64,000 nt of DNA from Thermodesulfobium narugense DSM 14796. Lineage in GTDB: Bacteria > Thermodesulfobiota > Thermodesulfobiia > Thermodesulfobiales > Thermodesulfobiaceae. A program made the translations under genes and the position numbers. Shown here one piece after another: positions 1-64,000 of the stretch. Within the stretch, counting starts at the first letter, position 1. Every line of letters starts with the position of its first letter. The stretch spans positions 833,501 through 897,500 of the forward strand of contig NC_015499.1 of NCBI RefSeq assembly GCF_000212395.1, read 5' to 3'. The notes beneath the pieces were generated by a model. It searched no databases and was not told the origin of the DNA. It worked only from the letters and a program-made list of their open reading frames with translations.

Positions 1-1548
1 GAAGCCATAAGTCAATGGATAAAGTTTGCCATCGATATCAGCGTACAAAAATGATGCTGTATTCAGCGCGAATGGATCAACTGCCCAGCCATATAAATTT
101 ATGCTGTCGTATACATTTATCACTAATTTATATTGTTTATTTTCAAATGGAAAGGGATATTGATTGAAATAAGTAAGTACGAGTAAAGGGGGTGCACTAT
201 ATTTTCTGAGCTGTTTTATATTTTCTGCAAGGTAAAATTCTCGTTTTGTTCTTTCATAAACATTTTTTTGGGGGGTAAACCACCCCTGATTTTTGGCAAA
301 TTTAATGTTTTCAAACGCTTTGTCCTGATATGGATAAGACATCAAACTGTTTAACATATGTTGCTTGTCAGATAGTTCTGAATAGGCTGTTGGTACCCAG
401 GATACATATAAAACAATAGCTAATATAAAGCCAAAAAGAGCTATTATTTTTCTGTCATTTTCAACTTTGGCATTTAAAAAAAGTGAAATGTATGATAAAG
501 AGAACATGAAAAGAGAATACATTGTATATCTTGAAAACATTGCGCTATCAAATCCTAAAAAAATTCTATTTAAGCCAACTACCAAAGATGTCAAGAATAT
601 AAAGCTAATGAGTAATATTAAAGAGTGATTATTTTTATTTAATTTTCTTCGCAAGATCCATAAATAATTTAATACCAAAAGTATTGCCAGAATAAAAATT
701 AAAGCATAGTTTTTGGCAGCTGATGCTATAAAAATCAACATATAGCCTAATAGTGAGGCGGGGTTTTTTAAACAAAAAATTAAGGTATCCTTTATCGGAG
801 GCGAGATGTAGTGCAGAAGAGGAAAGTAAATATAAAAAATTATGATAGACACAATCAAAAAAATTGAAAATCTTTTGTATTGCCTTGTTAACAATAGATA
901 TAAAAGAATGACAGGAGATACGAATAGACCGCCTCCGCCAGTAAAGACTGCTATTACAAAAAATACTATTCCAAATATAAAGCCATATCCTTCACAAGTA
1001 AATGCTGTGATAGAAATAATCGAGAAAAGAAGCTCATAATATTGCTGAATGGAAGCCATTGGAAAGTTCGACATTAGCTCCCACTGAGAAAAGGAGAGCA
1101 TTGCTATGACTACTGGCAATAATTCTGATATTTTCAAATTATATTTTTTCTTAAAAAAGATAAACAAAAATAATATTATAAAGAGAAGTCCAAAGTTTCC
1201 AACAATTGATAATATTTTAAAATCTATCTTGCCAAAAATATTGAAAAAAAATAGTGTAATAAGTCTGTCAAAAACAATTCTATGCTCGTGAAATTGAGAA
1301 AAAAATAAGTATAGCCTGTAACCAAAGTCGTTATGAGTATAAAATTTGATTATGAAGTCTAAAATTGCATCATAATCATCTGAATATGGCATATTTACAG
1401 AAAATTTTATGCTGGTATAAAAATAAAAAATAATTGCTGCTGCAACTAATATAAGTGAAGAAAATGTATAAATTTTGTACGCCTTTAAAGGTAAACTTGA
1501 TGAAAAATCTTTAATTTTTTGAAAACAACTGATGAGCTTATTTTTCAT
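1..1548 (-). CDS. Large multi-spanning membrane protein, C-terminus beyond window edge
   Basis: An open frame runs without a stop from ATG at 1548 to the window edge, giving about 516 visible residues. After a short basic N-terminus there is a membrane segment, then an extracytoplasmic-looking stretch with SDDYDA and SQFHEHRIVFDR, then about ten hydrophobic segments, with TGGGGL in a loop and SRYTMY further on, and finally a soluble C-terminal part. The same motifs occur in the same order in the gene at 7869-9131, so the two are paralogues. The general build (many helices, acidic motif after the first helix) resembles GT-C type membrane glycosyltransferases, but I do not recognise a named family. 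Surroundings are polysaccharide genes, so a role in glycan assembly is inferred only. Confidence 0.8.
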   Translation of the reverse strand, partial: MKNKLISCFQKIKDFSSSLPLKAYKIYTFSSLILVAAAIIFYFYTSIKFSVNMPYSDDYDAILDFIIKFYTHNDFGYRLYLFFSQFHEHRIVFDRLITLFFFNIFGKIDFKILSIVGNFGLLFIILFLFIFFKKKYNLKISELLPVVIAMLSFSQWELMSNFPMASIQQYYELLFSIISITAFTCEGYGFIFGIVFFVIAVFTGGGGLFVSPVILLYLLLTRQYKRFSIFLIVSIIIFYIYFPLLHYISPPIKDTLIFCLKNPASLLGYMLIFIASAAKNYALIFILAILLVLNYLWILRRKLNKNNHSLILLISFIFLTSLVVGLNRIFLGFDSAMFSRYTMYSLFMFSLSYISLFLNAKVENDRKIIALFGFILAIVLYVSWVPTAYSELSDKQHMLNSLMSYPYQDKAFENIKFAKNQGWFTPQKNVYERTKREFYLAENIKQLRKYSAPPLLVLTYFNQYPFPFENKQYKLVINVYDSINLYGWAVDPFALNTASFLYADIDGKLYPLTYGF

Positions 1549-1583
1549 TCAAAAAAAATTATTGATGGGAGAGCAATATGAAT

Positions 1584-1952
1584 CTATATCTTTTCAACTT
1601 GCCAATTTTCATTAACCCAAAGCCCTATAATTTCAATTTCGAACCACTCTTTGATTATATTTATACACTCTCTTATCTGTTTTATCTGTACATTCTTGCT
1701 TTCTGGATTTTTGGCACAATCATAGTGCCCAACTATTGCAATAAGTTTAGAACCATGAGCTTTTATGGAAATGTCTAATCTTTCTCTAATAGAATTTATT
1801 ATGCAACTATCTGAATTTTCAGAGATAATTTTAATTGGACCTGCTTCAGTAATCATATCAACATACTTAACACCATAATTTGCTTTTAACCAGTTAATAA
1901 CTGGTTCTTGAGTCCTTCCATCCATGCAATTTATTGCGCTTGCAAACTCCAA
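1584..1952 (-). CDS. Small beta-carbonic-anhydrase-like protein
   Basis: About 122 residues. Near the N-terminus is CMDGR, and later VGHYDCAKNP, matching the Cys-x-Asp-x-Arg and His-x-x-Cys zinc-site pattern of beta-carbonic anhydrases (ligands Cys, His, Cys plus the Asp/Arg dyad). The protein is much shorter than a classical beta enzyme (about 200 residues) and fits the compact putative carbonic anhydrase family. Carbonic anhydrases hydrate CO2 to bicarbonate; activity here is inferred. Start: the frame is open to a GTG at 1961, but the SD-like AGAGGTGAT spans that GTG, so I prefer TTG at 1952, about seven bases beyond the SD core. It is transcribed towards the membrane protein gene that begins at 1548. 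Confidence 0.7.
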   Translation of the reverse strand: MEFASAINCMDGRTQEPVINWLKANYGVKYVDMITEAGPIKIISENSDSCIINSIRERLDISIKAHGSKLIAIVGHYDCAKNPESKNVQIKQIRECINIIKEWFEIEIIGLWVNENWQVEKI

Positions 1953-1961
1953 AATTATCAC

Positions 1962-2316
1962 CTCTTTTTCTTTATTATTTTAGCAGGAGAATTTAAAAAA
2001 TTGAGAATCGTATCATGTATTCAGAAAACTTTAATTAAATAGTATTTCTGTTAATGTCAACTTAATTTTTTTCTTGAAAGTCCAGCACTAAACATAGCTT
2101 TTGAACATCATTACGTATAAACGTAATTCTTTACCTCTCTGGCAAAATTGATGATTTAAAACCATTATCTCTTGTTCTTGGAGTATCTAAATTTATTTTT
2201 CACAATATTGTCTTTGAGTTCCTATTAATTATACGATACCATTAACTGATGTTAATTTATTTGTGGTATGCAAAATTTTTTTATATCATATAAAATAAGG
2301 TTAAAAATCCATTGTT
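1962..2316. other. Intergenic region, 355 bases, no gene seen
   Basis: The region lies between divergent genes and should hold both promoters. The only clear structure is a perfect inverted repeat at 2111-2126, TTACGT-ATAA-ACGTAA, which could be a small operator. I see no short ORF with a good ribosome binding site. Confidence 0.4.
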
Positions 2317-4272
2317 ATGAAAGGAATTTCAAAAAGATTGAAGAAAAAAACTTTTTTAATTATTGCTACATTTCTTCTTATTCTTACAACTATCCCTGAT
2401 TTGGTTAAGGTGTTTGCTCCAGTTGTTGATACTCAGGATACCTCTTGGGCATGGCTTCTTGGATATGCATTTTTAAATAATTTGCAATGGGGAAAAGAGA
2501 TAATATTTACCTTTGGTCCTCTTGGCTTTTTGGAGAATACTTATTTTTATAGCAATCATTTGTTGTGGTTTATAACAGCTATTGCAAATATTTTTGTAAG
2601 ATTAGTTTTTTATGCTTTTTTTATTTATTTTGTATATTTGTGCGTTTTCAAAGAAAAAGATTCTTCTAATAGTCAAAGTTCTATTACTTTTTATTTTTTC
2701 TATGTATTAATATCTGCAATTTCCATCATAGTATCATCTTCTATTCCTATCTCAATGCTTCTTTGCCTGATGGCGACCCTTATAATTGTTGATACTTTTA
2801 ATTGTGACTTTATAAAAAATAATAAGATTATCTTGATAAGATATGTCTTGTCTGGGGCTTTGTTCGCATTTAGCTCGCTTATTAAATTTAACGTTATTCC
2901 TTTTGCAATATTATTTCTTCTAGTATATCCATTTTTGATGGTATATAGCTTCAGGGATAAAAAAATTTTCTTTCAAGGCTTTGTCGGATTGATTTCATTC
3001 ATATTAGTTTTTCTACTTATCTATCTAATTATTGGACAAAATTTGTCTAATTTACCTGCTCTCCTTATGGGAATATATGAAATAATAAAAGGATATACTC
3101 CAGCTATGTTTTTAAATGGTAAGATTTTGCAAACACTAGTTGCAGTAATTACGCTTTTATATTTTGTTTATTTAATTTTAATTTCTTATAAAAAGAAGAA
3201 GAAAATTCTTTTTTCTCAACTTTTTTTACTTTTTCTCTTATTGTTTTTTGTGTTTAAAGAGGGCTTTGTTAGACAGGATAATATAATAACTGGCGGACAT
3301 ACTTTATCCTTTTTTACAGTTTGTCTAATTTTATTAGCTTTTATTATCTTTCTTTATTCAAGAATGAAATTGTCAAATAGTTTTATAAATTTTGTTTTCT
3401 TGATTATATTCTTTTTTAACGTTATTGGTGGCATAATTTACATAAATGGTGCAAGAAATATTGTATGTCTGAGCAATCTTAGTTTTAGCAAACACAAAAG
3501 AATTGAACTTCAGCAATCAATAAATAGCGCTATCCGCAACCAATTTAAAGTTGATCCATCAATTCTTCAGTCTATTGGAGATCAGCCTGTTACAATAATC
3601 CCTTGGGATCTTATGATGTCTCAAGGCTATAATTTTAAATTTATTCCACAAGTAGTCCCACAAGCCTATTCTGCATATACTCCATATCTTGATGAGCAAA
3701 ATGCAAAGCAAATTTTGAGCGATGTGGCTTTACAAAAAATAATTTACACATTTGAGGATATTGATAACAGATATCCTTTGTTCTCTGAACCATATACTTT
3801 TATGACGATCTTGTCTTGTTATAGAACTGAAATTGCTGGAAATAAGTACAGCCTTCTTACAAGAAAAAAATCATGTCATGATTTAAATTTGACTTCTATA
3901 TCAAGTATAGAAACTGGCTTAAACCAATGGATAGATTTGCCTTCAAACGCTGATTTTATGGATATTTATATTAATCCGACCCTTATATCTCATATTATAG
4001 ATATTCTTTACAAACCTTTTAGTCAAATATACATATCTTTTAAGCTTTCAAATAATCAAATAGTTGGTCCGTACAGATTTATTCCTGGTGTATCAAAAGA
4101 TCATTTATTCGTAAAATATTTTATTAGAAATCAAAGGGATTTAAACGATTTAATGAGTAAAGATGCTTATAATCTTTTGAAAATAAAATCTTTTACAATT
4201 ACCACAAAGGGAATAAACTTAGATTATGATAAAAGCTATAATGTGATTTTTTATAATTCTAGTTTTAGCTAG
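2317..4272 (+). CDS. Large membrane protein, possible membrane glycosyltransferase
   Basis: 651 residues. A basic N-terminus is followed by a first membrane helix, a loop with DTQDTSWAWL and then FTFGPLGFLENTY, about ten further hydrophobic segments up to residue ~380, and a soluble C-terminal domain of about 250 residues. The acidic/aromatic loop after helix 1 and the FGPLGF motif recall polytopic proteins found in polysaccharide clusters, with a GT-C-like layout, but I cannot name the family. It is the first gene of a rightward polysaccharide region. The start ATG has only a weak SD (AAGG). Its 3' end is followed by about 145 bases with what may be a decayed coding fragment before the GtrA gene. 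Confidence 0.75.
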   Translation: MKGISKRLKKKTFLIIATFLLILTTIPDLVKVFAPVVDTQDTSWAWLLGYAFLNNLQWGKEIIFTFGPLGFLENTYFYSNHLLWFITAIANIFVRLVFYAFFIYFVYLCVFKEKDSSNSQSSITFYFFYVLISAISIIVSSSIPISMLLCLMATLIIVDTFNCDFIKNNKIILIRYVLSGALFAFSSLIKFNVIPFAILFLLVYPFLMVYSFRDKKIFFQGFVGLISFILVFLLIYLIIGQNLSNLPALLMGIYEIIKGYTPAMFLNGKILQTLVAVITLLYFVYLILISYKKKKKILFSQLFLLFLLLFFVFKEGFVRQDNIITGGHTLSFFTVCLILLAFIIFLYSRMKLSNSFINFVFLIIFFFNVIGGIIYINGARNIVCLSNLSFSKHKRIELQQSINSAIRNQFKVDPSILQSIGDQPVTIIPWDLMMSQGYNFKFIPQVVPQAYSAYTPYLDEQNAKQILSDVALQKIIYTFEDIDNRYPLFSEPYTFMTILSCYRTEIAGNKYSLLTRKKSCHDLNLTSISSIETGLNQWIDLPSNADFMDIYINPTLISHIIDILYKPFSQIYISFKLSNNQIVGPYRFIPGVSKDHLFVKYFIRNQRDLNDLMSKDAYNLLKIKSFTITTKGINLDYDKSYNVIFYNSSFS

Positions 4273-4418
4273 GGATTTAATCGTTAAGTAAAAAAATTTT
4301 TAACCCTAAGAATAGTAAACTATGATGAAACAGGCTATTATGATTCTAAGCCAATAGAATTAAATATTGAAAAGTAATGTAGAATAATTGTGAATTACCA
4401 TATAACTGGAGGCTCCAT

Positions 4419-4859
4419 ATTAAAGACTTAGAATTGAATGCTGATAAAACTTTTCTCTCGCATAAAGAAAGAGTAATCAGGTTTATCCTGATAGGCTTAA
4501 TCTCTGCTGCTTTCAACTTTCTTCTGATATATATCTTTATAGATCTCTTCAAGATGAACTCTACTTTTTTAAAAAACGCTTCAAACTTTATTGCCTTGGT
4601 TTTGAGCATATTGTTTGCATTCTTCCTGCACAGGGCCTGGACCTGGGGAGACTGCGCTTTTGAAAAAGGCTACAAGCTTTTCAAACAATTAATTCTTTTC
4701 TACTCTTCCAACACATTTGCAATTGTCATCAGAACTGTTTCTTTTGCCTTCTTTGACTACTTTTTTAAATTAAACTATATATTAAACGTTGCAATTGGAA
4801 TCGGAATAGCTTCACTGTTAAATTATGTAGTCTACGACAAGGCAATCTTTAAGAGATAA
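4419..4859 (+). CDS. GtrA-like membrane protein (ATT start likely)
   Basis: About 146 residues with four hydrophobic helices and the motifs RFILIGLISAAFNFLLIY near the N-terminus and HRAWTWGD after helix 2, typical of the GtrA family. GtrA proteins are thought to move lipid-linked sugars across the membrane or assist a polyprenyl-phosphate sugar transferase, which agrees with the GT2 gene at 7184. Start: the first standard codon in frame is TTG at 4434, but that is 21 bases from the GGAGG at 4408-4412. An ATT at 4419 is in frame with a six-base spacer, so I chose it. The gene looks less AT-rich than its flanks, as do the next three genes. Confidence 0.85.
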   Translation: MKDLELNADKTFLSHKERVIRFILIGLISAAFNFLLIYIFIDLFKMNSTFLKNASNFIALVLSILFAFFLHRAWTWGDCAFEKGYKLFKQLILFYSSNTFAIVIRTVSFAFFDYFFKLNYILNVAIGIGIASLLNYVVYDKAIFKR

Positions 4860-4888
4860 ATCTTACTTAACTAAATTTGGAGGTTAAA

Positions 4889-6070
4889 TTGAGCTTTAAG
4901 TATGACGTATGTATAGTTGGCGGTTTAGGTCATGTGGGACTACCACTTGGTCTATCCTTTGCAAACAAAAATCTAAAAACTATCCTGTATGACATAAATA
5001 AGGATGCAATAGAACTGGTAAAGAATAAAGTAATGCCCTTTATGGAACAGGGCGCTGAAGAGATGCTAAAAAATACTCTTGATAAAACCCTTTTCGTTAC
5101 TGACGAAAGAGATGTAATTAAGGATTCAAAGTTCATCGTCATAGTAATAGGAACCCCAGTAGATGAGCACCTGTCCCCTAACTTTGTCTTATTTAGAGAC
5201 TTTCTATCACGATTTATAAATCTATTTTCAGATGACCAGCATATAATCTTGAGAAGCACGGTATATCCTGGCACTACTGAAAAGATTGTTGATTACCTTA
5301 GAAGAAACAATCTGAAGACAAGGGTATCCTTTTGTCCTGAAAGAATTGCCCAGGGCTATGCTATAGCTGAAATATCTAATCTTCCTCAGATAATCTCATC
5401 TGATGACGAAGAATCTTTTTCTGAAGCTGAAAAGCTATTTAAGACTATTACGTCAGAAGTAATAAGGCTCTCCTTTATGGAAGCAGAATTAGCAAAGCTC
5501 TTTACAAACGTCTACAGGTATATAAAGTTCTCTATTGCAAATCAGTTCTATCAGATTGCCCTTCAAAACAATCTTGACTTTTACAAGATATATGACGCTA
5601 TTGTATATAACTATCCCAGAGCAAAGGACTTTCCTAAGGCAGGCTTTACAGCAGGGCCATGTCTTTTCAAGGATACAATGCAGCTTGCTGCCTTTAGCAA
5701 AAACAACTTCTTCTTAGGTCATGCTGCTATGCTTGTAAATGAAGGGCTGCCTTACTTTCTTGTTGAGCAGCTAAAGCAAAGAGTATCTCTTGATAACAAA
5801 GTAGTAGGCATTCTTGGCATGGCATTTAAGCCAGATTGCGATGACAAGAGAGAGTCTCTTGCGTACAAGTTAAAACACATCTTAGAATTTGAAAACTGCA
5901 CGCTCTTTTGCTCAGACCCATACATAAAAGATCCTAGGTTTTTGCCTGAAGATGAACTAATAGAGAAATGCGACATCATATTCATAGGCTGTCCACACAG
6001 CAGATACTCTAGCCTAAATATACCTAGTGAAAAGATATTAATTGATCCATGGCGCAGCAAACAAAAATAA
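4889..6070 (+). CDS. UDP-glucose/GDP-mannose dehydrogenase family protein
   Basis: 393 residues. The N-terminal NAD-binding fold has VGGLGHVGLPLG; a middle helical domain carries conserved Asn/Lys; the active-site Cys is seen in AGPCLFKDT; and the C-terminal UDP-binding domain starts at GILGMAFKPDCDDKRES. These enzymes oxidise a nucleotide-sugar C6 alcohol to the uronate with two NAD+. Substrate (UDP-glucose, UDP-ManNAc or other) cannot be told from sequence alone; it is shorter than typical WecC or Ugd. Start: TTG at 4889, five bases after GGAGG; the TTG at 4877 lies within the SD itself. It sits between GtrA and an SDR epimerase, so it should feed a nucleotide sugar to a surface glycan. Confidence 0.85.
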   Translation: MSFKYDVCIVGGLGHVGLPLGLSFANKNLKTILYDINKDAIELVKNKVMPFMEQGAEEMLKNTLDKTLFVTDERDVIKDSKFIVIVIGTPVDEHLSPNFVLFRDFLSRFINLFSDDQHIILRSTVYPGTTEKIVDYLRRNNLKTRVSFCPERIAQGYAIAEISNLPQIISSDDEESFSEAEKLFKTITSEVIRLSFMEAELAKLFTNVYRYIKFSIANQFYQIALQNNLDFYKIYDAIVYNYPRAKDFPKAGFTAGPCLFKDTMQLAAFSKNNFFLGHAAMLVNEGLPYFLVEQLKQRVSLDNKVVGILGMAFKPDCDDKRESLAYKLKHILEFENCTLFCSDPYIKDPRFLPEDELIEKCDIIFIGCPHSRYSSLNIPSEKILIDPWRSKQK

Positions 6071-6160
6071 TTCCTGTTAAAATTAATAAAAAATTAACTA
6101 AAAAAATAAATTAAAAGCTTTAAATCTTTAAAGCTTTAAATCAAAGAGGAGGCTAATTTA

Positions 6161-7183
6161 ATGAAGATACTTGTAACTGGTTCTGCTGGTTTTGTAGGAG
6201 GATACCTTGTAGAAGAGCTCTTGAACAACGGTCATGAGGTAGTAGGAATAGACAACTTTTCTAAGTACGGGGAGTTGTCAAAAAGCTATGATAACAATCC
6301 TAATTATAGGTTTGTGCAAGGAGACGTAAAGGACACTGAGCTCTTAAAGGATCTAATCTCTGACTGCGATCAAGTAGTAGCAGGAGCTGCCATGATAGGC
6401 GGCATATCATATTTTCACAAGTTTGCATACGATCTCTTGGCTGAAAACGAAAGAATAATAGCATCTACCTTTGACGCTGCAATCTGGGCATTTAGGAACA
6501 AGAAGTTAAAGAAGATAAACGTTCTTTCATCCTCTATGGTATTTGAAAACACGTCAATCTTTCCTACTCCTGAAGGAGAAGAGAGAAGATGCCCCCCTCC
6601 ATCCTCTACCTACGGCTTTCAAAAGCTTGCCTGCGAATACTTTGCTCAGGGTGCATGGGAGCAATACAGATTGCCATATACCATCATCAGGCCATTTAAC
6701 TGTATTGGAATAGGGGAAAGAAGAGCCCTTTCTGATGAGAGCATTATGTCTGGCAACGTAAAGCTTGCTATGAGCCACGTAGTGCCAGATCTGGTTCAAA
6801 AGGTCCTAAAGGGTCAAGATCCTCTTCACATACTGGGTTCTGGCAACCAACTAAGACATTATACCTATGGAGGAGACCTTGCAAGGGGCATTAGATACTG
6901 TATTGAAAACGAAAATGCTATAAACGAGGACTTTAACATATCTACCTCCAAAGCTCATACTGTCCTTGAACTAGCTCAGATTATCTGGAAAAAGGTTTAC
7001 GGCGACTCAAAGCCTTTCAGATACGTATCTGACGAACCCTTCCCATACGACGTTCAAAAGAGATCCCCTGACGTATCCAAAGCAAAGAGACTTCTAAACT
7101 TTGAGGCAAAAGTTACTTTAGAAGATGCATTAGACGAGATAATCCCATGGATAAAAAAACAAATTGAGCTAGGTAAGATTTAA
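6161..7183 (+). CDS. NAD-dependent sugar epimerase/dehydratase (extended SDR)
   Basis: 340 residues. The Rossmann motif GSAGFVGGYL is at the N-terminus, followed by the acidic residue in GIDNFS, and the catalytic Tyr-x-x-x-Lys is seen in SSTYGFQK. The C-terminal half has the substrate-binding features of nucleotide-sugar epimerases and dehydratases. The sugar substrate is unknown. It has a strong SD (GAGGAGG) before its ATG. It follows the UDP-sugar dehydrogenase and its stop TAA is directly followed by the TTG start of the GT2 gene, so the genes look co-transcribed. It reads as part of a nucleotide-sugar supply line. Confidence 0.87.
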   Translation: MKILVTGSAGFVGGYLVEELLNNGHEVVGIDNFSKYGELSKSYDNNPNYRFVQGDVKDTELLKDLISDCDQVVAGAAMIGGISYFHKFAYDLLAENERIIASTFDAAIWAFRNKKLKKINVLSSSMVFENTSIFPTPEGEERRCPPPSSTYGFQKLACEYFAQGAWEQYRLPYTIIRPFNCIGIGERRALSDESIMSGNVKLAMSHVVPDLVQKVLKGQDPLHILGSGNQLRHYTYGGDLARGIRYCIENENAINEDFNISTSKAHTVLELAQIIWKKVYGDSKPFRYVSDEPFPYDVQKRSPDVSKAKRLLNFEAKVTLEDALDEIIPWIKKQIELGKI

Positions 7184-7894
7184 TTGAACCGTGAAACAAC
7201 TTTAGCAATTGTAATTCCTGTCTACAACGAAGGAAATAACATCCTAAAAACCTTAAGAGAAATAAATGACAAGATAAGGTCCTACAACAAAATCTACATA
7301 ATATATGACTTTGATGAGGATACCACTTTAAAGGCACTAGAAAGCGTTAGCTTAAATGATTACAAAGTATCTCTCTTGAAAAATAAATATGGCAAAGGTG
7401 CTCTAAATGCTATAAAGACAGGCATAGAGGAATCTACTGAAGATGCGGTGCTTGTAGTGATGGCTGATCTATCTGATGACCTATCTGTAGCAGACAGGAT
7501 GTTTGACTTGATAAAAGATGGATACGATGTGGTCTGTGGTTCAAGGTATATGAAGGGCGGTGCTCAATTTGGCGGACCAAAGCTTAAAGGCCTTCTTTCC
7601 AGATTGGCAGGCATCAGCCTTCACTACCTTACAGGCATACCTACCCACGACGTAACAAATAGCTTCAAGATGTACAGCAGGAACGCTCTAAAAAAGATAA
7701 ATATAGAGAGTACTGGCGGCTTTGAGATAGGCATGGAGATAACTGTGAAGACATTCCTAAGCGGTGGCAAAATAACTGAAGTACCTTCTACCTGGAAAGA
7801 CAGGTCTGAGGGCAAATCTAACTTTAAGCTTTTTAGATGGCTTCCAAAATATATTAAGTGGTATTTATATGCAGTACTTAAGAGATATTTTTAA
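7184..7894 (+). CDS. GT2 glycosyltransferase, polyprenyl-phosphate sugar synthase type
   Basis: 236 residues. The GT-A fold begins with AIVIPVYNEGNN, has the nucleotide-sugar Asp in YDFDEDTT and a MADLSDD motif in place of the usual DxD, then KGGAQFGG and a C-terminal WKDRSEGKSNFKL stretch, as in dolichol/polyprenol-phosphate mannose synthases. It has no clear membrane helix. Such enzymes load a sugar on polyprenyl phosphate, which GtrA-type proteins then help flip. Translation starts at TTG directly after the preceding stop. Its last 26 bases overlap the next gene's proposed start. Confidence 0.87.
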   Translation: MNRETTLAIVIPVYNEGNNILKTLREINDKIRSYNKIYIIYDFDEDTTLKALESVSLNDYKVSLLKNKYGKGALNAIKTGIEESTEDAVLVVMADLSDDLSVADRMFDLIKDGYDVVCGSRYMKGGAQFGGPKLKGLLSRLAGISLHYLTGIPTHDVTNSFKMYSRNALKKINIESTGGFEIGMEITVKTFLSGGKITEVPSTWKDRSEGKSNFKLFRWLPKYIKWYLYAVLKRYF

Positions 7895-9131
7895 GAAATT
7901 TGGTTTTACAGATGACTCTAAAGATAAAGTTTACTTTTTACTGGTAATACTTCCTTTACTAATTTATATTTCAGCAGTTTTAATTTTTTCTATAAATATT
8001 CCTGCTGATGATGACTATGATGCGGTTTTAGGATTTCTAAATAAATTTGTTACCAGCAATAATCTTGGCGAGAAAGTCTGGCTTTTGTTTTCTCAACACA
8101 ACGAACACAGGATATTTTTCAATAGAGTAGTTGAATTGTTGCAATATTGTATTATGGGCAAGGCAAACTTTTACATACTTTCTATTATTGGAAATCTTGG
8201 CTGGATATTTTCATTTTTTGTATTTTATAGGCTTTATAAAAAGAAATACAGGCACTATAAATATCTTTTACCAATTTCAATTATATTTTTTTCATTTTTA
8301 ACGCACACATTGATGTCATGGTCGATGGCTTCTATCCAGCAGTACTATCAAGTATTATTTTTACTTCTTTCGTATTATTTTTTAGTTTATAAATTTTCAA
8401 TTAAAAGTGCAATTTTATATCAATTTTTTCTTACCTTAGGAGTATGGACTGGTGGAGGGGGACTCATTTTCTATATTCCTGCTGTGGTTTATTTATTTTT
8501 TAAAAAAAGAAATAAAGAAGCAATTTTTACAGCTATTTTATTTCTACTGAATTCATATTTTTATTTTATATTCTTTAGATATCATCTTGCATCTTCTATT
8601 CCTTCATTTTCATATGTTCCTATGCACCTATTTGATATAGTTATTTATAGCTTAAACTTTATTGGAAATGTAAAAATCATAACGAGATATGAATATATCG
8701 TTGGTTTGATCTTTCTTCTTTGCTCAATTTATATAGCTTTTAAAAAGCGATGCGAATTCCAAATATTGATCCTGTTGGCTGTGGGGCTTACTGCTTTTGC
8801 AGTTGCTATTGATAGAATACATCTTGGTATCTGGCAGGCATTGAGCTCAAGATATACTATGTATCCGATTATTTTACTTTCTTCTAACTATTTATCAATT
8901 TTGTCAGATAGAAACCCTAAAGCAAAGAAGTACTTTTATATTTTTTCACTAGTTTTATCTGTACTTATTTTTTCTATTGCTATGCCAAATGGAGTTAGAA
9001 ATCTTATTAAATATGATTCAGATCTAAAATCAAAGTGCATTTATTATTTTGATAAAGAGGAGCATGCAGTGAATATTTATGAAGAATCTCACAGACTGGG
9101 TATTTATAATTTGAGTTGTTATAAAAAGTAA
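7869..9131 (+). CDS. Multi-spanning membrane protein, paralogue of the gene at 1-1548
   Basis: 420 residues, about ten hydrophobic helices. After helix 1 come ADDDYDAVLGF and SQHNEHRIFFNR; later TGGGGLIFY and SRYTMYPI. These match SDDYDA, SQFHEHRIVFDR, TGGGGL and SRYTMY of the gene at 1-1548 in the same order, so they are members of one family. Compared with that protein it lacks the long soluble C-terminal part. An Asp-rich loop after the first helix is common to GT-C glycosyltransferases, but no family assignment is certain. The ATG overlaps the end of the GT2 gene, suggesting coupling. It is more AT-rich than the three genes before it. Confidence 0.8.
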   Translation: MQYLRDIFKKFGFTDDSKDKVYFLLVILPLLIYISAVLIFSINIPADDDYDAVLGFLNKFVTSNNLGEKVWLLFSQHNEHRIFFNRVVELLQYCIMGKANFYILSIIGNLGWIFSFFVFYRLYKKKYRHYKYLLPISIIFFSFLTHTLMSWSMASIQQYYQVLFLLLSYYFLVYKFSIKSAILYQFFLTLGVWTGGGGLIFYIPAVVYLFFKKRNKEAIFTAILFLLNSYFYFIFFRYHLASSIPSFSYVPMHLFDIVIYSLNFIGNVKIITRYEYIVGLIFLLCSIYIAFKKRCEFQILILLAVGLTAFAVAIDRIHLGIWQALSSRYTMYPIILLSSNYLSILSDRNPKAKKYFYIFSLVLSVLIFSIAMPNGVRNLIKYDSDLKSKCIYYFDKEEHAVNIYEESHRLGIYNLSCYKK

Positions 9132-9221
9132 TCCTTAATTTGTTACTTTTAGACTTCTTTGGCCGTATGTATAGTATACCTAAAGAAGATAATTATTAAG
9201 ATGAAAGAGGGGTGAAATAAG

Positions 9222-9449
9222 TTGAAAGGATTTGTTGTTACATTTTTAAGTATTATAATTTTTTCACTAATGCTTTTTATTCCTGCACAAAATTCATTTG
9301 CAAATATCTTGCCTGGGGCTGTAAATACTGATGTAGAGATTATTCTAACACCTGATCATTGTTTCAATTGTCATCACGATTGGTATTGGTGGCATCATCA
9401 CCATCACGAGTACTATTATGATCACTATTATGATAAGTGGCATCACTAG
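9222..9449 (+). CDS. Small exported His/Tyr-rich protein, possible metal binder
   Basis: 75 residues. Residues 1 to ~28 form a signal peptide (KG..., hydrophobic core, AQNSFA cleavage region). The mature part of about 47 residues ends in a dense stretch with a Cys-x-x-Cys-His-His (CFNCHH), five consecutive His, and many Tyr, Asp and Trp. It starts at TTG a few bases after GAGGGGTGA and has its own terminator, so it is probably a real, single-gene transcript. I know no family. The composition suggests binding of transition metals outside the membrane; the adjacent chromate transporter gene may or may not be related. Confidence 0.75.
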   Translation: MKGFVVTFLSIIIFSLMLFIPAQNSFANILPGAVNTDVEIILTPDHCFNCHHDWYWWHHHHHEYYYDHYYDKWHH

Positions 9450-9472
9450 GCTCTTCTAGTTTCTTAAGCCTT

Positions 9473-9503
9473 TGAGGGCGGAAAATTTCGCCCTCATCTT
9501 TTT
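9473..9503 (+). terminator. Rho-independent terminator after the His-rich gene
   Basis: The 8-bp perfect stem TGAGGGCG (9473-9480) / CGCCCTCA (9489-9496) encloses the loop GAAAATTT and is followed by TCTTTTTA. Confidence 0.85.
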
Positions 9504-9573
9504 ATTCAGTGACTTATAAATAAATTAAATGTTAATATATTTAAAAATAAAATTTTGAAGCGAGGGCGTTAAA

Positions 9574-10794
9574 ATAACTGAAGAAAATCTAGAATCTTTA
9601 AAAAATCCCAATTTTAGATCCCCAAATCTGCATGAAATATTTAAGACTTTCTTGTATCTTGGGTTGACTGCATTTGGTGGTTTATTGATGATTGTAAATA
9701 TAAATAAAAAGATTGTTAAAGAAAAACAGTGGTTTAGCGATAAAGAATTTATGGAAGGACTTGCTCTTTGTCAAACTATTCCTGGTGCTACTATAATTCA
9801 GCTTTGTAGTTATATTGGGCTAAAATTGTGCGGTATTCCCGGCGCAGCTGTAAGTCTTATTGGTTTTATGACGCCTTCATTTTTGTTTATTATCTTTTTT
9901 TCTTATTTTTATGTTGTTACAAAGGATTCAAATTTTACAAAGGAAATTTTTATGAATCTTCAAACTGTAATAGTAGCATTGATGATTCAAGCTACGTTTG
10001 TTATATCAAAGATGAATATCAAAAGCACTAGGTCTCTTTTTGTAGCTGTCATTGGAACTGTGCTGTTTTGGTTGAAATTTAGCTCATTTTTGACAATTTT
10101 TGTATCTGCCATTATAGGCTTTTTTCTCTTCAATGACATAAAAGAAAATTCAAAAAAAGAGAGTTTTTCAGAAAAAAAATATTTATTATTTAAAAATCTG
10201 AAATCAGCTTTAATTATGTTCTTGGTTTTAATTTCAGTGTTACTATTTTCCTCCTTCTACGACGAAAATCTTTATAATTTATCTTCTACATTTGCCAAAA
10301 TAAGCATAGTATCTTTTGGAAGCGGTTATTCTGGAACTTCATTGATGTTTAAAGAAATAGTAGAAAAATATCACATGATATCTCCTCAAACATTTTTAGA
10401 CGGTATGATATTTGGTAGGGTTACTCCTGGCCCTGGAATGGTTTCTGTGTTTATAGGCTTTGTAAAATTTGGCATGTTAGGAGCAGTAGTTGCAATGACG
10501 AGCATCTACTTGCCTGCTTTAATTGTTCTCGTTACTGTTGAGCCTATATTCAGCAGATTAAAAAATTTTTGGATATTTCAAAGGCTTATTTTGAGTATAT
10601 TGAGCTCTTTTGTTGGCTTATTAATAAACGTTACTTTTACATTTGCGACCTTAATTAACTGGGATATTAAGCAGCTTGTTATATTAATGCTTTCCTTTAC
10701 AGCGCTGACACTTAAGGTTAGCCCTTTGTGGGTAATTCTTGTTACTGCAATTGTTAGTATCGTGTTAAATGTTTTTATGATAATTCATATTTAG
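9574..10794 (+). CDS. chrA: Chromate transporter, ChrA family (ATA start likely)
   Basis: About 406 residues with two homologous halves. The first starts with FLYLGLTAFGG and CQTIPGAT; the second has SFGSGYSG and GRVTPGPG, the paired motifs of the CHR family. Such proteins export chromate or related oxyanions; in many bacteria they confer chromate tolerance, here inferred. Start: the first standard codon, TTG at 9652, would cut off the helix leading into LGLTAFGG. The frame is open upstream to an ATA at 9574 seven bases after GAGGG (9562-9566), giving the extra N-terminus ITEENLESLK..., so ATA is proposed. The stop is one base away from the stop of the convergent UppP gene. Confidence 0.85.
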   Translation: MTEENLESLKNPNFRSPNLHEIFKTFLYLGLTAFGGLLMIVNINKKIVKEKQWFSDKEFMEGLALCQTIPGATIIQLCSYIGLKLCGIPGAAVSLIGFMTPSFLFIIFFSYFYVVTKDSNFTKEIFMNLQTVIVALMIQATFVISKMNIKSTRSLFVAVIGTVLFWLKFSSFLTIFVSAIIGFFLFNDIKENSKKESFSEKKYLLFKNLKSALIMFLVLISVLLFSSFYDENLYNLSSTFAKISIVSFGSGYSGTSLMFKEIVEKYHMISPQTFLDGMIFGRVTPGPGMVSVFIGFVKFGMLGAVVAMTSIYLPALIVLVTVEPIFSRLKNFWIFQRLILSILSSFVGLLINVTFTFATLINWDIKQLVILMLSFTALTLKVSPLWVILVTAIVSIVLNVFMIIHI

Positions 10795-10795
10795 C

Positions 10796-11557
10796 TTATC
10801 TAAAGACTGAGTAGAGTACCCCTACTATTATTCTGTAAAAACCAAATGGTTTTAGATTGTTTGAAGATATAAATCTCAAAAAAGTCTTTACTGATATTAT
10901 TGCAAATATGAGTGCAGTCAAAAAGCTCACTGCCATTGGCAAAAGATTAGGTCCTGTAATTGCTGAGTGGTCTTTTAAAAGTGCATATGATCCAGCTGCC
11001 AAAATTGTAGGAATAGCAAGCAAAAAAGAAAACTCTACAGCAGCCTTTCTTTCAATACCCAGTAGCATTGCACCAACAATTGTGGCTCCTGAACGTGATA
11101 CTCCTGGTATGAATGCAAGGGTTTGGATAAACCCAATTGCTAGGGCCTGTTTGTAGCTGATGTTTGAAATATTTAATGTAGAAGGCTTAATTTTCTTATA
11201 TTCAACGAGAAGTATGATTATGCCGCCGACAATTAATGAAAATACTGTTATAGTATCGTTGTATAAAAGAAAGTTTTTAACTAATTTATAAACGAGTAGC
11301 CCGATGATCCCCGTAGGTATAAAAGCTACTATTATCTTTTTTATAGTTTCGTGATCTACCAAAAGTCTTTTTGCATATAGAATCAATACTGCAATGACTG
11401 CGCCAAGCTGCATAATTATTTCATAAATCTTTATAAAATCAGACGAGGGAATTGATAAGAGTCTTCCAACAAGAGTAAGGTTTCCAGCAGCAGAAACCGG
11501 TAGAAATTCTAGCACGCCTTCGACAATGCCCAGTATGATAGCATGGATTAGATTCAT
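10796..11557 (-). CDS. uppP: UppP/BacA-like undecaprenyl-diphosphatase, atypical active site
   Basis: 253 residues, eight or so membrane helices. Undecaprenyl-diphosphate phosphatase recycles the lipid carrier for peptidoglycan and surface polysaccharide. The ExxxE motif is intact (EGVLEFLP, Glu13 and Glu17) and the second motif PGVSRSG is present. But the conserved SSTGH segment reads SAAGN, placing Asn26 where E. coli UppP has the catalytic His30, nine residues after the second Glu in both. So it may be a divergent phosphatase or a related transporter-like homologue. It is convergent with chrA and divergent from the gene at 11750. Confidence 0.8.
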   Translation of the reverse strand: MNLIHAIILGIVEGVLEFLPVSAAGNLTLVGRLLSIPSSDFIKIYEIIMQLGAVIAVLILYAKRLLVDHETIKKIIVAFIPTGIIGLLVYKLVKNFLLYNDTITVFSLIVGGIIILLVEYKKIKPSTLNISNISYKQALAIGFIQTLAFIPGVSRSGATIVGAMLLGIERKAAVEFSFLLAIPTILAAGSYALLKDHSAITGPNLLPMAVSFLTALIFAIISVKTFLRFISSNNLKPFGFYRIIVGVLYSVFR

Positions 11558-11749
11558 TAGTTTTATTCTCCCTTACTTGAGAAATTGTTTTTATAATATT
11601 AAAAACACGTGATTAAATTTATATTAAAAACAGTTTATTGTCAAATTAGGTTTATAAGATGTGGTAAAAAATTATGCTAAGAACGTTTAAGACAAAATAT
11701 TATATACTATATGTTTGTCATGGTGACTTTTAAATTTTTGAGGTGAAAT

Positions 11750-12037
11750 GTGGATAAAAAAAATATTGAAATAAGAGCTTTTGCCCGGTTATACAAGGTT
11801 TTTAAAGATAGAGGATGGGATCAACCTTATATCTTAGATCTGGACAGAGAAATTGATGGGTATGAGCTCCTTAAAATCTTAAACCTTAGCGAAGATGATG
11901 TAGAGGCTATTTTTATAAATCACAATACCTGTGGCTTGAAGGAAAAGATTAGACCAGGTGATAGAGTAGGTCTTGTGCCACCTGGAACACCAGGTGTAGT
12001 AAGAACACTGCTTGGCATAAGAGGAGCAAAAAATTAA
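11750..12037 (+). CDS. ThiS/MoaD-like ubiquitin-fold protein
   Basis: 95 residues. The C-terminal half, AIFINHNTCGLKEKIRPGDRVGLVPPGTPG, split here by function as strand-turn-strand, resembles the beta-grasp fold of MoaD/ThiS and of the Mut7-C ubiquitin-like domain. It lacks the C-terminal Gly-Gly needed for thiocarboxylate formation, ending instead in GIRGAKN, so a role as sulfur carrier is doubtful. It starts at GTG after GAGGTGA. Its 3' end contains the GAGGAG that serves the next gene, whose start overlaps its stop codon, so the two are translationally coupled. Confidence 0.65.
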   Translation: MDKKNIEIRAFARLYKVFKDRGWDQPYILDLDREIDGYELLKILNLSEDDVEAIFINHNTCGLKEKIRPGDRVGLVPPGTPGVVRTLLGIRGAKN

Positions 12038-13142
12038 AAAAGTTTACATCATTCTTGTAAATTATAACAATTGGTATGATACTATTGAGTGTATTGAAAG
12101 CTTATTCAAGTTAAGCTACCCAAACTTTCAGATAATCGTAGTTGACAACCATTCGGTGAATGATTCTATTGAATGTCTAAAATTATGGGCTGAAGGAAGA
12201 TTGGACGTTTGGGTAAATCCTGACAATCCCCTAAGAAGCCTTTCCTTTCCACCTGTATCAAAGCCAGTTAAATACACTCTCTACAAAGACACTGAGTTTG
12301 AAAGCATGAAAGATCTTAACGGCGATGGTTTGATCTTTATTCAATCAGGTTACAATGGAGGATTCTCTTTTGGCAACAATCTTGGCATTAAATATGCATT
12401 AAAAAAGGGCGATGCTGATTTTTTTTGGTTTTTGAATAATGACACTGTTGTGGATAGTAATGCTCTTAGTTGTGCTTTGAAAATATTTGATGATGACAAT
12501 AAAATTGGCTTGGTAGGATCGAAAATAAAGTATTATCACCGTACAGATACTATTCAGGCACTATGCGGTTGCAACAAAATAATACCCTGGGACAACAAGT
12601 CTTTTAGATGGATAGCTTTCAACTCTAAAGACGCTCAAAATTTTAGAGAAGGCTTTGAAATTGAAGGTGCCTTATTTGGTGCAAGTATGCTGGCAAGGAA
12701 AGAATGCTTGAGTGATGCTGGGCTGTTTGATGAAAAATATTTTATGCAGGTTGAAGAATATGATTTTTGTTTTATGGTTAGAAGATGTGGTTGGAAGATT
12801 TTTTGTTGTTGTAAATCAATAATATATCATAAAGTTGGTGCAAGTACAGGCTATGGTACTATAAAGAGCTTTTTTGGAAGAAAGAGCTTAAGGAATAATT
12901 TTAAAAGATTTTTGCAAACTCCTTGTCTTCACTTGAGAAATAGATTTTATTTTACTAAAAAATTTTTCGGAACTTTTCATTTCTATTTATTTTTCATTAT
13001 AAATTTTTATCTTGTATTAAGGCTGATACTTGGAATCATTGTCTATGACGATGAAAAATTTAAGAGAATTAGATTTCTATTAATAGCAGTTTTTGATGGA
13101 ATCAGAGGGAAAATGGGAAAGCCAGAATGGATAAATTCATAG
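12033..13142 (+). CDS. GT2 glycosyltransferase (ATT start likely)
   Basis: About 369 residues. The N-terminus reads KKVYIILVNYNNWYDT, the usual first strand of a GT2 GT-A domain; NNDTVV is the DxD-like metal site; and EEYDFCF is the catalytic-base region typical of rhamnosyltransferase-like enzymes. The first ATG in frame (12156) would delete the first strand and nucleotide-binding region, while an ATT at 12033 stands six bases behind GAGGAG (12021-12026) and overlaps the stop of the preceding gene. There is an insert of about 60 residues after the nucleotide-binding part, with SFPPVSKPVKYT. Donor and acceptor are unknown. Confidence 0.87.
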   Translation: MKKVYIILVNYNNWYDTIECIESLFKLSYPNFQIIVVDNHSVNDSIECLKLWAEGRLDVWVNPDNPLRSLSFPPVSKPVKYTLYKDTEFESMKDLNGDGLIFIQSGYNGGFSFGNNLGIKYALKKGDADFFWFLNNDTVVDSNALSCALKIFDDDNKIGLVGSKIKYYHRTDTIQALCGCNKIIPWDNKSFRWIAFNSKDAQNFREGFEIEGALFGASMLARKECLSDAGLFDEKYFMQVEEYDFCFMVRRCGWKIFCCCKSIIYHKVGASTGYGTIKSFFGRKSLRNNFKRFLQTPCLHLRNRFYFTKKFFGTFHFYLFFIINFYLVLRLILGIIVYDDEKFKRIRFLLIAVFDGIRGKMGKPEWINS

Positions 13143-14275
13143 CAAGAAAAATCACATATCTAAACCCCACTTCTAAAATGACTCCTATAAAAAGATTTGT
13201 TGATTTTTTTGGGTATAGATTTTTTTGTAAAAACAAAGACAATCTTGATAATCTGGATATTAATAACTTTAGGTCTATCTGTATTGTTCAAATGGGACAC
13301 ATTGGTGACTTTTTGCTAAGTACGCCAATGATCAGCGAGATTAGAAAAAATTTTAATGGTAAGATTGTTCTTGCTATTAACAAGAATACCCTTGAGCTTG
13401 CGTCAAATTTAAAAGGAACAGATGAAGTAATCATTTTAGAACATCCAAGAAAAATTTATTCAAGGTCAAATAATAACTCTATTCTTTCTGCTATAAAATC
13501 ATTTTCAAAAATAGATGTTGATATAGTTCTTGAGGTAAGAGGAGACATAAATATTATCCCGTTTATAAGCCTTTTTTCAAAATACAAATACTTAGTAGGT
13601 TTCAATGTGGGCGGCGCAGGATTTTTGCTTGACAAAGTGCTCGAATATCCTTATGGAGAACATATTACCGAGACCTACAACAAGTTTTTAAACTTTTTCA
13701 AAATTAAAATTCCTGAAGTTAAAAAGTTAGATAGCTATTATGATTTGAAAGCTCCCAATCCTATTAAAGAAGATAAATATATAGTAATTGCTGTGGGTCA
13801 AACTGGTGCTCGCTCTAAAGATTGGGATATTAACAATTTCATAAAGCTAATTAATATGTTTTTAAATGAAAGATATACTGTCGTATTAGTTGGCAAAATT
13901 ACGCCAGATGAATCAAAAGAGTATAATAGGCTTGACAATAAAAAACTTATAAATCTAACAAATAAAACTTCTTTGATGGAACTCTTTTCTATAATAAAAA
14001 GTGCAAACTTGTTTATAGGTTTGGATAGCGGTCCCACTCATGCTGCTGCAATGTTAGGCGTAAGAACTCTTGCACTATATAGTGGAGTGGTTGATTTTAA
14101 TGTATTTAGGCCAATTGAATTTTTTGGAAATGTTAGTATTATTAAGATCGACGTAGAATGTGAGAAATGCTATAAAACTAATTGTGAAAACAATATTTGT
14201 ATGAAGATGATAACGCCTGAAATGGTCTTCGATAGATCGATAGAATTAATCAGAGGAAGATTATCTAATGAATAA
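13127..14275 (+). CDS. GT9 (heptosyltransferase-like) glycosyltransferase
   Basis: 382 residues. GHIGDFLLSTPMISEIR in the N-terminal domain and GLDSGPTHAAAMLG in the C-terminal domain are the hallmarks of the ADP-heptose:LPS heptosyltransferase family (GT9). The C-terminus is Cys-rich (ECEKCYKTNCENNICMK), as often seen in this family. Heptose use is not proven; the family also transfers other sugars. It overlaps the preceding GT2 gene by 16 bases and the following GT9 gene by 8, so the run from 11750 to 16216 looks like one operon. Confidence 0.88.
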   Translation: MDKFIARKITYLNPTSKMTPIKRFVDFFGYRFFCKNKDNLDNLDINNFRSICIVQMGHIGDFLLSTPMISEIRKNFNGKIVLAINKNTLELASNLKGTDEVIILEHPRKIYSRSNNNSILSAIKSFSKIDVDIVLEVRGDINIIPFISLFSKYKYLVGFNVGGAGFLLDKVLEYPYGEHITETYNKFLNFFKIKIPEVKKLDSYYDLKAPNPIKEDKYIVIAVGQTGARSKDWDINNFIKLINMFLNERYTVVLVGKITPDESKEYNRLDNKKLINLTNKTSLMELFSIIKSANLFIGLDSGPTHAAAMLGVRTLALYSGVVDFNVFRPIEFFGNVSIIKIDVECEKCYKTNCENNICMKMITPEMVFDRSIELIRGRLSNE

Positions 14276-15296
14276 AAGAATTTTAATAATTTCAGCCAGA
14301 AATTTTGGCGATGCTATAATCTCTACTTCTCTGATAAACTCTTTTGGGAATAATTTTTCTGATTATAAGATTGACCTCTTGACTAGATATGATTTTAAAG
14401 AGATTTTTGAAAAGAATCCTTATGTAAATGAAATATATTATTCCAATTTTCCTATGGGCACGAATAAAAACTTTAACTTTAAAGAACTTTTTAGACTTAT
14501 TAAGATTATAAACCTTTTGTCTAAGAATGAATATGATTTCGTTTTAAATAACATTGGTGACATAAGAGAGAACTTGCTTGGTAAATTAGTTAGGTCAAAA
14601 TTTAATATATCAATTAAATTTGATGAATCGCATCCATTTAGAAATCTGATTAGATTAAATAATTGCTTGTTTACTGATAAGTGTATCAGCATACCCGCTG
14701 AGGTTAAAAATATTTATGATATTCAAGATTTTATTTTATCAAAGCTAGGATGTACTAAAATTTTGCCTCCAGAGATATATATAAATGGCAAAGATAAAGA
14801 AACAAATAAAATAATTGGCATTCATCCAATGGCTAGTCAGGATTGTAAATTATGGGATTTTCATAAGTGGGAAAAATTAATAAATATCTTAAAAAGCGAT
14901 TATACAATTTGGATTTTTGGTTCGAATAATGAATTTTCTTTACTTAATAAAGTTTTTAAGGCTGCTGTCGATGAAAAAAGAGTTTTTATTAAGACAACCC
15001 CATTAGATGAATTTTTTTTAAATCTTTCTAAATGCTCTCTCTTAATAGGTCTTGACAGCTTCTCTATTCATGCTGCAAACGCCCTTGGAGTTATGAGTAT
15101 CATGATAAGTGGGGCAAATGACTGGGAAATATGGAAACCAAAAAACTGCTATGTTATTTCAAAAGGCAGGTCTGTTTGCAAATTTTATCCGTGTTTCAAT
15201 AAACCGAAATGTCTAAATACATCAGATGAGTATATATGTATGAAGTCTATCGAAGTCGATGAAGTTCTAAACCTGGTTAATAAAACACTATGCTAA
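14268..15296 (+). CDS. GT9 (heptosyltransferase-like) glycosyltransferase
   Basis: 342 residues, same family as the gene before. ISARNFGDAIISTSLIN is the N-terminal motif and GLDSFSIHAANALG the sugar-nucleotide motif, where Pro-Thr is replaced by Phe-Ser. The C-terminal Cys cluster (CKFYPCFNKPKC) is conserved with the neighbour, so the pair probably arose by duplication and then diverged. It is very AT-rich. It overlaps both neighbours by a few bases (8 upstream, 7 downstream). Confidence 0.86.
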   Translation: MNKRILIISARNFGDAIISTSLINSFGNNFSDYKIDLLTRYDFKEIFEKNPYVNEIYYSNFPMGTNKNFNFKELFRLIKIINLLSKNEYDFVLNNIGDIRENLLGKLVRSKFNISIKFDESHPFRNLIRLNNCLFTDKCISIPAEVKNIYDIQDFILSKLGCTKILPPEIYINGKDKETNKIIGIHPMASQDCKLWDFHKWEKLINILKSDYTIWIFGSNNEFSLLNKVFKAAVDEKRVFIKTTPLDEFFLNLSKCSLLIGLDSFSIHAANALGVMSIMISGANDWEIWKPKNCYVISKGRSVCKFYPCFNKPKCLNTSDEYICMKSIEVDEVLNLVNKTLC

Positions 15297-16216
15297 GCGT
15301 GATCATTCCGACATATAATGCTGAAAAGTATCTGGAAAGATTTTTTCAGAGTTTAATTGAAAATCTAAAAAAATGTGATGTGAAATCAGAAATTATAGTA
15401 ATTGATTCTTCTTCCACTGACAATACTGTTAAGTTAGCTAAAGAATTTAAGGCTTTAGTTTATGTAATTCCAAAAAAAGAATTTGATCATGGCGGCACGC
15501 GTTCATATGCAGCCAAAATAGCGGCTGGCGATATTTTAATATTTTTTACACAGGACGCTCTGTTGTTTGATGAGCTTTCACTATCTAACTTGATATCGCA
15601 TTTCCAAGATAGAGATGTTGGCGCTGTTTATGGCAGGCAAATCTGCTATAAAAACACCAACCCTTTTGGAAGACATCTAAGATTATTTAACTATCCTGAA
15701 GAGTTTTTAGTTAAGGAATATAAAGACAAGTCTAAATACGGCATAAAAACAGCTTTTATGTCTAATTCTTTTTGTGGATATAGAAAGACTGCTCTTGATA
15801 AGATAGGCTATTTCAAAGAAAGCCTTATAATGGGAGAGGATACCTACGCTGGCGCACTGCTTTTGAAGGCTGGGTATAAGATAGTTTATGAGCCAAAGGC
15901 AATAGTGTTTCACTCCCATAACTACACTGTATTTGAAGAGTTTAGAAGATATTTCGATATCGGTGTCTTTCACAATTCTGAAAGGTGGCTTTTGGAAGAG
16001 TTTGGCAGCGCGCAGGGAGAGGGCAAAAGATATATAAAGTCAGAGCTAAATTTCTTAATCAAAAATAGGCTATATAAATACTTGCCTGAATATATTGTAA
16101 GAAATCTTTTAAAGTATACTGGTTATAAGCTTGGCATTAACTATAAGATATTGCCAAAATTTCTAATTAAGAAATTCAGCATGCACAAGGGTTGGTGGAA
16201 TAAAAAAGATGAATAA
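15290..16216 (+). CDS. GT2 glycosyltransferase, rhamnosyltransferase-like
   Basis: 308 residues. LSVIIPTYNAEKYLERF starts the GT-A fold, then EFDHGGTRSYAAK, FFTQDA as metal-binding motif, and MGEDTYAGALLLKAGYKI with the catalytic acidic pair. These are typical of rhamnosyltransferase-type GT2 enzymes. The C-terminal 80 residues are basic and may be membrane-associated. It overlaps the GT9 stop by 7 bases. The acceptor is unknown. Confidence 0.87.
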   Translation: MLSVIIPTYNAEKYLERFFQSLIENLKKCDVKSEIIVIDSSSTDNTVKLAKEFKALVYVIPKKEFDHGGTRSYAAKIAAGDILIFFTQDALLFDELSLSNLISHFQDRDVGAVYGRQICYKNTNPFGRHLRLFNYPEEFLVKEYKDKSKYGIKTAFMSNSFCGYRKTALDKIGYFKESLIMGEDTYAGALLLKAGYKIVYEPKAIVFHSHNYTVFEEFRRYFDIGVFHNSERWLLEEFGSAQGEGKRYIKSELNFLIKNRLYKYLPEYIVRNLLKYTGYKLGINYKILPKFLIKKFSMHKGWWNKKDE

Positions 16217-16246
16217 ACTTATTTTCAAAATGATCATGAAAGAACA

Positions 16247-17539
16247 GTGGTAGATTTGTTAAACTTATTTTCTATTAGAAATATATTTAATAGCCAAGAG
16301 AAGAAACGACTGGTTAGTAATTTTTTCTCTCTTTCTATATTGCAGGTTGCAAATTATCTTTTCCCACTGATTACCCTTCCTTATCTTGTAAGAGTGCTTG
16401 GACCCTCACACTATGGACTTGTAGCATTCGCACAAGCTTTCATTGGATACTTTCAAATATTAACTAACTACGGATTCAACCTCTCTGCTACTAGAGAAAT
16501 TTCAATAAATAGAGAAAGTTCTCAAAAGGTTTCAGAAATATTTAGCTCTGTTATTACTATTCAAATCCTACTGGCTATTTTATCCTTTATGATAATGGCT
16601 CTTGTTGTACTTAGCTTTGCAAAGTTTAGAGATGACTTGCTGCTTTATATCTTTACATTTGGTATGGTGGTAGGAAATGTATTATTTCCAGTTTGGTTTT
16701 TCCAGGGAATAGAGAGAATGAAATATATCACTTTGTTAAGCGTTCTAGCACGACTAATCTTTACTATTGCAATTTTCGTATTCATTCATGAAGAATCTGA
16801 TTATATTTATGTGCCACTGATAAATTCGATAGGCATGGTGCTATCTGGTACGGTAGGTTTGTGGTTAATTTTTAACAGATTTGATGTAAAATTTATAATG
16901 CCAGATATAGAGAGCATAAAATATCATCTAAATGAAGGATGGCATATATTTATATCTACTGTAGCTATAAGTTTGTATACAATTTCAAACACTTTTATTC
17001 TAGGCTTATTTGCGAGTTCAGAAATTGTGGGATATTATTCTGCAGCTGAGAAGATTATAAGAGCTGTTCAAGGGCTAATGAATCCAATATTTCAAGCATC
17101 TTATCCTTATATAAGTAAATTGTCATTAAATTCTAAAGAATTAACTATAGTATTTATTAAAAAACTTCTCATTTTGTTTGGTATAACCTCTTTTCTCTTT
17201 TCTCTAATTAATTTCATATTTTCAAATATTATTATAACTTTAATTTTTGGTAAAGATTACCAAAATTCAATTTCAGTTTTTAGAATTTTGTCTTTTTTGC
17301 CATTCATTATAACTTTAGGCACCATTTTAGGTACTTTAACAATGGTGAATTTTGGATACAAAAAAATATTTACACAAATAATTATGATAGGCTCAATTAT
17401 AAACATATTTTTGTCTTTGATCCTTGTTCCAATTTTTAAAGATGTTGGAACAGCTTACTCAGTAGTAATAACTGAAATATTTATTACATTAGCTGATTTT
17501 ATTTATTTATTTAAAAATGAAAAACAGATATTTATATAA
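16247..17539 (+). CDS. Wzx-type polysaccharide flippase
   Basis: 430 residues with about 12 membrane helices. The N-terminal region NYLFPLITLPYLVRVLGPSH and GLVAFAQAFIGYFQI are characteristic of the RfbX/Wzx oligosaccharide translocase family (MOP superfamily). These flip lipid-linked repeat units to the outer face. No Wzy polymerase is certain in the window, though the large membrane proteins nearby could serve. The GTG start has a weak SD. It is followed by a GT2 gene 12 bases on. Confidence 0.9.
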   Translation: MVDLLNLFSIRNIFNSQEKKRLVSNFFSLSILQVANYLFPLITLPYLVRVLGPSHYGLVAFAQAFIGYFQILTNYGFNLSATREISINRESSQKVSEIFSSVITIQILLAILSFMIMALVVLSFAKFRDDLLLYIFTFGMVVGNVLFPVWFFQGIERMKYITLLSVLARLIFTIAIFVFIHEESDYIYVPLINSIGMVLSGTVGLWLIFNRFDVKFIMPDIESIKYHLNEGWHIFISTVAISLYTISNTFILGLFASSEIVGYYSAAEKIIRAVQGLMNPIFQASYPYISKLSLNSKELTIVFIKKLLILFGITSFLFSLINFIFSNIIITLIFGKDYQNSISVFRILSFLPFIITLGTILGTLTMVNFGYKKIFTQIIMIGSIINIFLSLILVPIFKDVGTAYSVVITEIFITLADFIYLFKNEKQIFI

Positions 17540-17551
17540 GGTTTTTAAATT

Positions 17552-18517
17552 ATGAATGAACCTCTTGTAAGTATTATAATGCCAACGTTTAACAGAAAGG
17601 ATGTGGTAACAAGAGCAATAAATTCAGTTTTAAAGCAAACGTATTCTAATATTGAGTTTATAATAATTGATGATTTTTCAGAAGATGGCACTGAAGATTT
17701 GATTCGTAATTTTATAACTAACAATAAAAACATAATCTATTTAAAAAATAAAAGTAACAAAGGACCTTCAATTTCTAGAAACATTGGTGTTGAAGTTGCA
17801 AAAGGAGATTTCATAACCTTTATTGATGATGATATAGAATATTTACCACAAAAAGTTGAAAAAACTATTAATTTATTTATGCTAAGTAATGAGGATGATT
17901 TTGTTATTTACACAAATTTTTATAAAATTAAAAATAATGAAAAAAAATTGTTTTTACCATTAAATGTTAGAAAAGAAGGTTGTATATATAAAAACTTATT
18001 AAAAGGTAATTTTGTTGATACATCTGGATTAACAATACCAAGAACTTGTCTACTTAAACCACTTTTTGCTGAAAATTTAAGGATGCTTGAAGATTGGGAA
18101 TTAGCATTAAAATTATCACAAAAGTATAAATTTAAATACATAAATGAACCATTATATTACTATTATGATAGTCCTAATAGTATTAACAAACAAACTGGTA
18201 TTTATTCTATACAAGCGTTAAGTTATATTACAGATTCTTATGGTAAGGATATGACAAATAAAACTCTATCGCAGTTATATTATATTTTGGGCAAACAATA
18301 TGCTTGGATTTCAAATAAAGCATTAAGCAAAGAATATATTATTTTAGCTATAAAAAAACATAAGTTGAAAATTGAATATTGGATTTTCTTGTTAATGGTT
18401 ATTGTATTCTCTCCAGAAGTACTTAATAGGATTAGAAGTATTAAAAAATTTTTTTCCAGCTTTTGGTATTCATATATTCATATAAGATTTAGAAAAATAT
18501 TTATAAAAGTTAAATAG
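17552..18517 (+). CDS. GT2 glycosyltransferase
   Basis: 321 residues. VSIIMPTFNRKDVVTRAINS opens the GT-A domain, IDDFSEDGT is the nucleotide site and FIDDDIEY the DxD. LEDWELALKL has the catalytic base region. The C-terminal 100 residues are basic and hydrophobic and probably sit at the membrane. It is among the most AT-rich genes of the window, with runs of A in the coding strand, which differs from the genes at 4.4-7.9 kb and could mean a different origin. Confidence 0.88.
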   Translation: MNEPLVSIIMPTFNRKDVVTRAINSVLKQTYSNIEFIIIDDFSEDGTEDLIRNFITNNKNIIYLKNKSNKGPSISRNIGVEVAKGDFITFIDDDIEYLPQKVEKTINLFMLSNEDDFVIYTNFYKIKNNEKKLFLPLNVRKEGCIYKNLLKGNFVDTSGLTIPRTCLLKPLFAENLRMLEDWELALKLSQKYKFKYINEPLYYYYDSPNSINKQTGIYSIQALSYITDSYGKDMTNKTLSQLYYILGKQYAWISNKALSKEYIILAIKKHKLKIEYWIFLLMVIVFSPEVLNRIRSIKKFFSSFWYSYIHIRFRKIFIKVK

Positions 18518-18721
18518 CCAATTTATTTTTTTAACTCCTTTTTATTGAGATTTTGCGTTAAGCTTTTTTTGATAAAGAGGAATTAAAAAGAGATTTATCT
18601 ACTTCTCACACTCCTACAAATAAAAATTTGTTACCTTTTTGATAGATTATTCGTAATCCTAATTAAGGATTAGGTTCGATTTTCAATTAATCTAATTAAT
18701 TTAGCAAAGGGTGAGCTAAAA

Positions 18722-19636
18722 ATTAATACTAAATATAAACTTCCGAATTTTTTAATTGTAGGTGCACCAAAAGCAGGAACAACTAGCTTGTATCATTATC
18801 TCTCAAAGCACCCCCAGGTCTTTATGAGCAAGGTTAAGGAACCTAAGTTCTTTTCTTATATATCTGGGCACAGAAATTTTAATGGGCCAGGCGATTCTGA
18901 AGGGGAAAGGGATATTATAAAGACATTTGAGGAATACAAGAGGTTGTTTTTGAATTCTAATGGATCAAAAATTTTGGGTGAATGCAGTGTGGACAGTTTA
19001 TATTATTACGAATCTGTGATACCAAAAATTAAAGAACATTTAGGTAAAGAGGTTAAGATTTTTATTATCCTCAGAAATCCAATTGATAGAGCCTATTCTT
19101 CATATATTTATCATCTTAGAGATGGAAGAGAGAATTTGTCTTTTGAGAACGCACTAAATGAAGAGGAAAAAAGAATAAAAGATAATTGGGAATTTATGTG
19201 GCACTATAAGTCAGTTGGTTTGTATTTCAATCAAGTAAGTGCATATCTTGAAAATTTTAAGAACACAAAGGTTTGTTTATTTGAGGATCTTAAAATAAAT
19301 CCTCATTGTCTGATGAAAGAACTTTTTAATTTCTTAGACGTAGATTCAGAATTTGTTCCAGACGATCTCGAGACAAAATATAACGAATCAGGAATCCCAA
19401 GACACAGATCTCTGTACAACTTTTTAAATAAGCCAAATCCTTTTAAATCTGTAATCAAGAATTTTCTTCCGAAAAACTTTAGAATTAAGCTTAAGAATAA
19501 ATTTATGCACAAGCTTCTTGTTAAAGCCGAAAGGATGAACGCTGATACAAGAAAATATTTAATAGATTTTTACAAAGAAGACATAATAAGACTTCAAAAG
19601 TTGATAGATAGGGACTTGTCAAGATGGTTAACTTGA
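18722..19636 (+). CDS. Sulfotransferase family protein (ATT start likely)
   Basis: About 304 residues. The N-terminus contains the 5'-phosphosulfate loop VGAPKAGTTSLYHYL, and FIILRNPIDRAYSSY is the 3'-phosphate-binding motif, so this is a PAPS-dependent sulfotransferase like those that sulfate surface sugars or lipids. Start: the first standard codon (TTG at 18788) lies inside the PAPS loop and cannot be right. Upstream the only plausible in-frame start is ATT at 18722, seven bases after GGGTGA. Location at the end of the polysaccharide cluster suggests it decorates the glycan; that is inferred. Confidence 0.88.
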   Translation: MNTKYKLPNFLIVGAPKAGTTSLYHYLSKHPQVFMSKVKEPKFFSYISGHRNFNGPGDSEGERDIIKTFEEYKRLFLNSNGSKILGECSVDSLYYYESVIPKIKEHLGKEVKIFIILRNPIDRAYSSYIYHLRDGRENLSFENALNEEEKRIKDNWEFMWHYKSVGLYFNQVSAYLENFKNTKVCLFEDLKINPHCLMKELFNFLDVDSEFVPDDLETKYNESGIPRHRSLYNFLNKPNPFKSVIKNFLPKNFRIKLKNKFMHKLLVKAERMNADTRKYLIDFYKEDIIRLQKLIDRDLSRWLT

Positions 19637-19702
19637 AATTTGTTATCTAATTTTCTGACTTGTCCCTCGATTAATTGTGGGCTTTTTTGTTAACTAAGTT
19701 TA

Positions 19703-19777
19703 AAATAAGTCTTCTTTTAACACTAAATGTATTAAGATCATTTTTTATAGTCAAATAAGTCTTCTAACCAAATAAGT
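19703..19777 (+). repeat. Short direct repeats upstream of the permease gene
   Basis: AAATAAGTCTTCT occurs at 19703-19715 and again at 19753-19765 exactly, and a third shorter copy AAATAAGT lies at 19770-19777. They sit just upstream of the -10-like hexamer, as operator sites often do. Confidence 0.5.
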
Positions 19778-19784
19778 TTCATTC

Positions 19785-19790
19785 TATAAT
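19785..19790 (+). promoter_or_regulatory. -10 element, possible leaderless promoter
   Basis: TATAAT lies only nine bases before the ATG at 19800, and no SD is visible. Transcription starting about seven bases after the -10 would give an mRNA with almost no leader. Confidence 0.4.
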
Positions 19791-19799
19791 TAAAATAAT

Positions 19800-21005
19800 A
19801 TGCTATTAAGAATTCTTTTGTCCACAATAAAAATAAATTTAAGGCAAATTTTGAGAGTATTTATTATGAGTTCAGGCATTGCGCTGTGTATTTTGGTTAT
19901 TACTTTAGTTACTTCTATCAGCCTTGGTGCAAAAGAACAGGTAAACGACCTTCTTCAAAAATTCGGTCCAAAATCAATTGTAATTCTTGCAGGAGGAAAA
20001 AGACAACCGGGGCAGCCCTTTGAGAAATCTACTACGCTTACACTAAAGGATGTAGAAACAATAAGATCTCAGATCAATGGTATTGAGTCAATATCGCCAG
20101 CTTTCAATAGCACAATGAATGCCAAGTATAAAGATCAAAATATTGATACTACAGTTTCAGGTTCCAATGCATCCTGGCCCGACACTTGGGATTGGAACGT
20201 TATAGAGGGAAGGTTTTTCACTCACAATGAAGATTTTCATGTGAGAAGAGTAGCTGTATTAGGACAGACAGTTGTTAAAGATTTATTTTTGGGTGAAAAT
20301 CCTATAGGAAAGACTATTAGGATAGAAAACACGCCCTTTGTAGTTATTGGAGTATTAAGCCCGGAGGGCACATCTCCTCATGGCAATGACAGAGACAATA
20401 GAATAATCATTCCATTGAACACAATGTTAAAGAGGATGGTAAATGAAACCTATCTTTCTTCAATTAGGATAAAATTTGAAAAACAATCATATATAGCTTC
20501 TTCGGTTCCTGAAATTAGCAATATTTTAAGACGTAACCACAAAATTTTTAATGGACTTCCTGATGATTTTACTATTGTTACTCCTGATCAAATAATTAAA
20601 TTCTTAAATAATATTAACTTAACTATGAATATCTTTTTGGTTGCTGCAATTTTGATATCTTTGATTATAGGTTCTGTTGTCGTATCGAACATTATGCAGG
20701 CATCTATATCTGAGAGAGAAAAGGAAATTGCTCTTAGAAGGGCGTTTGGAGCTACTAGATTTCAAATTACAATACAGGTTTTTCTTGAAATATTTGTAAT
20801 AAGTTTAGTTGGTGCCTTTTTTGGCACAATATTTGGAACTATTTGTTCAGTTGTTTTGCATAAATTTACTGGTATACCTACTTCTATAAGCTTATTGCTT
20901 TTTTTGATTGCCTTTTGTTTTGCTACTTTGATTGCACTGGTCTCGGGTATTAGACCAGCCTTGAAGGCTAGCTCATTTGACCCTGCAATTATCTTGCAGA
21001 GATAA
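19800..21005 (+). CDS. MacB/FtsX-type ABC transporter permease without adjacent ATPase
   Basis: 401 residues. One N-terminal membrane helix, a large extracytoplasmic MacB-PCD domain (residues ~50-240, with GRFFTHNEDFHVRRVAVLG and the ENPIGKTIRI segment), then three C-terminal helices of the FtsX fold with REKEIALRRAFGAT. In this family the permease works with a LolD/MacB-type ATPase and often a membrane fusion protein for export of lipids, peptides or macrolides. Neither partner is next to it, so it is an orphan here. No SD precedes the ATG. Confidence 0.85.
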   Translation: MLLRILLSTIKINLRQILRVFIMSSGIALCILVITLVTSISLGAKEQVNDLLQKFGPKSIVILAGGKRQPGQPFEKSTTLTLKDVETIRSQINGIESISPAFNSTMNAKYKDQNIDTTVSGSNASWPDTWDWNVIEGRFFTHNEDFHVRRVAVLGQTVVKDLFLGENPIGKTIRIENTPFVVIGVLSPEGTSPHGNDRDNRIIIPLNTMLKRMVNETYLSSIRIKFEKQSYIASSVPEISNILRRNHKIFNGLPDDFTIVTPDQIIKFLNNINLTMNIFLVAAILISLIIGSVVVSNIMQASISEREKEIALRRAFGATRFQITIQVFLEIFVISLVGAFFGTIFGTICSVVLHKFTGIPTSISLLLFLIAFCFATLIALVSGIRPALKASSFDPAIILQR

Positions 21006-21073
21006 ATTTATGCTTTATCACATATTTGACAATACTCTTAAAAAGTTGTAAAACTCAATTAGAGGTGAGATTG

Positions 21074-22477
21074 ATGATACCAAAAAACGTTTTAAGTGAA
21101 TTGGAACATATAGTCGGAAAAGAAAATGTTCTTACTGATTATGCTGATATTTTTGTATATTCTTATGATGCAACTCAACTACATAAAGTACCAGATGTAG
21201 TAGTAATTGTATCTAATTCGAATCAGGTTTCAAGAGTTATAAAAATAGCAAGGGAAAACAACATTAATATATATCCAAGGGGTTCAGGCACAAGTATTAG
21301 TGGAGGCCCAATACCTGCTGAGGGTGGAATAGTACTTGAATTAGGCAGAATGAATAAAATTCTAGATATAGATACAGAGAATATGATAGCTATTGTTGAG
21401 CCAGGAGTAGTAGCTGCAGTCTTAGATGCTGAGGTAGCAAAAAAAGGTTTGTTCTATCCTCCAGATCCAGGTAGCCTTTCTGTGGCTACAATTGGCGGTT
21501 GTGTGGCAGAGGGAGCAGGAGGCTTAAGAGGATTAAAATATGGAACTACAAAAAATTATGTAATAGGTTTGGAGGTTGTTCTACCTAGCTCAGAGATAAT
21601 CCAGACAGGCGGTCTCTCGCTTAGAGGCTCTCCTGGGTTTGACCTGACTCATCTTTTTGTATGTTCAGAGGGCACGCTCGGAATTATCACAAAGATAATG
21701 CTAAAACTAATTTATCCTCCAAAAAAGATAAAGACTATGCTTGTGATGTTCGATGAGATTGAATCAGCTGGTCTTGCAGTGGCCAGAATTGTTGAAAACA
21801 AGGTTATACCGTCTACTTTGGAATTGTTAGATAAGGTATCTATAAACGCAATTGAAGACTTTAACAGGGTTGGTTTGCCAAGAGATATTGAAGCGCTCTT
21901 ATTGATTGAAGTTGACGGTGAGCCAGAAGATGTTGAAAAATCAGCCAAAATTGTTGAAGATGTATGTTCTACTACTGGTGCTAGGTCTATAGAGGTTGCA
22001 AAAGATGAGAACGAAAGAAAGAGACTAACGCAGGCAAGAAGATCCTTGTTCCCTGTTTTGGCAAGACTTAAGCCCACTGCGATTACTGAGGACGCTACAG
22101 TCCCTAGAAGTAAAGTTCCTCTTATGGTGAAAAGAATTCATGAAATTAAAGAGAAATATAACCTTCTTGTAGGCAGTTGCGGTCATGTTGGAGATGGTAA
22201 TATGCACCCAATTTTCCTTACGGACAAGAGAGATAAAGCAGAAATGGAAAAGGTAGAAAAAGCAGTTAGCGAAATTTTTGATTACTGCATAGAACTTGGT
22301 GGGACTCTTACAGGAGAACATGGAATAGGTGTTGTGAAGGCAAAGTTTATGGAAAGGGAATTTAAAAAGGAGGGAATAAAATTTTTTTCTGATATTAAGA
22401 GAGCAATTGACCCACAAAATATAATGAATCCAAACAAGATAATTATGACTAAAGAAATAAAAGTTGATTACGTGTGA
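21074..22477 (+). CDS. FAD-linked oxidase, GlcD-type (glycolate/D-lactate dehydrogenase)
   Basis: 467 residues. The FAD-binding PCMH domain has YPRGSGTSISGGPIP and GGCVAEGAGGLRGLKYG; the C-terminal FAD-oxidase domain has GSCGHVGDGNMHP and GTLTGEHGIGVVKAKFM. This is the GlcD family oxidising glycolate, D-lactate or other 2-hydroxyacids. The Fe-S partner GlcF is not adjacent, so the electron acceptor is unknown. Start: ATG at 21074 follows GAGGTGA at proper spacing; the frame is open 16 codons further upstream, to 21026, without SD. Confidence 0.88.
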   Translation: MIPKNVLSELEHIVGKENVLTDYADIFVYSYDATQLHKVPDVVVIVSNSNQVSRVIKIARENNINIYPRGSGTSISGGPIPAEGGIVLELGRMNKILDIDTENMIAIVEPGVVAAVLDAEVAKKGLFYPPDPGSLSVATIGGCVAEGAGGLRGLKYGTTKNYVIGLEVVLPSSEIIQTGGLSLRGSPGFDLTHLFVCSEGTLGIITKIMLKLIYPPKKIKTMLVMFDEIESAGLAVARIVENKVIPSTLELLDKVSINAIEDFNRVGLPRDIEALLLIEVDGEPEDVEKSAKIVEDVCSTTGARSIEVAKDENERKRLTQARRSLFPVLARLKPTAITEDATVPRSKVPLMVKRIHEIKEKYNLLVGSCGHVGDGNMHPIFLTDKRDKAEMEKVEKAVSEIFDYCIELGGTLTGEHGIGVVKAKFMEREFKKEGIKFFSDIKRAIDPQNIMNPNKIIMTKEIKVDYV

Positions 22478-22569
22478 AAAGATTGACGCAAAAAAGGAAA
22501 AGCCATCTGATAAAATAGATTGCTAAAGTTCTAGTTGAAGATTTTTATAATTTTATATATTTCCTGTTT

Positions 22570-22755
22570 TCACCTCTCCTTGTCGTGCAGATATCTGTGA
22601 AGAAGATAATATATATCTGTAAGGAAGCTTGCTGTTATATGCGCTTTGATTTTTCCCTCTGCAGCCATAATAAATATTTTTTGTGCATCTTCAGCGAAAG
22701 GAGAGCGGGAAAGCATAACGTCCAATATGACGTTGGTATCAATTAATACGTTCAT
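22570..22755 (-). pseudogene. Truncated PIN-domain toxin (VapC-like)
   Basis: 61 residues where the family has about 130. The N-terminus VLIDTNVILDVMLSRSPF with the first catalytic Asp and the TDIYYLLHRYL region with the second acidic residue match PIN-domain ribonuclease toxins. The frame ends at TGA after HDKER and only a dozen further codons (KQEIYKIIKIF) could be read before another stop, so the C-terminal half with the remaining active-site acids is gone. It is downstream of the matching antitoxin. Confidence 0.8.
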
Positions 22756-22966
22756 GACGGCTCAAACGCTCCACTCTTGTCTACTCCAAAGAGGCGTCAG
22801 CAGGCATTATACCAAACAATGATTTTGCTACTTTAACTTTATCATGTTTTGTATTTGTAAGTTTGGCAATGGCTTTACCGTTTTTTGTAATGTATATATC
22901 CTCTTTGGAGGCAAGTTCCAAATACTTGCCAATATTGTTCTTAAGTTCGGTTGCCGTTATTCGCAT
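22739..22966 (-). pseudogene. Phd/YefM-type antitoxin broken by a nonsense codon
   Basis: MRITATELKNNIGKYLELAS and YITKNGKAIAKLTN identify a Phd/YefM antitoxin, the DNA-binding partner of a PIN toxin. The frame stops at TAG (22781-22783) after ADASLE. Read through that codon, it continues TRVERLSRHERIN to a TGA at 22739, exactly the conserved C-terminus of the family, and would overlap the toxin ATG by 17 bases as intact pairs do. A single base change thus truncated it to 61 residues. Confidence 0.75.
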
Positions 22967-23160
22967 AGCGATACATCCCTGTACAAAAATATTTTTTCAA
23001 CCATCCATTATTATTGGATAAAAATAGCATTAAATTGTCTAAGATTATTGGACAATTTTATTTTTTACAAGCGCAAAATATATTTGTTAAAAATATCAGT
23101 GAAATGTATACTAATGCACCATTTATTTAAGAATATAAGTTAGGCAATGTTGCAAAAAAT

Positions 23161-24192
23161 TTATGATCTATTAACGTTTTGTCTTGATATCATCCAGTTT
23201 GGGTAGATTTCCTTAACTGCACTTACTTCTGAGAGCATATCAATTTCATTTTTAGTAAGTTTTAGATCCGCTGATTTTATGTTATCTTCTAACTGATTCA
23301 TTTTATTTGCACCTATAATAACCGATGTTACTCCTCTTTGGTGCAAGAGCCACGCAAGAGCTACTTGTGCAGGGGATACGCTTCTTTCTTTGGCGATTCC
23401 AAGTAAAACATCTATAGTGTCATAAGCTTTTTCTTCATTGATCGGCGGGAAGTTAAATGTGCTACGTCTTGCTCCCTGTGGTTTTGGATTGTCCCTGGTA
23501 TATTTTCCTGACAAAAATCCTCCTGATAGAGGTGACCAGGTCATAAGTGCAAGACTCTCTTCTATACAAAGTGGCAAGAGCTCATGTTCAAGGTCTCTAC
23601 CCAGAAGCGAATAGTACGCTTGCAGGCTGACAAATGAAGAAAGATTCTTTAATTGTGAAATTGCCAGCGCCTTCATAATGTGTCTTGAAGCTAAATTAGA
23701 GCAGCCAATATAGATTACCTTGCCTTGTTTTACTAAGATATCCAATGCTTCAAGCGTTTCCAATAGTGAGGTAATTAGATCTACACCGTGAATCTGATAT
23801 AAGTCAATATAATCAGTTCCCAGCCTTTTTAAACTATTGTTGCATGCCTCTATTATGTGCTTTTTTGATAGACCTACATTGTTTAAGTCGCCTGTTCCAT
23901 GTAATGCTTCCTTGCTCATAGCGCCCTTAACTTTGGTTGCGATTATTACCTTTTCTCTATTTACCGAGAGGTTTTTCAAGGACTTGCCAAGGATAATTTC
24001 AGATTCACCATACGAATACACATCAGCAGTATCTATAAAATTTATTCCCGCTTCAAGAGCTTTTGCAACCATCTGGTCTGCTAAATTTTGATCTACTGCG
24101 CCGATATTATAGAAGTTTGATCCAAAAGTCATTGTTCCAAGACATAGGGATGAAACTTTTAGTCCTGTTTTCCCAAAAATTCTGTATTCCAT
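23161..24192 (-). CDS. Aldo/keto reductase
   Basis: 343 residues. MEYRIFGKTGLKVSSLCLGTM opens the TIM barrel. The catalytic tetrad is visible: Asp54 and Tyr59 (DTADVYSYGE), Lys87 (IATKVKG) and His135 (YQIHGVD). The C-terminal LLHQRGVTSVIIGANK binds NADPH. It resembles bacterial AKRs acting on small aldehydes and sugars. The start is ATG at 24192, seven bases after GGAGG; an ATG eight codons upstream lies before the SD. It has no obvious operon partner, being divergent from the formamidase gene. Confidence 0.9.
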   Translation of the reverse strand: MEYRIFGKTGLKVSSLCLGTMTFGSNFYNIGAVDQNLADQMVAKALEAGINFIDTADVYSYGESEIILGKSLKNLSVNREKVIIATKVKGAMSKEALHGTGDLNNVGLSKKHIIEACNNSLKRLGTDYIDLYQIHGVDLITSLLETLEALDILVKQGKVIYIGCSNLASRHIMKALAISQLKNLSSFVSLQAYYSLLGRDLEHELLPLCIEESLALMTWSPLSGGFLSGKYTRDNPKPQGARRSTFNFPPINEEKAYDTIDVLLGIAKERSVSPAQVALAWLLHQRGVTSVIIGANKMNQLEDNIKSADLKLTKNEIDMLSEVSAVKEIYPNWMISRQNVNRS

Positions 24193-24426
24193 AAGTAATC
24201 CTCCAATTTGAAACATATTTTTTATTAAGTTTATTTTATCACTAAACTATAAATTGTTATTATAAAAATACTTGATTAATTTAATATGATATTGTTTATA
24301 TGTAGGACTTAATCAAAAACTCCAAATAATGTAAAAACTAATAATAGTCTTAGAATTATCCTTAATGACAAAAAAATTGTTATACTTAAAAAATAACAAA
24401 TAAAAATTTATTCAGGAGGAGTAAAA

Positions 24427-25719
24427 ATGGCAAGTCAAATTGTTTTTGTAAATGAATTTACAAATGGCATATTAGATCCTAAAGATTCGATGTTGGGTCC
24501 TGTACAAAATGGCGGATATATAATTGCAAATACTGCTCCTGGTTGCTGGGGTCCTATGATTACTCCTGCTATTCGCGGTGGTCATGAAGTTACAAAGCCA
24601 GTTTACGTAGAGGGAGCAAAGGTTGGTGATAGTATCATAATAAGGATTCATTCAATTAAAGTTACATCGATTATTACTTCTTCAGGTAACGAGAGAGTTA
24701 TTGATGGAAGATTCTTGGGTGATCCATTTGTAGCAGGAAGGTGTCCAAAATGCGGTACTTTGTATCCTGAAACTATTATTGATGGAATAGGAAAAGATGC
24801 TATTAAGTGTAAAATCTGTAATGAAAGCGTAGCGCCATTTGAATTTACAAATGGATACACAATAGTGTTTGATGAAAATTATAAAATGGGAATTACATTA
24901 AACAAATCAATGGCTGAAAACGTAGCAAAGAATGCAAAAAAGTATATGAAAATACCAGATAATTCTATTCAGAATCCAATAGCAATTTTTGCTCAAGCTG
25001 ACATTGTAGGATTAACCGCACGCCTTAGACCCTTTATGGGACAGCTTGGAACGCTTCCCGGCATTGTAATGCCCGATTCTCATAATGCTGGAGATTTTGG
25101 GCAGTTTTTGATAGATGCTCCTCATGAATATGCTATAAGGAAAGAACAATTGTCTTTAAGAACTGATGGACATATGGATGTAAATAAAGTAAGAGAAGGC
25201 GCAATTGTTATAGCTCCAGTAAAGGTTGATGGTGCAGGAGTTTATTTGGGCGATATGCACGCTATGCAGGGTGATGGTGAGATAGCTGGCCATACTACTG
25301 ATGTAGCAGGAATAGTTATTGTGCAGGTTGAAGTATTGAAAAATTTAGAGCTTGAGGGTCCTATTATCTTGCCAAATGCTGAAGATTTGCCATATCTAGC
25401 AAGGCCTTTTTCATGCGAAGAAAAGGAGATTGCGAAAAAATTAGCTGATATTTGGGAAGTAACTGAAGTCGAAGAGTCTTTGCCAGTTTCGTTTGTTGGA
25501 AGCGGAGCCAACATTAATGATGCTACAAATAATGCTTTGCAAAGAGCTTCCAAACTTTTAGGTATCTCTATACCAGAAGTAAAAAATAGAGCAACAATAA
25601 CAGGTGCTATTGAAATAGGTAGACTTCCAGGAACAGTTACAGCAACTTTCTTAGTACCTGTTAATTTGCTAAAAAAGGTGAATTTATACGATATTGTAGC
25701 GAAAAAATATAAAATTTAA
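24427..25719 (+). CDS. Acetamidase/formamidase family protein
   Basis: 430 residues. GCWGPMITPAIRGGHEVTKP near the N-terminus, a Cys-rich insert with CPKCG and CKIC which may bind zinc, PGIVMPDSHNAGDFG, and GDMHAMQGDGEIAGHTTDVA place it in the FmdA/AmdA family, which hydrolyses formamide or short amides to the acid and ammonia. The two CxxC pairs (residues ~102-138) are not usual in well-studied formamidases. It has an excellent SD, GGAGGAG. It stands alone, so its role (nitrogen scavenging or acid resistance through ammonia) is open. Confidence 0.87.
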   Translation: MASQIVFVNEFTNGILDPKDSMLGPVQNGGYIIANTAPGCWGPMITPAIRGGHEVTKPVYVEGAKVGDSIIIRIHSIKVTSIITSSGNERVIDGRFLGDPFVAGRCPKCGTLYPETIIDGIGKDAIKCKICNESVAPFEFTNGYTIVFDENYKMGITLNKSMAENVAKNAKKYMKIPDNSIQNPIAIFAQADIVGLTARLRPFMGQLGTLPGIVMPDSHNAGDFGQFLIDAPHEYAIRKEQLSLRTDGHMDVNKVREGAIVIAPVKVDGAGVYLGDMHAMQGDGEIAGHTTDVAGIVIVQVEVLKNLELEGPIILPNAEDLPYLARPFSCEEKEIAKKLADIWEVTEVEESLPVSFVGSGANINDATNNALQRASKLLGISIPEVKNRATITGAIEIGRLPGTVTATFLVPVNLLKKVNLYDIVAKKYKI

Positions 25720-26028
25720 GAGCCTTTTTTATTTAGTACGAGAAGTTTTATTACTAAAACTATTTCAGTGAATCTTTAAAAAAATGAAAAACAATAATTA
25801 GTGGAAAACATCTAAAAATATTGCTAAAACTGCATAAAGAGTTGTTATTTGTAGGTGCTTAATTATTGTTTTTATTCTATGTTGAAAGATAAAATTAGTA
25901 AAACTTTTTTAGAATATTAAAGTAAAAAATGAAATTTATATAAAATTGCAGAATATTAGTTTAATCTTAGAGCATTTAAAGCTGTTTTGAATACTCTCAA
26001 GGGTCAACAACAATTTCGTTTAAATACA
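25720..26028. other. Intergenic region without gene
   Basis: About 300 bases of AT-rich DNA downstream of the formamidase gene. I see no ORF with a ribosome binding site and no strong hairpin. The repeat array at 26029 follows. Confidence 0.4.
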
Positions 26029-26067
26029 TTTACACTTTATTAACTTTACGTTTACGCTTTATTAACA
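26029..26067 (+). promoter_or_regulatory. Four hexamers phased at 11 bp, Pho-box-like
   Basis: TTTACA (26029), TTAACT (26040), TTTACG (26051) and TTAACA (26062) lie exactly 11 bp apart, each separated by 5 bp. This is the architecture of PhoP sites in Bacillus (TTAACA-like repeats at 11-bp spacing). The downstream gene encodes an exported phosphoesterase, which fits phosphate control. Confidence 0.55.
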
Positions 26068-26109
26068 ATTTCTATTTATCATATAGTTAAAAAATAAAGG
26101 GAGGTTGGG

Positions 26110-28857
26110 ATGTTGAGAAAATCTTTCTTATATTTTGTGGTAGTTTCTTTGTTTTCGCAGTTTATATTTTTTGAATCTTTTTCTCTCGCTAAAGAATCAT
26201 TGTGGATTCCTACAGATCAAAATTTAACGCCTGCAGGAAAGCAAATACTCATTCCTGGAAGACCAAATGCTATTGCTATAAGTCCAGATGGGAATATGGT
26301 TGCTCTGAATGTTGGGGGGTATCCAAACAATCTTACTCCAAATTATTATCCAATTGTATTAGTTAATTTAAAGGAAGGTAAAATAATACAAAATATTAGT
26401 TTATCTAAAGGTGAACGGGGTGGATCGTATACAGGAATAGTTTATTCAAAGGATGGATCAAAATTATATGCGTCTTTCAGCGATGGGAAAATTCTTGACT
26501 TTGATGTGGATAGTAATGGGTTATTAACTTTATCTAAAGTAATTAAATTACCCGAAAGCGTTGATGGAAAAACTTCTGATCCGGGAGGCTTATCTATCTC
26601 ACCTGACAACTCTAAATTATATGTAGCATTGAGTAGGAATAATTCAATAGGCATAATAAATCTTTCGAATGATAAATTTGAAGGTGAAATTCCAGTTGGA
26701 AATGCGCCATATACAATATTAATTGACTCAAATTTAGCTTTTGTTACGAATCAGGGTGGAAGAGTTGCCACAATTGGTGATTATACTAATTATTCGAGTG
26801 GTACGTCAATAATTTCAAATCCTAGTACGGGCGCAGCTAGTACTGGTACGGTTTCTGTGGTAGATCTAAACACAAAGTCGGTGATAAAGAATATTCCTGT
26901 AGGTTTGCAGCCTACTGCAATGTGTCAAAATACAGAAGATTTATTTGTAACTAATGTCAATAACGATACAATTTCTGTTATAAACAAGAAGTCTTTAAAT
27001 GTAGTAAAGACTATTAGTGTCCATCCATATCCAAATTCTATATTTGGCAGTCAACCTAATGCAATTGCAATTTATAAAAATAAATTATATGTTAGTCTTG
27101 GCTCTAATAATGCTATAGCTGTTTATGATTGGAATGGCGAAAACGAAGCAGTAAAGTTTGACGGTCTAATTCCTACAGGATGGTATCCTGGTGATATAGC
27201 TTTTGATAAAGCGTTAAATATCGTTGTGGTAGCGAATATAAAGGGTGTAGGATCCTTAGGTAAAGAAGTGCCATTTGATCGTTCTAAAGAATTTTTTGGG
27301 CATTCTGTTTATGCTTGGCTTGGAAGTATATCAATCGTAAAATACCCTGATGAAAAAGTTTTGTCTGATTATACTAAACAGGTATATGAGAATAACAATT
27401 GGAACAATTTATTGAGTGAAAACGCGCAAGCTAATAATAATTCTGGCATATTTAAAGTTCCTTTACAAATTACTGAACCTCAAAACAAAATTAGTAATTA
27501 TCAATTTGGCATATCAGTCTCTATTCCCCTACATTCAGGAGAGCTCTCTGCTATAAAACATGTCTTTTATATTATCAAAGAGAATAGACCCTATGATCAG
27601 GTGTTTGGCGACATCAAAGAAGGTAATGGAGATCCAAAGTTAGTGTTATTTGGAGAAAAGGTTACTCCGAATCAACACGCATTAGCAAAGGACTTTGTAT
27701 TGTTTGATAACTTCTATTGTAGCGGTTCAGTATCTGCTGATGGACACCAGTTTACAGATCAAGGGTTAGATCCTGATTATGTAGAAAGACAGTTTGGGGA
27801 TTTTCCACGCAGTTATCCTAATGAAGGAGGGGATAGTCTAGCCTATCTTTCATCGGGTTTTATTTGGGAGGATGCAGTTAATCATGGTAAGTCGGTAGCT
27901 AACTTTGGAGAATATGTAAAATACTTCCGCACTCCTACGGGGGCTGGCGTAGAGCCATTAGGAAGTTGGCAAGAGTGGTACAAAGATTCACAGATTCTTG
28001 AAGGAAAAATTTCAGGGCAACTCCACATTCCCATTGGAAGATTCCAATCTGTATCCGATGTAGTTTCAAATGATAAGCTCTTGGTACGCGATTATCCACC
28101 ATTTTGTTTAAACATACCGGATCAGTATAGAGTAGATATATTCTTGAGACAATTCGACTTATACTTGAAAAACAACGATCTACCAAATTTAATTATTATG
28201 TCTTTACCTAACGATCATACTGGTGGGACAAAACCGGGACTTCCAACGCCAGAAGCTATGGTAGCTGATAATGACCTTGCACTAGGTAGAATTGTTGATG
28301 CGATAAGCCACAGCAAATACTGGAAAGACTCTATTATATTTGTAGTTGAAGATGACGCCCAAAATGGTGTAGATCATGTTGATGGACATAGGACAATTGC
28401 CCTTATTATTGGCCCCTATGTAAAAAGAAATTACGTTGACCATACAAAATATACTCAGATAGATATGTTGAGGACGATAGAGCAGATTTTAGGTTTGCCA
28501 CCAATGAACCAGATGGATTCTGCTGCAACACCTATGTATGATGCTTTTACTGATAAACCTGATTTTACTCCCTATGACGTTTTGCCAAACAAGGTTCCTC
28601 TAGATGAAATGAATCCAGATCTAAAATCTTTGAACGTGTCAAGCAGCAAGGTGCAATACTTATGGGCATTAGCTTCTAAAGATATGTTTTCTGGTTCTAC
28701 AATTGATGACGAGGATAAACAAAGCGTTAACCTATTAAATAGAGATATATGGTACAGTGTAAAGGGCTTTGATTCACCCTACCCAGGCGACAATAAAGTG
28801 TTTTCGCCAAACGAAGCAAAAATAAAGTCCTTAATGAATAATAGTTACAATAATTAA
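26110..28857 (+). CDS. Exported beta-propeller + phosphoesterase protein
   Basis: 915 residues. A signal peptide ends about residue 30 (FFESFSLAKES). Residues ~40-420 are a YVTN-type beta-propeller with repeats such as PNAIAISPDGNMVAL and LSISPDNSKLYVALS. Residues ~485-860 form a PF04185-type phosphoesterase related to acid phosphatase and phospholipase C: HVFYIIKENRPYDQVFGD, SADGHQFTDQG, SLPNDHTGG, and VEDDAQNGVDHVDGHR, which holds Asp/His metal ligands. It should release phosphate from esters outside the cell; the substrate is unknown. The upstream 11-bp-phased repeats suggest induction on phosphate starvation. Confidence 0.88.
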   Translation: MLRKSFLYFVVVSLFSQFIFFESFSLAKESLWIPTDQNLTPAGKQILIPGRPNAIAISPDGNMVALNVGGYPNNLTPNYYPIVLVNLKEGKIIQNISLSKGERGGSYTGIVYSKDGSKLYASFSDGKILDFDVDSNGLLTLSKVIKLPESVDGKTSDPGGLSISPDNSKLYVALSRNNSIGIINLSNDKFEGEIPVGNAPYTILIDSNLAFVTNQGGRVATIGDYTNYSSGTSIISNPSTGAASTGTVSVVDLNTKSVIKNIPVGLQPTAMCQNTEDLFVTNVNNDTISVINKKSLNVVKTISVHPYPNSIFGSQPNAIAIYKNKLYVSLGSNNAIAVYDWNGENEAVKFDGLIPTGWYPGDIAFDKALNIVVVANIKGVGSLGKEVPFDRSKEFFGHSVYAWLGSISIVKYPDEKVLSDYTKQVYENNNWNNLLSENAQANNNSGIFKVPLQITEPQNKISNYQFGISVSIPLHSGELSAIKHVFYIIKENRPYDQVFGDIKEGNGDPKLVLFGEKVTPNQHALAKDFVLFDNFYCSGSVSADGHQFTDQGLDPDYVERQFGDFPRSYPNEGGDSLAYLSSGFIWEDAVNHGKSVANFGEYVKYFRTPTGAGVEPLGSWQEWYKDSQILEGKISGQLHIPIGRFQSVSDVVSNDKLLVRDYPPFCLNIPDQYRVDIFLRQFDLYLKNNDLPNLIIMSLPNDHTGGTKPGLPTPEAMVADNDLALGRIVDAISHSKYWKDSIIFVVEDDAQNGVDHVDGHRTIALIIGPYVKRNYVDHTKYTQIDMLRTIEQILGLPPMNQMDSAATPMYDAFTDKPDFTPYDVLPNKVPLDEMNPDLKSLNVSSSKVQYLWALASKDMFSGSTIDDEDKQSVNLLNRDIWYSVKGFDSPYPGDNKVFSPNEAKIKSLMNNSYNN

Positions 28858-28860
28858 ACT

Positions 28861-28904
28861 TTTGAGCCCTGTGAAATAAAAGTTCCTATTTCATAGGGCT
28901 CAAA
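28861..28904. terminator. Strong bidirectional hairpin between convergent genes
   Basis: An 18-bp stem, left arm 28861-28878 and right arm 28887-28904, starts TTTGAGCCCT and has one G.T pair. It lies directly after the phosphoesterase stop and directly after the stop of the gene on the other strand, so it can serve both. Confidence 0.8.
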
Positions 28905-29189
28905 CTAAATATTTAATTTTTCATTTAAAGTGGAGAAGTATTTGATTAATGCCATTGGATGTTCATATTTTTCGCACATAAATAAATATTCTTCATACAA
29001 TATCTCTTTGTTAAACTTTTTTGACAGCTCATGTGCAATTTTTTCTGAAAAAGTATACACATTGATATCGTTTCCCTGAACAGTCATGTGACATAAAAAT
29101 TGACCAGGTCGAATTGATCTTAATTTATAATTCTTAGAATTATTGTCCAGAAATTTATAAAGTTCATCAACACTATAGAACAAGGGCAT
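28905..29189 (-). CDS. Small conserved-looking protein of unknown function
   Basis: 94 residues, no signal peptide or membrane helix, mixed alpha/beta by eye. PLFYSVDELYKFLDNNSKN is at the N-terminus and YEHPMALIKYFSTLNEKL at the C-terminus; His and Cys residues (CHMTV, FMCEKY) are present but in no motif I know. An excellent SD, AAGGAGG, is followed by TAATAT and ATG. It shares a terminator with the convergent phosphoesterase gene. Function unknown. Confidence 0.75.
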   Translation of the reverse strand: MPLFYSVDELYKFLDNNSKNYKLRSIRPGQFLCHMTVQGNDINVYTFSEKIAHELSKKFNKEILYEEYLFMCEKYEHPMALIKYFSTLNEKLNI

Positions 29190-29286
29190 ATATTACCTCC
29201 TTAAAGCTTTAGAAATTATATTGCGATATGAAACTTTTGTATTATAATGTACACTAATAAATAATTTCTTTATAGGGGGTCAAGGC

Positions 29287-29814
29287 TTGAAAAAAATATT
29301 AAAAGTAATAACTTTTATTTTGCCATTTATTTTTTTGTTTTCCATTTCATATGCTGAACAATCAGAGATGTTAATTCCTCATCCCGATACAAAAAACATT
29401 TCTTCAAACTGGTTGCCTATAAAGGATTCGTTAAATAAAAATTTATCTAGTACATCAGATGGATTTTATTATCCTGTATTTTATTATTATTATCCCGAAA
29501 CTATTACAGTTGATAAGGAGAACAGAACCGTTACTGTGTGGATATTGGAAGCTCCTTCAAATAATGTTATATCTCTTAATTGTGCAAATACTTCCGGCTG
29601 GTTTTCCAAGTCGTGTTTTGTAGATCATATGGAAGCCTTGTATAAATTCGACTATCTTAGGGCTACATATCAAAGAATTTCTCCTAATTATTACTATGAT
29701 GCTAATAACAATCTTACAAGGAAATCAAGCGATGAAGCATCAAAAGTTGAAGATATCAAAGATGGTTCTGTGCAGCAAAAGGAATATTATTTTTTTAAAC
29801 AATTTTTAAAATAA
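29287..29814 (+). CDS. Exported protein of unknown function
   Basis: 175 residues. A signal peptide (KKILKVITFILPFIFLFS, ISYAEQ cleavage) is followed by a Tyr-rich mature domain with YYPETITVDKENRTVTVWI and two Cys (NCANTSG and SCFVD) that could form a disulfide. Size and the pattern of alternating strands resemble the two other small exported proteins at 31829 and 34437, though similarity here is weak. It starts at TTG after AGGGGGTCAAGGC. The stop TAA is part of a 15-bp tandem repeat that carries the next gene's SD and start. Confidence 0.7.
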   Translation: MKKILKVITFILPFIFLFSISYAEQSEMLIPHPDTKNISSNWLPIKDSLNKNLSSTSDGFYYPVFYYYYPETITVDKENRTVTVWILEAPSNNVISLNCANTSGWFSKSCFVDHMEALYKFDYLRATYQRISPNYYYDANNNLTRKSSDEASKVEDIKDGSVQQKEYYFFKQFLK

Positions 29815-29841
29815 AGGGTTAAAATGTAAAGGGTTAAAATG
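29812..29841 (+). repeat. Perfect 15-bp tandem repeat creating a start-stop element
   Basis: TAAAGGGTTAAAATG is present twice in tandem (29812-29826, 29827-29841). Copy 1 contains the stop of the gene upstream, an SD and an ATG that is at once followed by the TAA of copy 2; copy 2 provides the SD and ATG of the alcohol dehydrogenase gene. Confidence 0.85.
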
Positions 29842-30852
29842 AAAGCCTTAGTGTTAGATAAAATTTCAAAAGTTGAAGATAGACCTCTTAAAATTATGGA
29901 GGTAGAAGTACAAAGTCCAGGTGAAAGCGAGATATTGGTAGAAATATCTTGCTGTGGAATATGCCATACTGAATTAGATGAGATAGAGGGGAGAGTAATA
30001 CCAAAACTACCTATAATTCTAGGTCATCAGATAGTTGGTAGAGTTAAAGAAATTGGGAAAAAAGTTACAAAGTTTAGACTAGGTGATAGAGTTGGCATTG
30101 CGTGGATAAATTCAGCATGCGGAAAATGTTACTTTTGTAAAAGGGGCGAAGAAAACCTTTGCAATGATTTTAAGGCTACAGGCTGTGATGTAGATGGTGG
30201 TTATGCTCAGTACTGCTTGATATCTGAAAATTTTTGTTATAAAATTCCAGATAACTTTTCTGACGTTCAGGCCGCGCCGCTTCTATGTGCTGGAGCAGTA
30301 GGATATAGATCGCTTAAGCTAACTAATATGAATGACTACGAGTGCATTGGTCTTTTTGGTTTTGGTGCATCGGCTCATATAGTAATTCAAATAATAAGAA
30401 AGCTTTATCCAAATTCAAAAGTATTTGTGTTTACTAGGCGAAAAGATGATACAGCAAGCAAAATGGCACAAGATATGGGTGCTGATTGGGTAGGAGCTAC
30501 AGGAGACAAGCCCCCTAAAAGATTGAATCGCGCTATTGATACTACACCTGCTGGTTATGTAATAAGAGAAGCTCTAAGCATTCTTGAAAAAGGCGGTAGG
30601 TTGGTGACTAATCTTATCAGAAAAGAATCTCTAATACCAGAACTTAACTATCAAGAACATCTGTGGAATGAGAAAGAGCTAAAAAGTGTGGCCAATATTA
30701 CAAGAGATGACGTAAAAGAATTTTTGGATATAGCATCTTCTATTCCAATAGTGTCAAAAGTGAACGAATTTGATTTTGAAGACGCAAACAAAGCGTTAGT
30801 AATGTTAAAACATGGAGAATATAAAGGAGCGGGTGTTTTAATTGTTAAATAG
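29839..30852 (+). CDS. Zinc-dependent alcohol dehydrogenase (MDR family)
   Basis: 337 residues. The catalytic zinc site shows Cys39 (CGICHTE), His63 (LGHQIVG) and a Cys near residue 150 (PLLCAGAVGY); structural zinc Cys94, 97, 100 and 108 (CGKCYFCKRGEENLC). The usual GHE is GHQ here, so the Glu after the His ligand is replaced. The Rossmann part has GLFGFGASAH, where the last Gly of GxGxxG is Ala. It resembles AdhA-type enzymes for primary alcohols and aldehydes. It sits in a loose rightward run with a methyltransferase-like gene 24 bases downstream. Confidence 0.88.
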   Translation: MKALVLDKISKVEDRPLKIMEVEVQSPGESEILVEISCCGICHTELDEIEGRVIPKLPIILGHQIVGRVKEIGKKVTKFRLGDRVGIAWINSACGKCYFCKRGEENLCNDFKATGCDVDGGYAQYCLISENFCYKIPDNFSDVQAAPLLCAGAVGYRSLKLTNMNDYECIGLFGFGASAHIVIQIIRKLYPNSKVFVFTRRKDDTASKMAQDMGADWVGATGDKPPKRLNRAIDTTPAGYVIREALSILEKGGRLVTNLIRKESLIPELNYQEHLWNEKELKSVANITRDDVKEFLDIASSIPIVSKVNEFDFEDANKALVMLKHGEYKGAGVLIVK

Positions 30853-30876
30853 ATTGAAACTTGTTCAATATAATTT

Positions 30877-31782
30877 ATGAAAAATGCTTTAATTGCTACA
30901 GACTGTACAGGAGAGATTTTTAAAGGAAATTTTGATGAAGCTCCATTTTACTCAGTTTATAATCGCGACAACTTTTTAAAAAGAATTTCAAATAAAAATT
31001 TGTCTGGTATCGATCTAAGCCAATATATACTGATGGGTACTAAAGTTAGTGATAAATACAGAGAAGAATTAGTTAAATCAGGTGTAGACTCAATAGTCTT
31101 GGATTTCAAAAACCTAAATAGTGCTAGAGCATTTTATTTAGACTTTCTTGAAAAAGTTGAGGTTTTTGAAAAGTATTCGTCTGAATATGAATTTTGGTTT
31201 GAGGAGAACAAATTTGTTTACCTATCAGAGATAGAGGCATTGAAAATGGTAGTCCCTTCTGAAGGGAAAGGTCTTGAAGTTGGGGTGGGGAGTGGAAGGT
31301 TTGCAAAACCTCTTGGAATTTTATATGGAGTAGAACCTTCAGATAAAATGGCTCAAATCGCAAGAGATAGAGGTATAAAGGTATATAAAGGATTAGCTGA
31401 AGATCTGCCCTTTCGCGATAGTGAATTTGATTTTGTACTTCTGGCTGTAACTATTTGTTTTGTAAACGATCCAGAAAGAAGTCTATTGGAAGCAAAAAGA
31501 GTTCTAAAAAAGGGTTCAAAATTAATAGTTGCTATAGTTGACAAAGAAAGTGAGCTTGGCAAATTGTATCTGGAAAGACAATCAAAGAGCGTTTTTTACA
31601 AGAATGCAAGATTCTTTTCGTCAGAAGAAGTTATTGAACTTTTTAATAAGATTGGAATTAGGTTCTTAGGAGCTGTACAGGTGCTGTTTGAAGTAAATAT
31701 TAAAGATTTGAATTATGTTCAAAAGCCAGAACCGGGTTATGGGCGGGGTGCTTTTGTAGTCTTGACAGGAGAAAAGGTATAG
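30877..31782 (+). CDS. SAM-dependent methyltransferase with an extra N-terminal domain
   Basis: 301 residues. Residues ~125-240 are a class I methyltransferase: LEVGVGSGRFAKPLG is motif I, VEPSDKM the acidic loop, DLPFRDSEFDFVLL motif IV. The first ~100 residues (ALIATDCTGEIFKGNFDEAP, then ILMGTKVSDKY and VDSIVLD) look like a separate alpha/beta domain that recalls the NifX/NifB C-terminal (FeMo-cofactor carrier) fold with its HFGxAPxF segment, here NFDEAPFY. That relationship is my inference. Methyl acceptor unknown. No SD precedes the ATG. Confidence 0.75.
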   Translation: MKNALIATDCTGEIFKGNFDEAPFYSVYNRDNFLKRISNKNLSGIDLSQYILMGTKVSDKYREELVKSGVDSIVLDFKNLNSARAFYLDFLEKVEVFEKYSSEYEFWFEENKFVYLSEIEALKMVVPSEGKGLEVGVGSGRFAKPLGILYGVEPSDKMAQIARDRGIKVYKGLAEDLPFRDSEFDFVLLAVTICFVNDPERSLLEAKRVLKKGSKLIVAIVDKESELGKLYLERQSKSVFYKNARFFSSEEVIELFNKIGIRFLGAVQVLFEVNIKDLNYVQKPEPGYGRGAFVVLTGEKV

Positions 31783-31828
31783 AATTTATGTATTATATGA
31801 ATTATATGAATTTATGTTGGGAGAAATT

Positions 31829-32290
31829 TTGAATAGCTTTAAACTATATACAGTAATAATGATTGTTTTTTTAACTTTAAATGTAGGCTGTAAAGAGGCA
31901 TGGGCAGTAAATTGGGTTTATTTTGCAACTGATAACGTATACGGAAATCAATTCTTTTATGATGCAGATAGTGTTAATTATTTGACACAAAATATAATAG
32001 AAGTTAATTATAAAGAGTTATATTCTGAAGCAGGTAAAAACGCTTATATTTCAATTTTAAAATCGCACAATATTTCAACTTATGGATACGATTTGCTTTC
32101 ATATACTATCGTTTATTTAAAAGTTGATCTTAAAAATAATTTAATAATGATATTGTCCTTTACAGATTATAACAAAAATGGTGATATTCTATATTTTGAC
32201 AACATAGAAAATCCTAATTGGGATTATGTGCAAGAAGGAACTATAGGAAGACTTCTTATTGAAGCTATAAAAAGCAATAAAAACAAATAA
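31829..32290 (+). CDS. Small exported protein, surface-adhesin-E-like
   Basis: About 153 residues. A signal peptide (SFKLYTVIMIVFLTLNVGC, KEAWA) precedes a beta-rich domain with WVYFATDNVYGNQFFYDADS, then LSYTIVYLKVDLKNNLIMIL and TIGRLLIEAIKS at the end. The W-Y...YDADS start resembles small exported proteins grouped with surface-adhesin protein E. The C-terminal half aligns with the protein at 34437-34901, so they are paralogues. The Cys at the end of the hydrophobic stretch could be a lipobox (NVGC), making it a lipoprotein. Start TTG at 31829 follows GGGAG. Confidence 0.65.
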   Translation: MNSFKLYTVIMIVFLTLNVGCKEAWAVNWVYFATDNVYGNQFFYDADSVNYLTQNIIEVNYKELYSEAGKNAYISILKSHNISTYGYDLLSYTIVYLKVDLKNNLIMILSFTDYNKNGDILYFDNIENPNWDYVQEGTIGRLLIEAIKSNKNK

Positions 32291-32334
32291 TCTATAAAAA
32301 ATTTTTTATATAAAGTTTACTTAAGGAGGAGAAT

Positions 32335-33231
32335 ATGTTTAGAGGAGTTTATGTTGCATCTATTACAATTTTAGATGAGAATGGTGATTTCGATCTTATG
32401 AAAATGGCTGCTCACATAGATAATCTTATAAATAATGGAGTAGATGGCATATTATTTCTTGGGAGCACTGGAGAATTTTATTCTTTCTCGATTGAACAAA
32501 AAAAGAAATTTGCATCTTTTGCCGTGAATGCAGTAAATAAAAGGGTAAAAGTTCTTATTGGAACAGGCTCTACAAATATAAATGAGGTTATTGAAATGTC
32601 AAAGTATTCCAAAGAGATAGGAGCTGATGGAGTAACTATTGTATCACCATATTATTTTGGACCATCTGAGAGTGCTGCAGAACAATACTTTGGAAAAATT
32701 GCCCAGTCAGTAGACATCCCTATTATGTTATACAATTTCCCTGCAAGGACAGGTACTGAGCTATCTGCTGAAGTAGTGTTAAATCTTGCAAAAAAATACC
32801 ACAATATAGTTTCTTTAAAAGACACGGTAGACAACATCAGCCACACGAGAAAGGTAATACAAAAGGTAAAATCAATTAGGTCAGATTTTACTGTTTTATC
32901 AGGTTTTGATGAATATTATGTTTTAAATAGACTTTCAGGAGGAGATGGAGTTTTATGCGCTCTGGCTAACGTAGATCCGAAACTGTTTGTCAGTTTACAT
33001 AAAGCTTATGAAAACAAAGATTCTGTTACAATAGAGAAATGTGCAAAAAAGATTTCTGTTCTTATGAATTTATATGAGTGCACAGATCTTTTTGTTACTG
33101 GCATAAAGGCTGCTGTAAAGATTAATGGGTTAGATATTTCTACATTTACTAATCCACCAGGAGTTAAAATTACTGAGGGGCAATTTGACATCGTTAAAAA
33201 AATTGTTGATGAGGTAAGAGCTATTGTATAA
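32335..33231 (+). CDS. DapA/NAL-family aldolase
   Basis: 298 residues, a TIM barrel of the dihydrodipicolinate synthase / N-acetylneuraminate lyase family. The GSTGEFYS motif is present, as are Tyr133 (YNFPARTG) and the Schiff-base Lys162 (SLKDT). True DapA usually reads YNVPSRT; the Phe and Ala here and isolated location away from lysine genes make another 2-keto acid substrate possible (for example KDG-type aldolases). It has a strong SD, AAGGAGGAG. It is followed 45 bases on by an exonuclease-like gene. Confidence 0.85.
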   Translation: MFRGVYVASITILDENGDFDLMKMAAHIDNLINNGVDGILFLGSTGEFYSFSIEQKKKFASFAVNAVNKRVKVLIGTGSTNINEVIEMSKYSKEIGADGVTIVSPYYFGPSESAAEQYFGKIAQSVDIPIMLYNFPARTGTELSAEVVLNLAKKYHNIVSLKDTVDNISHTRKVIQKVKSIRSDFTVLSGFDEYYVLNRLSGGDGVLCALANVDPKLFVSLHKAYENKDSVTIEKCAKKISVLMNLYECTDLFVTGIKAAVKINGLDISTFTNPPGVKITEGQFDIVKKIVDEVRAIV

Positions 33232-33276
33232 GAATTAGTTTTTGATAATTTAAGAAACTTTAGGGATATTTCAAAA

Positions 33277-33996
33277 ATGAATTATTTATTTTTAGATGTT
33301 GAAACAATTATTGATGACGAACTTCTTATGAAGGCGGGCTCAGAGAAGAATATAATTCAGTTCAACAATAATGAATTTATAAGACAAAATGTATTTCATA
33401 TTCCCATTTGCTTTTCGGTTATTGGAAATATTGGAGCCCAGGATTTCTATTTTAAGTCTTTTGTCAGCAAAAATGCATCTTTAATAGTTGATAAGTTTTT
33501 TTCAGGATTTTATTTACTAATAGAAAAATCGAAACAAAGAGATTCAACATATCCTATAATTGTTACCCATAACGGTCAAAGTTTTGATATGCCAATTTTA
33601 ACGCTTCAGGCTATTAAATACTACGATTTGTTGTCTCAGGAGGCAAAAAATGGTTTAAAGGAGTATCTTGATGCAAATGATAAATGGGAAAATAGTAGGC
33701 CAAATTATACAAGTAGAAATACTATTTATCACATAGATACTTATCTACTTACTAACTCTTATTCCTCTTTGAAAGCTTTATGTATGCTTAACGGTATTGA
33801 ATGTAAGACTCAAATGAATGGGAAACTGGTTGGCGAATATTTTAGAAAAAATAAATTAGAAGATATTGCCTTTTATTGTGCTGAAGATGTTCTCTCACTT
33901 GCAAAACTGTTTAATAAGATTAATGTTGCCCGTGGTAATGAAGCTTTGATATTACCAGAAAGTTTAAATCAGTGTGAGATAAGAGTTTTAGAATAG
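33277..33996 (+). CDS. PolB-like 3'-5' exonuclease (DEDD family)
   Basis: 239 residues. The three exonuclease motifs are visible: Asp7/Glu9 (LFLDVETI), Asp104 (THNGQSFDMPIL) and Asp204 (YCAEDVLSLAKL). This is the stand-alone family related to the exonuclease domain of PolB-type polymerases (predicted PF10108). There is no polymerase part. It probably trims single-stranded DNA 3' ends; its biological role is not known. The SD is weak. Confidence 0.85.
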   Translation: MNYLFLDVETIIDDELLMKAGSEKNIIQFNNNEFIRQNVFHIPICFSVIGNIGAQDFYFKSFVSKNASLIVDKFFSGFYLLIEKSKQRDSTYPIIVTHNGQSFDMPILTLQAIKYYDLLSQEAKNGLKEYLDANDKWENSRPNYTSRNTIYHIDTYLLTNSYSSLKALCMLNGIECKTQMNGKLVGEYFRKNKLEDIAFYCAEDVLSLAKLFNKINVARGNEALILPESLNQCEIRVLE

Positions 33997-34076
33997 AAAA
34001 AATTTTAATAATTAATAAAATTTTAATAAAAAATTTGTAATATAAAAAACTTAAATAAATAGTGAGGGAGGTTTCT

Positions 34077-34382
34077 ATGAAAAACTTTTTGTTTGGTTTA
34101 TTTTTGGGTGCTGCTCTTATGTTAGTTACAGCTTTTTCTTTTAATTTGGTCTCCAATCAAAGTTCGGCTCAGGCTCAACCATTTATACCGGGATACTATC
34201 AACAGGTAGCTTGGGGAAATCATCCAGAGATGGATGCTGCTTTAAATCTTTTGATAAAAGCTAGAGAACATCTTGAGAAGGCAGCTCATGACTTTAATGG
34301 ACATAGAGTTAAAGCAATTGAATACACCGATAAAGCGATTAAAGAGGTAAGAGAAGGAATTAATTTTGCAGATAATCATTAA
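34077..34382 (+). CDS. Small exported helical protein
   Basis: About 101 residues. The signal peptide (KNFLFGLFLGAALMLVTAF, SSAQAQ) is followed by HPEMDAALNLLIKAREHLEK and FNGHRVKAIEYTDKAIKEV, a pattern of two amphipathic helices. I recognise this as a widespread type of small exported protein with an N/H-x-x-M...ALxxLxxAxxxLxxA...GHRxxAIxxxxxAIxxVxxGI pattern, without known function. Start: ATG at 34077 six or so bases after GGGAGG; the GTG at 34062 belongs to the SD region. Confidence 0.75.
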   Translation: MKNFLFGLFLGAALMLVTAFSFNLVSNQSSAQAQPFIPGYYQQVAWGNHPEMDAALNLLIKAREHLEKAAHDFNGHRVKAIEYTDKAIKEVREGINFADNH

Positions 34383-34436
34383 ATTTTAATTTTTGTTATC
34401 TAAAATAACAAAGTTTTCTCTGCCATTTTTTTTCTA

Positions 34437-34901
34437 TTATGTACTTTTGTAAAAATTTTTTATTGAGTCAATTAAATTTCTAGCAGGAGAATCTTTTTCT
34501 GCAAAATACCACTTTTTGTCTTTGTAGACGTATGAGAATAAAATATTACCGTTCGAATCAAAATCTCCATACCCTAAAATAGTGTATTTGTAATTATCCA
34601 TATCTAATTCAAAAATAAATATTGTAAATGAAAGATTTTCATATCCATCTAAAGATAACCCATATTTAGCTCTTAATTCTATTAAATTTATTTTTCCATT
34701 ATATGAGTATTCTTCTACAACCGAAATTTTTATTTTGCCGTTTGGAATAACTACTATACCTTCCTTTGGGTATGAAAATGTATCCTCAAATGAATCTGTA
34801 TAAAAATTTATAAAAGTAAAGGCATAAGCTGTAGAGGTTTGATAAACATCTGTTAGAGCAAAAAATAATAAAATTGTTATCAAAAACCTGACTAACATCA
34901 T
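34437..34901 (-). CDS. Small exported protein, paralogue of the one at 31829
   Basis: 154 residues. An N-terminal hydrophobic signal (LVRFLITILLFFALT) precedes a beta-rich domain. LSFTIFIFELDMDNYKYTIL, then YGDFDSNGNILF and SPARNLIDSIKNF align with the C-terminal half of the protein at 31829. Such proteins appear to be periplasmic or surface-exposed; function unknown. It has a strong SD (AAGGGGG) and is convergent with the preceding gene at 34077. Confidence 0.68.
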   Translation of the reverse strand: MMLVRFLITILLFFALTDVYQTSTAYAFTFINFYTDSFEDTFSYPKEGIVVIPNGKIKISVVEEYSYNGKINLIELRAKYGLSLDGYENLSFTIFIFELDMDNYKYTILGYGDFDSNGNILFSYVYKDKKWYFAEKDSPARNLIDSIKNFYKST

Positions 34902-34968
34902 TTCCCCCTTTTTAAATTTGTTAACAATTATTATATATTTTTTCTGATTAAATGTATCGCAAGCTTAG

Positions 34969-35241
34969 TATTTTTTAATTCGGTATATATTTTCTCCAAC
35001 AGAGTCTCTGGAAAAAAGATTTTTGGGTCCAGATATTGGCAGAAATCAGTCTTTTCAGCAAATAGTAAAGGCTGGGCATTGGTTTGGCGCTGATATAGAT
35101 GATAAAAGTAGTTATTCCTTGGTTGGCTGCAGCGTTTCACCTGGATTTGACTTTGAAGACTTTGAGATGGGGAAGCGTAATAATTTGCTAAATGAGTTTC
35201 CAGATCACAAAAACTTAGTTGAGAGATTAACAAGATGTTAG
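34969..35241 (+). pseudogene. Remnant of a DUF985 cupin protein
   Basis: The frame encodes LGPDIGRNQSFQQIVKAGHW, then SYSLVGCSVSPGFDFEDFEM and LNEFPDHKNLVERLT. This is clearly the C-terminal half of the cupin_5 (DUF985) family, whose members have about 140-160 residues with the sequence LGPDI...VVPAGxWFGA...LVGCTVxPGFDFxDFE. The N-terminal half is missing: upstream the frame closes at 34966 after about 20 unrelated-looking codons. There is no SD or plausible start. I call it a decayed gene. Confidence 0.75.
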
Positions 35242-35265
35242 ATATGATCAAGCCAATTTTTATAA

Positions 35266-35296
35266 TTGACATTGAGTTAACTCTAAGTAGTAAAGT
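35266..35296 (+). promoter_or_regulatory. MerR-type promoter with palindromic operator
   Basis: A perfect -35 TTGACA (35266-35271) and a -10-like TAAAGT (35291-35296) are separated by 19 bp, as in MerR-activated promoters. The spacer contains the palindrome GAGTTAACTC (35274-35283) followed by TAAG, close to the AdhR-type operator CTTAGAGTTAACTCTAAG. Confidence 0.7.
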
Positions 35297-35338
35297 TAAC
35301 CTAAGTAAAGCTAATTAATAAAAATGTCTTCATTTTAA

Positions 35339-36346
<1,008 letters not shown>

Positions 36347-36436
36347 CAGATTTTAAAAAATTAATTTTAAAGATAGTAATGTCATATCAGTCATTGAAGT
36401 GTGATAAATGCTGGAACTTAGAGTAAAATAAATATT

Positions 36437-36479
36437 ATATTTAGGAGTATGGCTTGGTTCTTACTCCTAAATATTTTTT
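36437..36479 (+). terminator. Rho-independent terminator after the aldo/keto reductase
   Basis: A perfect 13-bp stem, ATATTTAGGAGTA (36437-36449) / TACTCCTAAATAT (36462-36474), with a 12-base loop is followed by TTTTT. Confidence 0.9.
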
Positions 36480-36507
36480 AGTCTGATTAAAATTTAGAGG
36501 AGAATTT

Positions 36508-36903
36508 ATGACAATTTCTGAAGTAAGCAAGAAATTTAATATTTCGAAGGATACTCTTCGCTATTATGAACGTATTGGACTCATACCTCATGTTGGTCGC
36601 AACAAGAGTAAAATTAGGGATTATAGAGAAGAAGACTGCAACTGGATTGAATTTATAAAATGTATGCGAAACGCAGGATTGCCTATAGACGTTTTAATAG
36701 ACTATGTAAGGCTTTTTATGCAAGGAGATGACACTATTGAAGCGAGGAAAAACCTTTTAATTGAGCAACGTAAGTATTTGATTGAAAGAATAGAGGTTAT
36801 GAAAAAGACCTTGGAACGTTTGGATTATAAGATTTCAGTTTACGAAAAAATTGTAGTTGAAAAGGAGAGGTCTTTGAGAAGAGATAGTTTATATATAAAA
36901 TAA
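36508..36903 (+). CDS. adhR: MerR-family regulator, AdhR-like
   Basis: 131 residues. The winged-helix MerR domain has SKKFNISKDTLRYYERIGLI and IRDYREEDCNWIEFIKCMRN, followed by a long coiled-coil helix. The sequence is very close in pattern to Bacillus subtilis AdhR, a regulator activated by aldehydes through Cys52; here Cys also falls at position 52 (IKCMRNAGL). The operator-like palindrome lies in front of the aldo/keto reductase gene, upstream of a terminator, so this regulator probably acts on that gene. It starts at ATG after AGAGGAG. Confidence 0.88.
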   Translation: MTISEVSKKFNISKDTLRYYERIGLIPHVGRNKSKIRDYREEDCNWIEFIKCMRNAGLPIDVLIDYVRLFMQGDDTIEARKNLLIEQRKYLIERIEVMKKTLERLDYKISVYEKIVVEKERSLRRDSLYIK

Positions 36904-37022
36904 TCGATGTGAAATCTTACATTTAATAAAGCATATATATAAACAATTTTTGTGCATTAAGCGATTGTAAATATAAAAGTTTTGTCTTTAGTAATAAGGA
37001 TTAAATTTGGGTTTTAGATTTA

Positions 37023-38663
37023 TTACAATATGAAATCCCTTGATAAAAATTGTGATTTATTTTCTTTGACTATTTTTGTTATCAAATGTTTATTTAGGTC
37101 TGAAGATTTTGCGGCTACAAGTGTTCTGATAGAAAATGATCTTAAGGCATCAGACACTGAAAGTGTGCCGACCGCTGAGTCTTTTCTGCCAGTAAAAGGA
37201 AATATATCTGGACCTCTTTGACACTGAGAATTTAAATTTACCCTACATACCTGATTTACAAGTGCATCTATAATTTTAGCCATTTCATCTGGATCAGACC
37301 CAAAAATGCTTGCTTGCTGACCATAGTTAGATTCAGTTATGTATTTTAATGGTTCATCAATATCAGAGAATGGAACAACCGGAATAATCGGTCCAAATTG
37401 TTCTTCGTGATAAATTCTGGCTTTTTTATTAACTGGATATAAAATTGTTGGATAAAAGTAGGTTTTATTATATGAACCGCCAAATTTATTTATTACTTTT
37501 GCTCCAAACATTTTTGCATCTTCAATTAGCTCTAGAAAATATTTTACCCTATCTTCTGTTGGCATTGGGGTTATAAATACATCATCTTCAAATGGAGAAT
37601 TAATTTTTAATTTTTCAATCTCATCGGATAATTTTTTGAGAAAATCATTTACAATTTCAGAATGAACAAATAGTATTTTAAGCGCTGTGCATCTTTGTCC
37701 ATTAAAAGAAAGTGCTCCGAGCAAGCATTCTTTTACGGCGACGGTAATGTCTGCGTGAGACAAAACAATTGCAGGATTTTTTGCTTCAAGTCCAAGTATC
37801 ATTCTTAGCCTGTGAGGCATTGGATGTGTTTTTTGGAGCGAGTCGGCAGCTTTACTTGTGCCGATAAAAGCGAGACAATTTATCTTACCTGTTGCCATCA
37901 AAGCCGATGCAACTGTCCTTCCTCTTCCATAAAGAGTATTTATAACGCCAGGTGGAAAGGCTTCTTTAAATGCTTTCAGCAAAGGTCTAAATAAAAGAAT
38001 GCCATGTTTTGGTGGTTTAAAAATAACTACATTTCCCATGATTAGAGCTGGTATAAGGGTTGTGAAAGTTTCATTCAAAGGATAGTTGAATGGACCCATA
38101 CAGAGCACTATACCAAGTGGAGACCTTCTTATTTGTGCAATTATTGATTCTTCTTTTAAAAATTTTGATGAATTTCTATCAAGAGTTTTTAGTGCATCAA
38201 TAGTATCAATTATATATTTAACAGTTCTGTCGAATTCTTTTTCTGAATCTATATGTGATTTTGCAATCTCCCACATTAAAAGATTTACGATTTCATCTTT
38301 ATTGTCTTGCATTAAATATACAAATTTTTCAACACATTTTATTCTGTCTTCAACCTTCATTGAAGGCCAGGCCCCATTTCCGTTATTATATGCATTTATT
38401 GAGCTATCAAGAATTTTTAGTGCTTCTTCTTCATCTAATGATGGATAGCTTCCAAGTATTATCTGTTCAGGTATTGAATCTTCATTTTTACAACAAAAAA
38501 TGGGAGAAAGAACGGTTATTTTGTCTTTTGTCCAAGATTGTAATTCTCCATTACAAAGATATTCTGTTTGATCAATGCGATCTTTCAGAACAAATTTAGC
38601 TGGGATTTTATTTATAATGGGGAATTTGAAGTTAAAGTTAATATCATCTTTATTTTGATTCAC
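37023..38663 (-). CDS. Aldehyde dehydrogenase, GapN-like (non-phosphorylating GAPDH)
   Basis: 546 residues. The ALDH fold shows GPFNYPLNETFTTLIPALIM, the nucleotide-binding GTSKAAD, a catalytic Glu in LGLEAKNPAIVL and catalytic Cys in FNGQRCTALK. That last motif and the length match NADP-dependent glyceraldehyde-3-phosphate dehydrogenases of the GapN type, which oxidise GAP directly to 3-phosphoglycerate without ATP. Start: GTG at 38663 lies five bases after GGAGG; the TTG at 38675 is part of the SD. It is the last gene of a leftward operon with the DUF1858 and ALDH genes; a hairpin lies just upstream. Confidence 0.88.
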   Translation of the reverse strand: MNQNKDDINFNFKFPIINKIPAKFVLKDRIDQTEYLCNGELQSWTKDKITVLSPIFCCKNEDSIPEQIILGSYPSLDEEEALKILDSSINAYNNGNGAWPSMKVEDRIKCVEKFVYLMQDNKDEIVNLLMWEIAKSHIDSEKEFDRTVKYIIDTIDALKTLDRNSSKFLKEESIIAQIRRSPLGIVLCMGPFNYPLNETFTTLIPALIMGNVVIFKPPKHGILLFRPLLKAFKEAFPPGVINTLYGRGRTVASALMATGKINCLAFIGTSKAADSLQKTHPMPHRLRMILGLEAKNPAIVLSHADITVAVKECLLGALSFNGQRCTALKILFVHSEIVNDFLKKLSDEIEKLKINSPFEDDVFITPMPTEDRVKYFLELIEDAKMFGAKVINKFGGSYNKTYFYPTILYPVNKKARIYHEEQFGPIIPVVPFSDIDEPLKYITESNYGQQASIFGSDPDEMAKIIDALVNQVCRVNLNSQCQRGPDIFPFTGRKDSAVGTLSVSDALRSFSIRTLVAAKSSDLNKHLITKIVKENKSQFLSRDFIL

Positions 38664-38692
38664 ATCAACCTCCAATTATTTCAGATTTTAAA

Positions 38693-38726
38693 TTTGGGGC
38701 ACTACATTTCAGGGTAGCGCCCCAAA
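38693..38726 (-). terminator. Intercistronic hairpin before gapN
   Basis: A 13-bp stem, 38693-38705 with 38714-38726, one G.U pair on the transcribed strand, loop of 8. The T-run after it is weak, so it may be an attenuator or a stability element rather than a full stop between the DUF1858 and gapN genes. Confidence 0.6.
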
Positions 38727-38731
38727 AATAT

Positions 38732-38947
38732 TTAGATGCTTTCAGCCTTTGGTATATCTGATAAAGCTGAATTCAATTCTTGAATAAAAGCATCAATGTC
38801 TTTGACTTGTTTTTGTTCTAAGAAGCTACCAAGTGTGCCAGGAAAAGCACCAGAGCATGAAAATGGGGAGATTCCTCTTTCAACAAAAAAAGTTGCTGCG
38901 CCCGGAGAACATAATACATCCTCTACGGGGGTATCTTTAGTGTACAT
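38732..38947 (-). CDS. DUF1858-like small redox domain protein
   Basis: 71 residues. TPVEDVLCSPGAATFFVERG, then SPFSCSGAF and IDAFIQELNSAL follow the DUF1858 pattern, the domain often fused to or next to hybrid cluster proteins and other redox proteins. The typical CxxC is reduced to a single Cys in SPFSCSG, with another Cys at position 13. It lies 24 bases after the aldehyde dehydrogenase stop, with SD GAGGTG. It may act as a small redox or metal partner of the dehydrogenases; that is inferred. Confidence 0.75.
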   Translation of the reverse strand: MYTKDTPVEDVLCSPGAATFFVERGISPFSCSGAFPGTLGSFLEQKQVKDIDAFIQELNSALSDIPKAESI

Positions 38948-38971
38948 TCTATCACCTCGAGATTTTAAATG

Positions 38972-40453
38972 TTAATATAGTCCAACTTTGTCATCTGAAA
39001 GGCTTATAAATATGTTTTTCTTTTGCGTATAATGTTCAAGCACCAGTTTGTGTGTCTCTCTCCCTATTCCTGATTTTTTGTATCCTCCAAATGGGGCATG
39101 TGCTGGGAGGTTGTTGTAATTGTTAATCCACATACGTCCGGTTTCAACGGCTCTGGCAACCCTTAAGGCTCTATTAATATCTTTCGTCCAAACAGCTCCC
39201 CCCAATCCATATTCGCTATCATTAGCCATTTGAATGACTTCTTCTTCGCTATTAAATTTTATAAAACACGCAACGGGTCCGAAAATTTCTTCTTGCGCTA
39301 CTCGTGCCTTATTGCTAACATCTGCAAGGATTGTTGGTTTGATGAAGAAGCCTTTATCTAGTCCATTATCAGTAATTCTTTGTCCACCACATGCTATTTT
39401 TGCGCCTTCTTTATGACCAATATTAATATATGCCAAAACCTTTTCTAATTGGACTGAGCTGATTAATGTTCCCATCTGAGTGTCTTTTTCCCACGGGATA
39501 CCTACTTTAACTTTTTCGAATGATTTTATTGCCTCAGCAAGGAATTTATCATATATCTTTTCCTGAACAAATACTCGTGAACCAGCACAGCAAACCTGAC
39601 CTTGATTGAATAAGATTCCAATAAGCAAGCCTTCAATAGCTTTATCCCATGAACAATCATCAAAAAATATATTTGCTGATTTTCCTCCTAGTTCCAATGT
39701 AGAAGGAATCAATTTTTTTGCTGCTGCTTCGGCTATAGAATAACCCACTTCTGTAGAGCCAGTAAAAGCTAGCTTGTTAAATCCTTGATGCTCTAATATA
39801 CACTTTCCAGTATATGAACCTTTACCGGATAATACGTTTACGACACCGGGAGGTAAAACCTGATCGAGTAATTTAGCCAGCTCTAAAGTGCTTATTGGAG
39901 TTAGTGAAGAAGGTTTGAGCACAACACAATTTCCAGCTGCAAGAGCAGGTGCTAATTTCCATGCCGCCATTAACAATGGGAAATTCCATGGCGTAATCTG
40001 GCCAACAACTCCCAAAGGTTCATTCAAAATAATACTCATGGTGTTTTTATCTATCATTACAGCTTTTCCTTCTTCAGTCCTGATTGCGCTTGCAAAATAG
40101 CGAAAATGATCTGAGCTAAGTGGTACATCTATAGCAGATGTTTCTCTTATTGGTTTGCCATTGTCAATTGTTTCTGCCATTGCAAGTCTATCAGCATTTT
40201 TGTCAATTAAATCGGCGATTTTTAGAAGTATAGAAGCTCTTTCTTGTGCGCTAACATTTTTCCATGAGCAAAAAGCTTTATGCGCTGCTTTTACTGCAAG
40301 GTCGACATCCTCTTTTCCAGCGTCGGCACAGATAGAAATTTTTTCTCCATCTGCCGGACAAAATACTTCAAAAGTTTTCCCATCAACGGCATCCACCCAT
40401 TTACCATCAATATAAAGCTTATAACTTTTGTCAACATAATCGTTCTTTTTCAT
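38972..40453 (-). CDS. NAD(P)-dependent aldehyde dehydrogenase
   Basis: 493 residues. YIDGKWVDAVDGKTFEVFCP is the standard N-terminus, TPWNFPLLMAAWKLAPALAA the cofactor site, FTGSTEVG the Rossmann turn, LELGGKSANIFFDD contains the catalytic Glu, and FNQGQVCCAGSR the catalytic Cys. All catalytic elements are intact. It resembles broad-substrate aldehyde dehydrogenases (acetaldehyde, betaine aldehyde). It is the first enzyme gene of the leftward operon and is preceded by a 22-residue ORF and a possible structured leader. Confidence 0.92.
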   Translation of the reverse strand: MKKNDYVDKSYKLYIDGKWVDAVDGKTFEVFCPADGEKISICADAGKEDVDLAVKAAHKAFCSWKNVSAQERASILLKIADLIDKNADRLAMAETIDNGKPIRETSAIDVPLSSDHFRYFASAIRTEEGKAVMIDKNTMSIILNEPLGVVGQITPWNFPLLMAAWKLAPALAAGNCVVLKPSSLTPISTLELAKLLDQVLPPGVVNVLSGKGSYTGKCILEHQGFNKLAFTGSTEVGYSIAEAAAKKLIPSTLELGGKSANIFFDDCSWDKAIEGLLIGILFNQGQVCCAGSRVFVQEKIYDKFLAEAIKSFEKVKVGIPWEKDTQMGTLISSVQLEKVLAYINIGHKEGAKIACGGQRITDNGLDKGFFIKPTILADVSNKARVAQEEIFGPVACFIKFNSEEEVIQMANDSEYGLGGAVWTKDINRALRVARAVETGRMWINNYNNLPAHAPFGGYKKSGIGRETHKLVLEHYTQKKNIFISLSDDKVGLY

Positions 40454-40509
40454 GAAAACCCCATCTCCCTTAATGTTTAAATTTTTAAATCAAAAAAAGC
40501 AAAACTTTT

Positions 40510-40578
40510 CTAAGGGTAGAAAAAGATGATGAGGAAGGTGAGAAAAAAAACACAGTAATCAGAATAAACAAACCTCAT
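40510..40578 (-). CDS. 22-residue hydrophobic ORF upstream of the aldehyde dehydrogenase
   Basis: The ORF begins with ATG after a perfect AAAGGAGG and ends with TAG, 56 bases before the aldehyde dehydrogenase start. It encodes MRFVYSDYC followed by a hydrophobic segment VFFLTFLIIFFYP, which could be a single membrane span or a leader peptide. Such a strong ribosome binding site is unlikely by chance in this AT-rich DNA, but no homologue can be checked here. Confidence 0.5.
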   Translation of the reverse strand: MRFVYSDYCVFFLTFLIIFFYP

Positions 40579-40696
40579 ACAATTTCCTCCTTTCCAAATA
40601 GGGGGCAGTTTCGTTTCCAAAACTACCGTATCGGTTTGCACTCATAGCATTTAAGCTTTAGAAATGCAAACTCGGAGAAACTATATTTATAGTATA
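40579..40696 (-). promoter_or_regulatory. Candidate structured leader RNA with promoter -10
   Basis: Read leftward, a -10 TATACT (40696-40691) is followed by a leader with competing stems: GTTTGCA (40671-40665) can pair with TGCAAAC (40640-40634), or GCATTT-type AAATGC pairing (40667-40662 with 40652-40647) can form, and they share three bases. A CCG-ATA-CGG hairpin and an AGTTT/AAACT hairpin follow. Finally CCCCCT (40605-40600) can pair with the SD AGGAGG (40591-40586) with one mismatch. I recognise no known riboswitch class. Confidence 0.4.
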
Positions 40697-40962
40697 ACAT
40701 GTATTTTACAATTAACATTTTAAATTAATTTATTTTTCTTAAGCTTACAGTACTTAGCCCCTAAGTAAGGAAAGGTTTTAATAATAAAATCTTCAGAGGA
40801 TTAAACGAAAATTTAAAGTATAAAAAGGAAGATTATTATATTAAAAATTTGTAAAATAGTTTTTCAGAACAACGAAAAAAATTTAGTTCAACATAGTTAA
40901 GTTGAAAATGCCAATAATAGCTTTCATCTCAAATTTCACTAGCTTTGTGTTATATATTTTTA

Positions 40963-40971
40963 TGATATAAT
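40963..40971 (+). promoter_or_regulatory. Extended -10 promoter element
   Basis: TGATATAAT, a perfect TGnTATAAT extended -10. The same nine bases stand upstream of the GGDEF gene at 62945. It could drive the gene at 41347 with a long leader that includes the poly(C) tract. Confidence 0.4.
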
Positions 40972-41227
40972 TTTTTTCATTGGATTTAATTATGGTTGTT
41001 TTTATAGAAAATAGTTGACTAATGGATGGTGTAGAGTGTATTCAATGTGGGGACAATTTAATTTAAATTTATTTAATTTAATAAAAATAAATAACATATG
41101 TTGTTTAATTCTATAAAAAACAACTTAGCTTGTTATAAGAAAGTAACTTTACCCCTTTTTGTTTTTTGTAATGTTGACTTATCAGTATCTTTAGTTGAAT
41201 TTGAAATTAAACTCATAAGCTTTTCAG

Positions 41228-41241
41228 CCCCCCCCCCCCCC
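41228..41241. repeat. Homopolymer of 14 C residues
   Basis: Fourteen consecutive C residues in strongly AT-rich DNA, about 105 bases before the start of the GGDEF/EAL gene. Such tracts are typical slippage sites. Confidence 0.95.
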
Positions 41242-41346
41242 AAAGCTCGACAAAAAAATTTTTTAAAAAAATTTTTATCTATTTCAAAAATACCAAATTC
41301 GCTAGCTTTTTGTTGAACTCATTTTTTAAAGAGGTTAATATTTGTT

Positions 41347-44031
41347 ATGGAAAATTTTAACAAGCGCTCAAAAGATTCTAAATCTAAAAAACCCACTTTT
41401 AAAAAAATTTCAATCGAAAAAACAAGAGATTTACACTTTTTTTTACAAAGTATTGAAGAAACTAAGATAAGAGACATAAGTAAAGACAGAGAGTTTTTGT
41501 CAAATTTACTAGAGTTAAACGTATTATTGACTCAAATAAATCAAATAGCTTCTCAAATAAAGGACGAAAATCTTTTTCTTAAAACTATATGTGAACTAAT
41601 ATTTATGCATACTGACATAAAACTTGTTTTTATTGGAACTGTAAATGAGAACGAAGAGATAGAATTTAAAAGCATTTCGGGCATCTCAGAGATTTTAGAT
41701 GACGTAAAGATATCTGTTCGTTCAGATATTCCTGAAGGCCAAGGAATGGTAGGAAAAACTTTTAGAGAGAAAAAACCTTCATATTTATATCTTTTAAAGG
41801 AACCCGTATCCAAAATTTGGCAAGAAAAAGCAAAAAAATACAATTTATCATCTGGCGCTGCATTTCCAATTTTTAAGGATAATAATATTTGGGGGGTAAT
41901 CTCTTTTTACCATTCTAAAGAGGACTTTTTTGAAGATGATTTAATTAGGGTGATATTGGAAAAGATTTCATACAATATAGGTTTAGGTTTAGAGCGTATT
42001 GATTTAGTTAATAAAGAAAAAGAATTGGCTCAATTAAGAGATGCTTTGTTAAACAATGCAGGAGTTGGAATTATAATGCTTAAATATCCTCAAAGAGAAA
42101 TAATTAGTTCTAATAAAACTTTTGCAGTTATGATGGGTTTTGAAGATGAAAAAGAGATAATCGGGTTAAAAATAAGAGAATTTTATCCTGATGATGAAAC
42201 CTATGAAAAAGTTGGACAATTTACCGAAGAGACAGTTTTTCAAAACAAGAGTACAGTGCTAAGAAACGTTCGTTTTATGAGAAAAAACAAAACAAGTATG
42301 TATTCGGATATTTCTGGAGTTTTAGTAAAGGTTGAAGACAACGTAAAATATGTGATCTGGACAGTTATAGACGTAACAGAAAGAGATAAACTAAGTGAAG
42401 AGTTAAAATATCAAGAAAGCTATGATCCTTTGACGGGGCTTCCAAACAGAGCTATGCTTGAGCGCGAGCTTGAAAGAGCTTTTTTAAGAGCTAAGAGATT
42501 TAATTGGCCTATGGCACTTGCAATAATAAACATTGATTCTTTTAGGATGGTTAATGAAAAATTCGGTTATACAGTTGGTAATGAAGTACTAAAAATAGTA
42601 GCACAAAGATTGAAAACATCGCTTAGGAAAACTGATTTTATATGTAGGTTTAGCGTCGTTGGTGATGAATTTGCAATTATATTTGAAAACTGTCAAGATA
42701 AAGATAAGCTTTCTGTGATATTTAAGAAAATTGAAAAAAGCATCCTTGAACCAATTCATTTAAAAGATAATTCTGAAGTTAATATAATAGGATTGAGCAT
42801 GGGCGTATCTCTTTATCCCTATGTAAAGGTTGAAAACCAGAATGAGTTGATAAGAAATGCATTGCAGGCCCTATATGACAGCAAGAAACACAAACAAGAC
42901 AGAGCTAATTTTTGGACTATATACGGTGATGCAATAGTTAAAAAGCAGAATCATTATCAGATGCTCTTGGAAAATGGTAGGGTAATAGTTTATTACCAAC
43001 CAATTTATGATAACCAAACTTCTAGCATAGTTGGAGTTGAAGCTCTTGCAAGACTTTTAGATGATTCTGGGGATATTCTTTCCCCTGAGAAATTCCTTTC
43101 GAAATTCACAAATGAAAATCTTCTAGAGCTAACTCGTCAAGTGTTAACAATTGCGCTTAGAGATGTTGAAGAATTAAAAGATGATGGTTTTTCTTTAGCT
43201 GTTTCAGTGAACGTTGAGCCAGGTTTTGTTTCGGAAAGATTTGTTGAAATTGCAAAAGATATTATACAAAAGAGCAGATTAGAACCTTCAAAAATATTTT
43301 TTGAAATACTTGAAAGAACTGAATTTGCCCAAATAGAGAAGGCAATAGAGCATCTTACGAAATTAAAAGACATTGGAGTTCAACTTGCACTTGATGATGT
43401 GGGTAGTGCTTATTCTTCGTTGTTAAGAATAAAAAATTTATCAGTCGATAAGATAAAATTAGATCAAGGTTTTATCCGCGGTTTAGAAAAGAATCCTCAG
43501 GACCTTCATTTCGTAGAATCTATTTTTGGTCTTGCCAGGGCAAAGGGAATATATTTTGTAGTAGAAGGCGTAGAAACCCCCGATATATTTGATGCCTTGA
43601 TTTCAATGGGAGTTCCTTTGCTTCAAGGTTATGCAATTGCAAAACCAATGCCAAAAGCTCTATTAAGAGATTTTTTGATTTCTGGGTCTTATAGATTTCG
43701 TTCTTTAAAAAGTTTATTAGGAATATATGCTAGACAATTGGTTCAACATGGTATTTTGGAAAGATCAATTTACTTTGGTTCCCACATAGAAGATATTTTA
43801 TGTTTTACGAATTTTAGGAATAGTCAGCTTTACATTGACATGAAAAATATGGGCTTACCTGAGAACAGCTTAGTATTTAAATACTACGAAGAATATTATA
43901 ATGCCGTAAATGTTATGAATAAAAACCCAAACGCAGAAAATTGGAATAAAATAAAAGAAATTGAAAATAACCTTGAAAAAGCTATAATAAAGGAATATCG
44001 AAAAAGTAGACGAGAGTTAAAAGAAAATTAA
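41347..44031 (+). CDS. GAF-PAS-GGDEF-EAL cyclic-di-GMP protein
   Basis: 894 residues, no membrane helix. GAF sensor at ~40-215, PAS at ~225-350, GGDEF at ~358-520, EAL at ~535-775 and about 115 extra C-terminal residues of unknown role. The cyclase motif is altered: RFSVVGDEF replaces RxGGDEF, so cyclase activity is probably lost. The EAL domain keeps VEALAR, the Asn of SVNVEPGF, FEILERTEF, LALDDVGSAYSS and the VVEGVET Glu, so c-di-GMP phosphodiesterase activity is likely. SD is GAGG, 12 bases before ATG. The poly(C) tract upstream could vary its expression. Confidence 0.9.
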   Translation: MENFNKRSKDSKSKKPTFKKISIEKTRDLHFFLQSIEETKIRDISKDREFLSNLLELNVLLTQINQIASQIKDENLFLKTICELIFMHTDIKLVFIGTVNENEEIEFKSISGISEILDDVKISVRSDIPEGQGMVGKTFREKKPSYLYLLKEPVSKIWQEKAKKYNLSSGAAFPIFKDNNIWGVISFYHSKEDFFEDDLIRVILEKISYNIGLGLERIDLVNKEKELAQLRDALLNNAGVGIIMLKYPQREIISSNKTFAVMMGFEDEKEIIGLKIREFYPDDETYEKVGQFTEETVFQNKSTVLRNVRFMRKNKTSMYSDISGVLVKVEDNVKYVIWTVIDVTERDKLSEELKYQESYDPLTGLPNRAMLERELERAFLRAKRFNWPMALAIINIDSFRMVNEKFGYTVGNEVLKIVAQRLKTSLRKTDFICRFSVVGDEFAIIFENCQDKDKLSVIFKKIEKSILEPIHLKDNSEVNIIGLSMGVSLYPYVKVENQNELIRNALQALYDSKKHKQDRANFWTIYGDAIVKKQNHYQMLLENGRVIVYYQPIYDNQTSSIVGVEALARLLDDSGDILSPEKFLSKFTNENLLELTRQVLTIALRDVEELKDDGFSLAVSVNVEPGFVSERFVEIAKDIIQKSRLEPSKIFFEILERTEFAQIEKAIEHLTKLKDIGVQLALDDVGSAYSSLLRIKNLSVDKIKLDQGFIRGLEKNPQDLHFVESIFGLARAKGIYFVVEGVETPDIFDALISMGVPLLQGYAIAKPMPKALLRDFLISGSYRFRSLKSLLGIYARQLVQHGILERSIYFGSHIEDILCFTNFRNSQLYIDMKNMGLPENSLVFKYYEEYYNAVNVMNKNPNAENWNKIKEIENNLEKAIIKEYRKSRRELKEN

Positions 44032-44033
44032 TA

Positions 44034-44070
44034 ACATACCCAGCTTTGTCTATCTTAAAGCTGGGTATGT
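44034..44070. terminator. Hairpin after the GGDEF/EAL gene
   Basis: A perfect 14-bp stem, ACATACCCAGCTTT (44034-44047) / AAAGCTGGGTATGT (44057-44070), with a 9-base loop. No T-run follows, so it may stop transcription only weakly or protect the mRNA end. It lies between convergent genes. Confidence 0.65.
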
Positions 44071-44137
44071 GTAACCCATGTGTTGAAGAGGGACGACTTT
44101 AACAAAAAGGTGCATATTTTTAGATTTGCTTCCTCCT

Positions 44138-44599
44138 TTATGTATTAGCTGTTTGCAAAATCTTTTCTGATTCAAATGGGAATCTATTAACTATTACTGG
44201 TATTGGAGACTTTTTAATGACTTTTTCGGATACAGAGCACATAAACAATTTACACACAGGTGAAAGTGCTCTTGTGCCTAAAGCAATAAAATCTACTTTT
44301 TCATCTTTGGCAATTTTCAAAATTTCAGTACCTGGATCCCCCAAAACAATTTTTTCATTGATTGTAACACCTTTAGTGTCTAAACCTTTTAAACACTTTT
44401 CGAAAATTATTTCTCCGTCCAACTGCGCGAGTGCCATCAATTGTTCATCTGTAATATCTTCATAAGAAATAAATGGCATTCTTTTTTCTACGAAGACTAA
44501 TATAACTTCCGCTTCTTTATCCTGGCTAGCAAATTTAATTGCCCATCTGGCAACGTCTTGGGAGTCCTTTGAATCATTAACTCCTACCAGGATTTTCAT
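44138..44599 (-). CDS. Universal stress protein (UspA family)
   Basis: 153 residues. KILVGVNDSKDSQDVARWAI is the N-terminal strand-loop-helix and IALGTRALSPVCKLFMCSVS the C-terminal signature. ATP-binding members have G-x2-G-x9-G-(S/T); here the second and third Gly are Ala and Cys, so nucleotide binding is doubtful. USPs help survive starvation and stress. SD GGAGGG precedes the ATG. Single-gene unit, convergent with the GGDEF/EAL gene. Confidence 0.88.
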   Translation of the reverse strand: MKILVGVNDSKDSQDVARWAIKFASQDKEAEVILVFVEKRMPFISYEDITDEQLMALAQLDGEIIFEKCLKGLDTKGVTINEKIVLGDPGTEILKIAKDEKVDFIALGTRALSPVCKLFMCSVSEKVIKKSPIPVIVNRFPFESEKILQTANT

Positions 44600-44828
44600 A
44601 CTACCCTCCTTTGAAAATTTATTTTTGTAATAAAAAAACTTACAAAATTAATCCTTTAATTAAATAATAACACTATTAGTAAAATTTTTTTATAATAACT
44701 TTTTATATATTGATAACTATTTTAATTGAAATGTTTGATTATATTTAAATTATTTTAAAATTTATAAAATTGTGATTTAGGTTTATAATATTCCAGATAC
44801 TATACTAAGAATTGGGGAGGCAATATAG

Positions 44829-47309
44829 TTGGGTTTATATCCTTTTGAAACAATAGAAAAAAAATGGCAAAACGTTTGGAGAGAAAAGAGGGCTTTTAAA
44901 ACAGATGATGAAAAAGGGAATAAAAAAATGTACATCTTAGAGATGTTTCCCTACCCATCTGGGAATTTGCATATGGGACATGTTAGAAACTATACAATAG
45001 GAGATGTGGTTGCTCGCTATTATAGAATGAAATCTTATAATGTACTTCATCCTATGGGTTGGGATGCGTTTGGGATGCCTGCAGAAAATGCAGCTATAAA
45101 ATATGGAGTTCATCCATATGAGTGGACTATAAAAAACATTGAAAACATGAAAAGACAGCTCAATTCTTTGGGTATAAGCTATGACTGGGATAGAGAAGTT
45201 GCTACCTGCTTTCCCGATTATTATAAATGGAATCAATGGTTATTTCTTCAATTTTATAAAAAGGGATTAGTTTATAAGAAAAAATCAAAGGTAAATTGGT
45301 GTCCGCAGTGTAAGACTGTGCTAGCAAATGAACAGGCTGAAGAAGGAAGATGCTGGAGATGTAAGAGTGAAGTTGAATTAAAAGAATTAGAACAGTGGTT
45401 TTTTAGGATTACAAATTATGCTGAAGAACTTTCTAAAGACCTTGATATATTGGATGGTTGGCCTCAGAAAGTAAAGGTAATGCAGAGGAACTGGATAGGT
45501 TTATCAGAAGGTGTAATGATAAAATTTAAGTTATCTGAAAAAGTTGATGGATACAAAGATGATTTTATAGAAGTTTTTACAACTAGAGCAGATACTTTGG
45601 GTGGTGCTACATTTCTTGTAGTTTCAGCTGAGCACCCAATTGTTAAAAGTATTTTAGAAAACAAAAATAACGATGAACTAAAAGAATTCATTAAGGAGTA
45701 TGAGAGGGAAAGAATACAAAATAGATTTACAGTTGGGGTAACTGAAAAAAAAGGTGTGGCGCTTGGAATTCAGGTAATAAATCCTCTTACAAATGAAAAA
45801 ATACAGGTTTATGCTTCTAATTATGTTCTTATGGGTTATGGTACTGGGGCTGTAATGGGGGTTCCTGCCCATGATTCGAGAGACTTTGAATTTGCTAAAG
45901 AAAAAAATCTGCCCATAAGATATGTAATTAGACCTGAAGGTAATGGATTTTATGAAGAAGACAAGGCTTACGAGGAAGAAGGAATTGTAATAAACTCACC
46001 ACACATATCAGGTTTAAAGAGTTCAGATGCTAAAAAGAAGATTGTTGAAATGTTCCAAAAGGATCAAATGGCAAGTTTTTCTAAACAAATAAGATTGAGG
46101 GATTGGCTTATATCAAGACAAAGATATTGGGGAACGCCCATACCTGTAGTTTATTGTGAAAAGTGCGGAATAGTCCCCTTAGGAGAAGAAGACTTGCCTG
46201 TTATTTTGCCAACCAATGTAGAGTTCACAGGTACTGGCGGATCTCCTTTAGCCAATATTGATGAATTTGTAAAAACAAAGTGTCCAATTTGTGGTTCAGA
46301 TGCTAGAAGGGAAACCGATACAATGGATACTTTCGTTGATTCTTCATGGTATTACCTTAGATTTTGTGATCCGAAGAACAATGATGAACCTTTTTCTGTA
46401 GAGAAAGCTAAATTTTGGATGAGTGTAGATCAATATATTGGTGGCGTAGAACACGCAGTATTGCACCTTCTTTATTCCAGATTTTTTGTAAAAGTTTTAA
46501 GAGACTTAGGCTTTTTGAATATTGATGAACCGTTTTCAAATCTTTTAACTCAAGGTATGGTTTTGAAAGACGGCGAAAAGATGTCTAAGTCTAAAGGCAA
46601 TATTGTTGACCCTGAAGAGATAATTTCAACATATGGGGCAGATACGGCCAGGTTATTTATTCTTTTTGCAGCGCCTCCCGAAAAAGATCTTGAATGGAGC
46701 GATCAGGGAGTAGAAGGTGCTCATCGCTTTTTGGCAAGAATATGGAAACTTTTTAATGAAAACTTAGAGAGAATAAAGAATGTAGAAGCCTCAGTGGAAG
46801 AGGATCTAACTGAAGATGAAGTCAATATTTATAAAAAGTTAAATAAAACTTTGTTAAAAGCTAGTAACGATATAGAAAATAAGTTTCATTTCAATACTTC
46901 CATAGCGGCGTTGATGGAATTTACCAACGAGTTCTCATATTCCCTTAGAAATGAAAAGATAAGACCTAAGTTAATAAAGAAAATATTTGAAACGTTTACT
47001 ATAATCCTTTCGGTTTTTGCGCCACACATATCCGAAGAAATATGGTCAAGAATGGGACATACAGATCTAGTTTGTTTTCAAAACTGGCCAGAAGTAGATC
47101 CAGATTATCTCGAAGATGATATATGTACAATTGCTATACAGGTTAATGGGAAACTAAGGGATAAGATTATGGTTGAAAAGGATCTGGAGGAAGAAGCTAT
47201 AGAGGATAAGGTATTGTCAAGTCTTAGGGTAAAAAAATTTATAGAGGGGAAACAGATTTTGAAAAAGATTTATGTGAAAAACAAAATTTTTAACATAGTA
47301 GTTAAATAA
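44829..47309 (+). CDS. leuS: Leucyl-tRNA synthetase
   Basis: 826 residues, the normal bacterial length. The HIGH motif appears as PSGNLHMGHVRNY, the CP1 editing domain follows (residues ~220-420, with TTRADTLGGATFL), KMSKSKGN is the KMSKS motif, and VCFQNWPEVD begins the C-terminal anticodon part. A zinc-like CPQC...CWRC pair is present. The enzyme charges tRNA-Leu and edits wrong amino acids. TTG start after GGGGAGG. No T-box leader is visible upstream. It starts the housekeeping run that continues with comEA eight bases on. Confidence 0.97.
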   Translation: MGLYPFETIEKKWQNVWREKRAFKTDDEKGNKKMYILEMFPYPSGNLHMGHVRNYTIGDVVARYYRMKSYNVLHPMGWDAFGMPAENAAIKYGVHPYEWTIKNIENMKRQLNSLGISYDWDREVATCFPDYYKWNQWLFLQFYKKGLVYKKKSKVNWCPQCKTVLANEQAEEGRCWRCKSEVELKELEQWFFRITNYAEELSKDLDILDGWPQKVKVMQRNWIGLSEGVMIKFKLSEKVDGYKDDFIEVFTTRADTLGGATFLVVSAEHPIVKSILENKNNDELKEFIKEYERERIQNRFTVGVTEKKGVALGIQVINPLTNEKIQVYASNYVLMGYGTGAVMGVPAHDSRDFEFAKEKNLPIRYVIRPEGNGFYEEDKAYEEEGIVINSPHISGLKSSDAKKKIVEMFQKDQMASFSKQIRLRDWLISRQRYWGTPIPVVYCEKCGIVPLGEEDLPVILPTNVEFTGTGGSPLANIDEFVKTKCPICGSDARRETDTMDTFVDSSWYYLRFCDPKNNDEPFSVEKAKFWMSVDQYIGGVEHAVLHLLYSRFFVKVLRDLGFLNIDEPFSNLLTQGMVLKDGEKMSKSKGNIVDPEEIISTYGADTARLFILFAAPPEKDLEWSDQGVEGAHRFLARIWKLFNENLERIKNVEASVEEDLTEDEVNIYKKLNKTLLKASNDIENKFHFNTSIAALMEFTNEFSYSLRNEKIRPKLIKKIFETFTIILSVFAPHISEEIWSRMGHTDLVCFQNWPEVDPDYLEDDICTIAIQVNGKLRDKIMVEKDLEEEAIEDKVLSSLRVKKFIEGKQILKKIYVKNKIFNIVVK

Positions 47310-47316
47310 AAATTAC

Positions 47317-47898
47317 ATGAAGGAAAAGCTGTCTATAATATTTTCCCTAATTTTTGTAGCTTTTTTCGTTGCGTATTGGGGCTTTAGTCAAGGAACAAAT
47401 AACAATTCCAGTTCCTTTGGTGACACACAGACTAAAGATGGCAATCAATATAGCAATAAAAACAAAACAAACAGTGTAAAGATTAGTTCCTCTACTGCTG
47501 AAAAAGAGATTGTGGTCTATATTAAAGGAGCTGTTAAAAATCCTGGTGAATATCACGTCCCATATGGTTCAAAGGTTCAAGATCTAATCGTAGTTGCAGG
47601 TGGCTGTTTGGATAACGCCGATACTTCAACTTTAGCTTTGAATAAAATTCTTAGGCAAAATCAAACAATAAAAGTTCCTTTTAATAGTAGTTCTGATTCT
47701 AACCAGAGCTTAACAGTGAATGTCAACATAGCATCCTTAGAAGAACTTAATTCTTTGCCAGGGATTGGTAAAGTTATTGCAGAAAGGATAATAGATGAAA
47801 GAAATAGGGCAAAATTTAAAGATATTGAAGATTTTAAACAAAGGCTTAACCTTTCAAGCGCAAAAATTGATAGATTAAAAGGGTTAATTACTTTTTGA
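47317..47898 (+). CDS. comEA: ComEA-like DNA-binding competence protein
   Basis: 193 residues. An N-terminal membrane anchor (LSIIFSLIFVAFFVAYW) is followed by a Ser/Asn/Lys-rich linker, an SLBB domain (VYIKGAVKNPGEYHVPYGSK) and a C-terminal helix-hairpin-helix (VNINIASLEEL-type sequence VNVNIASLEELNSLPGIGKV). ComEA binds DNA outside the membrane and hands it to ComEC. It is directly followed by comEC with a 4-base overlap. Confidence 0.92.
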   Translation: MKEKLSIIFSLIFVAFFVAYWGFSQGTNNNSSSFGDTQTKDGNQYSNKNKTNSVKISSSTAEKEIVVYIKGAVKNPGEYHVPYGSKVQDLIVVAGGCLDNADTSTLALNKILRQNQTIKVPFNSSSDSNQSLTVNVNIASLEELNSLPGIGKVIAERIIDERNRAKFKDIEDFKQRLNLSSAKIDRLKGLITF

Positions 47899-49526
47899 TT
47901 TGGAAATATCCTTTATTATTACCTTCATTATCATTTTGTAGCGGTATATTTTTATATTACAATTATTCAATTGTTGCTTTGATCATATGTTTTTTTACTT
48001 CATTGCTACTTTTTTTAATTTCTTTTGAGATAGAAAAAATCAAATTTTATATATTGATATCTTTAATTTCTCTAGTATTGTTGTTTGGTGGTTTAGTAAT
48101 TTCATACTATAAGGATTTATCGAAATTCAATTATAAAAGCTTTTTCTTTTCAGCTTATGTAATTAATCAAAAAAATAATTTACTAAAGGTTTTTCTACAG
48201 AGTCCTAAACCCTTTTCATCTAAAATTGAAAGAGTGATATATAGAGGAAAAACTAACTTTCAGCAGGGAGATAATATCTTCTTTGATGGAGAGCTTATAA
48301 GCAACTCTTTAATCGTTGCAAATAAAATTGAAAAAACAGGTGAAAATAGCACCCTTTTCTTCAAAAAGTATGTTGAAGATGCTATTAAAAAAAATATGTC
48401 AGAACAAACTGGTAAAGTATTTGGGGCTATGTTGTATGGAGACGATCTTTTTCAACCTCCCAAAGAAGTGTATGATGCTTTTAATCGAACAGGTCTTTTG
48501 CACATTTTAGTTGTTTCAGGAGCCCAGGTATCAATGATTTTTTCACTATTTTTTTACTTCTTGAAAAGAATGTCGATAAATCCTCTTATATCATTTTTTG
48601 TTATATCATTTTTTACCTCCTTGTTTTGTTTGAATGTTGGACTTGACCCACCTGTTATAAGAGCTGGAGGCTTAATTTTGTTTATTGCATTAGCTGAACT
48701 TTTTAGGATTAATTATTCCTCGTTTAATTTAACTTTATTGGTGATGATTTTGTTTTTAATATTTGATCCATATTCACTGTTTGATATTAGCTTTCAGCTG
48801 ACATTTTTATGTATATTTGCAATGTTTTTTACTGGAGAGATAAGAAAAAAATTCAACTTTAACAACTATTTATTTGAATTGTTTTTGCTCTCGTTTTCAG
48901 TGTTTATATTTCTTTTTCCAGTTATAGTAAATTATTTTAATAACGTTTCTGTTCTTTCTTTATTTACTAATGTTTTTATTACACCCTTTCTAGAGATATT
49001 TTTACTTATAGGCTTTGTATTAAGTTTTTTTATGGCAGTTTCGGGTATTTTTACGCAATATATTGGCCATTTCATCACCTATATAACTGATTTAGTAATT
49101 TATATTGTTAAAGGCTGGTCAAATTTTCCCTTGTCTTCAGTTTTATTCGCTAAAATACCTCTCTTTAGCGTATATCTCTATTATTTACTTTTAGCTTTAA
49201 TAATTTTTAATAAATATAATTCTGCTGTTTTTTATATTTTTTTAACACTTTTGTTCCTTTCGCTAATATTTATGAGAACTACTGATATAAAGGTTTACAA
49301 TGATAAAAAAGGTGTAGTTATAGAGTCTGACGAAGGAAAATTTGAATTTATTAAACAAGCTGAAAATTGTACTGTCAAAACATCTACCAGCAATTTTCTT
49401 ATACCCAGAAATCATTTTTTCAAGCCTTTAAAAGACATAATTGTTCTTTGTGATAAAGACACAATTAAAATTTATCGTGATTATAAATTAATTTATCCGA
49501 ACATATATAATTATGAAGAGAGGTAA
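47895..49526 (+). CDS. comEC: ComEC-like DNA uptake channel, short form
   Basis: 543 residues. Two or three N-terminal helices, a soluble OB-like domain (residues ~85-165), then the competence domain with GLLHILVVSGAQVSMIF and LNVGLDPPVIRAG and about eight helices. The canonical C-terminal metallo-beta-lactamase-like domain of many ComEC proteins is absent: only ~80 soluble residues follow the last helix. Short forms without this domain exist, so it may be functional for single-strand DNA transport. Start TTG overlaps the comEA stop. Confidence 0.88.
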   Translation: MIWKYPLLLPSLSFCSGIFLYYNYSIVALIICFFTSLLLFLISFEIEKIKFYILISLISLVLLFGGLVISYYKDLSKFNYKSFFFSAYVINQKNNLLKVFLQSPKPFSSKIERVIYRGKTNFQQGDNIFFDGELISNSLIVANKIEKTGENSTLFFKKYVEDAIKKNMSEQTGKVFGAMLYGDDLFQPPKEVYDAFNRTGLLHILVVSGAQVSMIFSLFFYFLKRMSINPLISFFVISFFTSLFCLNVGLDPPVIRAGGLILFIALAELFRINYSSFNLTLLVMILFLIFDPYSLFDISFQLTFLCIFAMFFTGEIRKKFNFNNYLFELFLLSFSVFIFLFPVIVNYFNNVSVLSLFTNVFITPFLEIFLLIGFVLSFFMAVSGIFTQYIGHFITYITDLVIYIVKGWSNFPLSSVLFAKIPLFSVYLYYLLLALIIFNKYNSAVFYIFLTLLFLSLIFMRTTDIKVYNDKKGVVIESDEGKFEFIKQAENCTVKTSTSNFLIPRNHFFKPLKDIIVLCDKDTIKIYRDYKLIYPNIYNYEER

Positions 49527-49528
49527 AA

Positions 49529-50395
49529 ATGGTAAAGAAAACTGAAGCGAAATATAAAATAGAATTTGGCTTAAAAAATTTATTCGTTGGGAATCTTTCT
49601 CTATGGCATGACTTTCTTGATGACTTTTTTAAAGAACAAAATATAAGCGTTGTTGAGGTAAGCACTCCTGAGGAACTTAAAAATAATTTTACTTCCATAT
49701 CTCTTTTTGCTGGAGAATATGTATATTTTAAGGTTTTTGAAATTACGAAGGAACTTGCGAAATTGCTTCTTGAAATAAAAGTTTCTGAAGATAAAAAGCT
49801 ATTTGCTGTCTGTGAGAAAGTTAATGCAATGACACTAAAAGGTCTTGAAAATAAGGGCATAAAAGTTTTTAAAGAAGATTTTAATTTTGTAACAAACGCA
49901 CTTGAGAATTTTTTTAGCAAATATAACTTTAAACTTGACAAAAAACTAGCAAGAGAAATGTATGCTGGATACGAAAAGGATTATGAGTGGACCAAAAATG
50001 AACTAATAAAGTTATTTTTAGGTTCTAGTTCTCCTATTTTAGAATCAAAGAAGATTTGGGATATTTCTAAATTATTTTTTGAAGGAGAGAAGATTAAAGA
50101 TCTCTCTATATTCAACGTTAAATCAGATGAAGTCTTTGTTTTGATTGAGGTATTAAAAAGGGATCTAATTTTTGCGTATTTTAACTTAAAATATCATAAT
50201 CTCTTGAAGCCGGACCCAGGCAAAATCTGGCAATTGAAACACGTTCTTAATACTAAACTTACTTTGGAAAGGATTGCTAAGGTTCTTATAAGAGTAATAA
50301 AAACAGAAGGTCAGCTTAAATCTGGCCTTCTGTCGAATGATGATTCTTTGCAACTTATACTTAAGATTCTGTTTTCTGATTCAGAAATTTGTTGA
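49529..50395 (+). CDS. holA: DNA polymerase III delta subunit
   Basis: 288 residues, a little shorter than usual (about 330-340). Sequence similarity by eye is low, but the order comEA-comEC-holA-rpsT is typical, and EWTKNELIKLFLG, the ILESKKIWDISKLFFEGEKI-type central stretch and the IWQLKHVLNTKL helix match delta's clamp-loader layout. Delta opens the sliding clamp. SD GAGAGG. Its last 35 bases overlap the 3' end of rpsT on the other strand. Confidence 0.82.
   Translation: MVKKTEAKYKIEFGLKNLFVGNLSLWHDFLDDFFKEQNISVVEVSTPEELKNNFTSISLFAGEYVYFKVFEITKELAKLLLEIKVSEDKKLFAVCEKVNAMTLKGLENKGIKVFKEDFNFVTNALENFFSKYNFKLDKKLAREMYAGYEKDYEWTKNELIKLFLGSSSPILESKKIWDISKLFFEGEKIKDLSIFNVKSDEVFVLIEVLKRDLIFAYFNLKYHNLLKPDPGKIWQLKHVLNTKLTLERIAKVLIRVIKTEGQLKSGLLSNDDSLQLILKILFSDSEIC
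50296..50333 (-). terminator. Terminator of rpsT inside the holA coding sequence
   Basis: Read leftward, ACAGAAGGCCAG (50333-50322), loop of 7, CTGACCTTCTGT (50314-50303) with one mismatch, then TTTTTATT. It lies about 27 bases after the rpsT stop and within the last part of holA. Confidence 0.75.
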
Positions 50396-50654
50396 GTTTA
50401 ATTTGAAGTTGAGATTTTTTTCTTGCAGCTTTATTTTTAGCAAAAATCCCTTTTTTTGCAATTTTATCAACCGAACTAACTGCTTTTTTAAATAGTTCTA
50501 TTGCTTTTTCTCTCTGTTCTGGTGCTGCTTCGCTTGAGATAAATTTTTCAAAATTTTTAATAATAGTTTTAGTAGCGGATTTTAATGATTGATTATGTTG
50601 TTTTTTTCTTAAACTTTTTCTCAATGCTCTAGTTGCAGTTCTTGTAACAGGCAT
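50361..50654 (-). CDS. rpsT: Ribosomal protein S20
   Basis: 97 residues, highly basic. TRALRKSLRKKQHNQSLKSA and KKGIFAKNKAARKKSQLQIK match bacterial S20, which binds 16S rRNA early in small-subunit assembly. The convergent position after holA is a common bacterial arrangement. A good SD (GGAGG) precedes the ATG. The gene overlaps holA tail to tail by 35 bases. Confidence 0.96.
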   Translation of the reverse strand: MPVTRTATRALRKSLRKKQHNQSLKSATKTIIKNFEKFISSEAAPEQREKAIELFKKAVSSVDKIAKKGIFAKNKAARKKSQLQIKLNKFLNQKTES

Positions 50655-50774
50655 ATAATTCCTCCATTTTCTGTTTTCTATAAATTTTAAACGAAAGTAA
50701 ATTATAACATGATATTCAAAGTCTGTCTTGTATATGATATCATTCCTTATGTAACTTTGAAAGGAGGGTTTTTT

Positions 50775-51956
50775 TTGAACTTTGAAGAATCGATTAAGTT
50801 AATTACAAGAGGAACAGAAGAAATAATACCTCTTGAGGATCTTGAAAAAAAGATTAAGTCAGGTAGGAAGTTAAACATTAAATTGGGGATAGATCCCACA
50901 GCGCCAGATTTACACCTGGGCCATACAGTTGTACTTAGAAAGCTGAAAAATTTTCAGGATCTTGGTCATAACGTTATCTTGATCATTGGTGATTTTACTA
51001 CTTTGATAGGAGACCCTACTGGCAAGTCAAAAACTAGACCGGCTCTAAGTGCCGATGAGATAAAAAAGAATGCCCAAACTTATAAAACACAAGCTTTTAA
51101 AATTTTAGATGAAAAAAAGACAATTATAAAATATAATTCTGAATGGTTGTCTAAAATTAGTCTGGAAGAGCTAATTAAAATTAGTGCAAAGTTTACTGTG
51201 GCTAGGATTCTTGAAAGAGAGACGTTTTCGCAAAGATTGAAAACAAACGAAGCAATAAGTTTGCACGAGATTTTATACCCACTTTTACAGGCATATGATT
51301 CTGTAGCGATCAAAGCTGATGTTGAACTTGGAGGAACGGATCAAACCTTTAATCTATTGATAGGCAGAGATTTGATGGAGAAAATGGGTATGGAACCTCA
51401 AGTGTGTTTGACTATGCCAATTATTGCTGGTCTTGATGGGAAACAAAAAATGAGTAAGAGTCTTGGAAATTATGTAGGTATTGCTGAAGATCCTAAAGAT
51501 ATATTTGGCAAGTTGATGTCTATACCAGATGAACTTCTAAGGCAATACTTTATCTTACTAACAGATTTTAAGGAAGATGAAATTTCTGGTTTTTTTGAAA
51601 GATATAAAAATCCAAAAGATATTAAAAAAATTCTTGCTTTTGAGATAACTAAAATGTATTCTTCCGAAGAAGAAGCTCTAAAAGCTAAAGAGAGCTTTGA
51701 GACTGCTTTTGAAAAAAGAACTTTTCCTAAGGATGCTCCAGTTTATAAATGGCCATATGAAAATGAAAACGAAGTTTGGTTGCCAAAACTTTTGGTAGAT
51801 TTAGGACTATTAAAGAGTTCAAGCGAGGGCAAAAGACTTATTTCTCAGGGCGCAATAGAAGTTGATGAAGAAACTGTAACTGATGAAAAATTTGTTGTCA
51901 AAAAGGGAGATCACAGATTAAAAGTTGGAAGAAAAATGTTTTTAAGGATTTATTAA
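50775..51956 (+). CDS. tyrS: Tyrosyl-tRNA synthetase
   Basis: 393 residues. LGIDPTAPDLHLGHTVVLRK contains the HIGH motif, GGTDQTFN binds tyrosine and KMSKSLGN is the KMSKS loop; the C-terminus has an S4-like RNA-binding domain (KRLISQGAIEVDEETV). The layout is the TyrZ-like second bacterial class. Start: TTG at 50775, 6-7 bases after AAAGGAGGG; the ATG at 50709 would add 22 residues before the SD and is rejected. Its TAA overlaps the dut ATG. Confidence 0.96.
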   Translation: MNFEESIKLITRGTEEIIPLEDLEKKIKSGRKLNIKLGIDPTAPDLHLGHTVVLRKLKNFQDLGHNVILIIGDFTTLIGDPTGKSKTRPALSADEIKKNAQTYKTQAFKILDEKKTIIKYNSEWLSKISLEELIKISAKFTVARILERETFSQRLKTNEAISLHEILYPLLQAYDSVAIKADVELGGTDQTFNLLIGRDLMEKMGMEPQVCLTMPIIAGLDGKQKMSKSLGNYVGIAEDPKDIFGKLMSIPDELLRQYFILLTDFKEDEISGFFERYKNPKDIKKILAFEITKMYSSEEEALKAKESFETAFEKRTFPKDAPVYKWPYENENEVWLPKLLVDLGLLKSSSEGKRLISQGAIEVDEETVTDEKFVVKKGDHRLKVGRKMFLRIY

Positions 51957-52384
51957 TGATAAAGGTAAGCATAGAAGTAAGGAACGAAAATTGCATGCCA
52001 GAAAGAAAAACTGAGGGCAGCAGTGGATATGACATAAAAGCATATATTGATAGTCCTGTAGAACTTTTAAAAGGAGAGATAAAATTAATTCCTACTGGAA
52101 TAAGAGTTCAAATACCATCAGGATATGAAGCTCAAATAAGGTCAAGAAGCGGCCTTGCATTAAAAGGAGTGTTTGTCCTAAATAGTCCAGGTACAATAGA
52201 TTCTGATTATAGAGGAGAGATAAAGGTTATTTTGATTAATCTAGGAGAAAAAACTTTAACTATTAATCCTTTTGATAGAATTGCACAGATGGTCTTTCAG
52301 AGAGTTTACGATGCTCAATTTGTTTTTTCTAAATTAGACAAAACAAAAAGAAACAGCGGGGGGTTTGGTCATACAGGACTTTGA
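51956..52384 (+). CDS. dut: dUTP diphosphatase
   Basis: 142 residues. All five trimeric dUTPase motifs are seen: SSGYDIKAY, RSRSGLALKGV, GTIDSDYRGEIKV with the catalytic Asp, RIAQMVF and RNSGGFGHTG. It hydrolyses dUTP to dUMP, keeping uracil out of DNA and supplying dTMP synthesis. The ATG shares one base with the tyrS stop (TAATG), so translation is coupled. Confidence 0.96.
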   Translation: MIKVSIEVRNENCMPERKTEGSSGYDIKAYIDSPVELLKGEIKLIPTGIRVQIPSGYEAQIRSRSGLALKGVFVLNSPGTIDSDYRGEIKVILINLGEKTLTINPFDRIAQMVFQRVYDAQFVFSKLDKTKRNSGGFGHTGL

Positions 52385-52461
52385 AATTTTTGTTATAATT
52401 TATTAGAATTTCTCTTTCTTTGTATTTTATAAAAAATTTTTAGTTTTTTGGAGGTGTAAAC

Positions 52462-53223
52462 ATTTCTGGTCATTCTAAATGGGCGAATATTAAGCATAAG
52501 AAGTCAAAAGAAGATGCTATAAGGGGAAGGATCTTTACAAAACTTGCAAGAGAATTAACAGTTGCCGCAAGAACTGGCGGCGGAAATCCTGAAGCTAACC
52601 CAAGGCTAAGAATAGCAATTGAAAAGGCAAAGAGCGTTAATATGCCTTCTGATAACATCAAAAGAGCTATCCAAAAAGGTACTGGTGAGCTTAATGATGG
52701 TACGAACTATGAAGAACTTATGTATGAAGGATATGGGCCGTTTGGCATTGCAGTATTGATGCAGGTGACTACTGATAACAAAAATAGAACTGCTCCTGAA
52801 ATTAGAAAGATTTTTTCTAAATATGGTGGTAGTATGGCTGAAGCTGGAGCAGTTGCCTGGATGTTTTCCAGAAAAGGTGAAATTATTATTGATGGTGAAA
52901 ATGAAGAGAAAATTATGGAGCTAGCCCTTGAAGAAGATCTTTTTGTTGATGACGTAGAACAAGATGAGGGAGAGACAAAAATAACAACAGAACCAGAAAA
53001 CCTTTACCAAGTTCAAAGTAAACTTAAAGAACATAATTTCAATATTATTAGCTGTGAGTTAGTAATGGTTCCATCAACTTACGTCCAGATTAACAACGTT
53101 TCAGATGCAAAAAAGGTTTTGAGTTTTCTTGAACAACTGGAAGATCACGACGATATTCAAAATGTGTATTCCAATTTTGATATTCCTGATGAAATTATGA
53201 AAGAGGTTGAGAAAGAAAATTAG
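52462..53223 (+). CDS. yebC: YebC/PmpR family regulator, ATT start
   Basis: 253 residues when started at ATT, the normal length. The conserved N-terminus (M)SGHSKWANIKHKK begins exactly after this ATT, which stands 5-6 bases from GGAGGTG (52450-52456). Starting at the first ATG, 52630 or 52642, would lose about 60 conserved residues (TKLARELTVAARTGGGNP and others). The family binds DNA or helps translate polyproline stretches. It is next to ruvCAB, as in many bacteria. This is the clearest ATT start of the window. Confidence 0.95.
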   Translation: MSGHSKWANIKHKKSKEDAIRGRIFTKLARELTVAARTGGGNPEANPRLRIAIEKAKSVNMPSDNIKRAIQKGTGELNDGTNYEELMYEGYGPFGIAVLMQVTTDNKNRTAPEIRKIFSKYGGSMAEAGAVAWMFSRKGEIIIDGENEEKIMELALEEDLFVDDVEQDEGETKITTEPENLYQVQSKLKEHNFNIISCELVMVPSTYVQINNVSDAKKVLSFLEQLEDHDDIQNVYSNFDIPDEIMKEVEKEN

Positions 53224-53247
53224 CACTTCGAGAGAATTAGATTAATT

Positions 53248-53724
53248 ATGATTATTCTAGGTATTGACCCGGGAGTAGCTGATATCGGTTATGCTATTGT
53301 AAAAAAGGATAATAAAATTAAATTAGAAAGTTGTGGCTTAATACAGGTTCATGGTTGCAGTCAGAATCAAAGGCTTTGTAGGATATTTGAAGAGTTAAGT
53401 TTTATTATTGACAAATATAATCCAGATGCATGTTCAATCGAGAAAATCTTTTATTTTAAAAATCAAAAAACAGTTATGGACGTATCAGAAGGTAGAGGAG
53501 TAATAAAATTAGTTTTAAGTAGAAAAAATATTCAGTATAGAGAATATACTCCTAAAGAAGTAAAGCGTTTGATATCAGGAAATGGCCTTGCAAATAAAGA
53601 TCAGGTTAGAAGGTCAGTAGAATATATTTTAGGTTCAAATTTCAATAATTTACAAGATGACGTGACTGACGCTATAGCGTTGGCTCTTATATACTCAGAC
53701 GATGATAGCATATATAGTAGGTAA
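53248..53724 (+). CDS. ruvC: Holliday junction resolvase RuvC
   Basis: 158 residues. ILGIDPGVADIGYAIV contains the first catalytic Asp, SIEKIFYFKNQKTVMDV the Glu, and DDVTDAIALAL the C-terminal Asp pair. RuvC cuts Holliday junctions in a complex with RuvAB. Its last 23 bases overlap ruvA. SD is weak (GAGAGAA). Confidence 0.95.
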   Translation: MIILGIDPGVADIGYAIVKKDNKIKLESCGLIQVHGCSQNQRLCRIFEELSFIIDKYNPDACSIEKIFYFKNQKTVMDVSEGRGVIKLVLSRKNIQYREYTPKEVKRLISGNGLANKDQVRRSVEYILGSNFNNLQDDVTDAIALALIYSDDDSIYSR

Positions 53725-54286
53725 TTTGATCGGGTTTATAGAAAATAGCATAATTGTTGAAAATAATGGTTTAGGATATTTAATAAAGTTGCCTCCTTAT
53801 CTTTTAGAAAAGAACAAGAACAAAAAGGGCGATATTATTGAGCTTTATATAAGCCACCAATTTATTGGTGAATCTCAACAACTATTTGGTTTTGAGTCAA
53901 TTTCAGACCTTGAAAGCTTTCAAAAACTTTTAAAAATACATGGAGTTGGAGTTAAACTAGCATTGCAAATTATATCTTCATTTAAAACAAACCCAACTTT
54001 AATTTTAGATTTGAAAAATGATCACATAAGTTCTCTTAAATCAATTCCTGGAGTTGGAGAAAAAACTGCCAAAAGAATATTTGAAGAGCTAAAAGGATGT
54101 TTTCCAGAGTTTTCTGAAGTAAAGTTTGATGATAGGGCAAAATTGGCTGTAGATGCTTTGGTTTCACTAGGTGTTTCCTTTCAAAAGGCTAAAGAAGTTG
54201 TAATTGACACACTTAAAGATGTTCAGGATTTAAATATTATTAAGAGTGAGGATATTATTACTATGGCAATTCAAAGGATAAGATGA
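53702..54286 (+). CDS. ruvA: Holliday junction DNA helicase subunit RuvA
   Basis: 194 residues. The N-terminal OB fold (IAYIVGNLIGFIENSIIVEN), helix-hairpin-helix motifs (LLKIHGVGVKLALQIIS and LKSIPGVGEKTAKRIFEELK) and a small C-terminal RuvB-binding domain are present. RuvA binds four-way junctions and loads RuvB. ATGA overlap with ruvB. Confidence 0.95.
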   Translation: MIAYIVGNLIGFIENSIIVENNGLGYLIKLPPYLLEKNKNKKGDIIELYISHQFIGESQQLFGFESISDLESFQKLLKIHGVGVKLALQIISSFKTNPTLILDLKNDHISSLKSIPGVGEKTAKRIFEELKGCFPEFSEVKFDDRAKLAVDALVSLGVSFQKAKEVVIDTLKDVQDLNIIKSEDIITMAIQRIR

Positions 54287-55242
54287 ACATATTAAGACCA
54301 AAATCTTTTGATGAGTATATAGGGCAGGAAACCATAAAAAGACTATTGAAAATTTCTGTAGATGCTGCAAAGAAAAGAAATGAAATGCTAGATCACATTT
54401 TATTGTCTGGCCCTCCAGGTCTTGGTAAGACAACGCTTGCTTCTATACTTGCATATGAAATGGGAAAAAACTTTAAATTCGCTATAGCGTCTGCGTTGCA
54501 AAAACCAATAGATCTTGTGGGGCTCTTAACGTCAATAGATAAAGAAGGATCTGTTTTATTTATTGACGAAATTCATAGATTACCGAAAAATTTAGAAGAA
54601 ATTTTATATATTTCTATGGAAGATTATATTGTAGATATAAGCGTGTCAAAAGGAGTGGGAGCACAAAGCATTAGATTAAATCTTCCTCCGTTTACTTTAA
54701 TTTGTGCTACTACAAAACCTGGTTTACTTTCTTCACCCTTAATTGATAGGTTTGGAATTCATGGATATTTTGAATTTTATCAGGTAGAAGAATTAACTGC
54801 TATTATTAAAAGATCTGCTCAGTTTCTTGAGTTGGATATTGAAGAAGAGGCATCTGAATTTTTGGCTAAAAGATCTAGATTTACCCCAAGGGTAGCAAAC
54901 AAACTTCTAAGAAGAGTAAGAGACTACGTTCAAGTAAATAAAATCAAGTTAATTGACGTTGAGGCTGCAAGAAAATCCTTAGAAATTATAAATATTGATG
55001 ATTTGGGCTTGAATGACCTTGATAGAAAATATTTAAGAGCATTAAAAGATATTTTTAAAGGTGGGCCTGTAGGAATTGACAATATTTCTCAATTTTTAGG
55101 AGAGAGTCCTGAGACAATTGAAGATCTTTGCGAACCATATCTTTTAAAGATTGATTTTATCCAAAGAACTCCAAGAGGAAGAATATTAACTGAAAACGCG
55201 TTAAATTATTTAGAAAGCAAAAATTATGAAAAATCTCTTTGA
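54283..55242 (+). CDS. ruvB: Holliday junction DNA helicase subunit RuvB
   Basis: 319 residues. LRPKSFDEYIGQETIK opens the protein, SGPPGLGKTTLASIL is Walker A, LFIDEIHRL Walker B and RTPRGRILTENALNYL the C-terminal winged helix. The AAA+ motor drives branch migration with RuvA. It starts four bases inside ruvA and its end overlaps the next gene by 17 bases, so this is one operon. Confidence 0.96.
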   Translation: MNILRPKSFDEYIGQETIKRLLKISVDAAKKRNEMLDHILLSGPPGLGKTTLASILAYEMGKNFKFAIASALQKPIDLVGLLTSIDKEGSVLFIDEIHRLPKNLEEILYISMEDYIVDISVSKGVGAQSIRLNLPPFTLICATTKPGLLSSPLIDRFGIHGYFEFYQVEELTAIIKRSAQFLELDIEEEASEFLAKRSRFTPRVANKLLRRVRDYVQVNKIKLIDVEAARKSLEIINIDDLGLNDLDRKYLRALKDIFKGGPVGIDNISQFLGESPETIEDLCEPYLLKIDFIQRTPRGRILTENALNYLESKNYEKSL

Positions 55243-56116
55243 TTTAGAAAAAACAATTTGTTTAATTGACGCACATTCTGTTATTTATAGGGCTTACTAT
55301 GCACTTCCTGAGTTGACTTCTTCAGCAGGGATACCTACAAATGCTCTTTATGGTTTTATAAATATACTTTTGAAACTAATAAAAGAAGAAGATCCTTATA
55401 CAATTTTTGTAGCCTTTGATTCTCCAGAAAAGACCTTTAGACATGAGAGTTTTAAAGAATATAAGGCATCAAGACCAAAGATGCCAGAATCTCTAATTTC
55501 TCAAGTTCTGTTGATAAAAGAGTTTTTAAAGCTTATGAATATTAGATTTTATGAAGTTCCTGGCTATGAGAGCGATGATCTGGTTGCTAGTATGGCTAAG
55601 CAAATTGAAAAGAAAGATTATGATGTTTTGATACTTACTGGTGACTTTGACTTATTGCAGCTTGTAAGTGAAAGAGTAAAAGTTTTAATTATGAAAAAGG
55701 GTATCAGCGATGTTGAGAAATATGATTTGGACAAATTTTTAACAAAGTTTGGAATTAGGCCAAATCAAATAGCTGACATGAAGGCGTTATCGGGCGATTC
55801 TTCCGATGAGATACCTGGTGTAAAAGGAATAGGAAAGAAAACTGCTATAGAAATATTAAGGCAGTTTAATACTGTAGAAGAGTTATTGAAAAATATTGAT
55901 AGATTTAAGAATAAACGGTACAGAGAATTAATTTACGAAAACAAAGAAAAAATTCTTTTTTATAAATCAATAACTTTACTCGATACAGATGTTTCTTTGG
56001 AAATTGAAATTGAAGAAAAACCCTGGGAAAATTTGTCTTATGAACAAAGAGAATCTCTAAAAAGATTTCTTGAATCACTAGATTTGAAAAGTATACAAAA
56101 AAAACTCTTCAGTTAA
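55226..56116 (+). CDS. Stand-alone 5'-3' exonuclease (PolA N-terminal domain type)
   Basis: 296 residues. LIDAHSVIYRAYYAL, FVAFDSPEKTFRHESFKEYK, the acidic GYESDDLVA and TGDFDLLQLV, and the helix-hairpin-helix GVKGIGKKTA match the N-terminal FEN-like domain of DNA polymerase I. No polymerase domain follows. In some bacteria this domain is a separate protein that removes RNA primers and flaps. Overlap with ruvB by 17 bases suggests co-expression with the recombination genes. Confidence 0.9.
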   Translation: MKNLFDLEKTICLIDAHSVIYRAYYALPELTSSAGIPTNALYGFINILLKLIKEEDPYTIFVAFDSPEKTFRHESFKEYKASRPKMPESLISQVLLIKEFLKLMNIRFYEVPGYESDDLVASMAKQIEKKDYDVLILTGDFDLLQLVSERVKVLIMKKGISDVEKYDLDKFLTKFGIRPNQIADMKALSGDSSDEIPGVKGIGKKTAIEILRQFNTVEELLKNIDRFKNKRYRELIYENKEKILFYKSITLLDTDVSLEIEIEEKPWENLSYEQRESLKRFLESLDLKSIQKKLFS

Positions 56117-56230
56117 ATCTCTTTTTTTTCAAAGTAACGGCTTATTTAGTCAAAATTATTTAGTAACTAACTTGATTATTTGTTTGTAAAGGATTATTAT
56201 TAGTAATATAGACTTTTTGGGAGGGTTTAT

Positions 56231-57943
56231 GTGAATTATACTATAAGAATATGCGGTGAAGCAGGGCAAGGAATTCAAACCACTGGTGAGGGCTTTTCAA
56301 GGTTATTTAGCCTACTTGGTTATAATGTATTTTCATTTCAAGATTATGAGTCCAGAATAAGAGGTGGTCATAACTTTTATCAGATAACTTTTGGAACAGA
56401 TGAAATTTATGCGCCTAAAAAATTTTTAGATTTACTTCTTACCTTTGACAAAAAGGGTTTAGAATATAAGAACTTACTTCGAGATGATGGTATTGCTATT
56501 TATGACGCTGATTACCTCAAAAAAAGTGAACATGACGAAAAATTTATAAACTGTCCTTTTAGACAATTGTTGAATAACGCTAGACTAAAAAGTATATTTG
56601 AAAACGTCGTTTCTTTTGCATTGGTTGCAAATATACTTTCTATTGATAGAAAATACGTTTATAAAGTTATTTATGACATTTTTGCTGGTAAACCAGAGGA
56701 CATAATAGAACAAAATATTAAAGCAGTTGATATCGGATATGACTTTGATGTTAAAAGAAAAGTAAATTTACCAGCTTCAGACAGTGAAGAAAAAATCTTA
56801 TTAGATGGCGTAAAAGGAGTTGGCATAGGTGCTATAGGATCAGGTTGTAAATTTTATTCAGCATATCCTATGACACCTTCTACTGGTGTATTTCAATATA
56901 TTGGAACGCACGCTGAAAAGTTCAATATTGTAGTAGAACAAGCAGAAGATGAATTAAGCGCTATTAATATGGCAATTGGGGCATCCTTCGCGGGAGTTAG
57001 GGCTATGACTGGAACTTCGGGTGGAGGTTTTGCTCTTATGAATGAAGCTTTATCTCTTTCTGGAATGACAGAAACTCCAATAGTGATTTTGCTATCTCAA
57101 CGTCCTGGTCCAGCAACAGGATTTCCTACCAGGACTGAACAAGGAGAGTTGCTTTATGCTATTCATGCTGGGCATGGAGATTTTCCAAGAGTTGTTTTTG
57201 CTCCTGGTGATCCCCTTGAATGTGTATATCTTACAAACAAAGCTTTCGACATAGCAGAAAAATATCAAATTCCAGCCATTGTTTTAACAGATCAGCATCT
57301 TGTGGACTCTTTATACTCTTATAAAAAAGATCTCAAATTAAAGTTAAAAAACAAAGATTATAGACTAAGATCAGCAGATTTTGAAAACTATCAAGATTAT
57401 AAAAGACATAAATTTTTGGATTTTACTAAAAAAATCCCTCTTATCCCTTTAGCTGTTCCGGGAAATAGTAGGCAGTTGGTATTTACAGATAGTGATGAAC
57501 ATGATGAATATGGTCATATAACTGAAGATGGCGAAGTAAGAAAAAGGATGGTTGAGAGAAGATATTTTTGGAAAATTGAAAATATTAGAAATGAGATATC
57601 TTTGCCAAAAATTTATGGCAATAGTGACTCGAAAATTGTATTAATTGGATTTGGGTCAAATCTTGGGGTACTTAAAGAAATTGCAAATAATAAGGAAATA
57701 TCAGTATGTGCAATTCACTTTAGCGAGTTGTTTCCGCTTCCACTAAAAGAAAATTCTAATGAGTTTCTAAAGATAATATCAAGGTCTAATTTAACTATTT
57801 GTATCGAAAATAACGCTTCTGGACAGTTTCAAAAACTTGTTGAGTCAGAATATGGTTTCAAATTTTCACATAATTTAAGAAAATATGATGGTAGGCCTTT
57901 TAATTACGATGAAGTTCTGGAGGATATTTATGCTATCTTATAA
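56231..57943 (+). CDS. korA: 2-oxoacid:acceptor oxidoreductase, gamma-alpha fusion subunit
   Basis: 570 residues. Residues ~1-180 are the gamma domain (RICGEAGQGIQTTGEGFSRL, SRIRGGHN) and the rest the alpha subunit (GCKFYSAYPMTPSTGVFQYI, VRAMTGTSGGGFALMNEALS, SQRPGPATGFPTRTEQGEL), as in 2-oxoglutarate or related 2-oxoacid:ferredoxin oxidoreductases. They form acyl-CoA and CO2 from a 2-oxoacid, or run in reverse. Substrate specificity cannot be read. GTG start after GGGAGGG. No ferredoxin-type subunit is encoded nearby. The beta-subunit gene overlaps its end by 14 bases. Confidence 0.92.
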   Translation: MNYTIRICGEAGQGIQTTGEGFSRLFSLLGYNVFSFQDYESRIRGGHNFYQITFGTDEIYAPKKFLDLLLTFDKKGLEYKNLLRDDGIAIYDADYLKKSEHDEKFINCPFRQLLNNARLKSIFENVVSFALVANILSIDRKYVYKVIYDIFAGKPEDIIEQNIKAVDIGYDFDVKRKVNLPASDSEEKILLDGVKGVGIGAIGSGCKFYSAYPMTPSTGVFQYIGTHAEKFNIVVEQAEDELSAINMAIGASFAGVRAMTGTSGGGFALMNEALSLSGMTETPIVILLSQRPGPATGFPTRTEQGELLYAIHAGHGDFPRVVFAPGDPLECVYLTNKAFDIAEKYQIPAIVLTDQHLVDSLYSYKKDLKLKLKNKDYRLRSADFENYQDYKRHKFLDFTKKIPLIPLAVPGNSRQLVFTDSDEHDEYGHITEDGEVRKRMVERRYFWKIENIRNEISLPKIYGNSDSKIVLIGFGSNLGVLKEIANNKEISVCAIHFSELFPLPLKENSNEFLKIISRSNLTICIENNASGQFQKLVESEYGFKFSHNLRKYDGRPFNYDEVLEDIYAIL

Positions 57944-58772
57944 AGATTTTGACAACGGCACTGTTCCTGCTTGGTGTCCTGGTTGTGGGAATTTTGCTAT
58001 TCTAGATGCTTTTAAAAAGGCATTACTTGAGTTGGGAATTGAGCCATATGAAATTACGCTAGTTTCGGGAATAGGTCAATCAAGCAAATTGCCACACTAC
58101 TTAAAATGTAATGGCTTTAACGGTCTTCACGGCAGGTCTTTGCCTGTGGCTACCGGTATTAGTGTAGCCAATCATAAACAAAAAGTAATTATTTTTGGGG
58201 GAGACGGTGATACTTACGGTGAAGGTGGAAATCATCTCTTACATGCATTTAGGAGAAATCCAAATATAAAGCTTTTTGTTCATAACAATGCTGTTTATGG
58301 GCTAACAAAAGGGCAGGCTTCTCCTACTACAGAATTTGGAAGACGAACAAAGGCTCAACCTTTTGGTTCTCTTTCTGAGCCTTTAAACCCTATAGCGTTT
58401 GCTATTGCAATGAATTGTTCATTTGTGGCACGAAGTTTTTCTGGTAGTCCTGAACACCTTAAGAATATTATGAAAATGGCCATAAATCACGAAGGCTTTG
58501 CACTGGTAGATATTCTTCAAATATGTGTAAGCTTTAATAAAGTCAACAATTTTGAATGGTACAAAAAGAGAATTTATGAATTCAATGCTGATTACGATCT
58601 TTCTGACAAATTAAAAGCTTTTGAAAAATCTCAAGAATTTGACGAAAGAATCCCTTTAGGAGTGTTTTATTCCAACTCAAGACCAACCTTTGAAAAAAAT
58701 ATACCTGTAATAAAGGATAAAACCCTTGTTTCAATGCAAAATTTTCCTGATATAACTTCTCTAATATGTTAA
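57930..58772 (+). CDS. korB: 2-oxoacid:acceptor oxidoreductase, beta subunit
   Basis: 280 residues. CPGCGNFAILDAFKKAL has two of the Fe-S Cys, and FGGDGDTYGEGGNHLLHAFR is the thiamine-diphosphate motif with NNAVYGLTKGQASPTT following. It is the TPP- and Fe-S-binding partner of the preceding gene. Start: ATG at 57930, about seven bases after GGAGG and 14 bases inside korA; upstream in-frame ATGs lie before the SD. It overlaps the next radical SAM gene by 7 bases. Confidence 0.93.
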   Translation: MLSYKDFDNGTVPAWCPGCGNFAILDAFKKALLELGIEPYEITLVSGIGQSSKLPHYLKCNGFNGLHGRSLPVATGISVANHKQKVIIFGGDGDTYGEGGNHLLHAFRRNPNIKLFVHNNAVYGLTKGQASPTTEFGRRTKAQPFGSLSEPLNPIAFAIAMNCSFVARSFSGSPEHLKNIMKMAINHEGFALVDILQICVSFNKVNNFEWYKKRIYEFNADYDLSDKLKAFEKSQEFDERIPLGVFYSNSRPTFEKNIPVIKDKTLVSMQNFPDITSLIC

Positions 58773-59800
58773 AGTTTGACTTTTTTATTCAGGTTCATTT
58801 AACAGAGAGATGTAATCTTAGGTGCAGACATTGTTATCAAGAAAATCAAAAGACTGAATTAAAGTTTGACGATTGGGAGAATTTTTTCTCCTATAGTAAA
58901 GATTTAATAAGGGAGTGGGAGATAAAATATGATATTGAAATTCCATTTTTAATAAAACTAACTGGTGGTGAACCTTTTTTAAGAGAAGACTTTTTTGAAA
59001 TTGTAAAGTTTTTAAATGAAATTGATATTGAACCTTATATTTTAACAAATGGCACTCTCATTGACAAAAAAATGTTGTCTGATTTAAAAAAATTTAGATT
59101 TAATGGATTTCAGATAAGTATAGAAGGTAGCAAAGATACTCATGATAATATTAGAGGACAAGGCACATTTTATAAAGTTAAAGATGCAATAAAACTTTTG
59201 AAAGAAGAGAATTTTAGGGTGTTTTTGAAAACTACCTTATCTAGACTTAATTATAAGGATTTAAATGATTTGATAGATATTTCAAATAAGTGGGGGGTGG
59301 ATGGCCTAGGGTTTTCAAGATTGGTTCCCATTGGCAATGGCTCAAAGCTGCACGATTACATGCTTTCAAGTTCAGAGTTGAAAGATTTCTATTTGAACCT
59401 GAAAGCAAAAAATATAACATCATTTGAATTATTGATAGAAGATCCCCTTGGAGTTTGTGTTCTAGATGACGAATTAAAAGACAAAATTAATTCTATTGGC
59501 GGTTGTTCGGCAGGATTCTCAAGCATAACAGTTTTGTCCGATGGTGAGATAGTTCCCTGTAGGAGGATGCCAATTTCTTTGGGTAATATATTAAAAGATG
59601 ATTTGAGAAAGATTTGGTCTGAAAACGAGGTATTGCTCTCTTTAAGAGATAAAAACAAATATAAAAATGGATGTAGTAGTTGTCTTTATTGGAATGTATG
59701 TAGAGGCTGTAGGGCTATTGCTTATTCTTTGTCAAAAGAAAAACAAAGTTGGCTAAACAAAGATCCTCAGTGCTTTTTAACTGAGTCTTTGATAAAATGA
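58766..59800 (+). CDS. Radical SAM/SPASM protein, first of a tandem pair
   Basis: 344 residues. The [4Fe-4S]/SAM motif is CNLRCRHC in VHLTERCNLRCRHCYQEN, followed by LTGGEPFLRED. The C-terminal SPASM part has GGCSAGF, PCRRMPISLGN, CSSC, CRGCRA and DPQCF, enough Cys for two auxiliary clusters. Such proteins modify peptides (PqqE, sactisynthases) or other substrates such as tetrapyrroles. A 34-residue ORF follows 22 bases downstream and a second homologue after that. It overlaps korB by 7 bases, hence co-transcription. Confidence 0.93.
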   Translation: MLKFDFFIQVHLTERCNLRCRHCYQENQKTELKFDDWENFFSYSKDLIREWEIKYDIEIPFLIKLTGGEPFLREDFFEIVKFLNEIDIEPYILTNGTLIDKKMLSDLKKFRFNGFQISIEGSKDTHDNIRGQGTFYKVKDAIKLLKEENFRVFLKTTLSRLNYKDLNDLIDISNKWGVDGLGFSRLVPIGNGSKLHDYMLSSSELKDFYLNLKAKNITSFELLIEDPLGVCVLDDELKDKINSIGGCSAGFSSITVLSDGEIVPCRRMPISLGNILKDDLRKIWSENEVLLSLRDKNKYKNGCSSCLYWNVCRGCRAIAYSLSKEKQSWLNKDPQCFLTESLIK

Positions 59801-59822
59801 AAATTCAAAGGAGGTGAAAAGA

Positions 59823-59927
59823 ATGAAAAAAGAACTTGACAAAAAGACTCTTGAAAAAGAGACAGACTTCTGGAACAAGATCAAAGACAGTCTTAAAAAA
59901 GGTTCCGGAAAAGTTTGTCGCAAGTGA
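59823..59927 (+). CDS. 34-residue peptide, candidate radical SAM substrate
   Basis: An ATG preceded by a perfect AAAGGAGGTG encodes 34 residues: a charged helical part (KKELDKKTLEKETDFWNKIK) and the tail DSLKKGSGKVCRK. It has one Trp, one Cys near the C-terminus and a Gly-Ser-Gly segment. It lies between two radical SAM/SPASM genes and its stop TGA overlaps the GTG of the second one (GTGA). Precursors of ribosomally made modified peptides are often found in this way. A purely structural or regulatory role is also possible. Confidence 0.65.
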   Translation: MKKELDKKTLEKETDFWNKIKDSLKKGSGKVCRK

Positions 59928-60985
59928 AAGAGCTGATAGAAGATCCTTCAGTTGTCAGTTTGACAACTAATAAGAGTGTACCTTTTACAGTTCAAATCCA
60001 CATTACTGAAAGATGCAATTTGAACTGCAGACACTGTTATCAGGAAAATGAAATAACAGAAGAAATGAGTCTTGAAGAAATTAAAGACTATATACAAGAA
60101 ATACTTGAAGTAGTTTACGATTGGGCAGAGAAGTCGGAAATTGCTTTTCTGCCCAATATAAATTTATTGGGGGGAGAAGTTTTTTTAAGAAATGATTGGG
60201 AAGAGATATTAAATTTTTTATCCAGAGAAAATATAGAGTACTATATATTAACCAATGCAACTCTGATAGACGAGTTTGTTGCAAAAAAACTTAAAAATTT
60301 TCAGGTATCTGGAGTACAGGTTAGTCTGGATGGTCCTGAAAAAATTCATGATTACATTAGGGGTCAGGATTCATTTAAAAAAGCTGTTGCCGGTATTCAA
60401 AATCTTATAAAAAATGATATTCACGTCACTCTAAATGCTACAATATCAAAAATTAATTATGAATTTTTTCAAGATCTTATTCAGGTTGCAAAAGATTTAC
60501 ATGTACATGGACTGGTATTTTCAAGACTAGTCCCTACTGGGCATTCACAAAACATTAAAGAGTTGATACTTACAAAATATGAGTTAAAATCGCTTTATGA
60601 TCTTGTTAAAGAGAATAACGAAAATTCAGATTTTAAGATAAACACTGGCGATCCAATTGCTTCTTTGTATATTGATTGCAATACTTCTTACGGTTTTGGT
60701 GGATGTGCTGCGGGATTTGCTGGAATAACTATTTTAAGCAATGCAACTTTGGTTCCCTGTAGGAGGCTAAAAATTTCTTTAGGCAATTTGAGAAGAGATT
60801 CTTTTAGAGAAATATGGTCAAATTCTGAAGTATTAAACAATCTCAGAATTCAAGAAAATTATTTTGGAAAGTGCAGGAAGTGTTCTAAATTTATGAGGTG
60901 TAGAGGTTGTAGAGCAATTTGTTTTGCTCTATCTTCCAGAGAAGAGTATAAATATCTAGATGAAGACCCTCAGTGTATTTTTTGA
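59924..60985 (+). CDS. Radical SAM/SPASM protein, second of a tandem pair
   Basis: 353 residues. IHITERCNLNCRHCYQENE, then LLGGEVFLRNDW (Val in place of the common Pro), GGCAAGF, PCRRLKISLGN, CRKC, CRGCRA and DPQCIF. It is clearly paralogous with the first protein along its whole length. Start: GTG at 59924 overlaps the peptide stop (GTGA); TTG at 59915 is an alternative. Convergent with the small membrane protein gene at 60987, stop to stop. It probably acts on the same or a related substrate as its partner. Confidence 0.92.
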   Translation: MKELIEDPSVVSLTTNKSVPFTVQIHITERCNLNCRHCYQENEITEEMSLEEIKDYIQEILEVVYDWAEKSEIAFLPNINLLGGEVFLRNDWEEILNFLSRENIEYYILTNATLIDEFVAKKLKNFQVSGVQVSLDGPEKIHDYIRGQDSFKKAVAGIQNLIKNDIHVTLNATISKINYEFFQDLIQVAKDLHVHGLVFSRLVPTGHSQNIKELILTKYELKSLYDLVKENNENSDFKINTGDPIASLYIDCNTSYGFGGCAAGFAGITILSNATLVPCRRLKISLGNLRRDSFREIWSNSEVLNNLRIQENYFGKCRKCSKFMRCRGCRAICFALSSREEYKYLDEDPQCIF

Positions 60986-60986
60986 T

Positions 60987-61151
60987 TTAGAATTTTTCAA
61001 AAATATTTGGTTTAAAAAGTGCTACATAAATAAAGAAAATTGAGAACATAGTGCTTATGATTCTGACATGTAAATTGAAAGGAAATACAAAAACTACTAA
61101 TAATAAGATTGTTACTGCAGCTAACATTATGAATCTTATTAATTTTGGCAA
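60987..61151 (-). CDS. 54-residue membrane protein
   Basis: The TTG start lies seven bases after AAAGGAG. The product has two hydrophobic segments (IMLAAVTILLLVVFVFPF and STMFSIFFIYVALF) joined by a short loop with NLHVR, and ends KPNIFEKF. It shares its stop region with the second radical SAM gene, from which it is separated by one base. Function unknown; it may be linked to the cassette by position only. Confidence 0.65.
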   Translation of the reverse strand: MPKLIRFIMLAAVTILLLVVFVFPFNLHVRIISTMFSIFFIYVALFKPNIFEKF

Positions 61152-61251
61152 AATTTTACTCCTTTGAGAATAATTTTTATTATTTAAATTTTAACATTAA
61201 GAGGGCAAAATTGAAAAAAGTTAATTAACAATATTGTTTAGGAGGGAGAAT

Positions 61252-62841
61252 ATGAGTATTATTGATGAAAAAATTAAAAGTTCTTTAAAAGAGAATTTTT
61301 TGATACTTAAAGATAAAGTAAATATAAAGGTTGTACTTCCCGAAGAAAAAGATCAATTCTACGAATACACTAAAGAAATATTTGAGGTTTTGCCAGAAGT
61401 TTCAGATAAGATTTCGGTTCAATTTATATCAAAAAGTGACGTACTCTCAAAGCTTATTGATGAAGAGATAAAGTGCCCAATAGTTATATTTGACGACGAA
61501 AAGCTTGATGCAATATTCGTTGGAACGCCTATTGGTGAAGAGGCCCACACATTGGTAAACGCTATTTTACTTATTTCTGGAGCAAAACAATTTCTAAATG
61601 ATAAAGATTTATCTATAATTAGCGACGTGAAAAAAGAAACAGTTGTAGAAGTTTATGTGAGCCCTACGTGTCCCTATTGTCCTCAACAGGCTATTATGGC
61701 TATAAATGCTAGTATGATTAATAGAAACATCAAGACAAAAATTATTGAAATTTTTGAAAATAAAGAGATTGCTCAAAAAAAATCTATTAGGTCAGTTCCT
61801 GTTACTTATGTAGATAATGAGCAGGTAGCAGTAGGTCTTCAATCAAATGAAGAATTTGTATTGTCACTAATTGGTAAAGAAGTGCAGAAATTGCTCCATA
61901 ATGAAAAAGATAAGTTAAAAGAGTTTGACCTAACAATAGTAGGAGCTGGTCCTGCAGGATTATCAGCTGCAATATACGCGAGAAGATCAGGACTTTCAGT
62001 GGGTATTTTTGAGGCTGAAATGGTTGGAGGGCAGGTACTTACTACTCCTCAGGTTGAAAACTATCCTGGCTTTATTAGTATTTCGGGAAAATCTTTGGTT
62101 GATATTTTAACCCAGCATGTACTCAATTATGTAAGTATAAGTATTGGAGAAGAAGTAAAAAAGATAAATAGAGTTGAAGATTATTTTAAGGTAATCACAT
62201 CTGATGATTCGTATAGATCTAAAGCTGTTCTTTTGGCAACTGGGGCTTCTAAGAGAAAGTTAAAAGTTCCTGGTGAAGCCTCTTTTTATGGCAAAGGAGT
62301 AAGTTACTGCGCGCTATGTGATGGATATTTTTATAAAGGCAAGGAGGTATTTATCGTAGGTGGTGGAAACACGGCTTTAACTGATGCAATATATCTTAAA
62401 AACGTTGGTGCTGATGTAACGCTTATTCACAGGAGAGATGCTCTAAGAGCTGAAAAATACCTTCAAGATTCATTTTTCAAACTTGGAATTGAGGTAATGT
62501 GGAATAGTGAAGTAAAAGAAATTTTAGGGAAAGAGTCAGTTGAGTTTATTAAAATTGTTAATAACCTTACAGGAGAAGAACAAACTCAAGCTCTTGATGG
62601 GCTCTTTATAGCAATTGGATACCTACCAAACAATTCGCTTGCAAAAGACTTAGGGGTTGAGCTTGATGAAGAGGGATATATAAAAGTTGATAAGAACATG
62701 AGAACCAACGTTCACAGAGTATATGCAGCTGGCGATATAGTAGGAGGTGAAAAGCAAATTGTAGTAGCAGTCTCAAGGGGAGCTATAGCTGCTACATCTG
62801 CATTTGAGGATATATTGTCGCCTTATTGGGTTAAAAAATAA
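61252..62841 (+). CDS. AhpF-like flavoprotein with N-terminal double thioredoxin fold
   Basis: 529 residues. Residues ~1-215 form two thioredoxin folds, the first without an active site and the second with CPYC (SPTCPYCPQQ). From ~228 on follows a thioredoxin-reductase module: VGAGPAGLSAAIYARRSG binds FAD, SYCALCDGYFY holds the redox Cys pair, VGGGNTALTDA binds NAD(P)H and YAAGDIVGG ends it. This is the AhpF layout, passing electrons from NADH to the N-terminal domain and then a peroxiredoxin; no AhpC gene is next to it. Start ATG at 61252 after GGAGGGAG. Confidence 0.92.
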   Translation: MSIIDEKIKSSLKENFLILKDKVNIKVVLPEEKDQFYEYTKEIFEVLPEVSDKISVQFISKSDVLSKLIDEEIKCPIVIFDDEKLDAIFVGTPIGEEAHTLVNAILLISGAKQFLNDKDLSIISDVKKETVVEVYVSPTCPYCPQQAIMAINASMINRNIKTKIIEIFENKEIAQKKSIRSVPVTYVDNEQVAVGLQSNEEFVLSLIGKEVQKLLHNEKDKLKEFDLTIVGAGPAGLSAAIYARRSGLSVGIFEAEMVGGQVLTTPQVENYPGFISISGKSLVDILTQHVLNYVSISIGEEVKKINRVEDYFKVITSDDSYRSKAVLLATGASKRKLKVPGEASFYGKGVSYCALCDGYFYKGKEVFIVGGGNTALTDAIYLKNVGADVTLIHRRDALRAEKYLQDSFFKLGIEVMWNSEVKEILGKESVEFIKIVNNLTGEEQTQALDGLFIAIGYLPNNSLAKDLGVELDEEGYIKVDKNMRTNVHRVYAAGDIVGGEKQIVVAVSRGAIAATSAFEDILSPYWVKK

Positions 62842-62887
62842 AAATTATTTAAGACAATGATATTGAAAGAATAAAGTGCCCATATTG

Positions 62888-62896
62888 TGATATAAT
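62888..62896 (+). promoter_or_regulatory. Extended -10 promoter element
   Basis: TGATATAAT, a perfect extended -10, 49 bases before the GGDEF gene at 62945 and identical to the element at 40963-40971. Confidence 0.5.
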
Positions 62897-62944
62897 GTCA
62901 ACAATTGTTTTTTTTAATACTTAAATTAATTTAATTAGGGGAGT

Positions 62945-63841
62945 TTGGTGTGTAAGACAGAAAATAGCCTTGATTTGAGTTTAAACACTCTTAAATTTAT
63001 TTTAGAAAACGTTGAAGTAGGGTTTTGTGTTTATGATGTCGGTTTAAATAAAATAGTATATGCCAATAAATATTTCATGAAGTTAGTTAATTTAGAATTG
63101 GATGATATTTTGAGTTTAGATAATCCCTTTATTCTATTTCCAGAAAACAAAGTTGCTTATGTTAAAGAATATATGAATATTAAAATAAATGATTTAGATG
63201 AAAGTAATTACACTAAAAAATATGTGAAACTTAGAAGATTAAAAAACTCTACTATTGTGCATACAAAATTTAGAATACTCAAATTTGAACAAAACAATAA
63301 GCCTTTTTTGTTAATTAGTGCTTCAAATGTTACAAGTCTTGTTAAAAAAATAAAAAATCTTGACAACAAGGCTCAGACAGATTTCCTTACAGGGATATAC
63401 AATAGGTTTTCGATGGAAGAAAAATTAACTAGACTTTCACAATCAAGCAATTCTTTTGGATTAATAATGTTTGATATAGATAATTTTAAGTTTTTTAATG
63501 ATACTTATGGGCATAGCAAGGGAGATGAAATACTTAAAAAAATTGCTGAAAAGATAAAGTCTTCTCTTAGGGAAACAGATATCTTTGTAAGATGGGGTGG
63601 CGACGAGTTCTTATTAATCCTGATGGGCGTTTCAAAAGAGGATCTCTTAAAGATAGCAAAAAAAATTAGAAATAAAGTTTCTGAAATAGATTTTGGTATT
63701 AGTGAAGTAATTACATTGTCTATGGGTATTGGTACTTTTGATAATAACAATATAGATTTAGATTTATTAGTTGAAAAAGTTGATAACGCTATGTTAAAAG
63801 CGAAAAGCTTAGGAAAAGATACATTTATATGGTGCGAATAA
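62945..63841 (+). CDS. PAS-GGDEF diguanylate cyclase
   Basis: 298 residues. An N-terminal PAS domain (~10-130, VEVGFCVYDVGLNKIVYANK) and a GGDEF domain (~145-298) with FDIDNFKFFNDTYGHSKGDE, the inhibitory-site RxxD in RETD and an intact WGGDEF. It should make c-di-GMP and be feedback-inhibited through the I-site. No membrane helix. Start TTG at 62945, or GTG at 62948; both lie after GGGGAG. It is the likely counterpart of the EAL protein at 41347. Confidence 0.92.
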   Translation: MVCKTENSLDLSLNTLKFILENVEVGFCVYDVGLNKIVYANKYFMKLVNLELDDILSLDNPFILFPENKVAYVKEYMNIKINDLDESNYTKKYVKLRRLKNSTIVHTKFRILKFEQNNKPFLLISASNVTSLVKKIKNLDNKAQTDFLTGIYNRFSMEEKLTRLSQSSNSFGLIMFDIDNFKFFNDTYGHSKGDEILKKIAEKIKSSLRETDIFVRWGGDEFLLILMGVSKEDLLKIAKKIRNKVSEIDFGISEVITLSMGIGTFDNNNIDLDLLVEKVDNAMLKAKSLGKDTFIWCE

Positions 63842-63985
63842 GATATAACTTTATTTAACTACTAAAATGTATACCTTTATACTGCTTTCATAATTTTTTA
63901 TATTTCACAAAATAAATTAATTTGCTAACTATACAATATCTATTGTAAAATAAATAGTTCAATAATTACATTTTAGGAGGTTTTC

Positions 63986-64000
63986 ATGATACCTGCATTG
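63986..64000 (+). CDS. Start of a gene cut by the window edge
   Basis: The SD AGGAGG, six bases, then ATG ATA CCT GCA TTG, i.e. MIPAL. Too short to identify. Confidence 0.5.

Follow-up and report, generated by a model that had tools for sequence, protein, structure and literature searches.

Organization of the Gene Cluster

The hot-spring bacterium Thermodesulfobium narugense DSM 14796 is a deep-branching sulfate reducer, and its genome consists of a single contig of 1,898,865 bases. The stretch analyzed here, referred to as the window, comprises 64 kb of this contig. Positions 56231–60985 are occupied by a tightly packed run of genes oriented in one direction, korA-korB-rSAM1-peptide-rSAM2 (Table 1). 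The first-pass annotation had noted that korB overlaps rSAM1 by 7 bases, that an open reading frame with a perfect Shine-Dalgarno sequence follows rSAM1 after 22 bases, and that the TGA of this frame overlaps the GTG of rSAM2, and these observations are borne out by the coordinates and by the sequence itself. The korA and korB genes share 14 bases, and the stop codon of the peptide gene and the start of rSAM2 share the 4 bases GTGA (59924–59927). The sequence AAAGGAGGTGAAAAGAATG stands before the ATG of the peptide gene, and the longer Shine-Dalgarno match, AAAGGAGGTGA, begins at 59807. A TTG codon at position 59915 is an alternative in-frame start of rSAM2.

Table 1. Features of the korA-rSAM2 gene run (window coordinates).
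Feature	Position	Strand	Product and evidence
korA	56231..57943	+	2-oxoacid:acceptor oxidoreductase, fused gamma-alpha subunit; TIGR03710, 588 bits (cut-off 483)
korB	57930..58772	+	2-oxoacid:acceptor oxidoreductase beta subunit; TIGR02177, 350 bits (cut-off 262)
rSAM1	58766..59800	+	radical SAM/SPASM enzyme, 344 aa; PF04055 and PF13186 over cut-off
Shine-Dalgarno of peptide gene, AAGGAGG	59808..59814	+	kept in 4/4 genus genomes
peptide gene	59823..59927	+	candidate precursor MKKELDKKTLEKETDFWNKIKDSLKKGSGKVCRK, 34 aa; conservation, codon analysis, homologue in genome G288, AF2 model
rSAM2	59924..60985	+	radical SAM/SPASM enzyme, 353 aa; Pfam domains over cut-off, AF2 model

Downstream of rSAM2, an ORF of 54 residues lies on the minus strand in convergent orientation, so that the next gene, which is thioredoxin-reductase-like, is probably outside the operon. 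No transporter, protease or immunity gene was found beside the cassette in the loci that were read. An Rfam search of the 55–64 kb region returned no match, and a promoter and terminator scan performed no better than it did on shuffled sequences.

The Peptide Gene Is Conserved in the Genus

The encoded peptide contains 11 Lys, a single Trp, a GSG segment and a Cys third from its end, as had been described in the first-pass annotation, and carries a net charge of +6. Its combination of Shine-Dalgarno sequence and start codon occurs once in the window and in none of 100 shuffled versions. The gene order ruvC-ruvA-ruvB-exonuclease-korA-korB-rSAM1-peptide-rSAM2 is common to the four Thermodesulfobium genomes examined, all of which also have the Shine-Dalgarno sequence and the GTGA overlap, while the 7-base overlap of korB and rSAM1 is present in three. 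The korA gene is found upstream of rSAM1 in each of the four.

Among these genomes the peptide gene varies by 1–15 codons, of which no more than two alter the amino acid; between the window species and the other members there are 10–13 silent codon changes and two amino-acid changes. When the same 14 substitutions were placed at random, equally few amino-acid changes resulted in only 5 of 20,000 trials. This pattern indicates that the amino-acid sequence of the peptide, and not merely its reading frame, is under selection. The possibility of a chance ORF was rejected on codon conservation, the shuffled start contexts and the random-substitution trials, and the peptide gene is confirmed as real, beyond chance.

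The NCBIfam, Pfam and PHROGs libraries contain no match for the peptide, in agreement with the earlier impression that the precursor fits no familiar family, and searches of plasmid and phage records and of the PDB likewise found none.

A Second Lineage Encodes a Homologous Peptide

A profile was built from rSAM1, rSAM2 and two distant relatives and used to search 386 genomes, and the flanks of the best matches were read. A peptide gene was found in this way in G288, a high-GC genome from another phylum that is represented in the set by only two genomes. The G288 peptide, MKKSLTPAARELEAAHWTALKKALTEKTVKVCRK (locus L060:1257–1361), also has 34 residues and its own perfect Shine-Dalgarno sequence, and lies directly upstream of a single radical SAM gene. 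This second gene begins after a further 121 bases, does not overlap the peptide gene and has a Shine-Dalgarno sequence of its own. The two peptides are identical at 14 of 34 positions, and Trp17, Lys21, Leu24 and the C-terminal KVCRK are unchanged. In a tblastn search within its 19-kb locus, the G288 peptide was matched with an E value of 3e-5; genome-wide, a single query reached only 0.033, and the argument for homology therefore rests, beyond the score, on the position of the gene and on the identical KVCRK end.

Among about 372 broadly sampled genomes, strong matches to a peptide profile that included the G288 sequence were confined to G288 and the four members of the genus, and a repeat search on a largely overlapping set gave the same result. 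Weak matches in two other genomes (G217 and G278; E 0.001–0.006) lie within long reading frames, end before the KVCRK motif and were dismissed. The profile found nothing in the phyla of genomes G066 and G027, of which small samples were searched. The evidence for the peptide family comes from two lineages, and the system is either rare or poorly sampled.

The first-pass annotation had proposed a peptide substrate served by two non-identical maturases, and had suggested that the small ORF be sought beside homologous enzymes in other genomes. It was found there in all four genus genomes and in G288, which partly supports the proposal and upholds its core; a pair of maturases is, however, not a constant feature, as G288 has one radical SAM enzyme.

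The Radical SAM/SPASM Enzymes

The rSAM1 and rSAM2 proteins are 43% identical, and in both the radical SAM and SPASM domains score over the Pfam cut-offs. The CxxxCxxC motif of rSAM1 is located at residues 16, 20 and 23. The SPASM cysteines are found at positions 247, 265, 303, 306, 312, 315 and 336 in rSAM1, with an additional Cys231, and at positions 261, 279, 317, 320, 326, 329 and 351 in rSAM2, with an additional Cys252. The radical SAM and SPASM cysteine pattern is present in rSAM1, rSAM2 and the G288 enzyme. The set of auxiliary ligands is complete (C-x17-C-x37-C-x2-C-x5-C-x2-C-x20-C), and follows the pattern of the full SPASM motif that has been reported in AhbD (PMC10452713).

The additional upstream Cys lies in a DPxxxC segment in rSAM1 (C231) and in the G288 enzyme (C236). 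In rSAM2 it occurs 3–4 residues later (C252, in DPIASLYIDC) in all four species, and the distant relatives G004, G014 and G301 are without it. A first auxiliary cluster held by three Cys can have a free site at which substrate binds, as in ranthipeptide enzymes, whereas one held by four does not (PMC10452713). Together with this distinction, the shifted position of the upstream Cys suggests that rSAM1 and rSAM2 may differ in chemistry.

Among the best 25 of the 81–82 matching NCBIfam models, none reaches its cut-off for rSAM1 or rSAM2. The top models for rSAM1 (ACGX, AhbD, SbtM and NirJ2) give approximately 145–171 bits against cut-offs of 350–500, and the heme-enzyme models AhbD and NirJ2 score nearly the same as ACGX and SbtM, which represent peptide maturases. 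Because these scores are far below cut-off and the peptide is unmatched, the cassette is assigned to no curated family.

In a tree of 34 proteins, in which the G288 row was flagged by the program itself as long and of unusual composition, rSAM1, rSAM2 and the G288 enzyme cluster together with support of 81/92. The sister relationship of rSAM1 and rSAM2 is weak in the same tree (82/75). The group is separate both from AhbC/AhbD and from a clade of enzymes encoded next to PqqD-like proteins. For rSAM2, the AF2 model (pLDDT 80) is closest to the folds of SkfB, anSME, SuiB and CteB, and peptide and protein maturases are among the nearest solved folds and sequences. Since the PDB match lists contain no AhbD structure, this similarity does not discriminate against the AhbD class. 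A radical SAM profile gave no result in viral contigs, and a single-query search of genome contigs with rSAM2 matched only one contig, from the same genus.

Relatives in the wider group are frequently accompanied by small, Cys-containing peptides, which supports a peptide substrate for the window enzymes. Genomes G004 and G301 both carry a radical SAM gene, a PqqD-like gene and a small peptide, of 46 residues ending in SSGKRIVCRQCSGCHGCR in the former and of 34 residues ending in KDSCYA in the latter, and in G312 the radical SAM gene is preceded by two peptides that contain GCGC repeats. No PqqD or RRE gene was found beside the cassette, and neither an RRE fused to rSAM1 or rSAM2 nor any other Pfam domain was seen in these proteins. 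The only PqqD-like gene of the genome is located elsewhere, adjoining an OPT transporter, and PqqD in G288 is part of a different radical SAM pair. Such recognition elements are common but not universal, and not all maturases need one.

Comparison with Known Systems

One of the closest parallels is the mycofactocin system (MftA/MftB/MftC; TIGR03969, TIGR03962), in which a small precursor is encoded beside a SPASM radical SAM enzyme and the product is a proposed electron-carrier cofactor; seven of the last eight residues of the precursor are invariant (PMC3023750). The window cassette likewise pairs a small precursor with a highly conserved C-terminal end with SPASM enzymes. It differs in having no MftB-like gene, in its KVCRK end, which is not the mycofactocin motif, and in having two radical SAM enzymes. 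The MftC model gives rSAM2 126 bits, below its cut-off of 265, and the peptide has no NCBIfam match, so that the cassette does not qualify as a mycofactocin system.

The PQQ system (PqqA/PqqD/PqqE) shares a short precursor and a SPASM enzyme, with a fold similar to PqqE. In the PQQ precursor, Glu and Tyr are cross-linked. The window peptide has no Tyr, the cassette has no PqqD, and the PqqE model, with its cut-off of 381, scores 76–89 bits (at most 81 for the window enzymes), which sets the cassette apart from PQQ biosynthesis.

The ACGX model (TIGR04340) is among the best matches of rSAM1, with 171 and 154 bits for the window enzymes against a cut-off of 400; for the SbtM thio(seleno)oxazole maturase (TIGR04082), rSAM1 reaches 157 bits against 350. 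Cys-rich precursors occur in relatives such as G004, while the window peptide has a single Cys and no ACGX repeats and falls outside the ACGX system. A literature search for ACGX returned nothing. The AhbC/AhbD/NirJ enzymes share the C-x2-C-x5-C-x2-C spacing of the SPASM region with the window enzymes and give similar scores, at most 163 bits against cut-offs of at least 500, which places the window enzymes outside these equivalogs.

Systems that employ two SPASM enzymes are already known. The non-identical radical SAM enzymes TrnC and TrnD of thuricin CD form a tight complex with unequal roles (PMC12093266), and two SPASM enzymes likewise act on one precursor in ruminococcin C (PMC8188230). 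Thuricin CD is, however, a two-component antibiotic with thioether cross-links, whereas the window encodes one near-invariant peptide with a single Cys and no export genes alongside.

A Proposed Precursor and Its Maturation

The best overall explanation of these data, which we consider likely, is that a precursor peptide is matured by two SPASM enzymes. The part of it that concerns the 34-residue peptide as the radical SAM substrate is highly likely. In the AF2 model of the peptide (pLDDT 77), residues 7–27 form a helix and the end, GSGKVCRK, is a loose tail. In the window species the helix is amphipathic, with a moment exceeded in 1% of shuffled sequences, and that of G288 is less clearly so (13%). 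A helix and a loose tail can be read as leader and core, as in the mycofactocin precursor (PMC3023750).

The peptide would thus be a ribosomally made precursor whose helix (approximately residues 7–27, with W17, I20 and L24) is recognised by the maturases and whose exposed C-terminal tail, GSG-KVCRK, is the site of modification; the KVCRK end may well be the modified part. Synthesis of rSAM2 would be translationally coupled to that of the peptide. In each enzyme, the N-terminal [4Fe-4S] cluster would cleave SAM, a hydrogen would be taken from a tail residue and the leftover electron would be handed to the two auxiliary clusters. The outcome would most likely be a cross-link or an oxidation in which C32 takes part, for example a thioether, of which the single invariant Cys makes one possible. 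Residues W17 and K21 are also invariant between the genus and G288 peptides, and a W17–K21 cross-link (W-xxx-K, the reverse of the K-xxx-W of streptide) is possible; because W17 lies within the predicted helix, a role in leader recognition is equally likely. The two enzymes are expected to work in sequence or as a pair, with a single enzyme sufficient in G288.

The mature product would most likely be a thiol- or redox-active peptide cofactor that stays within the cell and not a secreted antibiotic. An intracellular product is favoured by the near-invariance of the peptide and by the lack of exporter, protease and immunity genes in the loci read, and a cofactor-like role is tentatively suggested.

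Different substrates or functions were also weighed. The enzymes could act on a tetrapyrrole or on a residue of KorAB, with the small protein serving as an accessory chaperone or regulatory subunit in the manner of a PqqD-like carrier, a reading to which the equal NCBIfam scores of AhbD, NirJ2 and the peptide maturases, the direct attachment of korAB in the genus and the partly helical peptide would all be agreeable. We regard it as unlikely, since substrates, and not adaptor folds, typically have an invariant end such as KVCRK on a short, loose tail, and since G288 keeps the peptide and the radical SAM gene together with korAB 18–20 kb away. The tetrapyrrole variant is further weakened because the genome has separate AhbC, HemB and AhbD genes, with the true AhbC and AhbD genes adjoining HemB elsewhere, and because rSAM1 and rSAM2 form a separate branch in the tree. 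An assignment of rSAM1 and rSAM2 as AhbC/AhbD heme enzymes was rejected on the same grounds.

It is very unlikely that the two enzymes produce a secreted antimicrobial, such as a sactipeptide or a ranthipeptide-like bacteriocin. The small size and positive charge of the peptide and the thuricin CD and ruminococcin C precedents would fit this function; by contrast, bacteriocins diversify, while this peptide hardly varies in the genus and keeps an identical end in another phylum, it has only one Cys, and no export, protease or immunity gene accompanies it. The GTGA overlap, which is kept across the genus, could instead mean that the small ORF merely couples translation to rSAM2, or acts as its leader, with a product devoid of function. 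This is extremely improbable given that selection acts on the amino-acid sequence and not on the frame alone, and that G288 retains the peptide in the absence of any overlap.

A Possible Link to 2-Oxoacid Metabolism

Direct attachment of korAB to rSAM1, in a translationally packed arrangement, was found in this one genus only. The gene before the G288 peptide encodes a dihydrolipoyl-dehydrogenase-like protein (PRK06292.2-5, 487 bits against a cut-off of 592). The sole full-length korA-type match of G288, together with korB, is located 18–20 kb away on the other strand of the same 41.5-kb contig. By size, this contig makes up about 1% of the 3.9-Mb genome, a comparison that is post hoc and drawn from too few (two) lineages. 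A link of the cassette to 2-oxoacid metabolism is therefore suggestive only and is treated as a lead. A rather unlikely extension of it is that the KVCRK peptide gives rise to an undescribed peptide-derived redox or thiol cofactor used by 2-oxoacid oxidoreductases.

The locus very probably encodes a precursor-maturase cassette of the radical SAM/SPASM kind that is named by none of the family libraries searched. With three genes and one conserved five-residue end, the system is small and hence directly testable. Should the peptide prove to be modified, it would represent a precursor family absent from the catalogues and served by a separate clade of SPASM enzymes. Few cofactors derive from peptides; those tied to SPASM enzymes and considered here are PQQ and mycofactocin. 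A further example with a connection to 2-oxoacid oxidation would, if true, be notable.

Neighbours of the cassette

The flavoprotein that adjoins the cassette carries a glutaredoxin-like domain at its N-terminus and is kept across the genus. The homologous peptide of G288, a genome of another phylum, is likewise adjoined by a flavoprotein disulfide reductase, in this case lipoamide-dehydrogenase-like. The 54-residue ORF has counterparts of about 80% identity in two further Thermodesulfobium species, and is probably a real small membrane protein. In one species of the genus (G003, locus L039), rSAM1 contains a longer T run that puts its C-terminal end, beyond the last cluster cysteine, into a different reading frame; the korB/rSAM1 overlap is lost in this species.

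Features of the window and of loci in this and other genomes
Feature	Position	Strand	Context
Thioredoxin-reductase/AhpF-like flavoprotein	window 61252-62841	+	adjoins cassette
54-aa hydrophobic ORF	window 60987-61151	-	convergent with rSAM2
PqqD-like gene	L114:6732-7085	-	directly after transporter
OPT-family oligopeptide transporter	L114:7089-9005	-	directly before PqqD-like gene
rSAM, PqqD-like protein, small Cys-containing peptide	L032 (G004) 3036-4484		
rSAM, PqqD-like protein, small Cys-containing peptide	L058 (G301)		
Two small peptides	L105 (G312) 8549 and 8264	-	directly before SPASM rSAM
SPASM rSAM	L105 (G312) 8072	-	

PqqD-like genes and other peptide loci

The PqqD-like gene at L114, elsewhere in the Thermodesulfobium narugense chromosome, is the only one in this genome; each of the four Thermodesulfobium genomes has a PqqD-like gene. 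No radical SAM gene lies near the L114 gene or the transporter. The small peptides encoded with radical SAM and PqqD-like proteins terminate in SSGKRIVCRQCSGCHGCR (G004) and KDSCYA (G301). The G004 enzyme is related to rSAM1 and rSAM2, and falls under every family cut-off among the matches listed. The two G312 peptides are paralogous, with C-terminal GCGCGC repeats, and the one scanned against NCBIfam gave no match. Together with their SPASM enzyme, they look like another RiPP-type cassette.
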